Below the pieces are notes generated by a model. The model saw only the letters and a program-made list of their open reading frames with translations. It ran no database searches and had not been told where the DNA came from. Source: Desulfotignum sp. (GTDB lineage Bacteria > Desulfobacterota > Desulfobacteria > Desulfobacterales > Desulfobacteraceae). Taken from it: DNA of 64,000 nt. Below are positions 1 through 64,000 of this stretch, one piece after another. Both the position numbers and the translations under genes were made by a program. The stretch covers positions 1 to 64,000 of the forward strand of contig JAABSA010000011.1 in assembly GCA_011390635.1 (NCBI GenBank). The letters are read 5' to 3'. The number at the start of each line of letters is the position of its first letter. Within the stretch, counting starts at the first letter, position 1.

Positions 1-966
1 GGGGTCTCTTCTGATATAACTGGGATTGATCTTCAGCAGCAGCTGGGTCATTGTGGAGTTGCCTGCCAGGGTAATGGCGGACACCTCATGCTTCTGAATA
101 CCGGCTTTTTTGATAATGGCGCCGATTATGGTATTGATGGTTTCCACGATCTTACGGTGCAGGACTGCCAGGCCATCCCCTTTTTCAGTGAAAATGATCC
201 GGGAAATCACATCCTCGCCATAGCTGATCTGGGCATTGAATTCCCCCTGCTGGGCCAGCACCTCTCCGGTATGCAGATCCAGAACCTGACCAAACACCGT
301 GGTGGTACCCACATCCACGGCAATGGCAAAATTTCTGTCCGTGGTATCCCCGGGCTCGATATTCACGATCTCATTCTTTCCGTCTTCCCGCACCGGCCGC
401 AAAATGGTGGCCGTCACCTTGAAATTCTCCTGCCGGATAATATCCGGCACCCGGCGGATCAGGCCCAGGTCCATGGTGAGCCGGTGTTCGTCATGATGAA
501 TCCGCAGATGATTCATAATCCTTGCCACATCCGCCAGGTTGTCTTCCTCGGCAGCCGGGTCCATTTCCAGGCATATCTTTTCCATAGGGGGTATGAACAG
601 CCCGTCCTGTTTGAGATCCTCCAGATCAATGGAGATGGCCTGGGCCGTATGCCGGTCCATGGTCTGGGTGAGACGGCTGGTTTCCATTTCAGACTCCACG
701 GGAATGCGCACCGTGAGATCAGAATTTACCGTGGCCAGGCAGGCCAGGCGGTATCCTTTTTCCCTGTCTGCATCAGACAACTGCTCGGAAATACCGCCGG
801 CCACTTCTCCTGATTCAATGCGCACCCTGCATTTGCCGCACACACCGCCGCCGCCGCAGGAAGCATTAATGTGAACCCCGGCCTCCATGGCCGCCCGGAT
901 AAGGTTCTCGCCATCGGCAACTGTTATTTTTTTATTATGGGGTAAAAACTGAACGGTATGGGTCAT
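1..966 (-). CDS. ASKHA-domain protein with N-terminal 2Fe-2S ferredoxin domain (RACo-like corrinoid activation/regeneration protein), C-terminus truncated by window edge
   Basis: Reverse-strand reading from ATG at 966: MTHTVQFLPHNKKITVADGENLIRAAMEAGVHINASCGGGGVCGKCRVRIESGEV..., a plant-type 2Fe-2S motif (CGGGGVCGKC), followed by ...FAIAVDVGTTTVFGQVLDL..., an ASKHA phosphate-binding motif. The frame stays open to the window start. Confidence 0.85.
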   Translation of the reverse strand, partial: MTHTVQFLPHNKKITVADGENLIRAAMEAGVHINASCGGGGVCGKCRVRIESGEVAGGISEQLSDADREKGYRLACLATVNSDLTVRIPVESEMETSRLTQTMDRHTAQAISIDLEDLKQDGLFIPPMEKICLEMDPAAEEDNLADVARIMNHLRIHHDEHRLTMDLGLIRRVPDIIRQENFKVTATILRPVREDGKNEIVNIEPGDTTDRNFAIAVDVGTTTVFGQVLDLHTGEVLAQQGEFNAQISYGEDVISRIIFTEKGDGLAVLHRKIVETINTIIGAIIKKAGIQKHEVSAITLAGNSTMTQLLLKINPSYIRRDP

Positions 967-1228
967 AACAAGATCCTCCCTTGGAAAAAGGTTTCAACAT
1001 CTATGAAAAAGCACAAAAAACAGCCGCCAGTCTGTTCACATAAGGACAATTATAAACCCAACCTGGTGGTTTGCCAAGGAACAAACCCATTTATTTCCTT
1101 TTCTATGCTCAAATTGCATTGAATTTTATATTGGTTTGTGGAATTATGAAATATTTATCAGCAACATACCATCCTTCTATAGGTAAATGAGGATATGTGA
1201 ATGAATGATTCATCAAAAGGGGATACCA

Positions 1229-2662
1229 ATGAAATCAGTTGACGAATCTAAATTACGGGAAATATTCGGTGAGAACAACGTCAAAACAGACCCTTCAGAC
1301 CTTTATGCATTCGGGTCTGATTCTTCGGTCCACCATGCCATGCCATGGGCTGTTGTCAGACCGGACAACACCGAACAGGTGCAGAAATTAATGGTCTATG
1401 CCAACGAGGCACTCATTCCGGTGATTCCCAGGGGGGGCGGATCAGGCATGTGCGGCCAGACGGTTCCCATTTATGGGGGTATTATTCTGGACATGAAACA
1501 CATGAACCGGATTCTGGAAATCAACCTGCCCGATGTATACTGCCGGGTGGAACCCGGAGTGGTGGATGATGACCTGAACCTGGCCCTCAAGCCCCACGGC
1601 ATGTTTTATCCCCCGACCCCGGCATCATCCCGCATCGCCACCATTGGTGGAGAGATCGCCAACAATGCATCGGGTGTGAGATCCGTAAAATACGGGGCCA
1701 CACGGGATGCGGTCCTGGGCATGAAGGTGGTAATGCCCAGCGGGGATCTGGTGACCCTGGGTGCCCACACCCGGGTGGAGGCATCAGGGTATCAGCTGCA
1801 CAAACTCATGGTGGGTTCCGAAGGAACACTGGGCATAGTAGTGGAAGCCACTCTCAACTTTGTACCCATTCCCGAATACCGGTGCATGGGCATTGCCAAT
1901 TTTGACCACCTGTCCCATGCCGGAGCCGCCATCGGGGCCATCATGTCATCAGGGGCCACCCCGTCCATGCTGGAGCTGGTGGATTCCGTGGCCATCAAGG
2001 CGGTGAACAAAACCATGAACTTGGGGCTCAAGGAGGTGGCAGCCTCCCTGATCTTTGAAGCGGACGGCATGGTCAAGGAAGCCGTGGACTATGAGATCAA
2101 CAAAATGAAAGAGATCTGTAAAAAAAACCACGGCAGCGATATCACGACCAGCTACGACCCCAAGGAACGGGCCAAAATCTTCATGGGCCGCAAAAAACTG
2201 TTTCCCGCTCTGTCCAAATATGATGACAGCCTTTCCTCCACCTCTCTGGCCGATGACATGGCTGTCCCCTATTCCAAGATGGCGGAAATGGCCGGAAAAA
2301 TCCACGAAGTGGCAAAGAAAAACAACATCATCATGACCGCCTACGGCCATTGCGGGTCTGGTTGTATGCACACAAAGATCCTCATGGACACCAAACGTCC
2401 TGACCAGTGGGCATCTGCCAAAAAAGCCATTACCGAAATCTATGAGTATGTCCGGTCTGTCAACGGCACGACCTCTGCGGAACACGGCATCGGCCTGTCC
2501 AAGGCTGAGTCCTTTAAAGTAGAAAAAGCTGATTCCCTCAAACTGCTGCAGACCATCAAACAGGCATTGGACCCCAACAACATCCTGAATCCGGGCAAAC
2601 TCATGCAGGCCCCTGAGGACTGGGTAACGGCTACAGGGTTGAGATATTCTGTAAACAACTGA
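1229..2662 (+). CDS. FAD-binding 2-hydroxyacid (lactate/glycolate) dehydrogenase, GlcD family
   Basis: PRGGGSGMCGQTVPIYGGIILDMKHMNRIL, PPTPASSRIATIGGEIANNASGVRSVKYG, C-terminal SAEHGIGLSK...DPNNILNPGKL: typical FAD_binding_4 / FAD-oxidase C features. ORF opens at 1205; MKSVDESKL at 1229 is the more likely start. Confidence 0.9.
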   Translation: MKSVDESKLREIFGENNVKTDPSDLYAFGSDSSVHHAMPWAVVRPDNTEQVQKLMVYANEALIPVIPRGGGSGMCGQTVPIYGGIILDMKHMNRILEINLPDVYCRVEPGVVDDDLNLALKPHGMFYPPTPASSRIATIGGEIANNASGVRSVKYGATRDAVLGMKVVMPSGDLVTLGAHTRVEASGYQLHKLMVGSEGTLGIVVEATLNFVPIPEYRCMGIANFDHLSHAGAAIGAIMSSGATPSMLELVDSVAIKAVNKTMNLGLKEVAASLIFEADGMVKEAVDYEINKMKEICKKNHGSDITTSYDPKERAKIFMGRKKLFPALSKYDDSLSSTSLADDMAVPYSKMAEMAGKIHEVAKKNNIIMTAYGHCGSGCMHTKILMDTKRPDQWASAKKAITEIYEYVRSVNGTTSAEHGIGLSKAESFKVEKADSLKLLQTIKQALDPNNILNPGKLMQAPEDWVTATGLRYSVNN

Positions 2663-2698
2663 TTCACCATTGCTGATTCATTATAAAAGGGAAGTGAT

Positions 2699-3652
2699 AT
2701 GGAAACAAAAGAAAAGACCAAATTCAAACATCTGGAAAAATGGGAATCAACCCTGTCCGCCTGTATCCGATGCGGTTATTGTTTTGAGCATTGTCCCATG
2801 TTTAAATATACCGGCTGGGAATCAGACGCACCCCGGGCCAAAATCATCACCGCCTTCGGTCTGCTGTCCGGTGAGCTGGAGCCTACCAAAATGGCTGCGG
2901 ACAAAATTTTCAACTGCTTTTACTGCAAGCGGTGTGAGGCCGCCTGTTCTTCCGGGGTTACATTGACAGAAATATTCACCGATGCCAAAAAAGACCTGGT
3001 GGAAATGGGACTTAAAGGCCCCGGCACCACCTCGGTGACCGATCTTAACTGCGCCAGATGCCTGATCTGTGTGAAGGCATGTCCCCACGAAGCCCGGTTT
3101 CACGGAGAAGACGGTATTGAAACCGATCCGGTAAAATGCCAGGCCTGCGGCATCTGCGTGGAAGTCTGCCCGGCAGGGGCCGCCAAGATTGAGAACAATT
3201 TCGGCACCGGCAGAGAGGACCTGATCCAGGCGTCCTCCCGTTTTTTAAGCACCCACACATCCGCCAAAGCCATTGTTTTTGCCTGCAACTGGTCCTATTT
3301 TCCGGACCTTCAGGCTTCCCGGCTACCGGAGTCGGAAACCCATGACAAAGATTATGAAATCTATGTGAATATGTGCGCCGGCCGCCTGGAATCCCAGCTG
3401 CTCATGGCCCCTTTTCTGAACAAGGCATGGGGCGTGCTGGTGGCAGCCTGCCCGGAAGATGACTGTCAGCACAAAAATGGAAACACCCGGGCAAAAAAAC
3501 TGATTCAAGGCCTTCAATCCACAATGGAACGGGTGAATATCGATCCTGCTCGTCTCCAGGTGGTGGAAATTCCGGCCGGGGACAAGACCCTGTTCCAGGC
3601 CCAGATCGACACGTTTATCGACCGGCTCAACGCCATGGGCCCCATCCGCTGA
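2699..3652 (+). CDS. multi-[4Fe-4S] ferredoxin protein with GlpC/HdrC-like N-terminus and C-terminal MvhD-like (hydrogenase iron-sulfur subunit) domain
   Basis: Cys motifs CIRCGYCFEHCP, CFYCKRCEAAC, CARCLICVKACP, CQACGICVEVCP, followed by FACNWSYF...MCAGRLES...VAACPEDDCQHKNGNTRA, resembling MvhD. Confidence 0.8.
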   Translation: METKEKTKFKHLEKWESTLSACIRCGYCFEHCPMFKYTGWESDAPRAKIITAFGLLSGELEPTKMAADKIFNCFYCKRCEAACSSGVTLTEIFTDAKKDLVEMGLKGPGTTSVTDLNCARCLICVKACPHEARFHGEDGIETDPVKCQACGICVEVCPAGAAKIENNFGTGREDLIQASSRFLSTHTSAKAIVFACNWSYFPDLQASRLPESETHDKDYEIYVNMCAGRLESQLLMAPFLNKAWGVLVAACPEDDCQHKNGNTRAKKLIQGLQSTMERVNIDPARLQVVEIPAGDKTLFQAQIDTFIDRLNAMGPIR

Positions 3653-3681
3653 ACGGTTTTTGATACAAGGATACAAACACC

Positions 3682-4926
3682 ATGAAAATTTCCGTCCCCT
3701 ATGGAAAAGACGGCACCATGACCGCAGAGCTGGACGACAGTATCCAGCCAAAATTTCTGGAGGCCAATGATGTGACCATTGCAGACCAGGACCAGGTCAT
3801 TGCCCAGTCCGTGGCCAATCCCATCAACAGCAAATCCTTTGATGCGTTTTTACAGGATGCAAAAAACGTACTGGTCATCGTGAATGACGCCACCCGTCCC
3901 ACCCCCACCCATAAAGTGCTGGATGTGATCTTCGACTCCCTGTCCAACACCGATTATCGGTTCATCATTGCCACCGGAGCCCACCGGGGTCCGTCTGAAG
4001 AAGAATATGTCCAGATTTTCGGTGACTATTACCAGCAGATCAAGGACCGGATCATTGTCCATGATGCCAGAAAAGAGGAAGAGATGGTCTTTTTGGGCGA
4101 TTCCTCCAACGGCACTCCCATGTATGTAAACAAGGCCGGGGTGGAAGCCGACAGGATCATCATCATCTCATCGGTGGAACCCCATTATTTTGCCGGTTAC
4201 ACCGGGGGCAGAAAATCCTTTCTGCCGGGCATTGCGGGTTACAAAACCATTGAGCAGAACCACAAGCTGGCCCTGGTGCCCGAAGCCTGTGCCCTTGCCC
4301 TTCAAGGAAATCCAGTGCACGAGGACATGGTGGATGCCATCAAAACCGTGAAACAGGAGATCTTTTCCATCATGACGGTCTTAGACAAACACCATAACGT
4401 GTATGCTGCCTGCTCCGGTCATATCCATGATTCCTTCCATGCCGCCATTGACCGGGCCAACGAGGTGTTTGCCGCACCGCTGGATGAAAAAGCCGACATT
4501 GTGGTCTCTGTGGTGAAATTTCCCCAGGATATTGACCTGTACCAGGCCCAGAAAGGCATTGACAATGCCAAACTGGCCCTGAGAGAAAACGGAATCATGA
4601 TCCTGGTGGCCAAATGCCGATGCGGGATCGGCGGCAAGGCATTTGCCGATCTTCTGGGATCCTGCGACACCCCGAAGGCGGCGTTGGAAAAAATAGAGCA
4701 GGGCTATGTGCTGGGATACCACAAGGCCGCCAAAATGGCGGAAATCGGCCTTTGGGCTCAGATGTGGGCCGTAACCGATGTGGCGCCGGAGGTGATCTCT
4801 CCCTTGTTCATCACCCCGTTTTCGAATCTGCAGTCAGCCCTGGACAGGGCACTGGAAGAGAAGGGAACAGCTGCCAGGGTCCTGTTTCTCATGGACGGAG
4901 GACTGACCGTGCCGATGGTGCCCTGA
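3682..4926 (+). CDS. LarA-family (nickel-dependent lactate racemase-like, DUF2088) protein
   Basis: VNDATRPTPTHKVLD, ATGAHRGPSEEEYVQIFG, EPHYFAGYTGGRKSFLPGIAGYKTIEQNH are characteristic LarA motifs. Confidence 0.85.
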   Translation: MKISVPYGKDGTMTAELDDSIQPKFLEANDVTIADQDQVIAQSVANPINSKSFDAFLQDAKNVLVIVNDATRPTPTHKVLDVIFDSLSNTDYRFIIATGAHRGPSEEEYVQIFGDYYQQIKDRIIVHDARKEEEMVFLGDSSNGTPMYVNKAGVEADRIIIISSVEPHYFAGYTGGRKSFLPGIAGYKTIEQNHKLALVPEACALALQGNPVHEDMVDAIKTVKQEIFSIMTVLDKHHNVYAACSGHIHDSFHAAIDRANEVFAAPLDEKADIVVSVVKFPQDIDLYQAQKGIDNAKLALRENGIMILVAKCRCGIGGKAFADLLGSCDTPKAALEKIEQGYVLGYHKAAKMAEIGLWAQMWAVTDVAPEVISPLFITPFSNLQSALDRALEEKGTAARVLFLMDGGLTVPMVP

Positions 4927-4951
4927 AAATTTCGGACCGAAAAGGAAGATT

Positions 4952-6322
4952 ATGGAACATTTTGACATCATTGTTATCGGCACCGGCACAGCCGGACAGA
5001 CAGCCGCATTTGATCTGGCGGCAAAGGGTTATGGTGTGGCTATTGCAGAAAACAGCGAAACACCCGGCGGTGTCTGCGCACTGCGGGGCTGTCAGGCAAA
5101 AAAATGGTTCTATGAAACAATGGAAACCGTGGCACGCAGCCACCATCTGCTGGGAAAAGGGATCACAGAACCACCCCGATTCAGCTGGCAGCAGATACAA
5201 ACGCAAAAAAGCAAGTTTACTTCCAAAATACCGGAAGGCACCATTTCTAGCCTGAAAGGCAGTGATATTACCTATATTTCCGGTCAGGCCCGATTCATTG
5301 ATGCCGAAACCCTGCGCATCGGGGCAGCTGATTACAAAACCCGTTATGTCATCATCGCTGCCGGTGCCATCCCCGGCACACTGCCCATTGACGGGGCACA
5401 GCACATGATCACCAGTGATGGTTTTCTTGACCTGGAATCCCTTCCCCGGCGGATCGCCTTTATCGGCGGCGGCTTCATCTCTTTTGAATTTGCCCATTTT
5501 GCAGCGCGTCTTGGCGGCAGCAGTGGCAATGTCCACATCCTGGAAGCCAATGACAGGACCCTGGTCCCCTTTGACGAAGATATGGTGGCGCAGCTGGTCC
5601 GGGCCTCGGAAAGCGAAGGCATCCAGATACATACCGGAGTTTCCATCACATCTGTGGCAAAAAATGAGTCCGGGTATACCATTCACTTTGCATCCGGCCA
5701 GCCACTTGCGGTGGATCTGGTTGTCAATGGGGCCGGACGAATTCCCAATATCGAACCACTTCATCTTGATGCGGCCGGTGTGACTGCCTCCAAAAAAGGC
5801 ATCCCGGTAGACCCGGCCATGAGGACCTCTATCCCTAGCATCTTTGCGGTTGGGGACTGTGCCCAAACCGTCATGCTTGCCAGGGTGGCGGATATGGAAG
5901 CCCATGTGGCGGCCCGTGCCGTTACAGCAGTGGAAAAAGGTACCGATCTGCCGGCCATGGACTACACTACCGTACCCGCGGTGCTTTTCACCTATCCCCA
6001 GCTGGGAATGGTGGGCAAGACCGAAGCGATGCTCAAACAGGAAAACATACCATACTGGAAAAGCCATGATACGGATCTGAGCTGGCCCACCTACCGCCGG
6101 ATCGGCATGAAACATGCCGCCTATAAGATTCTGGTGGATGAAAATGACTGCATCCTGGGTGCCCATTTGCTGGGGGATAACACCACCGGCATGCTCAATA
6201 CATTTAAACAGGCCATGATTGACAAAATCCCTGTCACCAAACTTCGGGAGGACAATATCATGGCCCCTTACCCGTCCCGGGAAAGTGATATTCTCTATAT
6301 GCTTGATCCGCTCATCGACTGA
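4952..6322 (+). CDS. pyridine nucleotide-disulfide oxidoreductase (dihydrolipoamide dehydrogenase / glutathione reductase family)
   Basis: N-terminal FDIIVIGTGTAGQTAA FAD motif, redox CxxxxC (GGVCALRGCQAKK), second Rossmann IAFIGGGFISFEFA, and IFAVGDCA motif. Confidence 0.88.
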   Translation: MEHFDIIVIGTGTAGQTAAFDLAAKGYGVAIAENSETPGGVCALRGCQAKKWFYETMETVARSHHLLGKGITEPPRFSWQQIQTQKSKFTSKIPEGTISSLKGSDITYISGQARFIDAETLRIGAADYKTRYVIIAAGAIPGTLPIDGAQHMITSDGFLDLESLPRRIAFIGGGFISFEFAHFAARLGGSSGNVHILEANDRTLVPFDEDMVAQLVRASESEGIQIHTGVSITSVAKNESGYTIHFASGQPLAVDLVVNGAGRIPNIEPLHLDAAGVTASKKGIPVDPAMRTSIPSIFAVGDCAQTVMLARVADMEAHVAARAVTAVEKGTDLPAMDYTTVPAVLFTYPQLGMVGKTEAMLKQENIPYWKSHDTDLSWPTYRRIGMKHAAYKILVDENDCILGAHLLGDNTTGMLNTFKQAMIDKIPVTKLREDNIMAPYPSRESDILYMLDPLID

Positions 6323-6342
6323 GCAGACCAAGGGATAAAAAA

Positions 6343-6374
6343 AGAGCAGAAAGCCCGACTGGCCTTTCTGCTCT
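6343..6374. terminator. likely bidirectional intrinsic terminator
   Basis: Perfect 11-bp arms AGAGCAGAAAG ... CTTTCTGCTCT between convergent genes (oxidoreductase + strand, desulforedoxin - strand). Confidence 0.7.
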
Positions 6375-6415
6375 GTCTATTTAACCATTTTACTCAATGG
6401 TTAAAAAATGATCAG

Positions 6416-6529
6416 CTACTGTTTTTTCATGGCCTCTCCGCAGCAGACCAGTTCGCCTCCCCCTGCCTCTTTTACTTCCACAACATTTCCACATAATTCA
6501 CATTTGTAAGTTTCTCCGACAGCTGGCAT
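6416..6529 (-). CDS. dsr: desulforedoxin (37 aa; below the size cutoff of the supplied ORF track)
   Basis: Reverse strand reads [37 protein letters not shown]. CxxC...CC spacing and overall sequence match desulforedoxin. Confidence 0.93.
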
Positions 6530-6769
6530 GATAAATCCCCTTTTTTAAAGTTCACATAAATTTTGCCTGAGATAGTTGTAAGCCATGGCCTTTGCAGCAA
6601 CGCCTTGTTAAAAAACGAAACGGCAGCAAAACTGATTCAGGCTGTTTCAAATTCTAGGACTGAAATCCGGTTTTTGTCAACCCCAAAAATTAGCCGGATA
6701 CTTCCTGCCGAAAGGCCCTGGAATGCTCCTCTTGCACCGCTCCGATAACAGTTCCGGCTGGCAATATGC

Positions 6770-8773
6770 CTATATCTTAAACTGCCCCACCATGGTTTTG
6801 AGTTCTTCCGCCAGTTTTGACAAGGACCCGGCACTGGTATGCACCTGTTCACTGCTGAAGGATATTTCACCGGCGGTAGTGCTCACCGCACCGATGTCGG
6901 AAGATATTTCCGTGGCCACTGTGGCGCTCTGTCCCACATTAACGTTCACCTCCTGTATCCCCTGGGCGGCCTGGGAAACGTTGGTGGCGATTTCCGAAGT
7001 CACCGCAGACTGTTCTTCCACCGCAGTGGCAATTCCGGACACAACGTCATTAACCTCAGTGATGATTTTGGTGATTTCATCAATATCCTTGACCGTAATG
7101 GCAGTGGTCTCCTGGATCGCAGCAATTTTCTCTTTGATATCCTGGGTGGCCTGGGCGGTCTGTTTGGCCAGGTCTTTGATCTCATTGGCCACCACGGCAA
7201 ATCCTTTGCCGGCCTCACCAGCCCGGGCCGCTTCAATGGTAGCGTTCAGGGCCAGCAGGTTCACCTGATCGGAAATATCTGTGATGGTTTCCACTACCTT
7301 GTCAATGGCCTGGGCCGCCACGCCCAGATGCGCCATCTTGCCGGATGTGTCTGCTGCCTTTTGGGCTGCGGTATGGGAAATGCTCCTTGCCCGCTCAGAA
7401 TTGCCTGCAATCTCATTGACCGTGGCCGACATCTGTTCGGCGGCCGTGGCAACGGTCTGGGTATTGGTGGCGGATTCTTCCATGGCTGCTGCCACCGTGG
7501 TCATGCTGGTGCTCATTTCCTCGGATGCAGATGCCACGCCGGTGGCCCTTTCAGAGGTATCCTGGGCGGCTTTGGACATCTGTTCTGAAATGGCTGACAA
7601 CTGGGTGGATGCGGAAGAAAGTGTCTGGATACCGTCTGTAATCTGCCGGATAATTTCCTGGAGTTTATCCAGAAAGGAATTAAACCACCTGGCCAGCTCA
7701 CCGATCTCATCGTTGGTTTCAACCGCCAGTCGCATGGTGAGATCCCCTTCTCCGGTGGCAATGTCCTTTAACCCTGCCACCGCAGCATTGATGGGCCGGG
7801 TGATGGTGCGGGCCGCCAGAAGGACCAGGATACAGATCAGGATACCGGTCACCGCCGCCACAAGGAAAATGGCATTTCGAATAGCAGTGGTCACCCCCAA
7901 AAATTCCGATTCATCCTGGGTAACCGCTATAGCCCATCCATTGATCCCCACAGGGGCAAATCCTGCGATTTTATCAGTACCCTGAAAGCGGTATCTTTCC
8001 ACACCGGTTTCGTTGTTGAGCATGGGTTTGTTGATGGGGGCCATGTCAGGTATCTGGGTGACATCGGTTTTAAGAATATGATCAGTATTGGGATGGGCGA
8101 TGGCAATACCCTTGGAATTGAGCATATACCCGTATCCGGTTTTTCCGATTTTCCGGTCTGATACCAGCTGGCTCAGATAGTCCGCTTTTATAACCAGACC
8201 CAGGGCACCCAGAAAGCGGCCGTCTTCAGAAGTGATGGGGGCACAGGCACTGGTGACCAGCTCACCGGTGGCGGCAGACCGCCGCAATTCATCAATGAGC
8301 GGAGTCTTGGTTGTTTTTACCTGTGAAAACACCGGGGCTTTGCTCAAGTCAATCCGGCTGTACTCCTCTCCATTTTCCAATATTCCGGTATAGATAAGCC
8401 CTTTGGCATCGGTGATAAAAATGCCCTGGTAGGCCTTTCCCATATGGGGAAACTGATGTCTCAGGGCAGAAATCACCTCTGCAATCTGATCTGCCGAACC
8501 GGAGATCCCGTTTTCTTCCACAACTTTTGCCAGATGTATAATCCGGCGCTGGTTGGCTATGCTGGCGGCTTTGCGCATTTCAGAATCAAGATTGCTGTAG
8601 ATGAGCCGGGACAGATCCTTTGCCACATCCTGCGCCTGGTTCATGGAAATTTCCATCACAGCGGATTTTGATTTGCTGTACCCGATATACCCCACCACGC
8701 ACAAGGGAATCAGGGCGGCAGCCAGGCCGATAAGAACCAGTTTTGAAGACAGGGAGGCGAGATTGATTTTCAC
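6770..8773 (-). CDS. methyl-accepting chemotaxis protein with Cache-type periplasmic domain
   Basis: N-terminal TM, Cache-like sensor region, second TM plus HAMP ([28 protein letters not shown]), MCP hairpin core [37 protein letters not shown]. Confidence 0.93.
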
Positions 8774-8879
8774 AGAAATGCTCCTTTTTTGTTTCCAAAT
8801 ATTTCCTTTACAAAAAAATCCGGTGTGCAGATATCCTGCAAACCGGACGGATCATAACATCCAGACGCAAAGCTATTCT

Positions 8880-9344
8880 CTAATGGTCATGCGCAGGGTA
8901 GAACGGCAAAAGAGCCTCCACATCTTTTTTAAGTTTTTTGACAATGTCCATGTCAACATTCTGTTTTGCCTTCATTGCACCAACGATGACAATATGGTGT
9001 TTTTCAAGGCGTTGCAGGTAATCTTCTGCTTCCGGTTTGACCCGCTGGGTCAGAAAATAGTCACAAATGGTTACGATGATGTTCTGGGCATGCTGTTCCT
9101 TGTTCATTATCCATCTGACCCTCTGGTTATGACTTTGGGGATCATTGCTGCTGCTCAGATCCTTTATCATATTAACCGCTTTTTCAATGGTTTTCACATC
9201 TTCCAGCATGGACATGACCCTGGCATTGTCATCATATATACCGCATGGTATCTGACAGTGTGCATACGTTGACTGGGCAAAAAGGAAGATTCCTGCCGCA
9301 AAAAGGAAAACCCATTTAAAAATTTTTCTACAATAATTTTTCAT
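8880..9344 (-). CDS. sodN: nickel-containing superoxide dismutase with N-terminal signal peptide
   Basis: MKNYCRKIFKWVFLFAAGIFLFAQSTYA|HCQIPCGIYDDNARV... Ni-hook motif HCxxPCGxY directly after a Sec-like signal peptide; helical remainder of NiSOD-like size. Confidence 0.88.
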   Translation of the reverse strand: MKNYCRKIFKWVFLFAAGIFLFAQSTYAHCQIPCGIYDDNARVMSMLEDVKTIEKAVNMIKDLSSSNDPQSHNQRVRWIMNKEQHAQNIIVTICDYFLTQRVKPEAEDYLQRLEKHHIVIVGAMKAKQNVDMDIVKKLKKDVEALLPFYPAHDH

Positions 9345-9576
9345 GCTCTGCCTCTCCTTTATCTATAGTATTGTTTTACTCAAAAGCGCACCTGCCTGGC
9401 ACCAAACCGACCAGCAACGCAAATGGGTTACTTGGAAGAATCCGGTGAGTTAACCCATTCTTTCATTCCAATATAAATAACCCTGGAAAACGGATTTGGC
9501 AATACACAAATATATGTATACCAAAAGATTTTAACCACCATTTCCGGGATCATTTATACTGGGTGCCGGCATACTG

Positions 9577-10404
9577 TTATCTGGCATTGGGAATGAACAG
9601 AACCTTTCCCAGCAGTGTGAAGTCTGCAATCAATTTCTGGGCTTTGGGACTGGTAATCCAGTCTGCAAATTTCAAAGCAGCTTCGTATTCGATATTGTTA
9701 CAGCGGTCGGGATTGACTGCCATAACACTGTATTGATTTATCAAAAATTCATCTCCTTGAACCAGAATTTTCAACTTTGGATCACCGCCCGCAGTGTGTG
9801 CATACTTGATATAAGTGCCCCTGTCGGTCATGGTATAACCATTTTTCTGGGCTGCGACATTAATGGTGGAAAGCATTCCCTGACCGGTCTGGATATACCA
9901 GTTTTCTTTTTCAGGACGGGTGGAGATTGATGCCTCCCACAGCGCAATCTCCTTTTTATGGGTACCGGAATTATCCCCGCGGCTGACAAACACAGCCTGA
10001 CGCATTTCAATGCTTTTCAAGGCCGCTGATATGAATTTTCCCTTGATGCCTGCGGGATCAGATGCCGGCCCGATGATCACAAAATCGTTGTACATGATTT
10101 CCCGGCGGTCCACACCAAACCCATCTGCCACAAATTTTTTTTCAGCCTCCGGTGCATGGACCATCAAAACATCCACATCGCAATTTTCACCCAGTTTTAA
10201 TGCCTTACCCGTACCGGTTGCAACCCATTTCAGCACAATACCCGTATCGCTGGTAAACTGTGGAACCAGATATTCCAGAAGACCTGTATTGTCTGTGCTG
10301 GTGGTAGTGGCCATCATCAGGGAAGGCGTTGATTGGGAAAACGCGGGTATCGCCAAAGAGCTTACAATCAAGACAGTGGTAATAATTTTCCATACATTTT
10401 TCAT
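9577..10404 (-). CDS. tupA: extracellular oxyanion (tungstate-type) substrate-binding protein, TupA-like
   Basis: Signal peptide, then MMATTTSTDNTGLLEYLVPQF, VATGTGKALKLGENCDVDVLMVHAPEAEKKF, SRGDNSGTHKKE, all typical of TupA. Confidence 0.8.
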   Translation of the reverse strand: MKNVWKIITTVLIVSSLAIPAFSQSTPSLMMATTTSTDNTGLLEYLVPQFTSDTGIVLKWVATGTGKALKLGENCDVDVLMVHAPEAEKKFVADGFGVDRREIMYNDFVIIGPASDPAGIKGKFISAALKSIEMRQAVFVSRGDNSGTHKKEIALWEASISTRPEKENWYIQTGQGMLSTINVAAQKNGYTMTDRGTYIKYAHTAGGDPKLKILVQGDEFLINQYSVMAVNPDRCNNIEYEAALKFADWITSPKAQKLIADFTLLGKVLFIPNAR

Positions 10405-10676
10405 TCTTTGTCTCCTTTTGGGCCATTCATTGTTTCATACAGCGGGTTGCTCTTTTCCTGGTTTTCATTTGCAGGCCCGCCAACTTTTTTATTTTACGCC
10501 AAGAAATTCTGATACTTTTAGCAGATATTTATATATTTTTTGTCAGTATTGATCAATAATAAATTCAATATTTATCTAATATAGCCAAAAATAACAAGAA
10601 ATAACAAGAAATAACCATTAGACATTGAATGAAGAAGACGATAAAAGGAAAGGAAAAGACATTAAGCGACAAAAAA

Positions 10677-10711
10677 GGCTGTGACAGAAACCACATGTTT
10701 CTGCCACAGCC
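10677..10711 (-). terminator. intrinsic terminator of the etf operon
   Basis: GGCTGTGACAGAAAC-cacat-GTTTCTGCCACAGCC (one mismatch), followed on the - strand by TTTTTT. Confidence 0.75.
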
Positions 10712-10778
10712 TTTTGTTACAAAATTCTACAGCATCCCTGATCCAGGGGCCGGCAGATCATGCAGGCCCCTGGATAAA

Positions 10779-11753
10779 CTATTGGGATTTAATGGCTTCG
10801 GTGAGTTCCGGCATGAACTCCAGGATATCTTCCACAATACCCACATCAGCCACCTGAAAAATCGGGGCTTTGGGGTTTTTGTTCACTGCCACGATAAAAG
10901 GGTTTCCCTTGACCCCGCCCAGGTGCTGAAAAGACCCTGAGATACCCATGGCCATGTACACCTTGGGTTTGACGGTCTGACCGGAGGTACCCACCTGACG
11001 GGATTTTTCCAGCCACTTGGCATCCACGATGGGCCGGGAGCAGGATACAACGGCTCCCATTGCCTCTGCCAGTTCCTGGGCGATCTCGATATTTTCTTGT
11101 TCTTCAATTCCCCGGCCGATGGAAACCAGGACATCGGACTTGGTGATGTCCACATCCCCCACTTCCGCTTCCACGATTTCCAGAAATTTTCTTTTGGCAG
11201 GCAGCTCTTTTACCTCACCGGATTTATCAGTGACCTTGCCGCCGGCGGAACCGGCCTCGGTGGGAGCAAAAGAACCCGGACGGATGGTGATCACTGCACC
11301 CGAAGATATATCTGCTGTCACATGGGTATAGACTGCGCCACCCAGTTCCTGGCGGATCAGCTTCAAAGAGGTACCATCAATACCTTCGAAATCAACGATG
11401 TCGGCGGCATAGGCAGCATCCATTTTTACGGACAGTCCCGGTGCCAGGTCCATGCCAAAGGTATCATGGGGGACCAGGACAATGGCATCCTTGGGCAGGA
11501 CATCCTGCAAAGCCTTTCTCACCAGTTCTGCGTTGGGATAGGCCAGATCTGCATGGCTGATCTTGATGACCTCTTTGTAGGTGTTGGTCAAGTCTTGGGC
11601 CACCGCATCCAGATCCGCACCGGAACCGGTGACAACCGCTGTCAGACTTGCGGCCGGATCAATTTTTTTTACAGCTTCAGGATACTCCAATGCCACATCT
11701 TCTGCGCTGCCGTTCTTAAAGGGTATATATGCAAAAACCTGTGTCATGATCAA
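10779..11753 (-). CDS. etfA: electron transfer flavoprotein subunit alpha
   Basis: C-terminal FAD domain: VSIGRGIEEQENIEIAQELAEAMGAVVSCSRPIVDAKWLEKSRQVGTSGQTVKPKVYMAMGISGSFQHLGGVKGNPFIVAVNKNPKAPIFQVADVGIVEDI. Confidence 0.95.
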   Translation of the reverse strand: MIMTQVFAYIPFKNGSAEDVALEYPEAVKKIDPAASLTAVVTGSGADLDAVAQDLTNTYKEVIKISHADLAYPNAELVRKALQDVLPKDAIVLVPHDTFGMDLAPGLSVKMDAAYAADIVDFEGIDGTSLKLIRQELGGAVYTHVTADISSGAVITIRPGSFAPTEAGSAGGKVTDKSGEVKELPAKRKFLEIVEAEVGDVDITKSDVLVSIGRGIEEQENIEIAQELAEAMGAVVSCSRPIVDAKWLEKSRQVGTSGQTVKPKVYMAMGISGSFQHLGGVKGNPFIVAVNKNPKAPIFQVADVGIVEDILEFMPELTEAIKSQ

Positions 11754-12538
11754 AGTCCTCCTTTGGCTTTCAGCCTTTCAATGAGCTTTTCAATGATCTC
11801 GTCGGTGGAGCCTTCCAGCATTTCCGCCCCGTCCCCGAGATCCGGTACAAAATAATCCACGCGTTTGGTCTTTGCGCCGGCCGCTCCTACTGTGGCGGCA
11901 TCAATTCCAAGATCACCGGCTCCGTTTACAGGGATATCCACACTGGCAACCTTGCGGATACCCCGGATTCCTACATACCTGGGTTCGTTGATACCGGTCT
12001 GGATGGACAGGACACAGGGAAGCTGGATTTCGTTCATCTCCTGGTTTCCGCCCTCGATTTCACGGCCCACCTTGATGGTGGTATCATCAACGATCTCAAT
12101 CTTGTTCACCAGGGATGCATAGGGATAATCCAGCATGGCCGCCAGCATACCCCCCACCTGGCCGGCGCCTTCATCTGCCTGGGCACCGGTGAGGATCAGG
12201 TCGTATTTGCCTTTTTCAATTTGTGCCTTGAGAATGGCGGCAATCCCTTTTCCGTCTGATCCATCAAACGCATCATCACTCAAGAGCACGCCATTGTTTG
12301 CACCCATGGCCATTTCCCGGCGCAGTACCTCTTCTGATTCATCATCGCCAACCGTAATAACGGTGACACTGCCGCCCGCATTGTCCACAATCTGGATGGC
12401 TTCTTCCACCGCATAATTATCCCATTCGTTCACTGAATAGACCAGGTCGTCACGGTCAAGATCGTTGCCTGCTGAATTGAGTTCAAATTCGTTCTCAGCA
12501 GTATCCGGAACACGCTTGACACATACCAAAATCTCCAT
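11750..12538 (-). CDS. etfB: electron transfer flavoprotein subunit beta
   Basis: MEILVCVKRVPDTAENE..., GAQADEGAGQVGGMLAAMLDYP...; overlaps the etfA start by 4 nt. Confidence 0.95.
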   Translation of the reverse strand: MEILVCVKRVPDTAENEFELNSAGNDLDRDDLVYSVNEWDNYAVEEAIQIVDNAGGSVTVITVGDDESEEVLRREMAMGANNGVLLSDDAFDGSDGKGIAAILKAQIEKGKYDLILTGAQADEGAGQVGGMLAAMLDYPYASLVNKIEIVDDTTIKVGREIEGGNQEMNEIQLPCVLSIQTGINEPRYVGIRGIRKVASVDIPVNGAGDLGIDAATVGAAGAKTKRVDYFVPDLGDGAEMLEGSTDEIIEKLIERLKAKGGL

Positions 12539-12605
12539 GTATTACCTCCTTTACTTGTATGGGCGGGAACGTTTTTGCTTCCCGCCGTCTATATTGTATT
12601 ACGGT

Positions 12606-14669
12606 TTATCTCAGGTGCCGGGCGATCAATTGTGTAAAATCCATCGCCTCCATTTCTCCTTCTTTACCGGCCACCTTGATGGCATCCTGGATATTCACCA
12701 GACAGAAGGGGCAGGCGGTGACAATGACATTGGCACCGGCTTCAGCTGCCATATTCACCCGCAGCACCCCCATACGGGTCTCTTCTTCGGGTTCATAAAA
12801 CAGCATAAGACCACCGCCGCCGCAGCAGAATGACCGGTCACGGCTTTTTTGCATCTCCACCCGGGTCAGGCCGTCAATGGCATCCAGGGCCTGCCTGGGA
12901 TCTTCATACACCCCGTTGTGCCTTCCCAGGTAGCAGGGATCATGGTAAACATACACTTTATCCGGATCAAGACAGGGCTTCAGGGCCAACGCCCCGCTGG
13001 TGATCTTTTGTGCCACCACCTGGCTGATATGCCGCACCGGCGGCATTCCGGTATAGTCATTTTTCAGGGCATTATACGCATGGGGGTCTGCTGTGACAAT
13101 CTGTTTTACACCCGATGCCAGTATCGCCTGGGTATTCTGCTCCTTAAGGTCCTGGTAGAGCATCTCTTCACCAAACCGGAGCACCTCATTGCCGCTGTCT
13201 TTTTCATCCTTGCCCAGGATGCCGAAGTCCACCCCTGCCCGTTGGAGAATCACAGCCGTGTGCCGGGCGATCTCCTGAAGATTATCATCATAGGAGGTGA
13301 TACTGTCCACAAAATACAGGGTGTCTGCCTTATCTTTGGCCAGATCCTTGATGGTGCAAGCAGCTGCAAATTCCTTATCCAACGCCCAGTCAGCGCGTTT
13401 TTTCTCCATCTTACCATAGGGGTTACCACGTTTTTCAAGGGCTTTCAAAGGCTTTTGCAGGGACTGGGGCACCATGCCCTCATCCACCATTCCCCGGCGC
13501 AGGTCCACCATTTTATCAATGTATTCAATGGCCAGGGGGCATTCTTCCTCACAGGCGCCGCAGGTGGTACAGGACCAGATCTCATCTTCCGTATAAATAT
13601 CTTCCACCAGCAGCTTGCTTTTATAAATCTCACCGGACAGCGGATAATTTTTAAACATCAGGTCCCTGGCCTTGATGGAGATAAACCGCGGGGAAAGCGG
13701 CCTGCCCACGGCATTGGCCGGACAATGGTCTGAACACCTGCCGCAGTCGGCACAGGAATAAAAATCCAGCATATGCTTCCAGGTGAAATCCTCCAGTTTT
13801 TTCACCCCGAAGGATTCCAGGTCATCCAGCTGTTCCGCCGTAATCCCGTGGCGGACCGGTTTTATTTTCCCCTTGTCAAGACGCATGAAAAATACATTGA
13901 AAATGGATGTGATCACGTGAAAATGCTTGCCCAGGGGCAGAAAACACAGAAAAAAGAAAAAGGTCACATCATGGAGAAAATAAGAAAAGATATGAAGCCC
14001 CTGGAGAAACTCAAAGGAAGCGCCGGAAAGCAGGAGCTTAAAAATCCACACCAGGGTAAAGGGGGCCACAAAATGGGCCTCTCCAGTCTGTTGCAGCGCA
14101 TAGGCCAGTTCGGAGGCTTCAAACAGACTTTCAGAAATCATCAACGTGGCAATGATCCCCAGTACAAAAACCGCTTCTGCCGTATGGTCTTTGCCGTATT
14201 TTTCCGGCACCGCATACCGGGCCGGTTTGAAAACACCCCGGCGGACACCGGCAATGATGCAGGCAATCAGCACAAAGGTGGCGGCATAATCTTTTAAAAA
14301 ATTATACACATCTCCCAGCAAGCCGCCGAACCCCGGCAAAACAAACCCGTCGGAAAATCCGATAATCACCAGGGACACGGACCGGATGGACAGAATCAGA
14401 AACCCGAAAAAAATAACAATGTGCAGGACACCTGCCAGCATATACCGGGGCTGCTTGACCTGGCCCAGCCAGATGACAATCAGCTTCTGGATCCGCCGAC
14501 CAATGTGATCAAGCCGGTAATCCGGGGCTGCCCTCACCAGAGGCGCCAGACGCCTGGCCATGATATAGGCGAACAGGCCTACCCCCACCACAGGCAGGAT
14601 AAAGGACAGGACCGATGCCGGAAATACCCCGAAAAATGAATAACTTGCCGGACCGATTATCGAAGACAT
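12606..14669 (-). CDS. membrane-associated FeS oxidoreductase (HdrD-like with NarI-like TM domain; EMO-type ETF:menaquinone oxidoreductase candidate)
   Basis: N-terminal TM segments, CADCGRCSDHCP and CTTCGACEEECP FeS motifs, CCG-type Cys motif HDPCYLGRHNGVYEDPR...FCCGGGGLM; co-directional with etfBA. Confidence 0.88.
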   Translation of the reverse strand: MSSIIGPASYSFFGVFPASVLSFILPVVGVGLFAYIMARRLAPLVRAAPDYRLDHIGRRIQKLIVIWLGQVKQPRYMLAGVLHIVIFFGFLILSIRSVSLVIIGFSDGFVLPGFGGLLGDVYNFLKDYAATFVLIACIIAGVRRGVFKPARYAVPEKYGKDHTAEAVFVLGIIATLMISESLFEASELAYALQQTGEAHFVAPFTLVWIFKLLLSGASFEFLQGLHIFSYFLHDVTFFFFLCFLPLGKHFHVITSIFNVFFMRLDKGKIKPVRHGITAEQLDDLESFGVKKLEDFTWKHMLDFYSCADCGRCSDHCPANAVGRPLSPRFISIKARDLMFKNYPLSGEIYKSKLLVEDIYTEDEIWSCTTCGACEEECPLAIEYIDKMVDLRRGMVDEGMVPQSLQKPLKALEKRGNPYGKMEKKRADWALDKEFAAACTIKDLAKDKADTLYFVDSITSYDDNLQEIARHTAVILQRAGVDFGILGKDEKDSGNEVLRFGEEMLYQDLKEQNTQAILASGVKQIVTADPHAYNALKNDYTGMPPVRHISQVVAQKITSGALALKPCLDPDKVYVYHDPCYLGRHNGVYEDPRQALDAIDGLTRVEMQKSRDRSFCCGGGGLMLFYEPEEETRMGVLRVNMAAEAGANVIVTACPFCLVNIQDAIKVAGKEGEMEAMDFTQLIARHLR

Positions 14670-14815
14670 ATGTTGTTACCTCCAAAAAAAATGTGTTTTT
14701 GCAGTTTATGAACAAAGGTTCAATGAGCTTTAATAAAGATGGCGATTCCCGTCAAGCAAAAAGCCGGATTCAAAAACATTTAAAAACTGTATGGGATTTA
14801 GATATTGTATAATAT

Positions 14816-15400
14816 TTATTCTCCTTTAACGCCGTTGAGATACAGATCCACCAGAGGATCTGCCATGGCTGCCAGGTCATATCGGCCATCGGCCGACACC
14901 CAGGTGGAAATCACCCCTTCCACCGCGCCCAGGATAAACCGCTTCACAAGACCCACAAAAAGATCCTGGCGCATGGAGCCTTCGATCTGTCCCTGCTCGA
15001 TAATATCTGACAACAGATCCAGATACATTTTTGAGATGTCCTTGATCTGGGATTGGATATCCCGCAGATACCGGACCTCAGACTGAAAAATGACCGCCAT
15101 GTTTTTGTCGTTCTGAAATTCCTGCAAATGACAGTGTATCAAGTTTCGAAGCTTTTCTTCCGCATTTTTACCCATGGCCACGGCAGCATTCATTTTTTCA
15201 AACACCACACCAGTTTTATAGGAAATAAACTGATATAGTATATCATCCTTGTTTTTAAAATACAGATACAGGGTCCCGTCCGCCACCCCTGCCTGGGATG
15301 CAATCTGGGAAATCGTGGCTTTGTAGAATCCGAACTGGGCAAAAACTGCCCCCGCACTATTGAGAATCTTATGGTATTTTTCCGATTTGTTTTTTTGCAA
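14816..15400 (-). CDS. TetR/AcrR family transcriptional regulator
   Basis: N-terminal HTH: KILNSAGAVFAQFGFYKATISQIASQAGVADGTLYLYFKNKDDILY. Confidence 0.92.
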   Translation of the reverse strand: MQKNKSEKYHKILNSAGAVFAQFGFYKATISQIASQAGVADGTLYLYFKNKDDILYQFISYKTGVVFEKMNAAVAMGKNAEEKLRNLIHCHLQEFQNDKNMAVIFQSEVRYLRDIQSQIKDISKMYLDLLSDIIEQGQIEGSMRQDLFVGLVKRFILGAVEGVISTWVSADGRYDLAAMADPLVDLYLNGVKGE

Positions 15401-15700
15401 GCCTTTCCCGCCTTTCCCGCGCTGGAATGAATATTAATTCATTATCTAACAATAGATGGCTTTAAAAGTCAAGCGGATATTTTTATAAGATCACCCTGAC
15501 TTAAATTTAATTTATTAAATATTTACAAATAGTTATAAATTTATATCAAAAATTATCATTTCCTGAATCCCCTGAAATATAAATATTTTCCTCATGAATA
15601 TACATTCATTATTTAATTTAATTGTTCTTGCTTTTGACCTGTTTTCATGACAAAAATTAAACTGATCGTTAACAGCAAAAACCCATACGGGAGAGAAACC

Positions 15701-16987
15701 ATGTCACACCATTATTCTGCAGATTTCCAGGCAGCCCTTGATTTTGGCAGGCCCCCCAATGTCAAAACGCTGTTCCCACATTCCAAAGCATTGATTGTCA
15801 GCGGCAAATACATTGACCAGGCCATGCTTAAAAAAGGCGGCTGCATGACCATTGCCGCCAACGGCAGAAACGCCTTTGTCATCAGGGGCGCCCTAAGAGC
15901 AGCCCAGCAGGCCAATGCCGCCATCATCATTGAAATCGCCCGGTCAGAAGGCGGCATAAATGCCTATTGCGCAGTCAACTTGTGGAATATAGCCCGGCAG
16001 ACCGACGCCTTCATGAACGAACTGGGCATTACCATACCGGTAGCCATCCATGCCGACCATTTCGGCATCAAAAAGCAGGAAGACATAGCACCCGCCAAAA
16101 CCGAAATCACCTCCCTGTTTGACGCCGGCATCACCTCCATTGCCATTGATGCCTCCCATATGCCGGATGCCCAAAACCTGCTGGCCAATATTGAACTGTT
16201 TCCCTTTGTGCCTGACTGGGCCGGCCTTGAAACTGAGGTTGGAGAAATTAAAGGGAAACTGGGGTTATCCACTGCCCAGGAAGCATTGTTTTTAATCCAG
16301 GGTCTGAATGCCCACGGCATTTTTCCGGACTGGATCGCATTGAACAACGGCACTACCCATGGCATAGAGCAAAGCGATGCCGGCATCAACGTGCCCCTTA
16401 CCGCCCAGATCCACGATGCCCTTGAACCCTATGAAGTCTCCGGGGCCCAGCATGGCACTTCAGGTAACAGCTCGGAACGGCTCAGGCAGATTGCCGCAAA
16501 AACAAGGACCACCAAAGCCAATGTAGCAACTGCCCTGCAGATGATTTCCTGGGGCGTGCAGGTCAATGATTATGGAAATGCCATCCTGGATGCTGACGGT
16601 AATTTTATCAAACAGCCGGACAAAGGGGTTGATGAAAACATGTGGCAGCAGATGCTGGCCTATGCAAAATCACAGGACCTTACCGGCGGCAATTTCAAAA
16701 AATTGAATGCTCCCTTTGAAAACCGTTTCCTGGCCCAGTCCAGACAAATCCGTGACCGCATGGCAAAGGATGTTGAAACCTTTGTTCATACGCTCCTCAC
16801 AGAGGTCTTCAATGCATCAGATACTGCCGACATTGTACTGGCACATATTCTGGAAACCCGGTCCCATAACCCGGGGAGCAAAGGAAAAACCATTGCATCC
16901 CAGGATGAATGGACCCGGGAAAAAATCATGGAAAAAGGCGCAAAAATAAGTGTGGACAAGGGTCCTGAAGGTGATTTTGACGATTGA
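15701..16987 (+). CDS. class II fructose-bisphosphate aldolase-family protein
   Basis: HADHFGIKKQED, IAIDASHMPDAQNLLANIELF, ALNNGTTHGIEQSDAGINV..., QHGTSGNSSERLRQIAAK motifs. ORF opens at 15647; MSHHYSADF at 15701 is the likely start. Confidence 0.75.
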   Translation: MSHHYSADFQAALDFGRPPNVKTLFPHSKALIVSGKYIDQAMLKKGGCMTIAANGRNAFVIRGALRAAQQANAAIIIEIARSEGGINAYCAVNLWNIARQTDAFMNELGITIPVAIHADHFGIKKQEDIAPAKTEITSLFDAGITSIAIDASHMPDAQNLLANIELFPFVPDWAGLETEVGEIKGKLGLSTAQEALFLIQGLNAHGIFPDWIALNNGTTHGIEQSDAGINVPLTAQIHDALEPYEVSGAQHGTSGNSSERLRQIAAKTRTTKANVATALQMISWGVQVNDYGNAILDADGNFIKQPDKGVDENMWQQMLAYAKSQDLTGGNFKKLNAPFENRFLAQSRQIRDRMAKDVETFVHTLLTEVFNASDTADIVLAHILETRSHNPGSKGKTIASQDEWTREKIMEKGAKISVDKGPEGDFDD

Positions 16988-17046
16988 AAAAAATAGTTAA
17001 AGGTTTAATTTTCCCCTACCGATACTGTGTTTAAGGAGAAAATTAT

Positions 17047-17487
17047 ATGCAGATACCCTCTTATCAAATACAGAATGTACTAAAGGTGTATTCCAGGCAG
17101 TTGAGCCAGGGCAAAATTCTGAGCAGAAACAGATTCAATATGGCCCATAATATCTCTGCCGACAATGTTACAATTTCCTCCGAAGGCAAACGTCAGGCCA
17201 TAATTGATAAAGTTGCCACCAATATTGTACAAAAAATTATTACGGAAGGACCCGGAGAAAAAAGCGAAGAACAGATTGCCAGCCAGATCGAAAAAGAACT
17301 TGGTAAAAAAATCAACTATGACAGGGATAAAAACCAGTTTACCTATACTGCAGTGGACAGCCAAAACAACAGAGTAACCCATACCCTGTCAGTGGAAGAT
17401 TCCACCTTTGTGGTAAAAAGGATGACTGAACTGGCACGCCAGGTTGCTGACAATAATATGGCGGCTTTAGGGAGGACCACACCATGA
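17047..17487 (+). CDS. hypothetical protein, probable FlgM-associated (DVU0524-like) protein
   Basis: 146-aa ORF immediately upstream of and overlapping flgM by 4 nt; MTELARQVADNNMAALG C-terminus. Assignment partly from genomic context. Confidence 0.55.
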   Translation: MQIPSYQIQNVLKVYSRQLSQGKILSRNRFNMAHNISADNVTISSEGKRQAIIDKVATNIVQKIITEGPGEKSEEQIASQIEKELGKKINYDRDKNQFTYTAVDSQNNRVTHTLSVEDSTFVVKRMTELARQVADNNMAALGRTTP

Positions 17488-17789
17488 AAATATCCAGCTC
17501 CACCACCAATTACGTAAATACAAGCTATGCCAACCAGGCAAATTCTGCCGCCACCAATGTCCAGGCAAAAACCGCCAGGCAGCCCGAAGAAACAAAAACC
17601 GACAATATCGATCTGTCTGAAAAAACCCGGGATCTCCAGAAAATCAGCCAGGCCATGGAAACCGAACCGGCAGACAGAAATCAGCTGGTATCAGATATCA
17701 AAGCACAGGTGCAGGCCAATCAATATACCATCAATGCAGACCAGATTGCGGAAAAAATGATCGGATCCATCATATCCTGGCTGGTATAG
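17484..17789 (+). CDS. flgM: anti-sigma-28 factor FlgM
   Basis: Ser/Thr/Asn-rich N-terminus, then DNIDLSEKTRDLQKISQAMETEPADRNQLVSDIKAQVQANQYTINADQIAEKMIGSI, the FlgM C-terminal motif. Confidence 0.85.
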   Translation: MKISSSTTNYVNTSYANQANSAATNVQAKTARQPEETKTDNIDLSEKTRDLQKISQAMETEPADRNQLVSDIKAQVQANQYTINADQIAEKMIGSIISWLV

Positions 17790-17952
17790 CTGCAAAAATT
17801 TCCCGGTTTATCCAGACCGAATATGTATGGCGCTGATGAAAATTCTCTTTCAACTATCCGAAATATCATGCTTTATTAACATAATTTTTCCCTGATATTA
17901 TCCTGGCATATCTTTTGCTTTTACCATGGCTAATATAATCAAGGAGGCCGAT

Positions 17953-18414
17953 ATGGTAAATATCCACCACATACATGACACCACCCAGCCTATAAAGAAT
18001 CCCCAGGGCGAAACCCGGAAAGCCGGAAATAAGGATGCATTCACATCTGCACTGAACCGGGCCCTGGATAAAACGGAGCCGTCTGAAATGCCGGGAACCA
18101 CATCTCATGGTCTGGGGGAGATCACATCCGCCCGGACCATGCCGCTACCCGCACAGTCCGACCTGGTCTCCGGCAGCACTGAAAAATTGCTGGAGCTGCT
18201 GGACACCTATGTCGGTCAACTGCAGAATCCGGGCGTATCATTGAAGCATTTGGCGCCGGTGCTGGAATCCATCAATCAGAAAGCGGACCAGCTGGTGGCA
18301 GAAACCCGGTCTCTTGGACCCGACCAAGCAGGCCTGCGGGATATCGCCACCCAGACCGCTGTGGCAGCCCGGACAGAATATGTGAAATTCCAGCGGGGGG
18401 ATTATTTGTCATAA
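17953..18414 (+). CDS. hypothetical protein downstream of flgM
   Basis: ORF with AAGGAGG-like RBS before ATG 17953; no recognised domain. Confidence 0.6.
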   Translation: MVNIHHIHDTTQPIKNPQGETRKAGNKDAFTSALNRALDKTEPSEMPGTTSHGLGEITSARTMPLPAQSDLVSGSTEKLLELLDTYVGQLQNPGVSLKHLAPVLESINQKADQLVAETRSLGPDQAGLRDIATQTAVAARTEYVKFQRGDYLS

Positions 18415-19181
18415 CCGCGTTTTGCCCGGGACCAGAATGCCTCTTTTTCAGCAGCTGATAACCCTTGTAATTTGCAGTTCTTTCGGGCCAGATCCGCCTC
18501 CATCAGACGGAACCTTCCCTCAAATTTTGCAGTAGACCGTGCCAGGGCGGTTTCCGGGTCAAACCCGGCAAAGCGGGCCACATTCACCAGAGAAAACAAA
18601 ATATCCCCGAATTCAACCATGGTCTCATCTTCATTTCCTTTTTCCAGGGCTGTCTCGAATTCAGAAATTTCATTTTTCACCGTATCCAGCACCTGGTGGA
18701 TATTTTCCCACTCAAATCCCTGTTTGACAGCCGCCTTTGATACTTTCAGCGCACGCAAAAGACCGGGCATGCCGCTGGGCACCGCATCCAGGGCCGAACG
18801 GTTATCCGGATGGTCTTTTTCCCGGCTTTTAATACGTTCCCACTGGTCCAGCAGATCCGCCTGTGTAGTAACAACCGCCGAACCATAGACATGAGGGTGC
18901 CGCCGAATCATTTTCTGGACCACAGTATCCACCACCCGGGAAATGGATATCTGGTTTGTGTCATGAAATATTGCCATGATAAACAGGATCTGAAACAAAA
19001 CATCCCCCATTTCCTCACAGGTATTTTCCAGATCCTGTTTTACAATGGCCTCCTGAAGTTCATATACCTCTTCAGCCAGGCATTTCCACATGGTGCCGGG
19101 GGTCTGTCTCCGATCCCAGGCACACCCGTCTTCTCCCCTCAGGGTCTGGATGATATCCATAATAGGGGCTATTGTCTCCAA
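18402..19181 (-). CDS. mazG: nucleoside triphosphate pyrophosphohydrolase MazG
   Basis: DIIQTLRGEDGCAWDRRQTPGTMWKCLAEEVYELQEAIVKQD...EEMGDVLFQILF; second MazG half EFGDILFSLVNVARFAG. Probable TTG start at 19181 with upstream AGGAGG. Confidence 0.92.
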   Translation of the reverse strand: METIAPIMDIIQTLRGEDGCAWDRRQTPGTMWKCLAEEVYELQEAIVKQDLENTCEEMGDVLFQILFIMAIFHDTNQISISRVVDTVVQKMIRRHPHVYGSAVVTTQADLLDQWERIKSREKDHPDNRSALDAVPSGMPGLLRALKVSKAAVKQGFEWENIHQVLDTVKNEISEFETALEKGNEDETMVEFGDILFSLVNVARFAGFDPETALARSTAKFEGRFRLMEADLARKNCKLQGLSAAEKEAFWSRAKRGYDK

Positions 19182-19722
19182 TGGTTGTACCCTCCTGTAT
19201 ATTGGATTTTTCCACTTTGAGTTTTTCCAGCTGCTGTATAAAACCATCCCGCATGGTCCTGGAAACAAACAGGGTCATAGTCCTGGAAATCTTTGCCAGA
19301 TAAGGGGCAGATTCAGATTTCACCATGACAGACGATGTGCCCGTCGGGACAAATGCCGTCAGCATGACAAACAGAACAGATACAATCAATGCTCCTTTGG
19401 CGGTACCAAAGATCAAACCGAATGTCCGGTCCACCCAGCCTAAGAACACCAGGTGCAAAAGCCTGCGGATCAGTGCGGCCATTATCCCCACCACCACCAG
19501 AATACCGCAGAACACTATTCCAAAGCTTGCCAGATGCCGCATTTCCGTTGTACTGATAAAAAAAGCCAGGTGGTCGGAAAGTATCCAGTAATAGGTAAAA
19601 GCCCCGTAGAATCCGGCAATGACAGCAACAATACCGGATGCTTCTCGGATCAGTCCCTTAAAAAGGCCCCTGATCATACAGAACAGGACAATCACCAGGA
19701 CAACCAGGTCAAAACCGTTCAT
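19072..19722 (-). CDS. CvpA family membrane protein
   Basis: MNGFDLVVLVIVLFCMIRGLFKGLIREASGIVAVIAGFYGAF, four TM segments; CvpA pattern. Confidence 0.85.
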   Translation of the reverse strand: MNGFDLVVLVIVLFCMIRGLFKGLIREASGIVAVIAGFYGAFTYYWILSDHLAFFISTTEMRHLASFGIVFCGILVVVGIMAALIRRLLHLVFLGWVDRTFGLIFGTAKGALIVSVLFVMLTAFVPTGTSSVMVKSESAPYLAKISRTMTLFVSRTMRDGFIQQLEKLKVEKSNIQEGTTIGDNSPYYGYHPDPEGRRRVCLGSETDPRHHVEMPG

Positions 19723-19831
19723 TATCTTCCTTTTTATCATAGTTTCCAAAGACCTATGGAATAACAATTTCACGGTTTTTCCGTCAAGATTTTTATTGAC
19801 CTTTCTTCAAATAAAATGCACCCTGTAGCCC

Positions 19832-20776
19832 ATGAAAACCATTGAATTTGACAACATATCCTTGGTCCAGAAGCTGTTTGGCTTTCATAACACCCACCTT
19901 GATAAAATTTCAAAACAGTTCGGGGTAACCATCAACTCCAGGGGAAACAGTGTCACCATTTCAGGAGATGCCGCAAATACCAGCCTGGCCCATACCCTGC
20001 TGGTCCAGCTATACGATCTTTTCAAGGAAAATATCCCCATGGACCCGGGTGATCTGGATGCGGCCATTGCCATGATCAAAAAAGACGGCTCCGCCCGCCT
20101 GGAAACCCTGTTTTTACAAACGGTTTTCGTGACCGCAAAAAATAAACCCATACGGCCCAGAAGCCTTGCCCAGCAAAAATATGTCAATGCCATCCAGTCC
20201 CGGGACATTGTGTTCGGCATCGGCCCTGCCGGCACCGGAAAAACATATCTGGCCATGGCCATGGCAGTGGCAGCCCTTTGCCAGGGAGATGTTCAAAAAA
20301 TCATTCTTACCCGTCCGGCAGTGGAAGCAGGCGAAGCCCTGGGTTTTTTGCCCGGGGATCTGGCGGAAAAAATAACCCCCTATCTGCGCCCCCTCTACGA
20401 TGCTTTGTATGATATGCTGGACTTTGAAAAAGCCAGGGCGTATATTGACCAGGAAATCATTGAACTCGCTCCCCTTGCATTCATGCGGGGCAGAACCCTG
20501 AACAACGCATTTATTATCCTGGATGAGGCCCAGAACACCACCTCCCAGCAGATGAAAATGTTTTTAACCCGAATCGGATACGGCTCCAAAGCCATTGTTA
20601 CTGGAGATATTACACAGATAGATCTGCCGGCCGGCAAAACATCCGGCCTGGTGGAGGTGAAAAAAATCCTCTCCCGCATAAAGGGAATTGATTTTATCTA
20701 TTTTTCCAGAGATGATGTGGTAAGGCACCAGCTGGTTTCCGACATTATTGATGCATATGAAAAAAACAAAGCGTAA
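19832..20776 (+). CDS. PhoH-like ATPase
   Basis: FGIGPAGTGKTYLAMAMAVAAL Walker A, ILTRPAVEAGEALGFLPGDLAEKITPYLRPLYDAL, FIILDEAQNTTSQQMKMFLTRIG. Confidence 0.95.
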   Translation: MKTIEFDNISLVQKLFGFHNTHLDKISKQFGVTINSRGNSVTISGDAANTSLAHTLLVQLYDLFKENIPMDPGDLDAAIAMIKKDGSARLETLFLQTVFVTAKNKPIRPRSLAQQKYVNAIQSRDIVFGIGPAGTGKTYLAMAMAVAALCQGDVQKIILTRPAVEAGEALGFLPGDLAEKITPYLRPLYDALYDMLDFEKARAYIDQEIIELAPLAFMRGRTLNNAFIILDEAQNTTSQQMKMFLTRIGYGSKAIVTGDITQIDLPAGKTSGLVEVKKILSRIKGIDFIYFSRDDVVRHQLVSDIIDAYEKNKA

Positions 20777-23153
20777 TATCTGGCCCGACAAGGTCAAAAC
20801 ATTTTTATCAACCACCCCCTATCTGTTATGGTTCATGCTGTTTGCCATCACTTTTGTTTTTACATTCTTCCAGACCCCTGAGCAGCAGAATATAACGTTT
20901 TCCTATCAGGTGGGTGATGTGGCCCTGCGGGACATCAAAGCGCCCAAGGATTTTCTTGTTGAAGACAAAGAAGTGTCTGAAAAAAGGCGCGGTCAGGCCA
21001 AAGACATGGTCAGGATTGTATATGACTATGATGCCGGCCTGCTGCCACAGATCTCATCCAATATAGAAGAAGCCATGCAGACAGGCAGGGCAGTGTTTGA
21101 ACCGGATGAAAACCCGGCAGCAGAAGAGCACAATATCCGGGAAAACCCACCTGATCCCACTTTTGCCATGGTGCTGGAAACCAAACCCGGGTTTGAAAAA
21201 AAACTGGGCATTGCCATCAGTGAAGGGGCATATTCCATTCTGCATAAACACAGGTTTGATCCTGAAATCACTGAAAAAATCCAGACCATTCTGGGCAAGG
21301 TTTTGTCCAACGGGGTTGTTGCCAACAAGGAGATCCTGCTGGAAGAAGAAAACAAGGGCATTATTTTGAGAACCATAGGGTCCAGTGAAGAACGGATTGT
21401 CAACAATCTCAAGGTGTTTTACGGGCCTGACCAGGCCAAGGCAATGGTCAGAATTGAAGGCGAATCCCTGCTCAAAGGCATCAACTACAACCTGACAAAT
21501 CTGATCGTGGATATATGCCAGCGCCTGTTACAGCCCAATATCTTCATGAATAAAAATGAAACCCAGAAAAGAATCCTGGCAGCCCAGTCCGATATCAACC
21601 CTGTCATGTATCAGGTAAAAGCAGGGGAAATGATTCTCAGGGAAGGCGAACGGGTGAACACAACCAAGCTGCTCAAGCTGAACGCCCTCCAGGAACAGGT
21701 GACGGAAAAAACCATCTATGTATCAGCCGCCGGGATCGCCATGATCACCTTTTTTCTTATCCTGGTTTCCTACCAGCTGTTTTTGAAAGACCACAAAAAC
21801 CTGGAAAATGATCATAACAAACACATGGTTTTTCTGGCCATGGGGCTTATCCTTTACCTGGGCTTTGTAAAGATATCCACCTATCTGGTCCAGTCGGCTG
21901 ATCCACATCAGGCATGGGATTTGGCATCCGCCTCTTTTTTCATGGCGATTCCCCTTCCGGCGGCAGCCATGATCTGCTGTTTGTTTCTGGGATTTGACAT
22001 TGCCATTTATTTTAGCCTGGTACTGTCTGTGCTGGCAGCCCTTTCTTTTGGCGGCAGTTTTGAGGTGTTTATTTTTTTCTTTTTGAGCTGCAGTGCCGCC
22101 GCCTTTCTGGTTCGCAAGAGCCGGGAACGCAAAAGCTTTATCATGGCCGGGCTCAAATTGTCCCTGTTCAATATGGCGCTGGCCGTTTCCTTAGGGTTTT
22201 ATTCCCTTGTTCAACCAGATTTCATGATGTTTACCAAAGAAATCCTAATTGCTTTTTGCGGGGGTGTATTTGCCGCCACCCTGACCATCGGGTTCACCCC
22301 TTTGATTGAAATTCTTTTCGATTATACCACGGAAGCCAAACTGCTGGAATTCTCCAACCTGGACCAGCCGCTTATCAAAAAACTGATGATTGAAGCACCA
22401 GGCACATACAACCACAGCGTCATTGTGGCCACCCTGTCCGAAGCTGCTGCATCCGCCATCGGTGCCAGCAGCCTTAAGGCCAAGGTCATGGCCTACTACC
22501 ACGACATCGGCAAGCTGGACAAAACCATGTATTTCATTGAAAACCAGGCAGACGGAAAAAACCGGCATGACAAGCTGTCTCCGTCCATGTCCGCCCTCAT
22601 TTTGATCCAGCATGTGAAAAAAGGGGTGGAGCTGGCAAAAACCTCCAAGCTGGGAAATGAAATTATTGAAGGCATTACCCAGCACCATGGCACCTCTTTG
22701 ATCAAATACTTTTACAACAAGGCCTTGAAAAGCGGAAAAGACAATGTCAATGAAGAAAATTTCAGATACCCCGGCCCCAAGCCACAGACCAGGGAAACCG
22801 GCATCGTCATGCTGGCGGATGTGGTGGAAGCAGCGGTGCGGGCACTTGAGCGCCCCACACCTGCCCGAATCAGAGGAAGGGTCAAGGAACTGATCAATGA
22901 TATCTTTGCCGACGGCCAGCTGGAAGAGTGTGAACTCACCCTCAAGGACCTCCACCAGATTGCCAAAAGCTTTAACAATATTTTGACCAGTATTTATCAC
23001 AGCCGCATCGAGTATACCGACAAACCCCAGGAAAAGAAAAAAGAAAAAAATGAGTCTCCCAAAGATACTGATCGACAACCGGCAAAAAGCAATGGTACCA
23101 ACCCAAACCATCCGCAAAAAGACAGAACTGATCTTAAACGCCTTGGGTTGTGA
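20748..23153 (+). CDS. 7TM-HD family phosphohydrolase (PgpH/YqfF-like)
   Basis: N-terminal TM plus extracellular region, 7TM block, HD domain APGTYNHSVIVATLSEAAASAIG...YYHDIGKLDKTMYFIENQ...HHGTSLIKYFYNKA. Confidence 0.93.
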   Translation: MMHMKKTKRNIWPDKVKTFLSTTPYLLWFMLFAITFVFTFFQTPEQQNITFSYQVGDVALRDIKAPKDFLVEDKEVSEKRRGQAKDMVRIVYDYDAGLLPQISSNIEEAMQTGRAVFEPDENPAAEEHNIRENPPDPTFAMVLETKPGFEKKLGIAISEGAYSILHKHRFDPEITEKIQTILGKVLSNGVVANKEILLEEENKGIILRTIGSSEERIVNNLKVFYGPDQAKAMVRIEGESLLKGINYNLTNLIVDICQRLLQPNIFMNKNETQKRILAAQSDINPVMYQVKAGEMILREGERVNTTKLLKLNALQEQVTEKTIYVSAAGIAMITFFLILVSYQLFLKDHKNLENDHNKHMVFLAMGLILYLGFVKISTYLVQSADPHQAWDLASASFFMAIPLPAAAMICCLFLGFDIAIYFSLVLSVLAALSFGGSFEVFIFFFLSCSAAAFLVRKSRERKSFIMAGLKLSLFNMALAVSLGFYSLVQPDFMMFTKEILIAFCGGVFAATLTIGFTPLIEILFDYTTEAKLLEFSNLDQPLIKKLMIEAPGTYNHSVIVATLSEAAASAIGASSLKAKVMAYYHDIGKLDKTMYFIENQADGKNRHDKLSPSMSALILIQHVKKGVELAKTSKLGNEIIEGITQHHGTSLIKYFYNKALKSGKDNVNEENFRYPGPKPQTRETGIVMLADVVEAAVRALERPTPARIRGRVKELINDIFADGQLEECELTLKDLHQIAKSFNNILTSIYHSRIEYTDKPQEKKKEKNESPKDTDRQPAKSNGTNPNHPQKDRTDLKRLGL

Positions 23154-23514
23154 TAACCATGAGATATCCATTGTCATCATGGATGACACCCATATCCAGG
23201 AACTCAACCAGACCTTCCGGAAGATATCCAGACCCACCAATGTCCTGGCCTTTCCCATGCAGGAAGGAGAATATTCCGACATCACCCCGGGGTTGCTGGG
23301 GGATGTCGTCATATCAGCCCAGACCGCTTCCAGGGAAGCGGATGCAGCAGGTATCACCATAGAAGAACGGATCTCCCAGCTTCTGGTACACGGCATTCTC
23401 CACCTTCTGGGATTTGACCACGAAGGGGCCGCCGCCAAGGCAGATGAAATGGAAACCAAAAGCCTTGATATTCTGAGACATATTGAAAAGAATCCGAATT
23501 TAGAGGCTTTTTAG
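23050..23514 (+). CDS. ybeY: endoribonuclease YbeY
   Basis: NQTFRKISRPTNVLAFPMQEG...LLGDVVISAQTA...LLVHGILHLLGFDHE (zinc-binding HGxLHLxGxDH). Confidence 0.95.
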   Translation: MSLPKILIDNRQKAMVPTQTIRKKTELILNALGCDNHEISIVIMDDTHIQELNQTFRKISRPTNVLAFPMQEGEYSDITPGLLGDVVISAQTASREADAAGITIEERISQLLVHGILHLLGFDHEGAAAKADEMETKSLDILRHIEKNPNLEAF

Positions 23515-23532
23515 CCAGGAAAGGAAAAACAG

Positions 23533-24255
23533 ATGGCAGAATTGGCTGTTAATGTGGACCATGTGGCCACCCTGCGCCAGGCCCGGGGAATTGATTACCC
23601 CGACCCGGTGGCTGCGGCGATTGCAGCGGAAACAGCAGGTGCAGACGCCATAGTGGTGCACCTGAGAGAAGACCGCCGCCACATCCAGGAAAGGGATGTC
23701 CGGCTGCTCCGGCAGATCGTGCAATCCAGACTTATTCTGGAAATGGCCGCCACCAGTGAAATGCTGGGAATCGCAATGGACATCATGCCCCATACGGTCA
23801 CCCTGGTTCCGGAAAAAAGAGAAGAGTTGACCACGGAAGGGGGACTGGATCTGATCACCCATGAAGATACCATCAGAGAGGCGGTATCTTCCCTGAAAAA
23901 TACCGGAATCAAGGTCTGCATCTTCATTGATCCGGATCTGGACCAGATCAAAACAGCCCATAAAATTGATGCAGACATGATTGAGATCCACACGGGAGCG
24001 TTTTGTGATGCCAGAACCCGGGCAGAAGCCCAAAGGGAATTTATGCGCATCGTAGATGCCGCCAAGATCGGAACCAAGTTGAAACTGGGGGTCAATGCCG
24101 GCCACGGGATCTGCTACAACACCATCAAGGCCTTTGAAGGCCTCCGGGAAATCAGAGAATTTTCCATCGGCCACAGCATTGTTGCAAGGGCGGTGCTCAC
24201 AGGTATGGACCGGGCGGTACGGGATATGAAACAATTGGTAAAAGGCTTGTACTGA
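23533..24255 (+). CDS. pdxJ: pyridoxine 5'-phosphate synthase
   Basis: MAELAVNVDHVATLRQARGIDYPDPVAAAIAAETAGADAIVVHLREDRRHIQERDV. Confidence 0.97.
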   Translation: MAELAVNVDHVATLRQARGIDYPDPVAAAIAAETAGADAIVVHLREDRRHIQERDVRLLRQIVQSRLILEMAATSEMLGIAMDIMPHTVTLVPEKREELTTEGGLDLITHEDTIREAVSSLKNTGIKVCIFIDPDLDQIKTAHKIDADMIEIHTGAFCDARTRAEAQREFMRIVDAAKIGTKLKLGVNAGHGICYNTIKAFEGLREIREFSIGHSIVARAVLTGMDRAVRDMKQLVKGLY

Positions 24256-24341
24256 GCGGCAACACCTGCATCAGACCATCACCGGACAGCCACGATCCAA
24301 ACCTTTCTGGAAAAAATTTGCCCCGGTAAAAAACAGGACTT

Positions 24342-25214
24342 TCAGTCCAGCAGACCTGACATGGCGGCAGCCCGGGTCACCCCATGGGCATTATTGGATA
24401 CCGGCATCAAAATACCGGTATCAAGACCGGGAACTGCATTGGCCACGCAAAAACTCTGGCCCGACCATTCCAGCAGATCCTGGTCATTGAAATCATTTCC
24501 CACAGCAACTACCCTGGCCTGCGGGATCTTCAATCGGCAGGCCAGCCATGCCGCAGCCTGGCTTTTGGAGGCCTGGTGATGGAACACTTCAATCCATGCC
24601 GATTGATGGTCCAAAGGAGAGGTGGCATGGATCACACTGTAGCCGGCCAGATCTGATCTCATCTCTGCGACCCGGCCGGGTGTCAGTTTTCGGGGTACCA
24701 CAGCCAGTACCTGGGTTGCTGCTTCATATAAAAGGGAATCATGGTGCAGGGGGCTGGCAAAAGACCGGTATAAATGGATCCGTTTGTGAAAATCCGGATT
24801 TTCCTGCCCATGGGATTTATACAGAAAATAGACGGTTTCCGGAATGGCCTTGTGAACCATATAATCCATATTGATTCTGTTAAAATAGGTACTTATTTTT
24901 ACCACATCATGCCTGAAAATGGCAAGGTTCCGAATAATACGATCCTGTTTCATGCACAATATCCCGGCACCGGTTGAAAACAGCAGGTAATCCACCGGCA
25001 CCAGGTGTTTTTCCAAATTTATCCGGGTCAGGGCATTTTGAAAGGAGTGGATACTGCGGCCTGTGGCAATGGCCACCACAATGCCTTTGCATCGCAGCCT
25101 GGTAAGGGTTTCCAGATCCCTGGCTGATATTGCCTTGTCATCATTGAACAGGGTGCCGTCCAAGTCGGTGATAAACAGATGCCGATTCATGGAGCTGCCT
25201 TTTATTTTCCCCAA
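24342..25214 (-). CDS. HAD-superfamily (Cof/SPP-like) hydrolase
   Basis: FITDLDGTLFNDDKAIS motif I and VAVGNDFNDQDLLEWSG motif IV. Confidence 0.88.
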   Translation of the reverse strand: MGKIKGSSMNRHLFITDLDGTLFNDDKAISARDLETLTRLRCKGIVVAIATGRSIHSFQNALTRINLEKHLVPVDYLLFSTGAGILCMKQDRIIRNLAIFRHDVVKISTYFNRINMDYMVHKAIPETVYFLYKSHGQENPDFHKRIHLYRSFASPLHHDSLLYEAATQVLAVVPRKLTPGRVAEMRSDLAGYSVIHATSPLDHQSAWIEVFHHQASKSQAAAWLACRLKIPQARVVAVGNDFNDQDLLEWSGQSFCVANAVPGLDTGILMPVSNNAHGVTRAAAMSGLLD

Positions 25215-25609
25215 AAATTATACACCGCCTGGAGAAGTTCCTCCATATCAAAGGGCTTCATAAGCAGGGTTGCATTCTTGATTTTGTCCATGATTTCGGG
25301 CGGTGGTGTAATCCCGGTACATATGATAACCGGCAGGCCCGGCCGGATCCGGTGTATTTTTTCCATGAGCAGGTCACCGGTCATTTCCGGCATGGTATAA
25401 TCGGTGATCAGGGCATCGTAATGAAACGGGGCTTTTTGAAACAATGCAAAAGCCGCAGGTGACCGGGTCATGATATCCACTTCATACCCGTAATCTTCCA
25501 GCATTTCCCGACCCACTTGTGCCAGATAATCCTCATCATCCACGAATAAAATTCTTTTCCCCTGTATGTTTTGGACCACCTGATCCATCCTTTCGTCACT
25601 GCCGATCAT
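25202..25609 (-). CDS. stand-alone response regulator receiver (REC) protein
   Basis: ILFVDDEDYLAQVGREMLEDYGYEV...DALITDYTMPEMTGDLLMEKI...LMKPFDMEELLQAV; no output domain. Confidence 0.9.
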   Translation of the reverse strand: MIGSDERMDQVVQNIQGKRILFVDDEDYLAQVGREMLEDYGYEVDIMTRSPAAFALFQKAPFHYDALITDYTMPEMTGDLLMEKIHRIRPGLPVIICTGITPPPEIMDKIKNATLLMKPFDMEELLQAVYNFWGK

Positions 25610-25641
25610 TTTTTTTGGCCTATGATCTTTTTTTATGCTAT

Positions 25642-27132
25642 CTATTTTTTCTTTTTCAACGCTTCTGTAAGAACACTTTCCATGGTACCCATGGGTTTGT
25701 CTTTTTTTTCCCCGGCAAACTGCCGCCAGTCTTCTGTTTCCTTTTGATCCGGGGGTACCAGGGTCATGCGCCGGTTTTCCTCATCCACCTGCTGAACCAG
25801 AACCGTGACGGTATCTCCTGGTTTCAGTGTATCATAGGATTTGGCATCGGTTGAATTTCTGATGGCAGATACGGGCATCAAGCCGGTAATCCCCGGCTCC
25901 AGACCGATGAACAGACCGAATGTTTCTCGTTTTTCAAGCTTTGCTTCCAGGATATCTCCTGGTTTGTACCTGACACTGATGCCGGTCCAGGGATCTCCCA
26001 AAGCATCCTTTATGCTTAAAGAAACCCGTTTGGCATCCATGTCAATGGACTTGATCACCACCTGGACATCCTGACCCTTTTCAACCACATCCTCGGGCCG
26101 CATCACCCGTTTTGTATGGCTCATTTCACTGATATGCACCAGACCATCCACACCGGGTGCAATTTCCACAAATGCCCCGAATCCGGTCAGCCGCACCACT
26201 TTTCCGGTCACCTGGTCTCCGGTATTAAAGGCGGCATCCATGCTGTCCCAGGGATCAGCCCCTGTTTGTTTCACAGACAAGGAAATTTTAGGCACATCCT
26301 GCCCCGTCTGGTGTTCGATTTTCAACAATTTCACCAGCACACTGTCACCCGGCTGTACCACTTCATCAGGCTTGTCTATTCTGGACCAGCCCAACTCTGA
26401 AATATGGACCATTCCTTCCACACCGGGTGCCAGTTCAACAAACGCCCCATAGGGCATGAGACGGGTAACGGTTCCATGGAACGTATCCCCCACTGCGACA
26501 TCCACCAGAAATTTCTGCTGGGCTTCTTTGATCTGCTCCATCTGCAGGTTTTTACGGGATATGACAATATTACGGCCGTTTTCTTCATACCGGGTCACCA
26601 GAAAATGAAGGGTCTGGCCCACAAAATCCTCCGGTGTTTCCACATATTTGACATCCATATGGCTCACCGGACAAAATGCCCGCTTCCCCAGGATATCCAC
26701 ATTGAATCCACCCTTGATAACCGCTGTAACCTTTCCTTCCACAGGGGTTCTGTTCTGTACCGCATCTTCCAGCAGGGCTGCTTTGCCTGCACCGGAAATG
26801 GCTTTGGACAGAATGATTTCACTTTCACTTAAAGACACCACATACAGGGTGATGACGTCACCTGCCTGAAACGGAAATTCTCCGGTTTCATCCAGAAGTT
26901 CCTGTTTTTCCACGACACCGTCACTTTTGGTGCCGGTGTCTATATACACACTGTTTTTGCCCACGGATATGATCTTTCCTTCCACCATATCGCCTGGTGC
27001 CAGTTCACGGCCCAGGTTGTCGTCATAGGATGCAAAAAGTTCTTCAAAACTCAATTCTTCAGAATTGTCGTCCGGATTTTCATCAAATTTTTCTGTCATG
27101 GTCTTTCTCCAAACAAGGCGGTTATGTGGCAC
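25642..27132 (-). CDS. S1 RNA-binding domain protein (ribosomal protein S1-like)
   Basis: Multiple S1 repeats: [59 protein letters not shown], and others. Confidence 0.92.
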
Positions 27133-27213
27133 ATGCCTGACTACTATACTTTACAAAAGCCTGTGTAAAGCAAAAAAGTGTTATGGGTATTTGCGGGACC
27201 TGCCCCGCAACAG

Positions 27214-29049
27214 CTATGGCAGGTCCGCATTCACCCGGTCCAGAAGCTTTCTGGCAATATCTGTTGTGATGCCCGGCACTGTTGCAATCTCTTCCACAGA
27301 GGCATTTTTCAGATTTTCCACCCCTTTGAAACGGGTGAGCAGCAGTTTTTTCTTTTTGGGCCCGATGCCGGAAACTGTATCAAAAACAGAGAGGCTGCCC
27401 CGTTTTTCACGCCGCCTGCGCTGGAAGGTGACGGCAAACCTGTGGGCCTCGTCCCGCACCTGCTGGAGCAGGAACAGCGCTTTTTTGGCAGATGCGGTGT
27501 TCACGGGGTTGGCCCGGCCGGGAATATAGATCTTGTCCAGGTCTTCGCTTTTTGCTTCATCTTTTTTGGCCAGGCCGGCCACTGTAAATCTGCCCTGGAG
27601 CCCCAGTTCCCCGAGCACTGACATGGCCATGCCCAGCTGCCCTTTTCCACCGTCCACCACCAGCAGGTCCGGCCGGGGCATCTCTTTTTCCGGCTTTGAA
27701 AAGCGCCGTGTCAGAACCTGGGTCATGCAGGCATAGTCATCGGGCTGGTCAATACCCTGGATGATATACCTTCTGTAGGCGCTTTTGTCCGGCCGCCCAT
27801 TGGTGAACACCGCCATGGATGATACCGGGTCCTTGCCAGCCAGATTGGAATTGTCAAAACATTCGATCCGCTCAGGCACCCGGTCCATCTGTAAAAGGGA
27901 CTGGAGCATGGCCAGGGCAGACCTGGCAGCCTCCTCTCTGGCCAGCAGTTTTTCCAGCTCCCGGCGGGCATTGACACAGGCCATCTCCACCAGCCGGCGT
28001 TTTTCCCCCCGCACCGGCACATGCACCGTCACTTTTTTCTCTTTTTTTTCCCGCAGCACAGATGCCAGGGCATCCAGGTTTTCAACCTCCCTGTCCACCA
28101 GCACCTCATCCGGCAAAAACCGTGTTTTGCCGTAATACTGCCACAAAAATGCCCGCAGGATTTCATCGTTTTCCCTGAACCCGGGATCCAGGGGATAATG
28201 CACCGTATCCACCAGCCGGCCGGACCGGACAAGCATCACCGTGACAACAGCCATCCCTTCTCTGGCGGCCAGGCCCATCACATCCCGGTCCTTCAGGTCA
28301 GTGCACACCACCACCTGTTTTTCCATGATATTGGTTACGGCAAACATGGCATCCCTTTTCTGGGCCGCTTTTTCAAATTCTTGAGAGGCTGCATGGGCCT
28401 GCATCTCATTTTTTAACTTCTGCATCACCTGGCCGGGCCTGCCCTTTAAAAACAGGACCGCGTCTTTGACCTGCTGCATGTAGGCTGCCTCATCCACCTT
28501 TTGGCAGCAGGGCCCTGTACATTCTTTTATCTGATAATTGAGGCAGGGCCGGGACCGGTTTTTAAACTGGGAGTCTTTGCATTTTCTGAGCTTGAAAATT
28601 TTCTGGATATGCCGCAGGGTCCGGGTCACGCTGTTGGAAGAAGAATAGGGACCAAAATACAGGGCATGGTCGTTTGTAATTTTGCGCACCCGCTGGATGG
28701 CGGGGAAGGGTGCATTTATGTCAATGCGCAGCAGCGGGTAATTTTTGCCGTCCTTGAGCAGCACATTATACCTGGGCCGGTGCTCCTTTATCAGGTTGGA
28801 TTCCAGGATAAAGGCCTCATGGTCCGATGCAGTGATGATCAAATCAAAGTCCCTGACCATGGCCAGCAGGGCCGCGGTTTTGCCGTCAGTATGATTTTGT
28901 TTGGCAAAATAGGACCCCAGCCGCTTTTTCAGGTCTTTTGCCTTTCCCACATAAATTATCTTTTCTTTGGCATCCTTCATCAGGTAGACCCCGGGGCTGT
29001 GGGGGGCCTGGAGGTATTTTTCCGCAAGTGCGGTGTCCAGTCCGGTCAA
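27214..29049 (-). CDS. uvrC: excinuclease ABC subunit C
   Basis: [74 protein letters not shown]. Confidence 0.97.
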
Positions 29050-31040
29050 AACGGCACCATTTCCGTCAACTGCCTGATCTTATCCCGGTACCGGGCTGCC
29101 TGCTCAAACTCCAGTTTTTCCGCCGCCTTTTTCATCTTGAATTCCAGGTCCCGGACAAGGTCCTCCAGGTTGAGCTCCTCTGCATCATAGGCCTTTATCT
29201 CTTCATTCACCGAGGCGGCTTCTTGTGCCGCATCACTGCCCTGCCTTGGATAGGTGAACACATTGAGCTGTTTTTGAATGGTGGCGGGAACAATGTTATG
29301 GGCATCGTTATAGGCTTTCTGGATCCTGCGGCGGCGGTTGGTTTCCTCCATGGCCTTTTTCATGGATCCGGTCTCTTTTTCCGCGTACATGATCACCCGG
29401 CCGAACACATTTCTGGCTGCCCTGCCGAAAATCTGGACAAAAGACCGGAATGACCGCAAAAACCCCTCCTTGTCCGCATCCAGGATAGCCACCAGGGACA
29501 CTTCAGGTATGTCCAGGCCCTCTCTGAGCAGGTTGATGCCGATGAGCACATCAAATACGCCCTGGCGCAGGTCCTGGATAATTTCAATACGCTCCATGGT
29601 GGCGATATCGGAATGCAGGTATTTCACCTTAACCCCCAGGTCGGCATAATATTCGGTCAGGTCTTCTGCCATGCGCTTGGTCAGGGTGGTCACCAGGACC
29701 CGTTCATTGGCCTCCACCCGTTTGACGATCTCCTGGTACAGATCATCCACCTGGGTTCTGGCATCCTTTACCTGGACCCGGGGATCCAGCAGCCCTGTGG
29801 GGCGGACGATCTGCTCCGCCACCCGGATGCCCGCCTTTTCCAGTTCATAATCCGCCGGGGTGGCAGACACATAGATGATCCGGGATGTCCTGGCTGAAAA
29901 CTCTTCAAATTTCAGGGGCCGGTTGTCCACGGCAGAGGGCAGCCGGAACCCGTATTCCACCAGGGTCAGTTTTCTGGACCTGTCCGCCTTGTACATGGCC
30001 CCCAGCTGGGATACGGAGATATGGCTTTCATCAAAAAACAAAAGAAAATCATCCGGCATGTAATCCAGCAGCGTGGGAGGCGGCTCCCCGGGGGCCCTGC
30101 CGGTGAGGTGCCGGGAATAGTTTTCTATGCCGTTGCAGTATCCGATCTCATTGAGCATCTCGATATCATAATGGGTCCGCTCCTCCAGGCGCTGGGCCTC
30201 CACCAGCCGGTTCTCCGACCGCAGCACGTCCAGCCGCTCTTTGAGTTCCGCAAGAATCCCTTCCACCGCTTTTTTCCGGGTCTGGCGCTTGGTCACATAG
30301 TGGGATGCAGGATAGATGGCTGTCTGGTCAAAGGTATGGAGCACCTCTCCTTTCAGGGGGTCGATCTCACAGATCTCTTCAATAGTGTCCCCGAAAAAAT
30401 CGATGCGCACTGCCCTGTCCTCTTCATAGGCCGGAAACACTTCCACCCGGTCACCCCTGACCCGGAACACCCCTCTGTGAAAATCGGTGTCATTTCTGGT
30501 ATACTGGATTTCCACCAGCTTCTGGATCACCTTTTCCCGGGAGATTTCCATGTCCCTGGCCAGGGTGATGCGCAGATCCAGGTAATCCTCCGGAGCACCC
30601 AGACCGTAGATGCAGGACACCGATGCCACCACAATGACATCCGGCCGGGCCAGCACCGACCGGGTGGCGGAATGGCGCATCTTGTCGATGATGTCATTGA
30701 TGGAGGAGTCCTTCTGGATATAGGTGTCACTGGACGGCACATATGCCTCGGGCTGGTAATAGTCATAATAGGAGACAAAATATTCCACGCAGTTTTCCGG
30801 AAACAGCGCCTTGAACTCATTGTACAGCTGGGCTGCCAGGGTTTTGTTGGGGGCGATGATCAGGCTGGGTTTTTCCACTTTGGCAATAATATTGGCCATG
30901 GTAAATGTCTTGCCTGATCCGGTGACCCCCAAAAGCACCTGGTGGGGTTCGTTGTCCATCACCCCCCGTGCCAGGTATTCGATGGCTTTGGGCTGGTCCC
31001 CTGTGGGGGAAAATACGGATTGCAGATGAAACAGTCCCAT
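29046..31040 (-). CDS. uvrB: excinuclease ABC subunit B
   Basis: [17 protein letters not shown]...[17 protein letters not shown]...[25 protein letters not shown]. Confidence 0.98.
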
Positions 31041-31059
31041 GGGTCAGATTTCCTTTTGG

Positions 31060-32136
31060 TTATACGGCATCCACGTCATCCGGGCGCTTGGGCCAGGCAT
31101 TGAGAACCCCATGGAAAAGAATGGCCAGGGGAATGGCAAAAAATACACCCCAGAATCCCCAGACTCCACCGAAAAAAAGCACCGCCACAATGATGGCAAT
31201 GGGATGCAGGTTCACCACCTCTGAAAACAAAATCGGCACCAGCACATTGCCGTCCAGGACCTGGATGATCAAATAAGCGGAAATAATCCATGCCAGATCT
31301 CCGGTCCAGCCGAACTGAAAATAGGCAACCAGGGCCACTGGAAAGGTCATGACAGCAGCCCCGATATAGGGCACCAGCACGGAAACCCCCACCAGGAAAG
31401 CCAGCAGCAAAGAAAAGTTGAGTCCCATGAGCATGAATGTCAGGTAAGACGTACCCCAGATCATCAGGATCTCCCAGAACTTGCCCCGTATGAAATTGCC
31501 CAGCTGCACATCCACCCCCTGCCATACGCGGCTGGCAAGGCCCCGTTCTTTAGGCAGATGCTGCCGGATCCATCCGATGATCAACGCCTTGTCCTTCAAA
31601 AAAAAGAACACCAGCAGCGGCATCAGCACGATGTACACCACCAGGGTGATGATGCCGATCACCGAAGACAGGGTCTGACGAAGCATCTTGTCGGTAAAGC
31701 TGCCCGCTTCCCGCCGGATCTGGTTGAGCACGTTTTCAATCTCCACTTCACTGAAAATGGTGGGATATTTCTCAGGCAGGGACAGAATCAGGGTCTGGGA
31801 AGCACTGAGCATGTCCGGCACCTCCTGGAGCAGCTGGGTGGCCTGCCGGGTAAGCACCGGCAGCAGCCAGAACAGCAATGCCAGAAGCACCAGAAAAAAT
31901 ATGGCAAACACCGTGCCCACCGCCAGCATCCGGGGGGCCCCGATGCGCTGGAGAGACTGGGTGACACCTTCCAGCAGATACGCGATAATCAAACTGGCAA
32001 TGACCGGCACCAGGTGGCGGCCTGCAAACAGAAAGGTGGCAATGCCTGTCACCAGGAACACTGCCAGAATGACCACCTGGGGGTCTGAAAAATACCGTCT
32101 GAACCATTCTTTGATCACGCTCATATATTGCCTCAA
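31060..32136 (-). CDS. AI-2E family transporter
   Basis: Multiple TM helices; C-terminal VLDGNVLVPILFSEVVNLHPIAIIVAVLFFGGVWGFWGVFFAIPLA is typical of PF01594. Confidence 0.9.
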   Translation of the reverse strand: MRQYMSVIKEWFRRYFSDPQVVILAVFLVTGIATFLFAGRHLVPVIASLIIAYLLEGVTQSLQRIGAPRMLAVGTVFAIFFLVLLALLFWLLPVLTRQATQLLQEVPDMLSASQTLILSLPEKYPTIFSEVEIENVLNQIRREAGSFTDKMLRQTLSSVIGIITLVVYIVLMPLLVFFFLKDKALIIGWIRQHLPKERGLASRVWQGVDVQLGNFIRGKFWEILMIWGTSYLTFMLMGLNFSLLLAFLVGVSVLVPYIGAAVMTFPVALVAYFQFGWTGDLAWIISAYLIIQVLDGNVLVPILFSEVVNLHPIAIIVAVLFFGGVWGFWGVFFAIPLAILFHGVLNAWPKRPDDVDAV

Positions 32137-32295
32137 TTATTCAAAATCAATCCAGGCAGCATACCCTGTTTTCAACAATTTTTCCAGAATTTTCCTGCAA
32201 GGGTTTCGGGATGAGGCGGGATGGCCCAAATATCTTTACATACCCGGCAATCATTGATAATCTTACATTCTATTCGAAAAAAAGGTACGCTTCAG

Positions 32296-33300
32296 ATGAC
32301 AGAACACCCGGATTTGCATCAGCCCGTCATGACCATCGCTCACCAGGACATGGTGACGCTGCATGAGGATTTTACTGTTCAGCAGGCGCTGAACGACATC
32401 CGGTTACAGGGTGTTGGAGAAAAAATTGTCTATTTTTATGTGGTGAACACAGCCGGCCGGTTGAAAGGGGTGATCCTGACCCGGCGCCTGCTCACCACCC
32501 CCCTGGAACAGCGTATCTCCGAGATCATGATCAAACGGCTGATAACGGTTCCCCATACTGCAACCATCATGGATGCCTATGACCAGCTGGCGCATCACAA
32601 GCTGCTGGCGCTTCCTGTGGTGGATCCGCAGCAGCACATCCTGGGTGTGGTCGATGCCAGCACATTCATGGATGACACCTATATCAAAGACATTACCCAG
32701 AGAAGAAAAGAAAGACTTGAAATTCAACGGCTTCATACAAGGCTGAGAAGCATTCTCGATCATATGCGGGACCTGGTGCTGTCCTTTTCATACCTCGATG
32801 ATTTTGACAGGGACCGCATCGATGATTTTCCGTTTTTTGACGATCACCTTGTGGAGATCAACTCCTCAGCCCTGTCTTTTTATGACGTACCGGCATCTTA
32901 TATCCTGCACAAAAAAATGAGTGTGTTTGATTTTATTCATGACCTTTATAGAAAACGGATATTCGAACTCTCCCAGGACATGATCTATATTCTCAGGCCC
33001 GATGGACAGATTCTTGATATCAATCCGTCAGGCATCCGGCTTATGGGACTCAGCAGTATCGAAGACGCGCAACAGAGGAGCATCATTGATTTCACTGTTG
33101 ATCCGGTGGCCGGCAAAGCACTGGTCAAAGAGATCCAGTTCGAAGTGACTGACACAGGTTATTTTCTCGATGCAACGACCACTGCCGTTGAGGATGTCAA
33201 GCAGCGATTGAAAGAGATCAGAGACCAGTACTGGCGGTTGAAAAAAGTGTCTGATGGTCACGGAGGCGTCATTTACCAGAGAGCCACCCGGAAGAGTTAG
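32296..33300 (+). CDS. CBS-domain pair plus PAS-like sensor protein
   Basis: HQDMVTLHEDFTVQQALNDIR...GVILTRRLLTTPLEQRISEIM...VPHTATIMDAYDQLAHHKLLALPVVDPQQHILGVVD (CBS pair); DMIYILRPDGQILDINPSGIRLMGLS (PAS). ORF opens at 32221; ATG at 32296. Confidence 0.75.
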   Translation: MTEHPDLHQPVMTIAHQDMVTLHEDFTVQQALNDIRLQGVGEKIVYFYVVNTAGRLKGVILTRRLLTTPLEQRISEIMIKRLITVPHTATIMDAYDQLAHHKLLALPVVDPQQHILGVVDASTFMDDTYIKDITQRRKERLEIQRLHTRLRSILDHMRDLVLSFSYLDDFDRDRIDDFPFFDDHLVEINSSALSFYDVPASYILHKKMSVFDFIHDLYRKRIFELSQDMIYILRPDGQILDINPSGIRLMGLSSIEDAQQRSIIDFTVDPVAGKALVKEIQFEVTDTGYFLDATTTAVEDVKQRLKEIRDQYWRLKKVSDGHGGVIYQRATRKS

Positions 33301-33340
33301 GCCGGGGGGAGAGGCCGGGGCGGCGGGGTGGAATGGACCC

Positions 33341-33531
33341 GTGGGGGGCGGTGCCTGTTGTTCTCACCTGTTTGCCCCGGCTGACAGGGAGTACGGCATG
33401 CCCTGCTGAACGTCAAAAACTGCGGGCAGGTATGTCCTCAAACAGTTTGACGTTCGCACCGCAGGGCATGCCCAACTCCCTGTAACAGCCGGCGGAAAAA
33501 TAGGGTTCAAACAACAGGCACCGCCCCCCAC
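33341..33531. repeat. 191-bp long imperfect inverted repeat (hairpin/MITE-like element)
   Basis: Perfect 22-bp ends GTGGGGGGCGGTGCCTGTTGTT / AACAACAGGCACCGCCCCCCAC, plus further matched blocks CGGCTG, ACAGGGAGT, GGCATGCCCTGC, GAACGTCAAA in both arms. Confidence 0.85.
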
Positions 33532-33716
33532 TGGACTCTGACAGCAGACGAACCCATGTTTACCTTCGATCACAGCCGATGGTTGCCAACATTTCTGTAC
33601 ATATCCTGGAATTACTGCCACGGGAGAATTGAATATTGTTTTTGATTCTTTGGCCAAATTTCATTACAATATTCAAGTCCCAAATTGTAACACTCTATTT
33701 TTCAGAAGGAGGCCCC

Positions 33717-33917
33717 ATGAATCCCGAAACACTCGAAGCTGAAATCATGAAACTGAGCCCATTAAAACTGGATGCACCGTCCGAAGAGGAAAATCTGAAA
33801 CTTTGGGTGCAGGAGGCCCAACGCAGGCTGAATGATCTGCGGGAAGGAAAGGCCAAAGCAGTGCCGGCAGAAGATGTCTTTCAAAGGGCACGGACGGCCA
33901 TACTATGCGCCAAATAA
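33717..33917 (+). CDS. addiction module antitoxin (Unstab_antitox/RelB-like)
   Basis: MNPETLEAEIMKLSPLKLDAPSEEENLKLWVQEAQRRLNDLREGKAKAVPAEDVFQRARTAILCAK, preceded by AGAAGGAGG RBS. Confidence 0.8.
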   Translation: MNPETLEAEIMKLSPLKLDAPSEEENLKLWVQEAQRRLNDLREGKAKAVPAEDVFQRARTAILCAK

Positions 33918-34114
33918 CCTTTCACGAAGAAGCGGATTTCGAAACCCTCGAGGCGGCGCGCTACTACGAAAAAAGGACCGCCGGCCTCGGGCTGACATTT
34001 CTGGATGAAGTTGAGAAAAGCACCCACCGTATCATGACAAATCCTTCTACCTATCAGCGTGTTGGGGGCGAGGTGCGGCAGGCACTGGTGCCGCACCGAG
34101 GATTGCAGAATTGA
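33905..34114 (+). pseudogene. RelE/ParE-family toxin, C-terminally truncated
   Basis: MRQITFHEEADFETLEAARYYEKRTAGLGLTFLDEVEKSTHRIMTNPSTYQRVGGEVRQALVPHRGLQN* stops where ParE proteins usually continue with a RRFPY.I.Y-type C-terminal strand. Confidence 0.7.
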
Positions 34115-34974
34115 TTCGTAGAACAATCAAAGAGAGTATATTGGAGAAAAATGTAATTGATTTGCCTCCAGAAATTAGAATAATACCAATGACAATAAAT
34201 TCATTTACACATGAAGATTGTCATAGTGTTAAAGATCTTCAGGAAAAGTTTTTTCTTGGATTACTTTCGTCAAGAGAGAGAAATGGGTTCTATCGCTATG
34301 CCGGTAAAAAAATCAATTCAAAATCCGGTGCAGTCATGCTTTTTCAATCCAATTCAAGCATTATTGCCTCCGCTGTTTATCTTGGAATAAAGCCATTAGA
34401 AAAGCCAGTAGATGGGTATAATGGCTATATGGTTTTTGATGTAAACTCTATACAAGTCTTTGATCCTATATATCAAGATGCGATGCGGGAATGCTGGCCA
34501 AATTTCAAAAAATTTAGCCAAGCATTTCAAAGACTCGATCCGGGAGGCTATCCTCAATTTTTGAGGATTTTAAGTGGTATAAAGTCGCCGCACGGATATT
34601 ACACCGAAGAAGCAGTTGATATTTCTAATCCTCCTGAACAAGTTGAATCAACAATATTTCGTATTCTCCGTGATACAGAATTAGCTCGTCTGGTTAAGCG
34701 CATTCACAGTTATGAATGTCAAATATGCGGGCATACCATTAAATTTTACGACGACAGTAGGTACGCAGAATCACATCATATACAACCACTTGGCAAGCCT
34801 CATTTTGGGCCTGATATCAAAAGCAACATTATTTGTGTATGCCCCAATCATCATGCCGAGTTGGACTATGGTGCAAGGCATATAGATATGAAATTGCTGA
34901 AAAGAGCAAAAGATCACAAAATTGATTCAATATTTATTGAGTATCATAACAAAAATATATTCAAAAATGGATAA
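34111..34974 (+). CDS. HNH endonuclease with N-terminal uncharacterised (possibly PUA/EVE-like) domain
   Basis: C-terminal HNH: YECQICGHTIKFYDDSRYAESHHIQPLGKPHFGPDIKSNIICVCPNHHAELDYG. Start uncertain (TTG at 34111 or a downstream start). Confidence 0.82.
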   Translation: MIRRTIKESILEKNVIDLPPEIRIIPMTINSFTHEDCHSVKDLQEKFFLGLLSSRERNGFYRYAGKKINSKSGAVMLFQSNSSIIASAVYLGIKPLEKPVDGYNGYMVFDVNSIQVFDPIYQDAMRECWPNFKKFSQAFQRLDPGGYPQFLRILSGIKSPHGYYTEEAVDISNPPEQVESTIFRILRDTELARLVKRIHSYECQICGHTIKFYDDSRYAESHHIQPLGKPHFGPDIKSNIICVCPNHHAELDYGARHIDMKLLKRAKDHKIDSIFIEYHNKNIFKNG

Positions 34975-35019
34975 AATTACCCAACAATTTGCTGATTCTG
35001 AAACCGAAGGGATGTTAAA

Positions 35020-35343
35020 ATGGCTGAAGAATCAATTATAATAATTGTTAAAAATTATTTGAAGGAACTTTCCCGCAGGGGTGTACCAGTCAAACGAGCG
35101 GTTCTTTTTGGTTCCTATGCCAATGAAACTGATCATAAGTGGAGCGATATTGATTTGATTGTAATATCCGATAAATACGATAAAGAATACAGCCGTGAAG
35201 ATATTAATGTGTTGTGGAGAACGGCGGCCCGGACTGATAACCGGATAGAACCCATTCCTGTGGGAACAAACAGATGGAAAACCGATGATGAGAGTACAAT
35301 TATTGAGATAGCCCGGAGAGAAGGGATTGTTATTAATTTATAA
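35020..35343 (+). CDS. MNT-type nucleotidyltransferase
   Basis: VKRAVLFGSYANETDHKWSDIDLIVIS: GSxAN...SDIDL nucleotidyltransferase motif. Confidence 0.88.
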   Translation: MAEESIIIIVKNYLKELSRRGVPVKRAVLFGSYANETDHKWSDIDLIVISDKYDKEYSREDINVLWRTAARTDNRIEPIPVGTNRWKTDDESTIIEIARREGIVINL

Positions 35344-35447
35344 GATTAATGGACTGTGGCCGTTTCAAATGAAAAAGGAAGGAACAAGATCAAGAGGATA
35401 AAAAGCCCATATTTTGGCGTTACACTTAAAAAAGGAGCATACTATCA

Positions 35448-36164
35448 ATGAATGAAAACAGTCAGAAGATAGCATTATTTATCGATGCAGACAATGCTCC
35501 CGCAAGCAAATTTGAAACCGTACTCAGTGAGGTGGCAAAATACGGGGTAGTCACCATAAGAAAGGCTTACGGCAATTGGAAAAGTCCTACCCTAAAACCT
35601 TGGGAAGATTTATTGAATGAATACGCCATACAGCCTATCCAACAGTATGATCTGACCAAAGGCAAAAATGCTTCAGACATTGCTTTGGTAATCGATGCGA
35701 TGGACGTCATGTATACAAAGAACATAGATGTCATGTGCTTTGTGTCATCAGACTGTGATTTTACCCCAATGGTTACCCGTGCTCTTGCAGAGGGGAAAGT
35801 CCTCTTGGGTTTTGGAGAACGCAAAACCCCTTCACCCTTTGTTAACGCATGTTCTAAGTTCTTATACCTTGATACGGCACCGAAACAAAATGGTTCCGTT
35901 ACTGAAAAAACCAAAAATATCAAATCCGATACAAAACTCCTCAACCTGCTAAGGCAGGCTATAGAAGCAACAGAGGAAGATAATGGCTGGGCGGCGCTCG
36001 GTCCGGTAGGATCCCATATATCCAATAAAACATCATTCGATACAAGAAATTACGGATACAAAAATTTAAGCAGCCTCATCAAGGCTATTGATCTGTTTGA
36101 GTTAAAAAGAGGCCCTGGTAACTCATATTTGGTTCGAGATAAAAGAAAGAAAAAGCCAACGTAG
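35448..36164 (+). CDS. NYN (PIN-like) domain protein with C-terminal OST-HTH/LOTUS-like domain
   Basis: KIALFIDADNAPASKFETVL...GKNASDIALVIDAMDVMYTKNIDVMCFVSSDCDFTPMVTRALAEGK (NYN); C-terminal WAALGPVGSHISNKTSFDTRNYGYKNLSSLIKAIDLFEL (LOTUS). Confidence 0.9.
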   Translation: MNENSQKIALFIDADNAPASKFETVLSEVAKYGVVTIRKAYGNWKSPTLKPWEDLLNEYAIQPIQQYDLTKGKNASDIALVIDAMDVMYTKNIDVMCFVSSDCDFTPMVTRALAEGKVLLGFGERKTPSPFVNACSKFLYLDTAPKQNGSVTEKTKNIKSDTKLLNLLRQAIEATEEDNGWAALGPVGSHISNKTSFDTRNYGYKNLSSLIKAIDLFELKRGPGNSYLVRDKRKKKPT

Positions 36165-36262
36165 CCAACCATTCTACCTGGCTCGGTGGTGAATGTAACC
36201 GTATGTGTAACAATACTGCCAGGCCGGGGCTGGAAAAGAATCAATAATACATATGGAGAGAA

Positions 36263-36841
36263 ATGATGGAATTCAAGGAACTTGTGGAAAAGCGGCGGAG
36301 CTGCCGGGGGTTTTCGGATGCGCCGGTGAGCAAAGAACAGGTTGAGGCAATTGTCACAGCCGGGCTGTGGGCGCCAAGCCCTTTGAACCTGCAGCCGTTT
36401 CAGTTCATTGCGGTGACTGATCCGGAACTTCGGGCCGGAATACAGAAGGCGGGGATGACTGCCAGGCAGGCTGTGGGGGATCAGGGAGGGCCTGGCTGGG
36501 CGCAAAAATATCCCATGGAGTTTGTGGAGGCCTGCCCGCTGATCCTGGTGGTGGTGAGTGATCCGTCACAGGGCGGGCTGGGGGCCTACTTCAATCAACC
36601 ACATGGGGCGCTTCAGTCGGCATCCGCCTGTATCCAGAACATGATGCTGATGGCAGCTGACCTGAGCCTTGGGTCCCTGTGGTTTACCTTTTTTGATCCG
36701 GATGATGTGAAACAGCTTCTCAATATCCCCAAAGAGCTGGAGATTGCCGGTGCGGTGCTGGTGGGCACACCGGCTGGAGAGGGTAAGGTGCCGCCCAGAA
36801 AACCGCCCCGGATTCATGAAAATGGTTTTCATCCTTTATAA
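36263..36841 (+). CDS. nitroreductase family protein
   Basis: FKELVEKRRSCRGFSDAPVSKEQVEAIVTAGLWAPSPLNLQPFQFIAVTD; C-terminal GTPAGEGKVPPRKP. Confidence 0.9.
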   Translation: MMEFKELVEKRRSCRGFSDAPVSKEQVEAIVTAGLWAPSPLNLQPFQFIAVTDPELRAGIQKAGMTARQAVGDQGGPGWAQKYPMEFVEACPLILVVVSDPSQGGLGAYFNQPHGALQSASACIQNMMLMAADLSLGSLWFTFFDPDDVKQLLNIPKELEIAGAVLVGTPAGEGKVPPRKPPRIHENGFHPL

Positions 36842-36880
36842 ACAGCGACCGCTGGACACCCAAAGGAGCATAAATTATAG

Positions 36881-37321
36881 ATGAAAATTTACCTCGATTG
36901 CTGTTGTCTACAACGCCCTTTTGATGATAAATCTCAACCAAGAATTGCGGTTGAAGCAGAAGCGATCCTTGTTGTTCTTGCATTGTGCGAATCCGGTCAT
37001 TTGAAACTCATTTCATCAGATGCGCTATTGTTGGAAATCAACCAGATTCCCGATCAGATTCGCAAGGAAGATACGCTGGAAATTCTCAGGCTTGCGGAAA
37101 AGACCGTTGAACTCACGCCGGAAGTTGAAACGCTGGCCAGAAATTTTAAAGATTACGGCATAAAAACGTTTGATGCGCTACATCTTGCATTTGCATCTTT
37201 TTCAAAAATTGATTATTTTTGCACATGTGATGATAAATTTATGAGAAAGGCCAAGCGCTTAGAAAATTTAAACACCAATGTGGTATATCCCACCGAATTA
37301 GTGATGGAGTTAGATATATGA
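36881..37321 (+). CDS. PIN-domain protein (putative VapC-like toxin)
   Basis: MKIYLDCCCLQRPFDD...; TFDALHLAFASFSKIDYFCTCDDKF PIN acidic motifs. Confidence 0.75.
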   Translation: MKIYLDCCCLQRPFDDKSQPRIAVEAEAILVVLALCESGHLKLISSDALLLEINQIPDQIRKEDTLEILRLAEKTVELTPEVETLARNFKDYGIKTFDALHLAFASFSKIDYFCTCDDKFMRKAKRLENLNTNVVYPTELVMELDI

Positions 37322-37566
37322 AGACAACAGCGCGATCCATATCTGAAATTAACCGTCAAGCGACACACATTCTGTTCAAAGAAATGGGAGTAGTAGAAAC
37401 GATCCGTTTTCTAAATCAATTTTCAACAGGTCGAGGCGACTATACAAAAGATCGAAGGAAATGGTTGGATAAAATAACCATGGATGATGCGATCGCTCAA
37501 ATAAAGGCCGGCAAAACAGAAGCCCAACCAAACGCTTCAGCAGATGTTCCTACCTCTCATCGCTGA
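37318..37566 (+). CDS. small partner protein of the PIN gene (putative antitoxin)
   Basis: ATGA overlap with the upstream PIN gene; 82 aa, no recognised fold; antitoxin role inferred from context. Confidence 0.5.
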   Translation: MKTTARSISEINRQATHILFKEMGVVETIRFLNQFSTGRGDYTKDRRKWLDKITMDDAIAQIKAGKTEAQPNASADVPTSHR

Positions 37567-37656
37567 ACATACCATTGCACCGGATTCATAAAAACCTTTT
37601 TCATCCGTGACAGACAATGGTGTCGACTGAAAATCAGCATATTGGAGTGATCAGCA

Positions 37657-39222
37657 ATGTTTCTTGTTACAGCAAAACAGATGCAGGAGATGGACCGCTA
37701 TACCATTGAAGAATTCGGCATTCCCGGACGGGTGCTCATGGAAAATGCCGGACGGGGGGCGGTGGAATTTTTCATGGAACAATGCAGTCCCACCCCGGAC
37801 ACCCGGGTGGCGGTGGTGGCAGGCCGGGGCAACAACGGCGGGGACGGCTGGGTCATGGCCCGGTATCTCATGGAAAAACAGATTCCTGTGACAATATTTT
37901 TGTTGTCCGACCGGGACCGGGTGGCCGGGGATGCCAAAGCCAACATGGACCTGGTGGAAAAACTGCTGCCGCATTATCCGGATTGTGCTGTAAAGGCAAT
38001 GCCGGATGCGGCGGCGTTTGCCCGGGAAAAGACCCGGCTGGTGCATCATGACCTGTTTGTGGATGCCATTTTCGGCACCGGACTGAATTCTGATGTACGA
38101 GGGGTTTTCAGGGATGTGATCCAGTGCATCAACCAAACCGGAAAACCGGTATTTGCCGTGGATATTCCTTCCGGCCTCAATGCCGACACCGGGGCGGTCT
38201 GCGGAGTGTGTATCACGGCCTGTGCCACGGCCACCTTTGCCTTTGCCAAGACCGGCCATATTCTGTATCCGGGCAGCCAATACACCGGCACATTGCGGGT
38301 CATTGATATCGGCATCCCCGGATTTGCGGCCGGAAAACAGGATATCCGGTTCCAGGTGCTGGAAAAACAAACCATTGCCCCGTTGTTTCCCCCCCGGCCT
38401 TTTGACAGTCACAAAGGCACTTTCGGTCATCTGCTGATCCTGGCCGGGTCTGCCGGCAAAACCGGGGCAGCTGCTTTGTGCGCCAATGCTGCCAAGCGGA
38501 TCGGTACCGGTCTGGTCACCCTGGGGGTGCCGGAAAGCATCAATGCCATTGTGGAGCCTATGGTGGTGGAGCCCATGACCGTTCCCCTGCCGGAAACCGC
38601 TGCCGGCGCATTGTCGTCTGACGGTCTGGACCGGATCCTGGCGCTGGCCAAAGACCGGCAGGCCCTGGCACTGGGGCCGGGACTGGGCACGGACCCGGAT
38701 ACCCGAAAACTGGTGCACACCCTGGTGGAAACCTGTTCTCTTCCCCTGATCATGGATGCCGATGCCATCAACTGTCTGGCCGGAGATCCAGCAGTTCTCT
38801 CGTTCAGAAAAACCCCGGCCGTACTGACCCCCCATCCCGGGGAGATGGCCCGGCTGGCAGGGATCTCCACCAAGAAGGTACAGGCGGACCGGCCAGGGGC
38901 GGCAAAAAAATTTGCAGAAACATGCAATGTGATTTTGGTACTCAAGGGGGCCCAGACCCTGATCGCCCTGCCGGACGGCCGGATCTTTCTGTGTCCTGTC
39001 GGCAACCCGGGCATGGCCACCGGCGGCATGGGAGATGTGCTCACCGGCATGATCGCCGGGCTGGCAGCCCAGGGATTTTCCCTGGAAAACGCAGCCATTG
39101 CCGGGGTGTTCATCCATGGACTGTGCGGAGATATCCTGGCAGATACTGTGGGCGGGTTCGGATTTCTGGCCACGGACATGATCCAAACCATTCCCACGGC
39201 CATCCACAGGCACCTGACATGA
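37657..39222 (+). CDS. nnr: bifunctional NAD(P)H-hydrate repair enzyme (epimerase + ADP/ATP-dependent dehydratase)
   Basis: MDRYTIEEFGIPGRVLMENAGRGAVEF...VVAGRGNNGGDGWVMARYL; C-terminal GTFGHLLILAGSAGKTGAAAL...GNPGMATGGMGDVLTGMIAGL. Confidence 0.95.
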   Translation: MFLVTAKQMQEMDRYTIEEFGIPGRVLMENAGRGAVEFFMEQCSPTPDTRVAVVAGRGNNGGDGWVMARYLMEKQIPVTIFLLSDRDRVAGDAKANMDLVEKLLPHYPDCAVKAMPDAAAFAREKTRLVHHDLFVDAIFGTGLNSDVRGVFRDVIQCINQTGKPVFAVDIPSGLNADTGAVCGVCITACATATFAFAKTGHILYPGSQYTGTLRVIDIGIPGFAAGKQDIRFQVLEKQTIAPLFPPRPFDSHKGTFGHLLILAGSAGKTGAAALCANAAKRIGTGLVTLGVPESINAIVEPMVVEPMTVPLPETAAGALSSDGLDRILALAKDRQALALGPGLGTDPDTRKLVHTLVETCSLPLIMDADAINCLAGDPAVLSFRKTPAVLTPHPGEMARLAGISTKKVQADRPGAAKKFAETCNVILVLKGAQTLIALPDGRIFLCPVGNPGMATGGMGDVLTGMIAGLAAQGFSLENAAIAGVFIHGLCGDILADTVGGFGFLATDMIQTIPTAIHRHLT

Positions 39223-39689
39223 ACCAGCAGATCATCACAAGGACGGACGACCAGACCCGGTATTTGGGGCAGCGGCTGGGACAGGCCGTGACCGGCCCCC
39301 TGGCCCTGGCCCTGACAGGGGATCTGGGGTGCGGAAAAACCACTTTTGTCAAAGGCCTTGCCCGGGGCCTGGGGGTGAATAAAGGGTACCACATCACCAG
39401 CCCCACATTTACCATCATCAATGAATACCCGGCTGAAAGGGGGCTGCGCCTCTGTCACCTGGACCTTTACCGCCTGGGGTCTGTGGAAGAACTTGCCTGT
39501 ATCGGGTATGAGGACATACTGGAAACAGATGCCGTGGTGGTGGTGGAATGGCCCGATCTGCTGAAAGAGGACCGGTTTTCGTTCGATCTGGAACTGGCAT
39601 TTGCATATGATGCCGACTATAACCGGGTCATATCTTTTTTTGCCTGTGGACAGACCGGAAAAAACGTGCTATGCAGAATGTTTTCATAA
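39219..39689 (+). CDS. tsaE: tRNA threonylcarbamoyladenosine biosynthesis ATPase TsaE
   Basis: [22 protein letters not shown]...[45 protein letters not shown] overlap with nnr. ORF-track frame opens earlier (38922). Confidence 0.93.
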
Positions 39690-39717
39690 ATCAGGGAACC
39701 ATTATTTTGGAGTTATT

Positions 39718-40944
39718 ATGGCGCTACGGGTACAAAAATACGGAGGCACCTCTGTGGCGGATATCCAGCGGATATCCAGGGTGGCGGACCGGGTTGTAAA
39801 AGCCCATGATGCCGGTGACCAGGTGGTGGTCGTGCTCTCTGCCATGGCAGGTGTGACAGACAACCTTATTTCCCTTGCACGGCAGGCAGCAGAATTGCCT
39901 GACAAAAGGGAACTGGATGTCCTGCTTGCCACAGGAGAACAAACCACAGCGGCTTTGATGGCCATGCTCCTCAAATCCCGGGGATACAAAGCCAAGTCGT
40001 TTCTGGGATTCCAGGCCGGCATCCATACGGACCAGACACCGGGCAAGGCCCGGATCCTGGATATCGACGGTCAGAACGTGAAAAAATCGCTGGACCAGGG
40101 GTATATATGCGTGGTGGCCGGGTTCCAGGGAGCTGATCACAACGGCGACATCACCACCCTGGGACGGGGCGGGTCAGACACCTCAGCAGTGGCCATTGCT
40201 GCATCCTTAAAAGCGGATGTCTGTGAAATTTTCACCGATGTGGACGGGGTATACACTACAGATCCCAGAATCTGCGCAAAAGCCAGAAAAATTGACCGAA
40301 TTTCCTATGAGGAGATGCTGGAAATGGCCGTTTTAGGGGCAAAGGTGCTTCAGATACGGTCGGTGGACTTTGCCAAAAAATACAACATTCCTTTGCATGT
40401 CAGATCATCATTCAACGAGGAGGAAGGAACCATGGTCGTCAATGAAAGCGCTGATATGGAAAGCGCGGTGGTATCAGGCGTTACCTGTGATATGAATGAA
40501 GCCAGGATCACCCTGAAACGGGTACCGGACCAGCCCGGCATTTCTGCCAAGATTTTCGGCCCCCTGGCAGATGCTGAAATCATGGTGGACATGATTATCC
40601 AGAACACCCGAACCGGCGGAGAAACCGATCTTACCTTCACTGTTACCAAGGATGATTTTGCCCGGGCCCTGGAAATTACGGAGGCGGTGGCCAAAGAGGT
40701 AGGGGCTGAAGAGGTGCTCACCGCCACGGAAATTGCCAAGGTATCGGTGATCGGGCTGGGCATGAAAAGCCATTCCGGTGTGGCTGCCACCATGTTCAAG
40801 GCTTTGGCCGAAGAAAACATCAACATCCGGTTGATTTCCACCTCGGAAATCCGGATCTCCTGTGTCATCCTGGCCAAATATGCGGAACTGGCAGTGCGGG
40901 CTTTGCATACGGCATTCGGCCTGGACAGGCAGGATCTGGATTAG
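39718..40944 (+). CDS. lysC: aspartate kinase
   Basis: [26 protein letters not shown]...[40 protein letters not shown] domains. Confidence 0.96.
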
Positions 40945-41681
40945 ACGGACAGGGATCTGTCCAACGCTGTCTCTATTTCTTCTACCACCTTTCGGGCGGC
41001 AGCAGCAGGGTCCTGTGCATCCCGGATGGGGCGTCCGATCACCAGAAGATCGCTGCCCTGGGCTATGGCCCGGGCAGGTGTGGTGACCCGCTTCTGGTCA
41101 TCTTGCTTTGTCAGGGTCCATGCGGGGCGGATACCCGGGGTAACCGTCAGAAAATATTTTCCAAATCTTGTTTTGATGCCGGCAGCTTCCCCCCCTGAAC
41201 AGACCACGCCAGCGCATCCGGCATCATGTGCCACCTGGGCCCGCAGCATCACCAGTTTTCCCGGGTCTGCTGAAAACTGCTGTTGAAATCCCCCTTTGGA
41301 AAGGGTTTTTCCATCATTATCCGTGAGCAGGGTAACCCCCAGAACCCCGACTTTTTTGCGGGCACCCTGCACCGCCATTTCCAGCATTTTTACAGAGGAA
41401 CTGCAATGAACGGTTGCCAGATCAACACCCAGGTCAGCTACCCGGTCCATGGCCCGGAAAACGGTTGTGCCGATGTCGTGGAGCTTGAGATCCAGAAAAA
41501 TGCGGGCAGCGCTCATATCGCGTATCATGCGCACCGCTTCAGGTCCCTGGTGGATGAACAGTTCCAGACCGATCTTGAACATGCCCACATGGGGGTCCAG
41601 AAGCCTGACATAAGATTGTGCCTCTGCCATGGAGGGAAAATCCAGTGGAAATACAATATAATCCCTGCCTGATTTTTTCAT
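40941..41681 (-). CDS. pyrF: orotidine 5'-phosphate decarboxylase
   Basis: [34 protein letters not shown]...[30 protein letters not shown]. Confidence 0.96.
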
Positions 41682-41847
41682 TTTTCATTCCCTTGAATAC
41701 CATACCGGCGCCCGGCATTTCCACAAAATCATCAATTCTATGTTCCGATATACAAATCCCGTGTTCCGGCATACAATAAGATCCTGATTTTAGGGGGTAG
41801 CCTGCTGTTTGTCAACCAGGACAAAAAAAGACACTTACGCAGGCACA

Positions 41848-42009
41848 GCCCCGGGTGGTGCCCTGTGACCGGAACCGTCAGAGCCGGAGGGGCACACCAT
41901 ACATATCAGATCGGCAGAAGCGTATACAGCAGGCCAGTGTCCACCTTATGGATTTCACACACAGCAGCCCCGGAGGATCTCGGGCCGGGTACAGGGCACT
42001 ATCCGGGGC
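41848..42009 (+). ncRNA. candidate structured RNA (6S-like rod or ilvN leader; family unassigned)
   Basis: Arms 41848-41872 (GCCCCGGGTGGTGCCCTGTGACCGG) and 41985-42009 (CCGGGTACAGGGCACTATCCGGGGC) pair at 24/25 positions (21 Watson-Crick, 3 G.U on + strand). Inner helices GAG/CTC, GGGGC/GCCCC and CCATA/TATGG can nest inside. Confidence 0.5.
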
Positions 42010-42145
42010 GGCAGTCAGGCCGACAAACCGGCTGCTTGAAAATCCCTGACCCGATGTGCTGCATAACAAAGCAAAATCAGTGGTTCATTTTCCGGGTGCA
42101 ACGTGGTATATTGCACTGCCCTTGACTGCCCTTGAAAGGAGAATC

Positions 42146-42631
42146 ATGGAAACCAAAAAATACACATTGACCATGCTGGTGGAAAACGAACCCGGTGTGA
42201 CCGCCCGTATAACCGGTCTTTTTGCCGGAAGAGGCTATAATATTGAAACCATCTGCGGTGCACCCACCGCAAATCCCAAAATGTCCAGAATTACCATCAC
42301 CACCCTGGCGAATCCCCTGATGCTGGAACAATGCATGAAGCAGATCAAGCGCCTGGTCAATGTAATCAAACTGCGGGATATGACCGGAGAAGAGGCGGTC
42401 AAACGTGAAATGGCCCTGGTCTGTGTCAAGGCCAGGCCTGAAAACCAGGAAAAGATCCAGCATATCATCACAGCCTTTCAGGCAAAGATGTTGGACAAAG
42501 GGCAGGAACACTATATTTTTGAAGTCACCGGTGATGAACTCACCGTGGATGCCATGCTCCGGGAACTGGCACCTTTCGGCATCAAAAAACTTGCCCGTTC
42601 AGGGGTGCTTGCCCTGTACCGGGAATCCTGA
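42146..42631 (+). CDS. ilvN: acetolactate synthase small (regulatory) subunit
   Basis: YTLTMLVENEPGVTARITGLFAGRGYNIETICGAPTANPKMSRITITT ACT domain; RBS AAAGGAG before ATG 42146. Confidence 0.95.
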   Translation: METKKYTLTMLVENEPGVTARITGLFAGRGYNIETICGAPTANPKMSRITITTLANPLMLEQCMKQIKRLVNVIKLRDMTGEEAVKREMALVCVKARPENQEKIQHIITAFQAKMLDKGQEHYIFEVTGDELTVDAMLRELAPFGIKKLARSGVLALYRES

Positions 42632-42811
42632 AAAACTTACCAATCAGCCCATTTGCCAAAGACCTTATTCACCCCGGCAACCTCGTGAAAATTTGCATTC
42701 CCCGGCATAATTTTCACTGCTGCACATAAAATGTTGAAATTGTAAAGCCATTAGTGATATCTATCAACATTATGTAAAAAACGTGATCCATACCATGGAT
42801 ATAAAAATGTT

Positions 42812-44164
42812 ATGACCTATCAGAAAATTGAACACATTACCGCTGGCCAGCTCAAAGCAGATCACAATTCCTCTGATATTTTCCAGGCCTGGCTGGGCAC
42901 CTGCCTGGGGGTGGCGCTTTATGACAAAAAAACCCGCACCGGCGGCATGATCCATATCCTGTTGCCGGAACAGCCCTTCTGCGGATTTCCTGAATATCCG
43001 GAAAAATATGCCGCCACCGGACTCCCGTTGCTGATCCAGGAACTGATACGTCTGGGCAGCGATCCCAAAGATATCAAAGCCACCATTGCCGGCGGCGCTC
43101 TTGTAGGACCTGTAAGCTCCCAGGACATGGGACTCGATATCGGCGGAAGATCCACGGAAATTGCTACCAATATTCTGGAGGATGCAGGCATTGATATACT
43201 GGTATCGGAAACCGGTGGATTCTTTTCCTGTACACTGGAACTGGACATGGCCACCGGAGAAACCGTCATCAACCCGCCCTGGGAAGACAGACAAGATCCC
43301 GTGGAACAGCCGTCCCGGCCGGGAACCGATGATATCCTGCACACCATTGAAAACCTGCAGCCAATCCCCCAGACCGCCCTGAAAATTCTGCGCATGTTCC
43401 AGGACAGCCGGGCGGGCATCATGGATATTGCCCAAGAATTGTCCCGGGACCAGGTGTTGGGGGCCCAGACCTTGAAATTATGCAACTCCGCCCTGTTTTC
43501 CGGTACCGCCCGCATCGACACCCTCAAGGATGCCATCCTGCTGCTGGGTGAAGACATGCTCATGAAATCCATCATCACTGCTGCTGTGAACAGATATTAC
43601 AACCAGACCGGAACCGGCGGCTACTCTCTTTGCAAAGGGGGACTGTTTTTCCATGCAGTGGGCGTGGCTGCCACAGCTGAAAAACTGGCGGACAAAACAG
43701 GTATCATATCAGGAAAGCAGGCCTATACCGCAGGGCTGCTCCATGATATCGGCAAGGTTGTCCTGGACCAGTTTGTGTCAGCTGCCATCCCCTTGTTTTT
43801 CAGAGATCTGACCCGGGAAAACAAAAACTTTCTCCAGTCGGAAAAAACACTGCTGGGAATCACCCATTGTCAGACCGGCACCCTTCTGGCAAGGCAGTGG
43901 AAATTTTCCAGTGCCCTGTCCGAGGTTATTACCCATCACCATGAGCCGGAAAAAGCAGTTGACCATAAAGACCTGGTTTGCATAGTCTATCTGGCGGATC
44001 TGCTCATGGAACGCTTCAGCACCGGCCTGGATTTTGAAAAAATGCAGACCAGCAGTGTGGATGCTGTGATAAGACGTCTGGGGATCAAGCCTTTTGATAT
44101 TCTGGAGCTGGTAGATACCATCCCCATGCATGCCATTAAACACCAGGAAATTGTAACCAGGTAA
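42812..44164 (+). CDS. CheD-HDOD fusion protein
   Basis: N-term WLGTCLGVALYDKKTRTGGMIHILLPE (CheD active-site region); C-term IPQTALKILRMFQDSRAGIMDIAQELSRDQVLGAQTLKLCNSALFSGTARIDTLKDAILLLG...AGLLHDIGKVVL (HDOD). Confidence 0.87.
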   Translation: MTYQKIEHITAGQLKADHNSSDIFQAWLGTCLGVALYDKKTRTGGMIHILLPEQPFCGFPEYPEKYAATGLPLLIQELIRLGSDPKDIKATIAGGALVGPVSSQDMGLDIGGRSTEIATNILEDAGIDILVSETGGFFSCTLELDMATGETVINPPWEDRQDPVEQPSRPGTDDILHTIENLQPIPQTALKILRMFQDSRAGIMDIAQELSRDQVLGAQTLKLCNSALFSGTARIDTLKDAILLLGEDMLMKSIITAAVNRYYNQTGTGGYSLCKGGLFFHAVGVAATAEKLADKTGIISGKQAYTAGLLHDIGKVVLDQFVSAAIPLFFRDLTRENKNFLQSEKTLLGITHCQTGTLLARQWKFSSALSEVITHHHEPEKAVDHKDLVCIVYLADLLMERFSTGLDFEKMQTSSVDAVIRRLGIKPFDILELVDTIPMHAIKHQEIVTR

Positions 44165-44169
44165 TCTTC

Positions 44170-45576
44170 ATGCCCCCTCATGCCAAACAACCGCTGCTCA
44201 AAAACCTTCCCGGTGTCGACCATGTCCTGGAAAAAACCCGGGAAGACGACCGATTTGCAACAGTGCCCAGACAGGTCCTGGTGACATCCATCCGCACAGT
44301 TCTGGACCGGTTGCGCCAGGATATTCTCATGGACAAAAAAAATGCAGTTGATGAAGCCTTTATCCTGACAGAAACAGCTGCCAGCTGCCGGCAGAAACTT
44401 ACCCCGAAACTGCTTTCCCTGGTGAATGCCACAGGGGTGGTGCTCCACACCAATCTGGGACGGGCCCTGCTGTGCAAAGATGCACTGGAAAATATCCAGA
44501 AAATTGCCGCTTCCTATTCCAACCTGGAACTCAATGTTGCTACGGGCAAAAGAGGACTGCGCTATACAGCTGTGGAAGAGTTGATCTGCGAACTCACCGG
44601 TGCCCAGGCAGCCATTGCGGTTAATAACAATGCCGGTGCGGTCCTGCTGGCCTTGAACACCCTGGCCAAAGATACCGAAGTAGTAGTGTCCAGAGGTGAG
44701 CTGGTGGAAATCGGCGGTTCCTTCAGGGTGCCCGATGTCATGAGTAAAAGCGGATGCTGTTTAAAAGAAGTGGGTACCACCAACCGGACCCACCTCAAAG
44801 ATTACCGCAATGCCGTGACGGAACATACCGGACTTTTCCTCAAAGTCCACGCCTCCAACTACCGGATAGAAGGATTCACCGCCAGTGTGGAGCTGGAAGC
44901 ACTGGTTTCTTTGGGAAAAGACCATGATATACCGGTGATGGAAGATCTGGGATCCGGCACCCTTGTGGATTTTTCCCTCTATGGCCTGCCCAGAGAACCC
45001 CTGGTGTCTGATTCGGTTGCTGCCGGGGCGGATGTGGTGACCTTCAGCGGGGACAAACTGCTGGGAGGCCCACAGGCCGGTATCATTGTTGGGAAAAAAC
45101 AAGCCATTGAGAGGATCAAAGCCAATCCCCTGACCCGGGCCCTGCGCATTGACAAGCTTACCCTGGCTGCGCTGGAAGCCACCTTGCGTTTATATCGGGA
45201 GGAGGACCGGGCTGTTCAGGAAATACCCACTCTGAGAATGCTGACCATGACCTTTGAAGAGACCTGCCGGCGGGCCGCTTCTCTGAAAAAAATCCTCGAA
45301 AATATTCAGGGTCCTGTCGGCACAATTGCACTGGCTGACCTGGATTCCCGTCCCGGAGGCGGTTCTTTTCCAGCCCTGCGGCTGCCCACCCGGTGCGTTA
45401 CCCTGAAACCGGCTGCCATGTCCGTGGCTGCACTGGAACGCCGCATGCGCCTGTCCACCCCGGCCATCATTGCCAGGATCGAAAATGACAGGTATGTGAT
45501 GGATCCCAGAACCATTCAGCCAGGACAGGAGACCATTATTTCATCAACCCTTGAAACCGTATTGGCAACCCCATGA
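44170..45576 (+). CDS. selA: L-seryl-tRNA(Sec) selenium transferase
   Basis: NATGVVLHTNLGRALLCKDAL..., VEIGGSFRVPDVMSKSGCCLKEVGTTNRTHLKDY, TFSGDKLLGGPQAGIIVGKK (PLP Lys). Confidence 0.96.
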   Translation: MPPHAKQPLLKNLPGVDHVLEKTREDDRFATVPRQVLVTSIRTVLDRLRQDILMDKKNAVDEAFILTETAASCRQKLTPKLLSLVNATGVVLHTNLGRALLCKDALENIQKIAASYSNLELNVATGKRGLRYTAVEELICELTGAQAAIAVNNNAGAVLLALNTLAKDTEVVVSRGELVEIGGSFRVPDVMSKSGCCLKEVGTTNRTHLKDYRNAVTEHTGLFLKVHASNYRIEGFTASVELEALVSLGKDHDIPVMEDLGSGTLVDFSLYGLPREPLVSDSVAAGADVVTFSGDKLLGGPQAGIIVGKKQAIERIKANPLTRALRIDKLTLAALEATLRLYREEDRAVQEIPTLRMLTMTFEETCRRAASLKKILENIQGPVGTIALADLDSRPGGGSFPALRLPTRCVTLKPAAMSVAALERRMRLSTPAIIARIENDRYVMDPRTIQPGQETIISSTLETVLATP

Positions 45577-46796
45577 AACCCAGATTCGCGTCAAAGGAAT
45601 TTACTTTTTTAAAACCGGATTCAGATGAGCTTTCCATCCAGGAACCCAAAACCTATTTTTCCGATCTGGTGCACAAAAAAACAGTGTCCTTTGAGGCTTT
45701 TGAACAACGCCTGGCAGCAGCCAGGATACCAAAAAACGGCTTTACCTGCGCTGCCATCCAGGTGGCACAAACCGCATCTGAACAAACCCTGGAAAAAGCC
45801 AGGGATATTTTTGAAGCCTGCTTTCACTCGGTGCTGGACAAAAAAAGAGGGATCTGGGAAGCACTGGATCCCACTGCCTTTGTTCTGGTTTTCTGGGACT
45901 ATGATAACCAGCGCAAAGCCATGGATCTGCTGGAATCCCTTAAAGACAAGATTTCCCATGCCCTGAAAGCGGAACTGCTGGTGGGTGTGGCATTTTTTCC
46001 ATTTCACACCTTTTCTGGCTCCGAGATTTTTGCCAATGCCCTGAAAGCCATCGACCATGCTGCTTTTTTCGGCCCCGGCCATATGAAGCATTTTGACGGC
46101 ATCTCCTTGAACATAAGTGGAGACCGCCTCTACCAGTTGGGACAATATGAAGCAGCAGTGCAGGAGTATGAAGAGGGGCTTTTACTGGAACCCAAAAATA
46201 TCAATCTCCTGAACAGCCTGGGGGTGTGTTTCGGTGTGACCGGAGAACTGGAAAAAGCCAGACTTTCTTTTACCCGTGCCATGGACATCAATCCCAGGGA
46301 GATAATGGTAATCTATAACCTCGGTCTGGTTCATCAGATCTTAGGGAATAACGACAAGGCGGTATTCTTTTTGAAAAAAGCCCATGGCATTGACCATACG
46401 GTTTTTGAAGTGGAACTGCTTTTGGGCCATCTGTTGTTCAAGACACAACAATATGACCAGGCCCTGCCCCACCTGGAAGCCGCATCCCGCATACATCCGG
46501 AATCCAGTATGGCTTTCCGCACCATGGGAGAGATCTTCCTTGACCGCCGGGACCTGGACAAGGCAGGGACTGCCTTTAATGCAGCCGTCAAACTCAAACC
46601 AACAGACCCCATTGCCTTGTCCGGATATGCCCTGGCCATGGCCTTGAGAAAACGCAACCTGAAAATCGCCCTGACCTTTGCCAGAAAAAGCGTGGCATTG
46701 GAACCGGAAAACACTATTTTCCAGGATAGGCTGGAACAGGTACGGCAATTGACAAAATCCTCCCAAGGATATGATAAAACCAAAAAATTTGCCTGA
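45573..46796 (+). CDS. TPR-repeat protein with possible degenerate GGDEF-like N-terminal domain
   Basis: C-terminal tandem TPRs (YQLGQYEAAVQEYEEGLLLEPKNINLLNSLGVCFGVTGELEKARLSFTRAMDINP...); ATGA overlap with selA. Confidence 0.8.
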   Translation: MKPRFASKEFTFLKPDSDELSIQEPKTYFSDLVHKKTVSFEAFEQRLAAARIPKNGFTCAAIQVAQTASEQTLEKARDIFEACFHSVLDKKRGIWEALDPTAFVLVFWDYDNQRKAMDLLESLKDKISHALKAELLVGVAFFPFHTFSGSEIFANALKAIDHAAFFGPGHMKHFDGISLNISGDRLYQLGQYEAAVQEYEEGLLLEPKNINLLNSLGVCFGVTGELEKARLSFTRAMDINPREIMVIYNLGLVHQILGNNDKAVFFLKKAHGIDHTVFEVELLLGHLLFKTQQYDQALPHLEAASRIHPESSMAFRTMGEIFLDRRDLDKAGTAFNAAVKLKPTDPIALSGYALAMALRKRNLKIALTFARKSVALEPENTIFQDRLEQVRQLTKSSQGYDKTKKFA

Positions 46797-46845
46797 TCAA
46801 AAGAGCGGACTCTCTGACCCCGGCAATTTATCTTTGGCCTTTCCC

Positions 46846-46874
46846 TTGAAAAACAGCTCCAAACCCCTTATATT
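46846..46874 (+). promoter_or_regulatory. predicted sigma70-type promoter for the fmdB-hemC-cobA/hemD-moaA genes
   Basis: TTGAAA - 17 nt - TATATT upstream of ATG 46911. Confidence 0.6.
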
Positions 46875-46910
46875 GTCTTTTTTAGACGATAATTATCACT
46901 GAGGTGTAAC

Positions 46911-47153
46911 ATGCCGATTTATGAATATATGTGCAACAGCTGCAAAAAAGAATTTGAAACCCTTGTTCTGGGAGGTGATACGCCTTGCTGTCCCGGGTGT
47001 GAAAGCAAGGATTTATCACGGCTTTTATCCAGGTGCGGATTTATATCCAAATCCACAGGTCCGGGCGGCGAAAGCCAGGTAACCGCTTCTTCGGCTTCCT
47101 CCGCCTGCGGCAGCTGTTCCGCCGGCAGTTGTGCATCCTGCGGAGTGGGATGA
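46911..47153 (+). CDS. FmdB-family zinc ribbon protein
   Basis: MPIYEYMCNSCKKEFETLVLGGDTPCCPGCESKDLSRLLS: CxxC...CxxC zinc ribbon. Confidence 0.93.
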   Translation: MPIYEYMCNSCKKEFETLVLGGDTPCCPGCESKDLSRLLSRCGFISKSTGPGGESQVTASSASSACGSCSAGSCASCGVG

Positions 47154-47172
47154 CTCCGGTGTGGATACAGTA

Positions 47173-48105
47173 ATGAAAAATGACATACGTATCGGCACCA
47201 GGGGCAGCCGGCTGGCCCTGTGGCAGGCCGAACATGTAAAAAAACTGATCACATCAGCCTTTACCGACATCACTGTTACCATTACCGTGATCAAGACCAC
47301 GGGCGACCGCATCACAGACAGGCCCCTGGCCATGGTGGGCGGCAAAGGGCTGTTTGTCAAAGAAATAGAAACCGCCCTGCTCAGCAAAGAGATCCACCTG
47401 GCAGTGCACAGCATGAAAGATATGCCCGGTGCCCTGCCCCCGGGATTGACCATCGGGGCTATACCCTGCCGGGAAAATCCTTTTGATGTGTTGATTTCCA
47501 GGCAGGGCCGGCACCTGGCTGATTATCCCTCCGGGGCTAAAATCGGAACATCCAGTCTGCGGCGGGCTTCCCAGCTCAAACATGCCCGACCGGACCTGGA
47601 AATGGTCTCCATACGGGGAAATCTGGACACCAGAATAGGCAAACTGGCCTCCGGAGAATATGATGCCATTGTCCTGGCAGCTGCCGGACTGATCCGTCTG
47701 GGTCAGGCAGACCAGATCACCCAGTATCTGGATGATACCCTCATGATTCCGGCTGTGGGACAGGGGGCGCTGTGCATCGAAACCCGGGAGGATGACCTGG
47801 AAATGGCCCGCATACTGTCAACGCTGGACCATTTTGAAACCCGCACCTGTGTACAGGGGGAAAGGGCATTTTTACAGCAGATTGAGGGGTCCTGCCATAT
47901 TCCGGTGGCCTGTTTCGGCAAGATTGTTGAAAATCAGGTGCATCTCACCGCGGTGGTGGCATCGGAAGACGGCCGGCATCTGGTCAAAGAGCAGATAATC
48001 TCCCCCATGGATAAGGTGGAGACCCATGGCAGGGAACTGGCAATAAAAGTCCTTGAAAACGGCGGAAAACAGATTTTGGAGACAGTGAACCCACATGACC
48101 GATAA
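47173..48105 (+). CDS. hemC: hydroxymethylbilane synthase (porphobilinogen deaminase)
   Basis: IRIGTRGSRLALWQAEHVKKL...KTTGDRITDRPLAMVGGKGLFVKEIETAL. ORF opens at 47131; MKNDIRIG at 47173 is the likely start. Confidence 0.96.
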   Translation: MKNDIRIGTRGSRLALWQAEHVKKLITSAFTDITVTITVIKTTGDRITDRPLAMVGGKGLFVKEIETALLSKEIHLAVHSMKDMPGALPPGLTIGAIPCRENPFDVLISRQGRHLADYPSGAKIGTSSLRRASQLKHARPDLEMVSIRGNLDTRIGKLASGEYDAIVLAAAGLIRLGQADQITQYLDDTLMIPAVGQGALCIETREDDLEMARILSTLDHFETRTCVQGERAFLQQIEGSCHIPVACFGKIVENQVHLTAVVASEDGRHLVKEQIISPMDKVETHGRELAIKVLENGGKQILETVNPHDR

Positions 48106-49633
48106 ACCAGGCAGGGTATATTTGATCGGAGCAGGTCCGGGTGATCCGGGACTTGTCACCCTCAAAGCCATAACCTGCATTAAACAGGCTGACGTTGTGG
48201 TATATGATTACCTGGCCTCTCCTTCTCTTCTGGAATATGCCAGAAAAGATGCCCAGATCATTTATGTGGGCAAAAAAGGGGGAGACCATACCCTGACCCA
48301 GGATGAAATCAACCTCCTGCTTATCAACAAGGCCGGGCAGGGACTGGAGGTGGCCAGGCTCAAAGGGGGAGATCCCTTTGTGTTCGGCAGGGGTGCTGAA
48401 GAGGCCCAAAAACTGCTGGCCGCAGGTATTGCCTATGAGGTGATACCGGGTGTCACATCGGCCATATCCGCACCAGCCTACGCCGGCATTCCCGTGACCC
48501 ACAGGGACCATACTTCCTTTGTTTCCTTTATCACCGGCCATGAAGATCCTGCCAAAGAAAATTCTCGCATGCAGTGGGATATATTTGCCCGGTCCGATGC
48601 CACCCTGGTGTTTCTCATGGGTGTCAAAAACCTGGAAAACATTGTGACCAATCTGGTATCCCATGGAAAACCCGCAGACACACCCGTTGCACTGGTGCGA
48701 TGGGGCACCACCCCGTTGCAGCAGACTGTCACAGGCACCCTCGCGACCATTGTGGAAAAAGTGCACCAGGCAAAATTGAAATCACCGGCCATCATTGTTG
48801 TGGGCCAGGTGGTGTCCCTGCGGGAGGAGCTGGCCTGGTTTGATAAAAAACCGTTGTTCGGAAAAAAAATTGTCATCACAAGGGCCCGGGCCCAGGCCTC
48901 CGGTCTCCGGGCAGACCTCACCCGGCTGGGGGCCCATTGCATTGAAATCCCCACTATCCGAATCCAGCCGCCCCAAGACAACACGCAGGTTATAGAAGCC
49001 ATCGACCGCATCCAGGACTATGACTGGCTGGTCTTCACCTCCGTCAATGGAGTAAAATATTTTTTTGACACCCTGTTTGGCATGGGAAAGGACGTCAGGA
49101 TCCTGGGACACCTGAAATTTGGCTGCATCGGACCGGTCACCAAAGAACGGCTGGCAGATTTTGGCATTATCAGCGATATTCTGCCCCGAACCTTCCGGGC
49201 TGAATCTGTTGTGGAGGCTTTTGCACAGACTGATATCCAGGGGAAAAAAGTGCTGCTGCCCCGGGCGAAAAAAGCCCGGACCATTCTGCCCGAAGAACTG
49301 ACAAAAATGGGGGCGACGGTGGATGAGGTAACCGCCTATGAAACAATGCCGGACAAAGATGCCGGACCAACGCTTATTTCCCTGTTGGAAAAAAAACAGG
49401 TGGATGCTGTCACCTTCACCAGTTCCTCCACTGTGTCCAATTTCATGTCTCTGCTGAATCCGGCAAAGGCCCCGGAACTTTTGAACGATGTGATCATTGC
49501 CAGCATCGGTCCCATCACTTCTGATACCGCCAGGTCATTCGGGCTGAACCCGGCCATCGAGGCAGATCCCTATACGATTCCCGGCCTGGTGGACAGCCTG
49601 TTGACCCATTATACCAAGGAAGGCCTGGCATGA
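48095..49633 (+). CDS. uroporphyrinogen-III C-methyltransferase / uroporphyrinogen-III synthase fusion (CobA-HemD)
   Basis: N-term VYLIGAGPGDPGLVTLKAITCIKQADVVVYD...VPGVTSAISAPAYAGIPVTHR-type SUMT; C-term GKKIVITRARAQASGLRADLTRLGAHCIEIPTI HemD. Confidence 0.95.
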   Translation: MTDKPGRVYLIGAGPGDPGLVTLKAITCIKQADVVVYDYLASPSLLEYARKDAQIIYVGKKGGDHTLTQDEINLLLINKAGQGLEVARLKGGDPFVFGRGAEEAQKLLAAGIAYEVIPGVTSAISAPAYAGIPVTHRDHTSFVSFITGHEDPAKENSRMQWDIFARSDATLVFLMGVKNLENIVTNLVSHGKPADTPVALVRWGTTPLQQTVTGTLATIVEKVHQAKLKSPAIIVVGQVVSLREELAWFDKKPLFGKKIVITRARAQASGLRADLTRLGAHCIEIPTIRIQPPQDNTQVIEAIDRIQDYDWLVFTSVNGVKYFFDTLFGMGKDVRILGHLKFGCIGPVTKERLADFGIISDILPRTFRAESVVEAFAQTDIQGKKVLLPRAKKARTILPEELTKMGATVDEVTAYETMPDKDAGPTLISLLEKKQVDAVTFTSSSTVSNFMSLLNPAKAPELLNDVIIASIGPITSDTARSFGLNPAIEADPYTIPGLVDSLLTHYTKEGLA

Positions 49634-50613
49634 TTGCCGGAGGACGGTCCATAAACTATTTGCGGATATCAGTGACGGACCGCTGCAATTTCCGCTGCCA
49701 ATACTGTATGCCGGCAGCCCCTTTTGCTGTCATCCCTCACCATGACATCGCAAGGTATGAAGAAATTTTAAGAATTACCCGTCTGGCATGCGAAATGGGC
49801 ATCACCAAAGTCCGGGTTACCGGTGGGGAACCCTTTGTCAGAAAAGACATTTTTTCTTTTCTGGAACGTCTGTGCCGCATGGATCTCCTCTCAGATATTT
49901 CCATCACCACCAATGGGGCGATTCTGACCCGTGATAAAATACAGGCCCTCATGGACATCGGCATCAAACGGCTCAATTTCAGCCTGGACACCCTGGACCC
50001 AGCCAGATTTGCCGCCATTACCGGCCGGAGCAGATTTGAAAGGGTATGGGATGCCATCATGACCGCCCATACCCTTGGCATGGCACCTGTAAAGATCAAT
50101 ACCGTTGTACTCCGGGGCATCAATGATGATGAAATCACTGCCATCGCAGGCCTTACCCGCACATTTCCCTTTCATATCCGGTTCATTGAATATATGCCCA
50201 TGGGAGAATCTCCCATGGAAAAACAGCAGCAGATGCTGACAACAGAAATCAGGCAAATTATAGAAGCTGATCTGGGTCCGCTCACCCCCATGGCACACAA
50301 ATCCAATGACGGCCCGGCCAAAAAATTTCAATTGCAGGATGCGCCGGGCGTGGTCGGATTCATCACCCCCATTTCTTCCCATTTCTGCAGTGAGTGCAAC
50401 CGCCTGCGGCTTACCTCCCGGGGAACCCTCAGGCCCTGCCTGCTCCATAATTATGAAAAAGATATTTTAACCCCGCTTCGGAACGGGGCTTCGGATATCC
50501 AGCTCAAAGAAATAATTCAGGCAGCTCTTGCGCACAAACCTTTGTTTCATACCCTTGGTGAAAACAGACCCAAGGATATACCCATCAGCCACATGACATC
50601 CATAGGTGGATGA
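49630..50613 (+). CDS. moaA: GTP 3',8-cyclase MoaA (radical SAM)
   Basis: YLRISVTDRCNFRCQYCMP (CxxxCxxC), RVTGGEPFVRKD, C-terminal CSECNRLRLTSRGTLRPCLL, terminal GG. Confidence 0.96.
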   Translation: MIAGGRSINYLRISVTDRCNFRCQYCMPAAPFAVIPHHDIARYEEILRITRLACEMGITKVRVTGGEPFVRKDIFSFLERLCRMDLLSDISITTNGAILTRDKIQALMDIGIKRLNFSLDTLDPARFAAITGRSRFERVWDAIMTAHTLGMAPVKINTVVLRGINDDEITAIAGLTRTFPFHIRFIEYMPMGESPMEKQQQMLTTEIRQIIEADLGPLTPMAHKSNDGPAKKFQLQDAPGVVGFITPISSHFCSECNRLRLTSRGTLRPCLLHNYEKDILTPLRNGASDIQLKEIIQAALAHKPLFHTLGENRPKDIPISHMTSIGG

Positions 50614-50701
50614 TTTTTAATACGGCTGCTCATCAATCTTTCCCACTGCCCGCAGCAGCGATATGCAGGACAAAGGCACGAACAAACTTTTGGAGGCCAC
50701 A

Positions 50702-51760
50702 ATGGAAATTTCACCATCTCTGCTGGAACTGCTGAAAGAAAATGAAGAAATAGCACAAAAATTCAATGATATTGAAATCAGTATTTTAAATATCCTCAAT
50801 TTTCAGGATTTTTTGGAAAAACTGCTCTTTGAGATAGGGAATAAATTCTCTCTTCCCTATATATGGATCTGCATCATCACAGAAAGCCCCATTGCTGCGC
50901 AGGTGAAAAAAATAGACAATTCAACCCTGCTCAAAACCGCCACTGCCTTTGTGTCCAGACAGCAGTTTGTGACAGTGACAAAGAACCGTTTTACCCCCCT
51001 GCTGGCCAACACAGCCCTTGACCGGTATGCAGCCCTGGTGCCGAAATCGGTTGACTGGGATATCGGCTCCATTGCCATTGCTCCCATCACCCTGGACGGA
51101 GAGATCGTCGGCAGCATCAATCAGGCAGATCCGGACAAAAACCGCTTTGCCCCGGATATTGACGCGTCTTTGTTGGAACGGCTGGCTGTAAAGGTGTCTT
51201 TGTGCCTTTCCAATGTCACCGCCCATGAACGGCTGCGGTACATGGCGTATCATGATCCTTTGACCGGACTTTTGAACCGGCGGGTCATGGAACGTATCCT
51301 GGAGAGGGAATTTCTGCGGGCCAGCCGGTATAAGATGCAGTTGACCCTCCTGTTTTTAGACCTGGATGACTTTAAAACCATCAATGATACCCATGGCCAT
51401 GACATGGGAGATAAAGCCCTGTGCCATGCTGCCGGATGCCTGACCCGCCTCAAAAGAGATTCCGACGTTGTTGCCCGGTTTGCCGGCGATGAATTTGTGG
51501 TTATTCTGCCGTCCACCAGCCGGTCCCAGGCAGAGCATTATATGGACCGGGTGAAAAACATGCTGGCCGCTACCCCTGTTTCAGGCAATGGCAGCCGATT
51601 TTTTCTGCATGTGAGCCATGGTGTCTGCTGTATCCAGGACCCTGACATCGATTCTGCAAAAACCATGCTCACCGCTGCTGACAAATCATTATACAGGGCA
51701 AAAATGAAAAAAAATCAGCTGAAAAACACTTTTCTGAATAACACAGATGGTGTATCCTGA
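50702..51760 (+). CDS. diguanylate cyclase with DUF484/GAF-like sensor domain (AGDEF signature)
   Basis: YHDPLTGLLNRRVMERIL...DLDDFKTINDTHGHDMGD...VVARFAGDEFVVILP. ORF opens at 50663. Confidence 0.88.
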   Translation: MEISPSLLELLKENEEIAQKFNDIEISILNILNFQDFLEKLLFEIGNKFSLPYIWICIITESPIAAQVKKIDNSTLLKTATAFVSRQQFVTVTKNRFTPLLANTALDRYAALVPKSVDWDIGSIAIAPITLDGEIVGSINQADPDKNRFAPDIDASLLERLAVKVSLCLSNVTAHERLRYMAYHDPLTGLLNRRVMERILEREFLRASRYKMQLTLLFLDLDDFKTINDTHGHDMGDKALCHAAGCLTRLKRDSDVVARFAGDEFVVILPSTSRSQAEHYMDRVKNMLAATPVSGNGSRFFLHVSHGVCCIQDPDIDSAKTMLTAADKSLYRAKMKKNQLKNTFLNNTDGVS

Positions 51761-51794
51761 AGATCCTTAATGGAAAGGATATTACAGTCTGCTA

Positions 51795-54524
51795 ATGATA
51801 TTTCAGACATTACCATTCAGAAACAAGCTGCTGGTCTCATTTTTGCTTATATTCATACCCCTGATCCTTGTGGGCGGGACCCTGTCCTATTACCAGGTCA
51901 AGCAGATTCTGGAAACCAGCATCGAAAAAGAACTGCGTCACACCACCGAGTCTTTGTTCACCCTGGTGGAGACGACCGCCGCTATATCCATCCGCAACCG
52001 CCTGGCTGCCATTGCTGAGAAAAACCTTGATCTGACCGAATTTTATTACAGTAAGCACCGGTCCGGCCTTCTCACCAGGCAGGAGGCCATAGATATTCTG
52101 GAAGAAATATTTTTACACCAGTCCATCGGCATCAACGGATATATCTATTGTATCAACAGCAACGCAGACGTCATCATACATCCCGATTACCAGGTGAAGG
52201 GGAGCAACGTTTCAGAATTTGAATTTATAAAGCAGCAGCTGAAGATCAAAGACGGGTATCTGGAATATGACTGGAAAAACCCCGGAGAGCCTGAAGCGCG
52301 CCCCAAAGCCCTGTACATGACCTATTACAAGCCCCTTGACTGGATCATTTCCGTGTCTGCCTACCGTAACGAGTTCAGCTACCTGGTGGATATTAACGAT
52401 TTCCAAAAACCTGTGCTGTCTTTTACATCAGGAGAATCAGGGTATGCCTATATTCTTGACAATAACGGGAAAGCCCTCATCCATCCAGCTTTTGCGGGAA
52501 TCAACCTGGCTACGGATCTGGACCAGCCAGCAGATTTTTTTGCAGAAATGCTGACCCGGGATGCTGGAAAACTCAGATATTTCTGGAAAAATCCGGGGGA
52601 TGCCGCATCCCGGGAAAAACAGGTAATTTTTAAACATCTGCCGCAATTCGACTGGATCATCGGGTCCACCAGCTATATGGATGAAGTGTATGCACCCTTG
52701 CACACCTTTAACAAACTTCTGGGAATTACAGTATTGCTGGTGCTTGGTTCGGGTATTTTTCTCATCTTTTTTGTAAGCCGCTCCGTTACTCGGCCCCTGG
52801 AGATTTTGATGCTAAAGCTTACAGCCGGAGCCAAAGGAGATTTTTCCGTGCGCATGGACTATGATGCGCCGGATGAAATTGGCCAATTGGCTTCCCATTT
52901 CAACTCTTTCATGGGTCAGCTGGAAGATTATCATACCCGGGTGGAAAACCAAATCCAGCAGAATAAACAGACCCAGGCAGCGTTGAAGGAAAATGAACTC
53001 AAGCTCAGGGCATTGTTTGACAAGTCCTTTCAGTATACCGGCATATTATCCCCGTCCGGTGTTCTGGAAAAGGTCAACCAGAGCGCCTTGAAAATGGGAG
53101 GGCTCACCGGGTCTGATGTATTGTTCAAACCCGTCTGGGAAACACCCTGGTGGCCCCCCGGTGCTGCCAGACAATTGAAACTGCATTTCCGGCAGGCAAT
53201 GGAAGGCAGGCTTGTCCGCTTCGAAACCACCAACCTGTCCGAAGACCAGGGCATCAGAAATGTGGATATTTCCATCAAGCCGGTAAAAAATGAGGCGGGA
53301 AATATAGAATTTTTGATTCTTGAAGGACGGGATATTACCGATGTAAAGCATGCGGAATCCGACAAACGCAAACTTGCCGTCCAGCTGGAAAAAGCCCAGA
53401 AAATGGAAGCCATCGGCACCCTGGCAGGCGGCATTGCCCATGATTTCAACAATATCCTTTCCAGCATCTTCGGGTATACCCAACTGGCCCAGATGCATCT
53501 TGCCTCCCCTGAAAAAGCCAAAAACCACATGGACCAGGTATTGAAGGGAGCACAGCGGGCCGCAGCACTGGTCCAGCAGATACTGACCTTCAGCCGCCAG
53601 ACAGAATACCAGAAAAAACCCTTAAAAATTCATCTTATCATCAAGGAATCCCTCAAACTGCTGCGTTCCTCCATTCCCACCACCATCGACATCCAAACCG
53701 ATATCAGGTCCCGGGCCATGGTTCTGGCCGATCCCACACAGATGCACCAGGTCATCTTGAATCTTTGCACCAACGCCTATCATGCTATGCTGGCAAAGGG
53801 CGGCACACTGACCGTTATGCTGGAAAAACAGCACATGGACCAGAAAGATATGTCCCCTGGCCACCCTGTAAAGACCGGCGAATACATAAAAATCACAGTG
53901 AAAGACACAGGCCACGGCATGGATGAAAAAACCCTTGCCAAGGCGTTTGATCCCTATTTTACCACCAAGGAGGTGGGCAGGGGCACGGGTTTTGGTCTGG
54001 CACTGGTCCAGGCGATTGTAGCAGAACACCAGGGATTTGTTACTGCTGAAAGCCAGCCGGGAAAGGGATCAGCTTTTTTTGTATATATTCCCATTGCGGC
54101 ATCAGATCCCGGGCATCAGATGCCTGAAAAACCGATTCAAATGGCCCGGGGAACTGAAACCATAATGGTTGTGGATGATGAAAAAGATATCCGCCTGCTG
54201 GTCAAGGAGCTGCTGGAAAACATGGGATATACGGTAAAACCATGTGAAGACGGTATCCAGGCATTATCGGTTTTTCAAAAAGCACCGTTGGAAGTGGACC
54301 TGGTCATAACGGACATGACCATGCCCAATATGGGAGGAGATGAACTGGCGGAGCGGTTGATCCAGATCCGACAGGATATACCTGTTATCCTGTGCACCGG
54401 TTACAGTGAACAGATTTCAGAAGACCAGGCTTTAAATGTCGGCATTGCCCGGTACATGGCAAAACCAATTTTGAACCAGGACCTTGTAAACATGGTGCGG
54501 GAAGTGCTGGACCAGAAAAAATAA
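51795..54524 (+). CDS. hybrid histidine kinase (Cache, HAMP, PAS, HisKA, HATPase, REC)
   Basis: HAMP region RSVTRPLEILMLKLTAGAKGDFSVRM; HisKA GTLAGGIAHDFNNILSSIFGYTQLA; HATPase DTGHGMDEKTLAKAFDPYFTTKEVGRGTGFGLALVQ; REC MVVDDEKDIRLLVKEL...ITDMTMPNMGG. Confidence 0.94.
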   Translation: MIFQTLPFRNKLLVSFLLIFIPLILVGGTLSYYQVKQILETSIEKELRHTTESLFTLVETTAAISIRNRLAAIAEKNLDLTEFYYSKHRSGLLTRQEAIDILEEIFLHQSIGINGYIYCINSNADVIIHPDYQVKGSNVSEFEFIKQQLKIKDGYLEYDWKNPGEPEARPKALYMTYYKPLDWIISVSAYRNEFSYLVDINDFQKPVLSFTSGESGYAYILDNNGKALIHPAFAGINLATDLDQPADFFAEMLTRDAGKLRYFWKNPGDAASREKQVIFKHLPQFDWIIGSTSYMDEVYAPLHTFNKLLGITVLLVLGSGIFLIFFVSRSVTRPLEILMLKLTAGAKGDFSVRMDYDAPDEIGQLASHFNSFMGQLEDYHTRVENQIQQNKQTQAALKENELKLRALFDKSFQYTGILSPSGVLEKVNQSALKMGGLTGSDVLFKPVWETPWWPPGAARQLKLHFRQAMEGRLVRFETTNLSEDQGIRNVDISIKPVKNEAGNIEFLILEGRDITDVKHAESDKRKLAVQLEKAQKMEAIGTLAGGIAHDFNNILSSIFGYTQLAQMHLASPEKAKNHMDQVLKGAQRAAALVQQILTFSRQTEYQKKPLKIHLIIKESLKLLRSSIPTTIDIQTDIRSRAMVLADPTQMHQVILNLCTNAYHAMLAKGGTLTVMLEKQHMDQKDMSPGHPVKTGEYIKITVKDTGHGMDEKTLAKAFDPYFTTKEVGRGTGFGLALVQAIVAEHQGFVTAESQPGKGSAFFVYIPIAASDPGHQMPEKPIQMARGTETIMVVDDEKDIRLLVKELLENMGYTVKPCEDGIQALSVFQKAPLEVDLVITDMTMPNMGGDELAERLIQIRQDIPVILCTGYSEQISEDQALNVGIARYMAKPILNQDLVNMVREVLDQKK

Positions 54525-54559
54525 GATCCCAACAGCCCGTGACAGGTTCTCAAACACAA

Positions 54560-54589
54560 CAGCCCCCCTGAAAAACTTCAGGGGGGCTG
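54560..54589. terminator. intrinsic (likely bidirectional) terminator between histidine kinase and ribosomal operon
   Basis: CAGCCCCCCTGAA-aaac-TTCAGGGGGGCTG perfect 13-bp arms, with a downstream T-run (+ strand). Confidence 0.8.
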
Positions 54590-54612
54590 AGGCGATCTTT
54601 TTTTGCAGATCT

Positions 54613-54632
54613 GTCAGGCGTATTTGCCTGAC
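54613..54632 (-). terminator. second hairpin near the end of the rplQ operon
   Basis: GTCAGGC-gtattt-GCCTGAC perfect 7-bp arms just after the rplQ stop codon; on the - strand it is followed by AGATCTGCAAAAAAA, so it lacks a clear U tract. Confidence 0.4.
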
Positions 54633-54644
54633 AAGATCCCGGGA

Positions 54645-55001
54645 TTACTCTAAAATAAGCTCAATCTGAACCATCGGGGCTACATCCCCTTTTCTAGGTC
54701 CCAGTTTGGTGATTCTGGTATAACCACCCTGCCGTGAAGCAAATTTTTCCGACATTTCATCGAAAAGTGTGTGAACAACATCTTTTTCCCGTATCACTGC
54801 CAGGGCCTGCCGTCTTGCATGCAGATCTCCTCTTTTGGCAAGGGTGACCATATTATCGGCAATTTTTCTCAAGCCTTTGGCTTTGGCTTCAGTGGTTTTG
54901 ATGCTGCTGTGCTTGAACAGGGAAGTCACCATGTTTCTAAACATTGCCTTACGATGGCTTGAGGTTCTGTTCAGTTTTAATACGGACTTTCTATGTTTCA
55001 T
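54645..55001 (-). CDS. rplQ: 50S ribosomal protein L17
   Basis: [56 protein letters not shown]. Confidence 0.98.
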
Positions 55002-55007
55002 GGCGAT

Positions 55008-56030
55008 TTATTCTCCTTCCTGATTAATCTCTTCTTCCGGCGGTTCAAATCCCTCAAGATCCATACCCAGGGAAAGGTCCATGGAAGCCAGGACTTCTTT
55101 TATTTCATTCAATGATTTCCTGCCAAAATTCTTGGTTTTAAGCATTTCACTGTCTGTTTTCTGGACCAGCTGGTAGATGGTATGAATTCTGGCGTTTTTG
55201 AGACAATTGGAACTTCGGACGGACAATTCCAGTTCATCCACGGAGCGGTAGATGTTTTCATTGAAACTGCCGTCTGCATCTTCACCATTATCTTCGTCGT
55301 AATCCGGCTCTTTTTCTTCATCAAAATTGATAAAGGGATTCATCTGTTCTTTAAGAATCTTGGCGGCATAGGCAACGGCATTTTCCGGCCGGACACTGCC
55401 GTCGGTCCATATTTCCAGGGTAAGCTTGTCATAGTCTGTTTTCTGACCGATCCGCGAAGTTCCCACCACATATTTGACGCGTTTGATGGGAGAAAACACA
55501 GAATCTATGGGAATAGTGCCTACGGGCGCATCCTCATCTTTGTTAGCGGAGGCCAGAGAATAGCCTTTACCGGTTTTTACCACCATGGTCATGTTCAACA
55601 CCCCGTTTTTGGAAAGTGTTGCAATATGCTGTTCGGGGTTCAAAATTTCCACTCTTCCATCCGGACTGATAATATCAGCGCCGGTGACCTTGGTTTCCCC
55701 TTTTGCCCGGAGGGTGAGAATCCTGTCTTCCACATCATGGACGCTGAGCTTGAGCTCTTTGAGGTTCAGGATAATCTCGGATACATCTTCCCGAACATCG
55801 GAAATGACACTATATTCATGAAGGGCATCATCAAATTTCACGGATACAATGGCAGCGCCATAGATAGAGGACAGAATAATCCGCCGCAAAGAGTTACCAA
55901 TGGTGATACCATATCCCCTCTCAAGGGGTTCGCACACAAATTTTCCATATGTTGAGGTTGTGGTAACGTCAAGCTTTTCCGGCTTGATCATCTCCCGCCA
56001 GTTAACATATGCAATTTTTTCAGATGACAT
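55008..56030 (-). CDS. rpoA: DNA-directed RNA polymerase subunit alpha
   Basis: [63 protein letters not shown]. Confidence 0.98.
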
Positions 56031-56079
56031 TTAAATCTCCTGAATATCTATTGGGATACATCATGCGGTATGATATATC

Positions 56080-56706
56080 CTATTTGGAATAAAGCTCAAC
56101 GATCAACTGTTCCTGGATGGGCAATGTGATATCCTCCCTGGCCGGAATGTTTACCACTGTACCAGTGAATTTTTCCTTATCGATTTCAAGCCACTGGGGA
56201 ATTCCTCTTCTGACAATGGCTTCCAGGGAATCGGCAATGGCCTGGATTTTTTTGCTTTTTTCACGCAGGGCAATCACATCCCCTTTTTTTACCTGAAAAG
56301 AAGGAATATTGACTTTTTTGCCGTTAACAGTGAAATGCTGGTGCCGGACAAGATGTCTTCCCTGGTTCCGGGAATTAACAAACCCCATTCTGAAAACGGC
56401 GTTGTCCAGGCGGGTTTCCAGAAGGCTCAGCAGGTTGGTGCCGGTAATGCCTTTTTGTCTGTCAGCCCGTTTAAAACTGATTCTGAACTGTTTTTCAGAA
56501 ATCCCGTAAATTCTGCGCACTTTTTGCTTTTCCCTCAGCTGCGTACCATAGTCAGAGACTTTCGCCCTTTTCTGGCCATGTTCTCCCGGGGGATACCCTC
56601 TTCTGTCATAACTGCATTTGTCTGAAAAACAGCGGTCGCCTTTCAAAAAAAGCTTCATATTTTCCCGTCTGCACTGCCTGCAGACTGAACCTGTATAACG
56701 TGACAA
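56080..56706 (-). CDS. rpsD: 30S ribosomal protein S4
   Basis: [47 protein letters not shown]...[11 protein letters not shown]. Confidence 0.98.
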
Positions 56707-56736
56707 CGTTTTCCTCCTTTATCAATCCAAGATAAC

Positions 56737-57132
56737 TTACACTCTTCTACGTTTCGGCGGGCGGCATCCATTGTGGGGAACCGGGGTAACATCTTTGATC
56801 ATGGAAATATTGAACCCCAAAGCATGCAGGGCTCTCAAGGCGGATTCCCTGCCCGGTCCCGGCCCTTTTACAAAAACACCCACATTTTTCATACCATGTT
56901 CCATGGCTTTGGCACCGGCATCTTCAGCCACCAGTTTGGCAGCAAAAGGGGTGCTTTTTCTGGATCCCTTGAACCCCTGCATCCCGGCACTGGACCAGGA
57001 TATGGTATTGCCGTTTTCATCGGCAATGGTCACAATGGTGTTGTTGAAGGTGGATTGAATATGCACAATGCCGGTGGAGATATTCTTTTTCACCCGTTTT
57101 TTGGTAACGGTTTTCTTCGACTTCTTTGCCAT
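56737..57132 (-). CDS. rpsK: 30S ribosomal protein S11
   Basis: [52 protein letters not shown]...[15 protein letters not shown]. Confidence 0.98.
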
Positions 57133-57158
57133 AATTTCTAAGCCTTTTTTAGATTATC

Positions 57159-57527
57159 CTATTTTTTCTTTTTCACAGCCGCTCTTTTGGGTCCCTTGCG
57201 GGTCCTGGCGTTGGTGGAGGTCCGCTGTCCATGGCAGGGAAGGCCTTTTCTATGGCGCAGTCCCCGGTAGCATCCCAGGTCCATCAACCGTTTAATGTTC
57301 ATGGAAACCTCGGACCGAAGCTCTCCTTCAACCTTGTAATCAGCATCTATCATTTTTCTGATGTTGTTTACCTGATCTTCGGTCAAGTCCGTTGCCTTTG
57401 TCATAGGATCAATCCCGGTCTTGTCAAGAATCTGTCTGGATCTGCTGGGTCCGATACCATAAATATAGGTCAAAGCAATCCATGCATGTTTGTCTCTTGG
57501 TAAGTCTACTCCTGCAATACGTGCCAA
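57159..57527 (-). CDS. rpsM: 30S ribosomal protein S13
   Basis: [40 protein letters not shown]. Confidence 0.98.
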
Positions 57528-57539
57528 ATTTTTTCCCCC

Positions 57540-57653
57540 CTATCCCTGGCGCTGTTTATGGCGTTTGTTAACACAAATTACTCTGATAACACCGCGTCTT
57601 TTTATTACCTTGCAGTCTCTGCAGATTTTTTTAACAGATGCTCTTACTTTCAT
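57540..57653 (-). CDS. rpmJ: 50S ribosomal protein L36 (37 aa; below the ORF-track cutoff)
   Basis: Reverse strand reads [37 protein letters not shown], the zinc-binding L36. Confidence 0.97.
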
Positions 57654-57710
57654 CTATATACTCCTAACCTGTTTGCGTATATTGTCATTTTTCTTTCGGC
57701 ATATTGCCAA

Positions 57711-57929
57711 TTATTTAAATCGGTATGTTATTCTGCCACGGCTTAAATCATATGGTGATATCTCAACCGTTACCCTGTCTCCGGGCAGAATTTTGATAAA
57801 ATGCATGCGCATTTTTCCGGAAATATGGGCCAAAAGGACATGCTTGTTTTCCAACTCTACTTTGAACATGGCATTTGGCAGTGTTTCAAGTACTTTCCCG
57901 TCCACCTTGATGGGTTCTTCTTTTGCCAT
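57711..57929 (-). CDS. infA: translation initiation factor IF-1
   Basis: [72 protein letters not shown]. Confidence 0.98.
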
Positions 57930-57964
57930 AATCGGTAATTCATCTCCTTTTGATAGAAGGGTTG

Positions 57965-59284
57965 TTAAGATCTTCCCTTGATACGCTTGGCACCGGATCT
58001 TCCCAGAAAGCCATCATAGTTTCCTGTGATCAAATGCGATTCGATCTGGGAAATGGTATCAATGGATACCCCTACAACAATCAACAATGCTGTTCCACCA
58101 AAAAAGAAGGGAACATTGAATTTGTCCATGAGCATGGTGGGAAGAACGCAGACTGCAGACACATAGACTGCGCCGCCGAGCGTAATTCTTGTCAACACCT
58201 TGTCAATGTATTCAGACGTGCGTTTCCCGGGTCTTATGCCCGGAATATACCCACCATTCTTTTTCATATTGTCGGCCACATCATCCGGATTGAACTGCAC
58301 CGCTGTATAAAAAAAGCAGAAAAAGATGATAAACCCGACATACAGGCCGTAATACCAGATGGTTCCGGGACTGAACATAGCCGCAATTGTCTGCAGTATT
58401 GGCAAAGTTCCAAATTGTGCAATGGTGGCGGGAAACATGATGATGGAAGAAGCGAATATGGGCGGAATAACCCCGGCAGTATTGATTTTCAAAGGCAGAT
58501 GAGAGGTCTGGCCGCCATACATTTTCCGGCCCACCACCCGTTTGGCATAATGCACCGGTATCCGCCGCTGGGCCTGTTCCATAAAAATGATAAACGCCAC
58601 CACCGCCACCATGATAACCAGCAGGATAATAATGGAAAAGATACCCATTTCACCGGTGGTCATAAGCCGCAGCGTATTACCAATGGCAGAAGGCATAGCA
58701 GCCACAATCCCGGCAAAAATAATCAAAGAGATGCCGTTGCCGATGCCTCTTTCCGTAATCTGTTCTCCCAGCCACATGATAAAGGCGGTGCCTGCGGTCA
58801 GAGTGATGATGGTAATCAATCTGAATCCCCATCCGGGATCCATGACAATGGGAACCCCGGCAGGTGATGTCATGGATTCGAGCCCTACACTGATGCCGAA
58901 GCCCTGAATAATACTCAGTACCACCGTTCCATACCGGGTATACTGGGTCATTTTCTTGCGGCCGGACTCCCCTTCCTTTTTCAACTGGGCCAGATGGGGT
59001 ACCACCACGGTCATCAGTTGGATAATAATGGATGCGCTGATGTACGGCATTATTCCCAGGGCAAAAATGGAAAGCCTTTCCAACGCCCCGCCTGAGAACA
59101 TGTTGAACATGGAAAACAACGTGCCGGAAGCTGCCGCAAAAAAAGAGGCCAGGGCGGCGGCATCAATTCCCGGCGTAGGCACATGTACCCCTATTCGGTA
59201 TACAAACAGCAACGCAAGGGTTATGAATATCTTGCGTTTGAGTTCAGGCAGTTTGAATACATTCTGGTAGCTGTTCTGGATCAT
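57965..59284 (-). CDS. secY: preprotein translocase subunit SecY
   Basis: [22 protein letters not shown]...[26 protein letters not shown]...[25 protein letters not shown]. Confidence 0.98.
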
Positions 59285-59309
59285 CTATACTGTCCTTGGT
59301 TTTTTGTCA

Positions 59310-59744
59310 TTATTCGACACTGCCGCCGGCTGCCTGAATTTTTTCTCTGGCGGTATTGGAAACCAACAGATTTTTTATGATAAATTTTTTGGTCACATCA
59401 CCAGTACCAAGAATTTTAATCCCATCGACTCTGCCTTTCACCAGTTTTGCCTGATAAAGGGTTTCCATATCAATAGTAGCGCCGTCATCAAACCGGTCCA
59501 GTTCTCTGACATTCAAAACCGCATAATTGTTTTTAAAGATATTGGTGAACCCGCGTTTGGGCAAACGCCTGTAAATGGGCATTTGTCCACCTTCGAATCC
59601 GGGCCGCACATTACCGCCGGCACGGGCCTTGAGTCCTTTGTGACCCCTGGTGGACGTTTTTCCCATACCGGAGCCCGGCCCACGGCCCACGCGTTTTCTG
59701 TTTTTCCTGCTGCCTGGAGCCGGCGCAAGATCATGAAGCTGCAT
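59310..59744 (-). CDS. rplO: 50S ribosomal protein L15
   Basis: MQLHDLAPAPGSRKNRKRVGRGPGSGMGKTSTRGHKGLKARAG. Confidence 0.98.
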   Translation of the reverse strand: MQLHDLAPAPGSRKNRKRVGRGPGSGMGKTSTRGHKGLKARAGGNVRPGFEGGQMPIYRRLPKRGFTNIFKNNYAVLNVRELDRFDDGATIDMETLYQAKLVKGRVDGIKILGTGDVTKKFIIKNLLVSNTAREKIQAAGGSVE

Positions 59745-59745
59745 A

Positions 59746-59928
59746 TTAAACCTCCTCTACTTTCAACAGGTGGGACACTTTTCTGATCTGCCCCAAAATA
59801 ACGGGATCATTGTTGTGCTCCACTGTATGGTGCATCCGCTTGATGCCCAAAGAACGGATAATCCGTCCATGCTTAGCAGGACGGCCATTCGTACTTCTAA
59901 TCTGTGTAATTTTCAGTCTGTCAGCCAT
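59746..59928 (-). CDS. rpmD: 50S ribosomal protein L30
   Basis: LKITQIRSTNGRPAKHGRIIRSLGIKRMHHTVEHNNDPVILGQIRKVSHLLKVEEV. Confidence 0.96.
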   Translation of the reverse strand: MADRLKITQIRSTNGRPAKHGRIIRSLGIKRMHHTVEHNNDPVILGQIRKVSHLLKVEEV

Positions 59929-59967
59929 TGTTAACCCCTTTTATGTCTCGTCAGAATAGATATTGTA

Positions 59968-60462
59968 TTATATATCTTCAGGTCGAAGGCCTCTTCTTCT
60001 GGCAACATCTTCTTTGGTACAAAGAGACTGCAGCCCGGCCATGGTTGCCCTGACAATATTCTGGGTGTTGTGGGTACCGATGCATTTTGTCAGAATATCG
60101 GTTACGCCCGCCACTTCAAGGACCGCTCTGATCCCGCCGCCGGCTATCAATCCGGTACCCGGAGAAGCGGGTTTGAGAAGCACACGTCCGGCGCCGGCTT
60201 TGCCGACAACTTCGAAAGGAACCGTGCCGTTGAGCAAAGAGATCTTGACCATGTTTCGTTTTGCCTTATCCATACCTTTTCGAATGGCTTCAGGCACCTC
60301 GGTGGCTTTTCCCAGACCATATCCCACACTGCCTTCTCCATCCCCAACCACAACAAGGGCACTGAAACTGAAATTTCTACCGCCTTTGACCACTTTTGCA
60401 ACGCGGTTGATCCTGACGACTTTATCGATTAATCCACTGTCTTCCATTTGCTGTCTAGCCAA
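59968..60462 (-). CDS. rpsE: 30S ribosomal protein S5
   Basis: [52 protein letters not shown]. Confidence 0.98.
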
Positions 60463-60478
60463 GGGTTTCCCTCCTTAA

Positions 60479-60847
60479 TTAGAATTCCAGACCGGCTTCG
60501 CGAGCCCCGTCTGATAGTGCTTTAATACGCCCGTGATACAAAAATCCGTTCCGGTCCAGCACCACTTTTGTAATGCCTTTGTCCAGGGCTCTTTTGCCCA
60601 CGAGGGTCCCTACCGCCTTTGCAATCTGCTGTTTTTTGCCTGCCACAGGGTTTTGTTTATAGTCTTTGTCCAGAGTGGAGGCGGATACGAGGGTTTCACC
60701 TTTGGTATCATCAATAATCTGGGCATAAATGTGGCTTGCACTTCTGAATACACTTAACCTGGGGCGGTCTGAAATGCCGTATATACGTTTTCTGATTCTT
60801 TTTTTTCGTTTAAGCCTTGCCATAAGCCTTGGTGATGTATTTCCCAT
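60479..60847 (-). CDS. rplR: 50S ribosomal protein L18
   Basis: [34 protein letters not shown]...[10 protein letters not shown]-type core. Confidence 0.97.
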
Positions 60848-60865
60848 AATTCCTATTCCCAGCTT

Positions 60866-61408
60866 TTAGTTTTTACCGGCAGTCTTACCTGCTTTTCTTA
60901 TGATTCTTTCATCCGCATACATGATACCTTTGCCTTTGTAAGGCTCGGGAGGTCTGATATCTCTGATGTTGGCAGCTGTCTGGCCAAGGATTTCCTTGTC
61001 AATTCCGGACAGGGTGATTTTTATATTGTTATCCACCGTAGCGCTGATCCCCTGGGGAAGGGCAAAATCCACCGGGTTTGAATATCCCACGCTTAATGTA
61101 AGGATATTTCCCTTGGATTCTGCACGGTACCCGATGCCTGCCAATACCAGCTGTTTTTCATATCCCGTGCTGACACCGGTAACCATGTTTGAAATCAGGG
61201 AACGGAATAATCCCTGAAGAGCAACTTTTTTCTTATCTTCACGGTCGGTTTTCACTTCCAGAACCGCATCATTCATTTCTATTGTGACTGCCGGGTGTAC
61301 CTTACGTTCGAGATTGCCCTTGGGCCCTTTTACCTGGATGGTATCTCCATTCAGTGTAACCTGGACCTTATCTGGAAGCTGAACCGGCTTTTTTCCTATT
61401 CTTGACAT
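60866..61408 (-). CDS. rplF: 50S ribosomal protein L6
   Basis: MSRIGKKPVQLPDKVQVTLNGDTIQVKGPKGNLERKVHP...RPPEPYKGKGIMYADE. Confidence 0.98.
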   Translation of the reverse strand: MSRIGKKPVQLPDKVQVTLNGDTIQVKGPKGNLERKVHPAVTIEMNDAVLEVKTDREDKKKVALQGLFRSLISNMVTGVSTGYEKQLVLAGIGYRAESKGNILTLSVGYSNPVDFALPQGISATVDNNIKITLSGIDKEILGQTAANIRDIRPPEPYKGKGIMYADERIIRKAGKTAGKN

Positions 61409-61425
61409 ATCTTATAACTCCTGTC

Positions 61426-61824
61426 CTACCATACGTTACAAAGGATTTCACCACCGACGTTCGCTTCTCTTGCCTGTTTATCCGTCATTATTCCTCTGGA
61501 GGTTGAAACAATGGAAATACCCAGGCCGTTTAAAACCGGCTTGATCTGTTGTGATTTGCTGTAAACCCTGCAAGACGGCTTACTGACGCGTTTGATACCA
61601 AAAATAGTCGGCCGGCCATCTTTTACATATTTGAGATAAACACGGATCAGACCCTGGGTTTCATTTTCCAGAAACTTGAAATCTTTGATATATCCCTGTT
61701 CTTTGAGCACCCGCACCATTTCCTGTTTGATATTTGATCCGGGGATATCCACTTTGGCAAACCCTGCTTTCCCACCATTTCTGATGATGGTAAGCATGTC
61801 TGCAATGGGATCACTAATTGCCAT
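61426..61824 (-). CDS. rpsH: 30S ribosomal protein S8
   Basis: MAISDPIADMLTIIRNGGKAGFAKVDIPGSNIKQEMVRVLKEQGYI...STSRGIMTDKQAREANVGGEILCNVW. Confidence 0.98.
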   Translation of the reverse strand: MAISDPIADMLTIIRNGGKAGFAKVDIPGSNIKQEMVRVLKEQGYIKDFKFLENETQGLIRVYLKYVKDGRPTIFGIKRVSKPSCRVYSKSQQIKPVLNGLGISIVSTSRGIMTDKQAREANVGGEILCNVW

Positions 61825-61887
61825 TTGAAATCTCCTTAAAGTTCCACTGATATTGTATCACAATGCGACGTGAGAATCGTTTTCGGT

Positions 61888-62073
61888 TTACCAGCTTGAC
61901 TTGGTAACCCCGGGAAGCTTGCCTTGGGAAGCAAGGGTCCTGAAACATATTCTACAGATACCGGCTTTTCTGATAAATCCTCTTGGTCTACCGCATAAAG
62001 GACATCTGTTGTATCCACGTACAGAAAATTTTGGTTTTCTATTTGCCTTTGCGATTAAAGCTTTCTTGGCCAA
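61888..62073 (-). CDS. rpsN: 30S ribosomal protein S14, zinc-binding type
   Basis: [61 protein letters not shown] with CxxC...CxxC. Confidence 0.98.
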
Positions 62074-62092
62074 GCTTTCCTCCTTAAAATGC

Positions 62093-62632
62093 TTAATTTT
62101 TAAAAGGCATTCCCATTAATTTCAGGAATGTTTTGCCTTCTTCATCGGTTTTTGCCGTGGTGACAACCGTAACATTCAGTCCCTTTATGCTGTCGGTCTT
62201 GTCATATTCAATTTCAGGAAAGATAATGTGCTCGGTGATACCAAGACTGTAATTGCCCCGGCCGTCGAACGCTTTCCCAGATACTCCCCTGAAGTCCCTG
62301 ACACGGGGCAGAGCGATGTTGATGAGCCTGTCAAAAAAATCATACATTTTTTCACGGCGCAGGGTCACCTTACACCCGATGGGAAGGTCTGCCCGCAGCT
62401 TGAAATTTGCAATGGGTTTTTTGGCTCTTGTAACAACGGGTTTCTGGCCTGCGATCAATGCCAGTTCCTGAGCTGCGGATTCAATAATTTTTGGATTCCT
62501 GACCGCCTCACCCAGTCCCATATTCAACACTATTTTTTCTAACTTCGGCACCTGAAATACGTTCTTGTAATCAAAGGTTTCCTTGAGTTTTGGAACGATC
62601 TCAGTGTTGTACTTTTCCTTTAGCGTGGTCAT
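62093..62632 (-). CDS. rplE: 50S ribosomal protein L5
   Basis: [57 protein letters not shown]. Confidence 0.98.
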
Positions 62633-62653
62633 TTGTTCTCTCCGGCTTTGGTC

Positions 62654-62983
62654 TTAAGCGTCGATCTGCTCATTGCATTTCTTGCAGATGCGAACCCGTT
62701 TTCCGTTTTCAAGCTGTTTTGTACCAATCCGCGTCGGTTTTACACAGGAATTGCACATGAGCATGAGATTGGATACATGGATGGGCATGTTTTTATCCAC
62801 AATTCCTCCCTGGGGATTTGCCTGTGTGGGCCGCTGATGAACTTTCACAACATTGATGTTTTCTACAACGACGCGGTTGGTTTTTTTAACTACCTTCAAT
62901 ACTTTGCCGATTTTGTCTTTGTCCTTACCGGTGAGTACTTTAACCTTGTCATCTTTTTTGATTCTGATCTTCATATTTTCCAT
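62654..62983 (-). CDS. rplX: 50S ribosomal protein L24
   Basis: [49 protein letters not shown]; the ORF-track upstream start overlaps rplN. Confidence 0.96.
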
Positions 62984-63009
62984 TGTTTTTTCTCCAATCA
63001 CCCGAATCA

Positions 63010-63378
63010 TTACAATACGTCAGGAGCCAGAGAAACAATTTTCATGAATCGCTTTGCCCTCAACTCCCTTGCCACCGGACCAAAGATACGGGTTCCCAAC
63101 GGTTCATTGTTCTTGGTCAGAACCACGGCGGAATTATCATCAAACCGGATGGCTGACCCATCGGGCCGGGAAATCTCTTTTTTGGTTCTGACGATGACTG
63201 CAGGCACAATATCCCCTTTTTTGACCTTGGCATTGGGAATGGCTTCCTTGACAGAGACAATGATGATATCCCCGATGCTGGCATATCTTCTTTTGGAGCC
63301 ACCCAACACCTTGATGCAATACAATTCCTTTGCACCGGAGTTGTCTGCAACCGTCAGTCTTGTTTCAGTCTGAATCAT
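63010..63378 (-). CDS. rplN: 50S ribosomal protein L14
   Basis: [57 protein letters not shown]. Confidence 0.98.
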
Positions 63379-63394
63379 TTTTCAACTCCTTCAA

Positions 63395-63673
63395 TTAAAC
63401 GGCTTTTTTGACGATCTCCGACACCCTGAATCGCTTGAGCTTGCTTAACGGCCGGGTTTCAATAATTTTCACCGCATCACCGATCCTGCATTCATTCTTC
63501 TCATCATGGGCATGGTATTTTTTGTATTGTTTGATAAATTTTTTATACATTTTGTGCTGTATAAAACGTTCAACCTGGACAATCACCGACTTATCCATTT
63601 TGTCGGATATGATTAATCCGGTCAGTTCCTTTTTTTTGCCTTTGTGCATATTTTCCATATCAATCACTTTCAA
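63395..63673 (-). CDS. rpsQ: 30S ribosomal protein S17
   Basis: [72 protein letters not shown]. Confidence 0.97.
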
Positions 63674-63870
63674 CCCATGTTCACATTCATTTGTTTGGAT
63701 ACAGTATAGAGCCTGGCAATGTCTTTTTTGACTTCCGATAATTTTGCCGTATTCTCCAGCTGCCCGACATCATTCTGAAAGCGAAGGTTGAAAAGCTCCT
63801 TTTTGAGTTCAGTGAGTTTGCCCTTCATCTGGTCAGCACCCATTTCCTTAATTTCACTGGTCGGTAACAT
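63670..63870 (-). CDS. rpmC: 50S ribosomal protein L29
   Basis: [52 protein letters not shown]. Confidence 0.97.
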
Positions 63871-63872
63871 GA

Positions 63873-64000
63873 CTAATTCCTCTCCACAAACCTGGTTTTT
63901 ACGGAAAGTTTTCTGGCCGCAAGCCGAAGAGCCTCTTTGGCTGTCTCCCTGGGTATACCTTCCATTTCATACAAAATTTTACCGGGCTTTACCCGGGCAA
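63873..64000 (-). CDS. rplP: 50S ribosomal protein L16 (C-terminal part, truncated by window end)
   Basis: Reverse strand reads ...[41 protein letters not shown], the L16 C-terminus. Confidence 0.93.

Follow-up and report, generated by a model that had tools for sequence, protein, structure and literature searches.

A dispersed hairpin repeat carried by MITEs in Desulfotignum, with a probably co-opted copy between pyrF and ilvN

What is the long hairpin that occupies the spacer between the divergent genes pyrF and ilvN in a Desulfotignum sp. genome? The window analysed here is a stretch of 64,000 nt from contig JAABSA010000011.1 (assembly GCA_011390635.1). A first-pass annotation, made from its letters, had described positions 41848-42009 as a structured RNA with a function on the + strand, and had named a 6S-like RNA, another rod-type RNA, and a cis-leader of ilvN as candidates. 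Part of that description stood: the rod is conserved, and it leans towards the + strand. As to what it is, the rod belongs instead to a dispersed repeat carried by MITEs.

The rod itself was confirmed. By direct reading, 24 of the 25 positions in the two outer-stem arms form pairs on the + strand; three of these pairs are G.U, and the one position left over is an A.G mismatch. The + strand of the rod folded at -84.3 kcal/mol, compared with -63.9 +/- 4.1 for shuffled sequences (z -5.0, 0/200), and the fold of the - strand was far weaker (z -1.5), as the first-pass annotation had inferred. A covariance model, R1, was built from an alignment of 26 fetched long copies of the rod. It matched the rod at pyrF-ilvN with 129.3 bits (E 5.9e-29, this copy itself having been used in building R1), drew better limits for the conserved unit (41847-42012), and found this one copy only within the 64-kb window. 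Among the nested helices proposed earlier, GAG/CTC and GGGGC/GCCCC are backed by the 26-copy alignment, but CCATA/TATGG falls outside the family consensus. The claim that no convincing ORF covers the rod was borne out by the ORF list, which holds just mechanical small ORFs there, and peptide coding by the rod was dropped. The Rfam search proposed in the first-pass annotation, 6S RNA (RF00013) included, left the region without any match even at E 10. Coordinates are collected in Table 1.

Table 1. Features of the pyrF-ilvN spacer and its neighbouring genes (window coordinates)
Feature	Position	Strand	Basis
Putative pyrF (name from the first-pass annotation)	40941..41681	-	246-aa ORF
Predicted pyrF promoter TTGACA-17-TAAAAT	41787..41815	-	11/12 consensus match, kept in relatives
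Long-form hairpin repeat (rod), conserved unit of the family	41847..42012	+	R1 match, fold z -5.0
Outer stem, 5' arm	41848..41872	+	24/25 pairs with 41985-42009; compensatory changes in the family
Conserved inner 5' segment (G)AACCGTCAGAGCCGGAGGGG	41872..41892	+	ACCGTCAGAGCCG almost invariant, 26 copies
Variable top region	41893..41967	+	Aligns well only among pyrF-ilvN orthologues; missing from short forms
Conserved inner 3' segment (CCCCGGAGGATCTCGGG)	41968..41984	+	GGATCTCGGGCC almost invariant, 26 copies
Outer stem, 3' arm	41985..42009	+	24/25 pairs; 3 lineage C-to-T changes
Promoter-like block TTCATT-17-TATATT upstream of ilvN	42084..42112	+	Conserved, 12/12 aligned genomes
Putative ilvN (name from the first-pass annotation)	42146..42631	+	161-aa frame

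A BLAST search of G000, the genome from which the window comes (98 contigs, 4.09 Mb in total), returned 57 matching pieces. With scoring confined to the 150 top candidates, R1 identified at least 27 long copies (~165 nt; E < 1e-23) in this genome, along with at least 22 short ones (~78 nt); both counts are minimum values. All 49 copies that were checked lay clear of called ORFs. The short copies correspond to the rod minus its top of ~85 nt, and their inner region reads GGACCGTCAGAT...ATCTCGGGCCGG. In the long copies, the inner loop ACCGTCAGAGCCG...GGATCTCGGGCC is asymmetric and conserved in sequence.

Several details of copy arrangement were recorded. Rods in opposite orientation occurred in pairs at L124 (2304-2470 - and 2655-2819 +), at L128 (913-1085 - and 1310-1474 +) and in G000 (C39:31169-31333 - and 32617-32782 +). 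The members were a few hundred to ~1,300 bases apart, sometimes with a short rod close by, and nested or hotspot insertion is a possible origin. Two long copies of G000, L010 and L017 (C52:22177-22342 and C20:60285-60451), share ~60 bases of near-identical 5' flank and differ in their 3' flanks; each lies <3 kb from a contig end. The flank of L038 (G000 C7:64735-64812) holds a separate hairpin, GTACTTTCCGCACCC...GTGCGGAAAGTAC, beside a short rod, which may be a terminator.

The stem covariation that the first-pass annotation had proposed to look for was strong. Across the 26 long copies, compensatory (both-side) changes were found at 14 of the 33 pairs, and standard pairs filled 98.1% of the cells, a value reached by 0/500 shuffles; slid-control versions of the stem were just 33-48% paired. 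The stem is maintained through compensatory changes, and secondary structure is conserved across the copies, as in repeats of the bcr1/ERIC/NEMIS kind. The arms vary and covary, and the base of the stem (AGCCCC...GGGGCGG) is conserved in sequence.

Strand preference was estimated from G.U pairs, counted against A.C. The G.U to A.C ratio was 29:12 in relatives, 19:9 in the own genome and 33:20 in the short forms. Stem changes among the pyrF-ilvN orthologues numbered five to G.U, none to A.C, and one other; in the 3' arm of the window lineage, three C-to-T changes relative to the orthologues turned G-C pairs into G.U. The direction is consistent and suggests a lean of the hairpin towards the + strand. 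This lean is just suggestive, since related sequences enter the counts more than once, which makes them non-independent, and since the singletons of alignment A1 are near even (G.U 7, A.C 5).

Many long copies are carried in MITEs of ~264 bp, which end in inverted repeats CTGGATATTTGCYATAA (17 bp) and bear target duplications (TSDs). We scored the CTGGATATTTGC-end type in all loci fetched and found TSDs in 25 of 64 elements, compared with ~0.6 expected overall (7 bp, n = 10; 8 bp, n = 10; 9 bp, n = 5). Among the short copies, a second MITE type with unlike ends is frequent; these ends were read by eye as CAGGGCAATCGCATG and also noted as CAGGGCAATCGC. A third group of copies, which the window copy resembles, has neither set of ends and shares a 3' tail (about GGCATCCATGCCAACCGGTT). 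One hairpin core is thus carried by at least two MITE types with unrelated ends. The family as a whole is short, non-coding and dispersed, with terminal inverted repeats (TIRs) and TSDs, as is characteristic of MITEs. Insertions can also be read at single sites. In G007, the pyrF-ilvN spacer holds a fresh long element in the opposite orientation with a 9-bp TSD, AGAAAAGAC, and the copy at C39:32617 has an empty orthologous place in the JAIVHE genome, where no clean duplication is readable. In G000, CTGGATATTTGC also bounds three short elements (C25:25165-25320, C39:74532-74579 and C98:49758-49865), the smallest a near-perfect palindrome of 48 bp. These elements are too short for the long rod, and therefore the ends define a MITE family wider than the rod carriers. 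A check of 40 stretches around ends that stood alone or far apart, made for second ends and long ORFs, yielded no autonomous transposase with matching ends, in drafts that break at repeats; 10 ORFs from these stretches gave ordinary enzymes or nothing in a Pfam scan, and no transposase.

The hairpin repeat family appears to be restricted to Desulfotignum-type sulfate reducers. Each of the other 12 genomes in the genus had R1 matches, between two and 65 in number (both strands counted); outside the genus, R1 gave two weak matches in 26 genomes (L054 and L055). Neither is counted as a relative, because the conserved inner motif is missing from both. L055, which comes from a different genus in the same taxonomic family (G014 C63, 1501-1582, - strand), is a palindrome with the base GGGGGGGCGGC, perhaps a distant cousin or chance (E 0.009). 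Among 85,462 species genomes, the exact core motif was found only in Desulfotignum MAGs and in one MAG labelled 'Desulfobacteraceae bacterium' (JAIVHE). It was absent from the viral contigs searched, and a phage origin of the hairpin was set aside.

Around the window copy itself (near 41.8-42.1 kb), neither MITE end was matched and a TSD could not be delimited; with neither mark at the copy, its transposition is inferred from the family. Orthologues of ilvN (83-94% identity) were present in 11 of the 12 other genus genomes. The spacer carries a long rod at the orthologous site in G002, G003, G005 and G006, all in the same orientation, and a short rod in G008 and G012, as well as in G011 according to the alignment. 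No repeat occupies the site in G001 or G010, G009 retains a scar only, and in G007 the rod is mostly lost and the inserted element gained. Any function of the rod would accordingly be dispensable, given the empty sites and the loss in G007. A second, short-type repeat separates rod from ilvN in G003 and G005, and G006 retains a remnant of it. The rod is placed between a strong predicted pyrF promoter and a weaker, conserved promoter-like block upstream of ilvN, which was read by eye rather than called by the scanner and has a weak -35 and a good -10. Should this block be the ilvN promoter, neither leader would contain the rod. Among the 24 long copies with gene calls on both sides (rough, hexamer-based calls), 13 lie between divergent and three between convergent genes, a weak signal because divergent spacers are longer. 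The ilvN-type small-subunit gene has no large-subunit gene preceding it, and a paralogue with 44% identity lies at C48:13596-14075.

Sequence change in the pyrF-ilvN copy has been slower than in its siblings or in the neighbouring sequence. The window rod is 92.7-94.5% identical to those of G002, G003, G005 and G006, with no gaps in 165 bp. In the G000 comparisons, its flanks were 81-89% identical with many gaps (the left flank in G003 being unalignable), and identity at fourfold sites of ilvN was 0.68-0.73. Three other rods common to G000 and G006 had an identity of 0.801-0.858 with 7-14 gaps, and the pyrF-ilvN rod was significantly better conserved than these siblings (Fisher p = 0.0016) in a comparison that uses a non-random set of copies, those with flanks in hand, and few substitutions in draft MAGs. 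Copies shared with other genomes showed a wider spread (80-94%).

We consider it likely that the rod is a copy of a Desulfotignum-restricted, MITE-derived dispersed hairpin repeat, co-opted at pyrF-ilvN as a cis element. Transposases acting in trans would have spread the copies, and the hairpin would be retained for what it does as a single strand of RNA or DNA, with the + strand the likelier one. Co-option at this locus is probable, because the copy has no MITE ends, lies between opposing promoters and changes slowly; here the hairpin would most likely act as a structured spacer between two promoters and less likely as a small transcript. A further-reaching version makes the core itself a selected functional module, an RNA or a folded single DNA strand recognised at its conserved base and inner loop. 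Two or more MITE families with unrelated ends would have captured it, and it would have spread in the genus and become domesticated in the divergent promoter region of pyrF-ilvN. We regard this as rather unlikely. It is doubtful, though quite conceivable, that the rod is instead a selfish or relic hairpin with no host function, its slow change being due to chance or to a low local mutation rate. The empty sites in G001 and G010 and the near-loss in G007 would fit such a relic, as would a spacer that tolerates insertions, given that several repeats struck it; the absence of indels and the 93% identity, set against indel-rich flanks at 81-89% and siblings at 80-86%, do not. Unlikely, too, is a multi-copy small regulatory RNA, in which rods would be transcribed on the + strand, with for example a protein-binding inner loop, and MITEs would merely spread the gene. 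Strong covariation of the stem, the conserved asymmetric inner loop, the + strand lean and the better + strand fold all agree with such an RNA, but the 5' flanks differ between pyrF-ilvN orthologues, with no conserved promoter just upstream; a scan of the locus recognised neither promoter nor terminator for a rod transcript, and the rod is absent from Rfam.

The remaining candidates fare worse. Movement of a REP/RAYT-type palindrome as ssDNA by a Y1 tyrosine transposase could account for an imperfect hairpin whose mismatch and bulge are conserved, and Y1 transposases are present in 12 of the 13 genomes. Yet no rod occurs within the ~1.5-kb flanks of 30 fetched Y1 genes, and TIRs with TSDs of 7-9 bp misfit movement of the IS200/IS605 type; we think this very improbable, and RAYT/IS200 was rejected as the mobiliser. 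An attenuator or riboswitch-like leader of ilvN, one of the original suggestions, would explain why the rod is on the ilvN strand, 137 bases upstream, and why long-form orthologues keep their orientation. It is nevertheless highly improbable, because the promoter-like block conserved in 12 genomes (with its weak -35) and, in some relatives, the second repeat or its remnant intervene between rod and gene. Moreover, the other ~48 copies adjoin other genes, and no terminator or anti-terminator was recognised. As for 6S RNA or another known rod-type ncRNA, the resemblance is in general shape only, and with ~50 copies of the rod in the genome, no Rfam match, and the genome's true 6S RNA at C23:50201-50388 (107.4 bits), there is next to no chance that this suggestion is correct.

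Read as a copy of a dispersed repeat, the conspicuous hairpin is explained without a new single-copy RNA. Because one core, maintained by compensatory change, recurs in carriers whose ends are unrelated, it offers a clean system in which to ask which single-strand function preserves structured repeats, and co-option can be tested at the unusually conserved pyrF-ilvN copy, which adjoins two housekeeping promoters. The open-licence literature searched gave nothing relevant on Desulfotignum repeats and no description of this structured MITE family, and in it we did not find described either one core in carriers with unrelated ends or a slowly changing copy fixed between promoters.

Among known systems, the closest parallels are small mobile repeats with long stem-loops. 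A survey of stem-loop repeats listed 92 families, 57 of them with a predicted common structure (PMC2267715). Correia/NEMIS is a small Neisseria MITE with TIRs and TSDs that exists in two forms of 107 and 155 bp, and its RNA has been proposed as an RNase III substrate (PMC2229807). The Desulfotignum repeat is alike in being MITE-carried, with a long stem-loop transcript expected, and in having two size classes that differ by an internal segment. It differs in its ends, in TIRs separate from the rod, in TSDs of 7-9 bp, and in one rod core, without an Rfam match, set between two unrelated sets of ends. ERIC (IRU), which has been linked to mRNA stability (PMC2229807), is an enterobacterial element of 127 bp with its own short TIR (PMC2229807, PMC2267715), and the Desulfotignum sequence is unrelated to it. 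The bcr1 repeat, which is mobile and confined to the Bacillus cereus group (PMC6542083), resembles the rods in lineage restriction, tens of copies per genome, mobility and a predicted common structure (PMC6542083, PMC2267715). Mobility of bcr is tied to TTTAT motifs, whereas the Desulfotignum rods have TIRs, TSDs of 7-9 bp and two carriers. GTAG/CGTC and RAYT-linked REPs likewise occur as scattered, imperfect hairpins whose stems come in many variants; however, they measure 20-40 bp with a GTAG/CGTC tag at one end (PMC3733652), and the rods are 78-165 nt long, untagged and away from Y1 genes. The 6S RNA shares a rod shape with asymmetric internal loops, but its covariance model finds no match in the rod, which is multi-copy and distinct from the true 6S locus. 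The Desulfotignum repeat is a new family of an established kind, the bacterial long-stem-loop MITEs represented by Correia/NEMIS, ERIC and bcr1.
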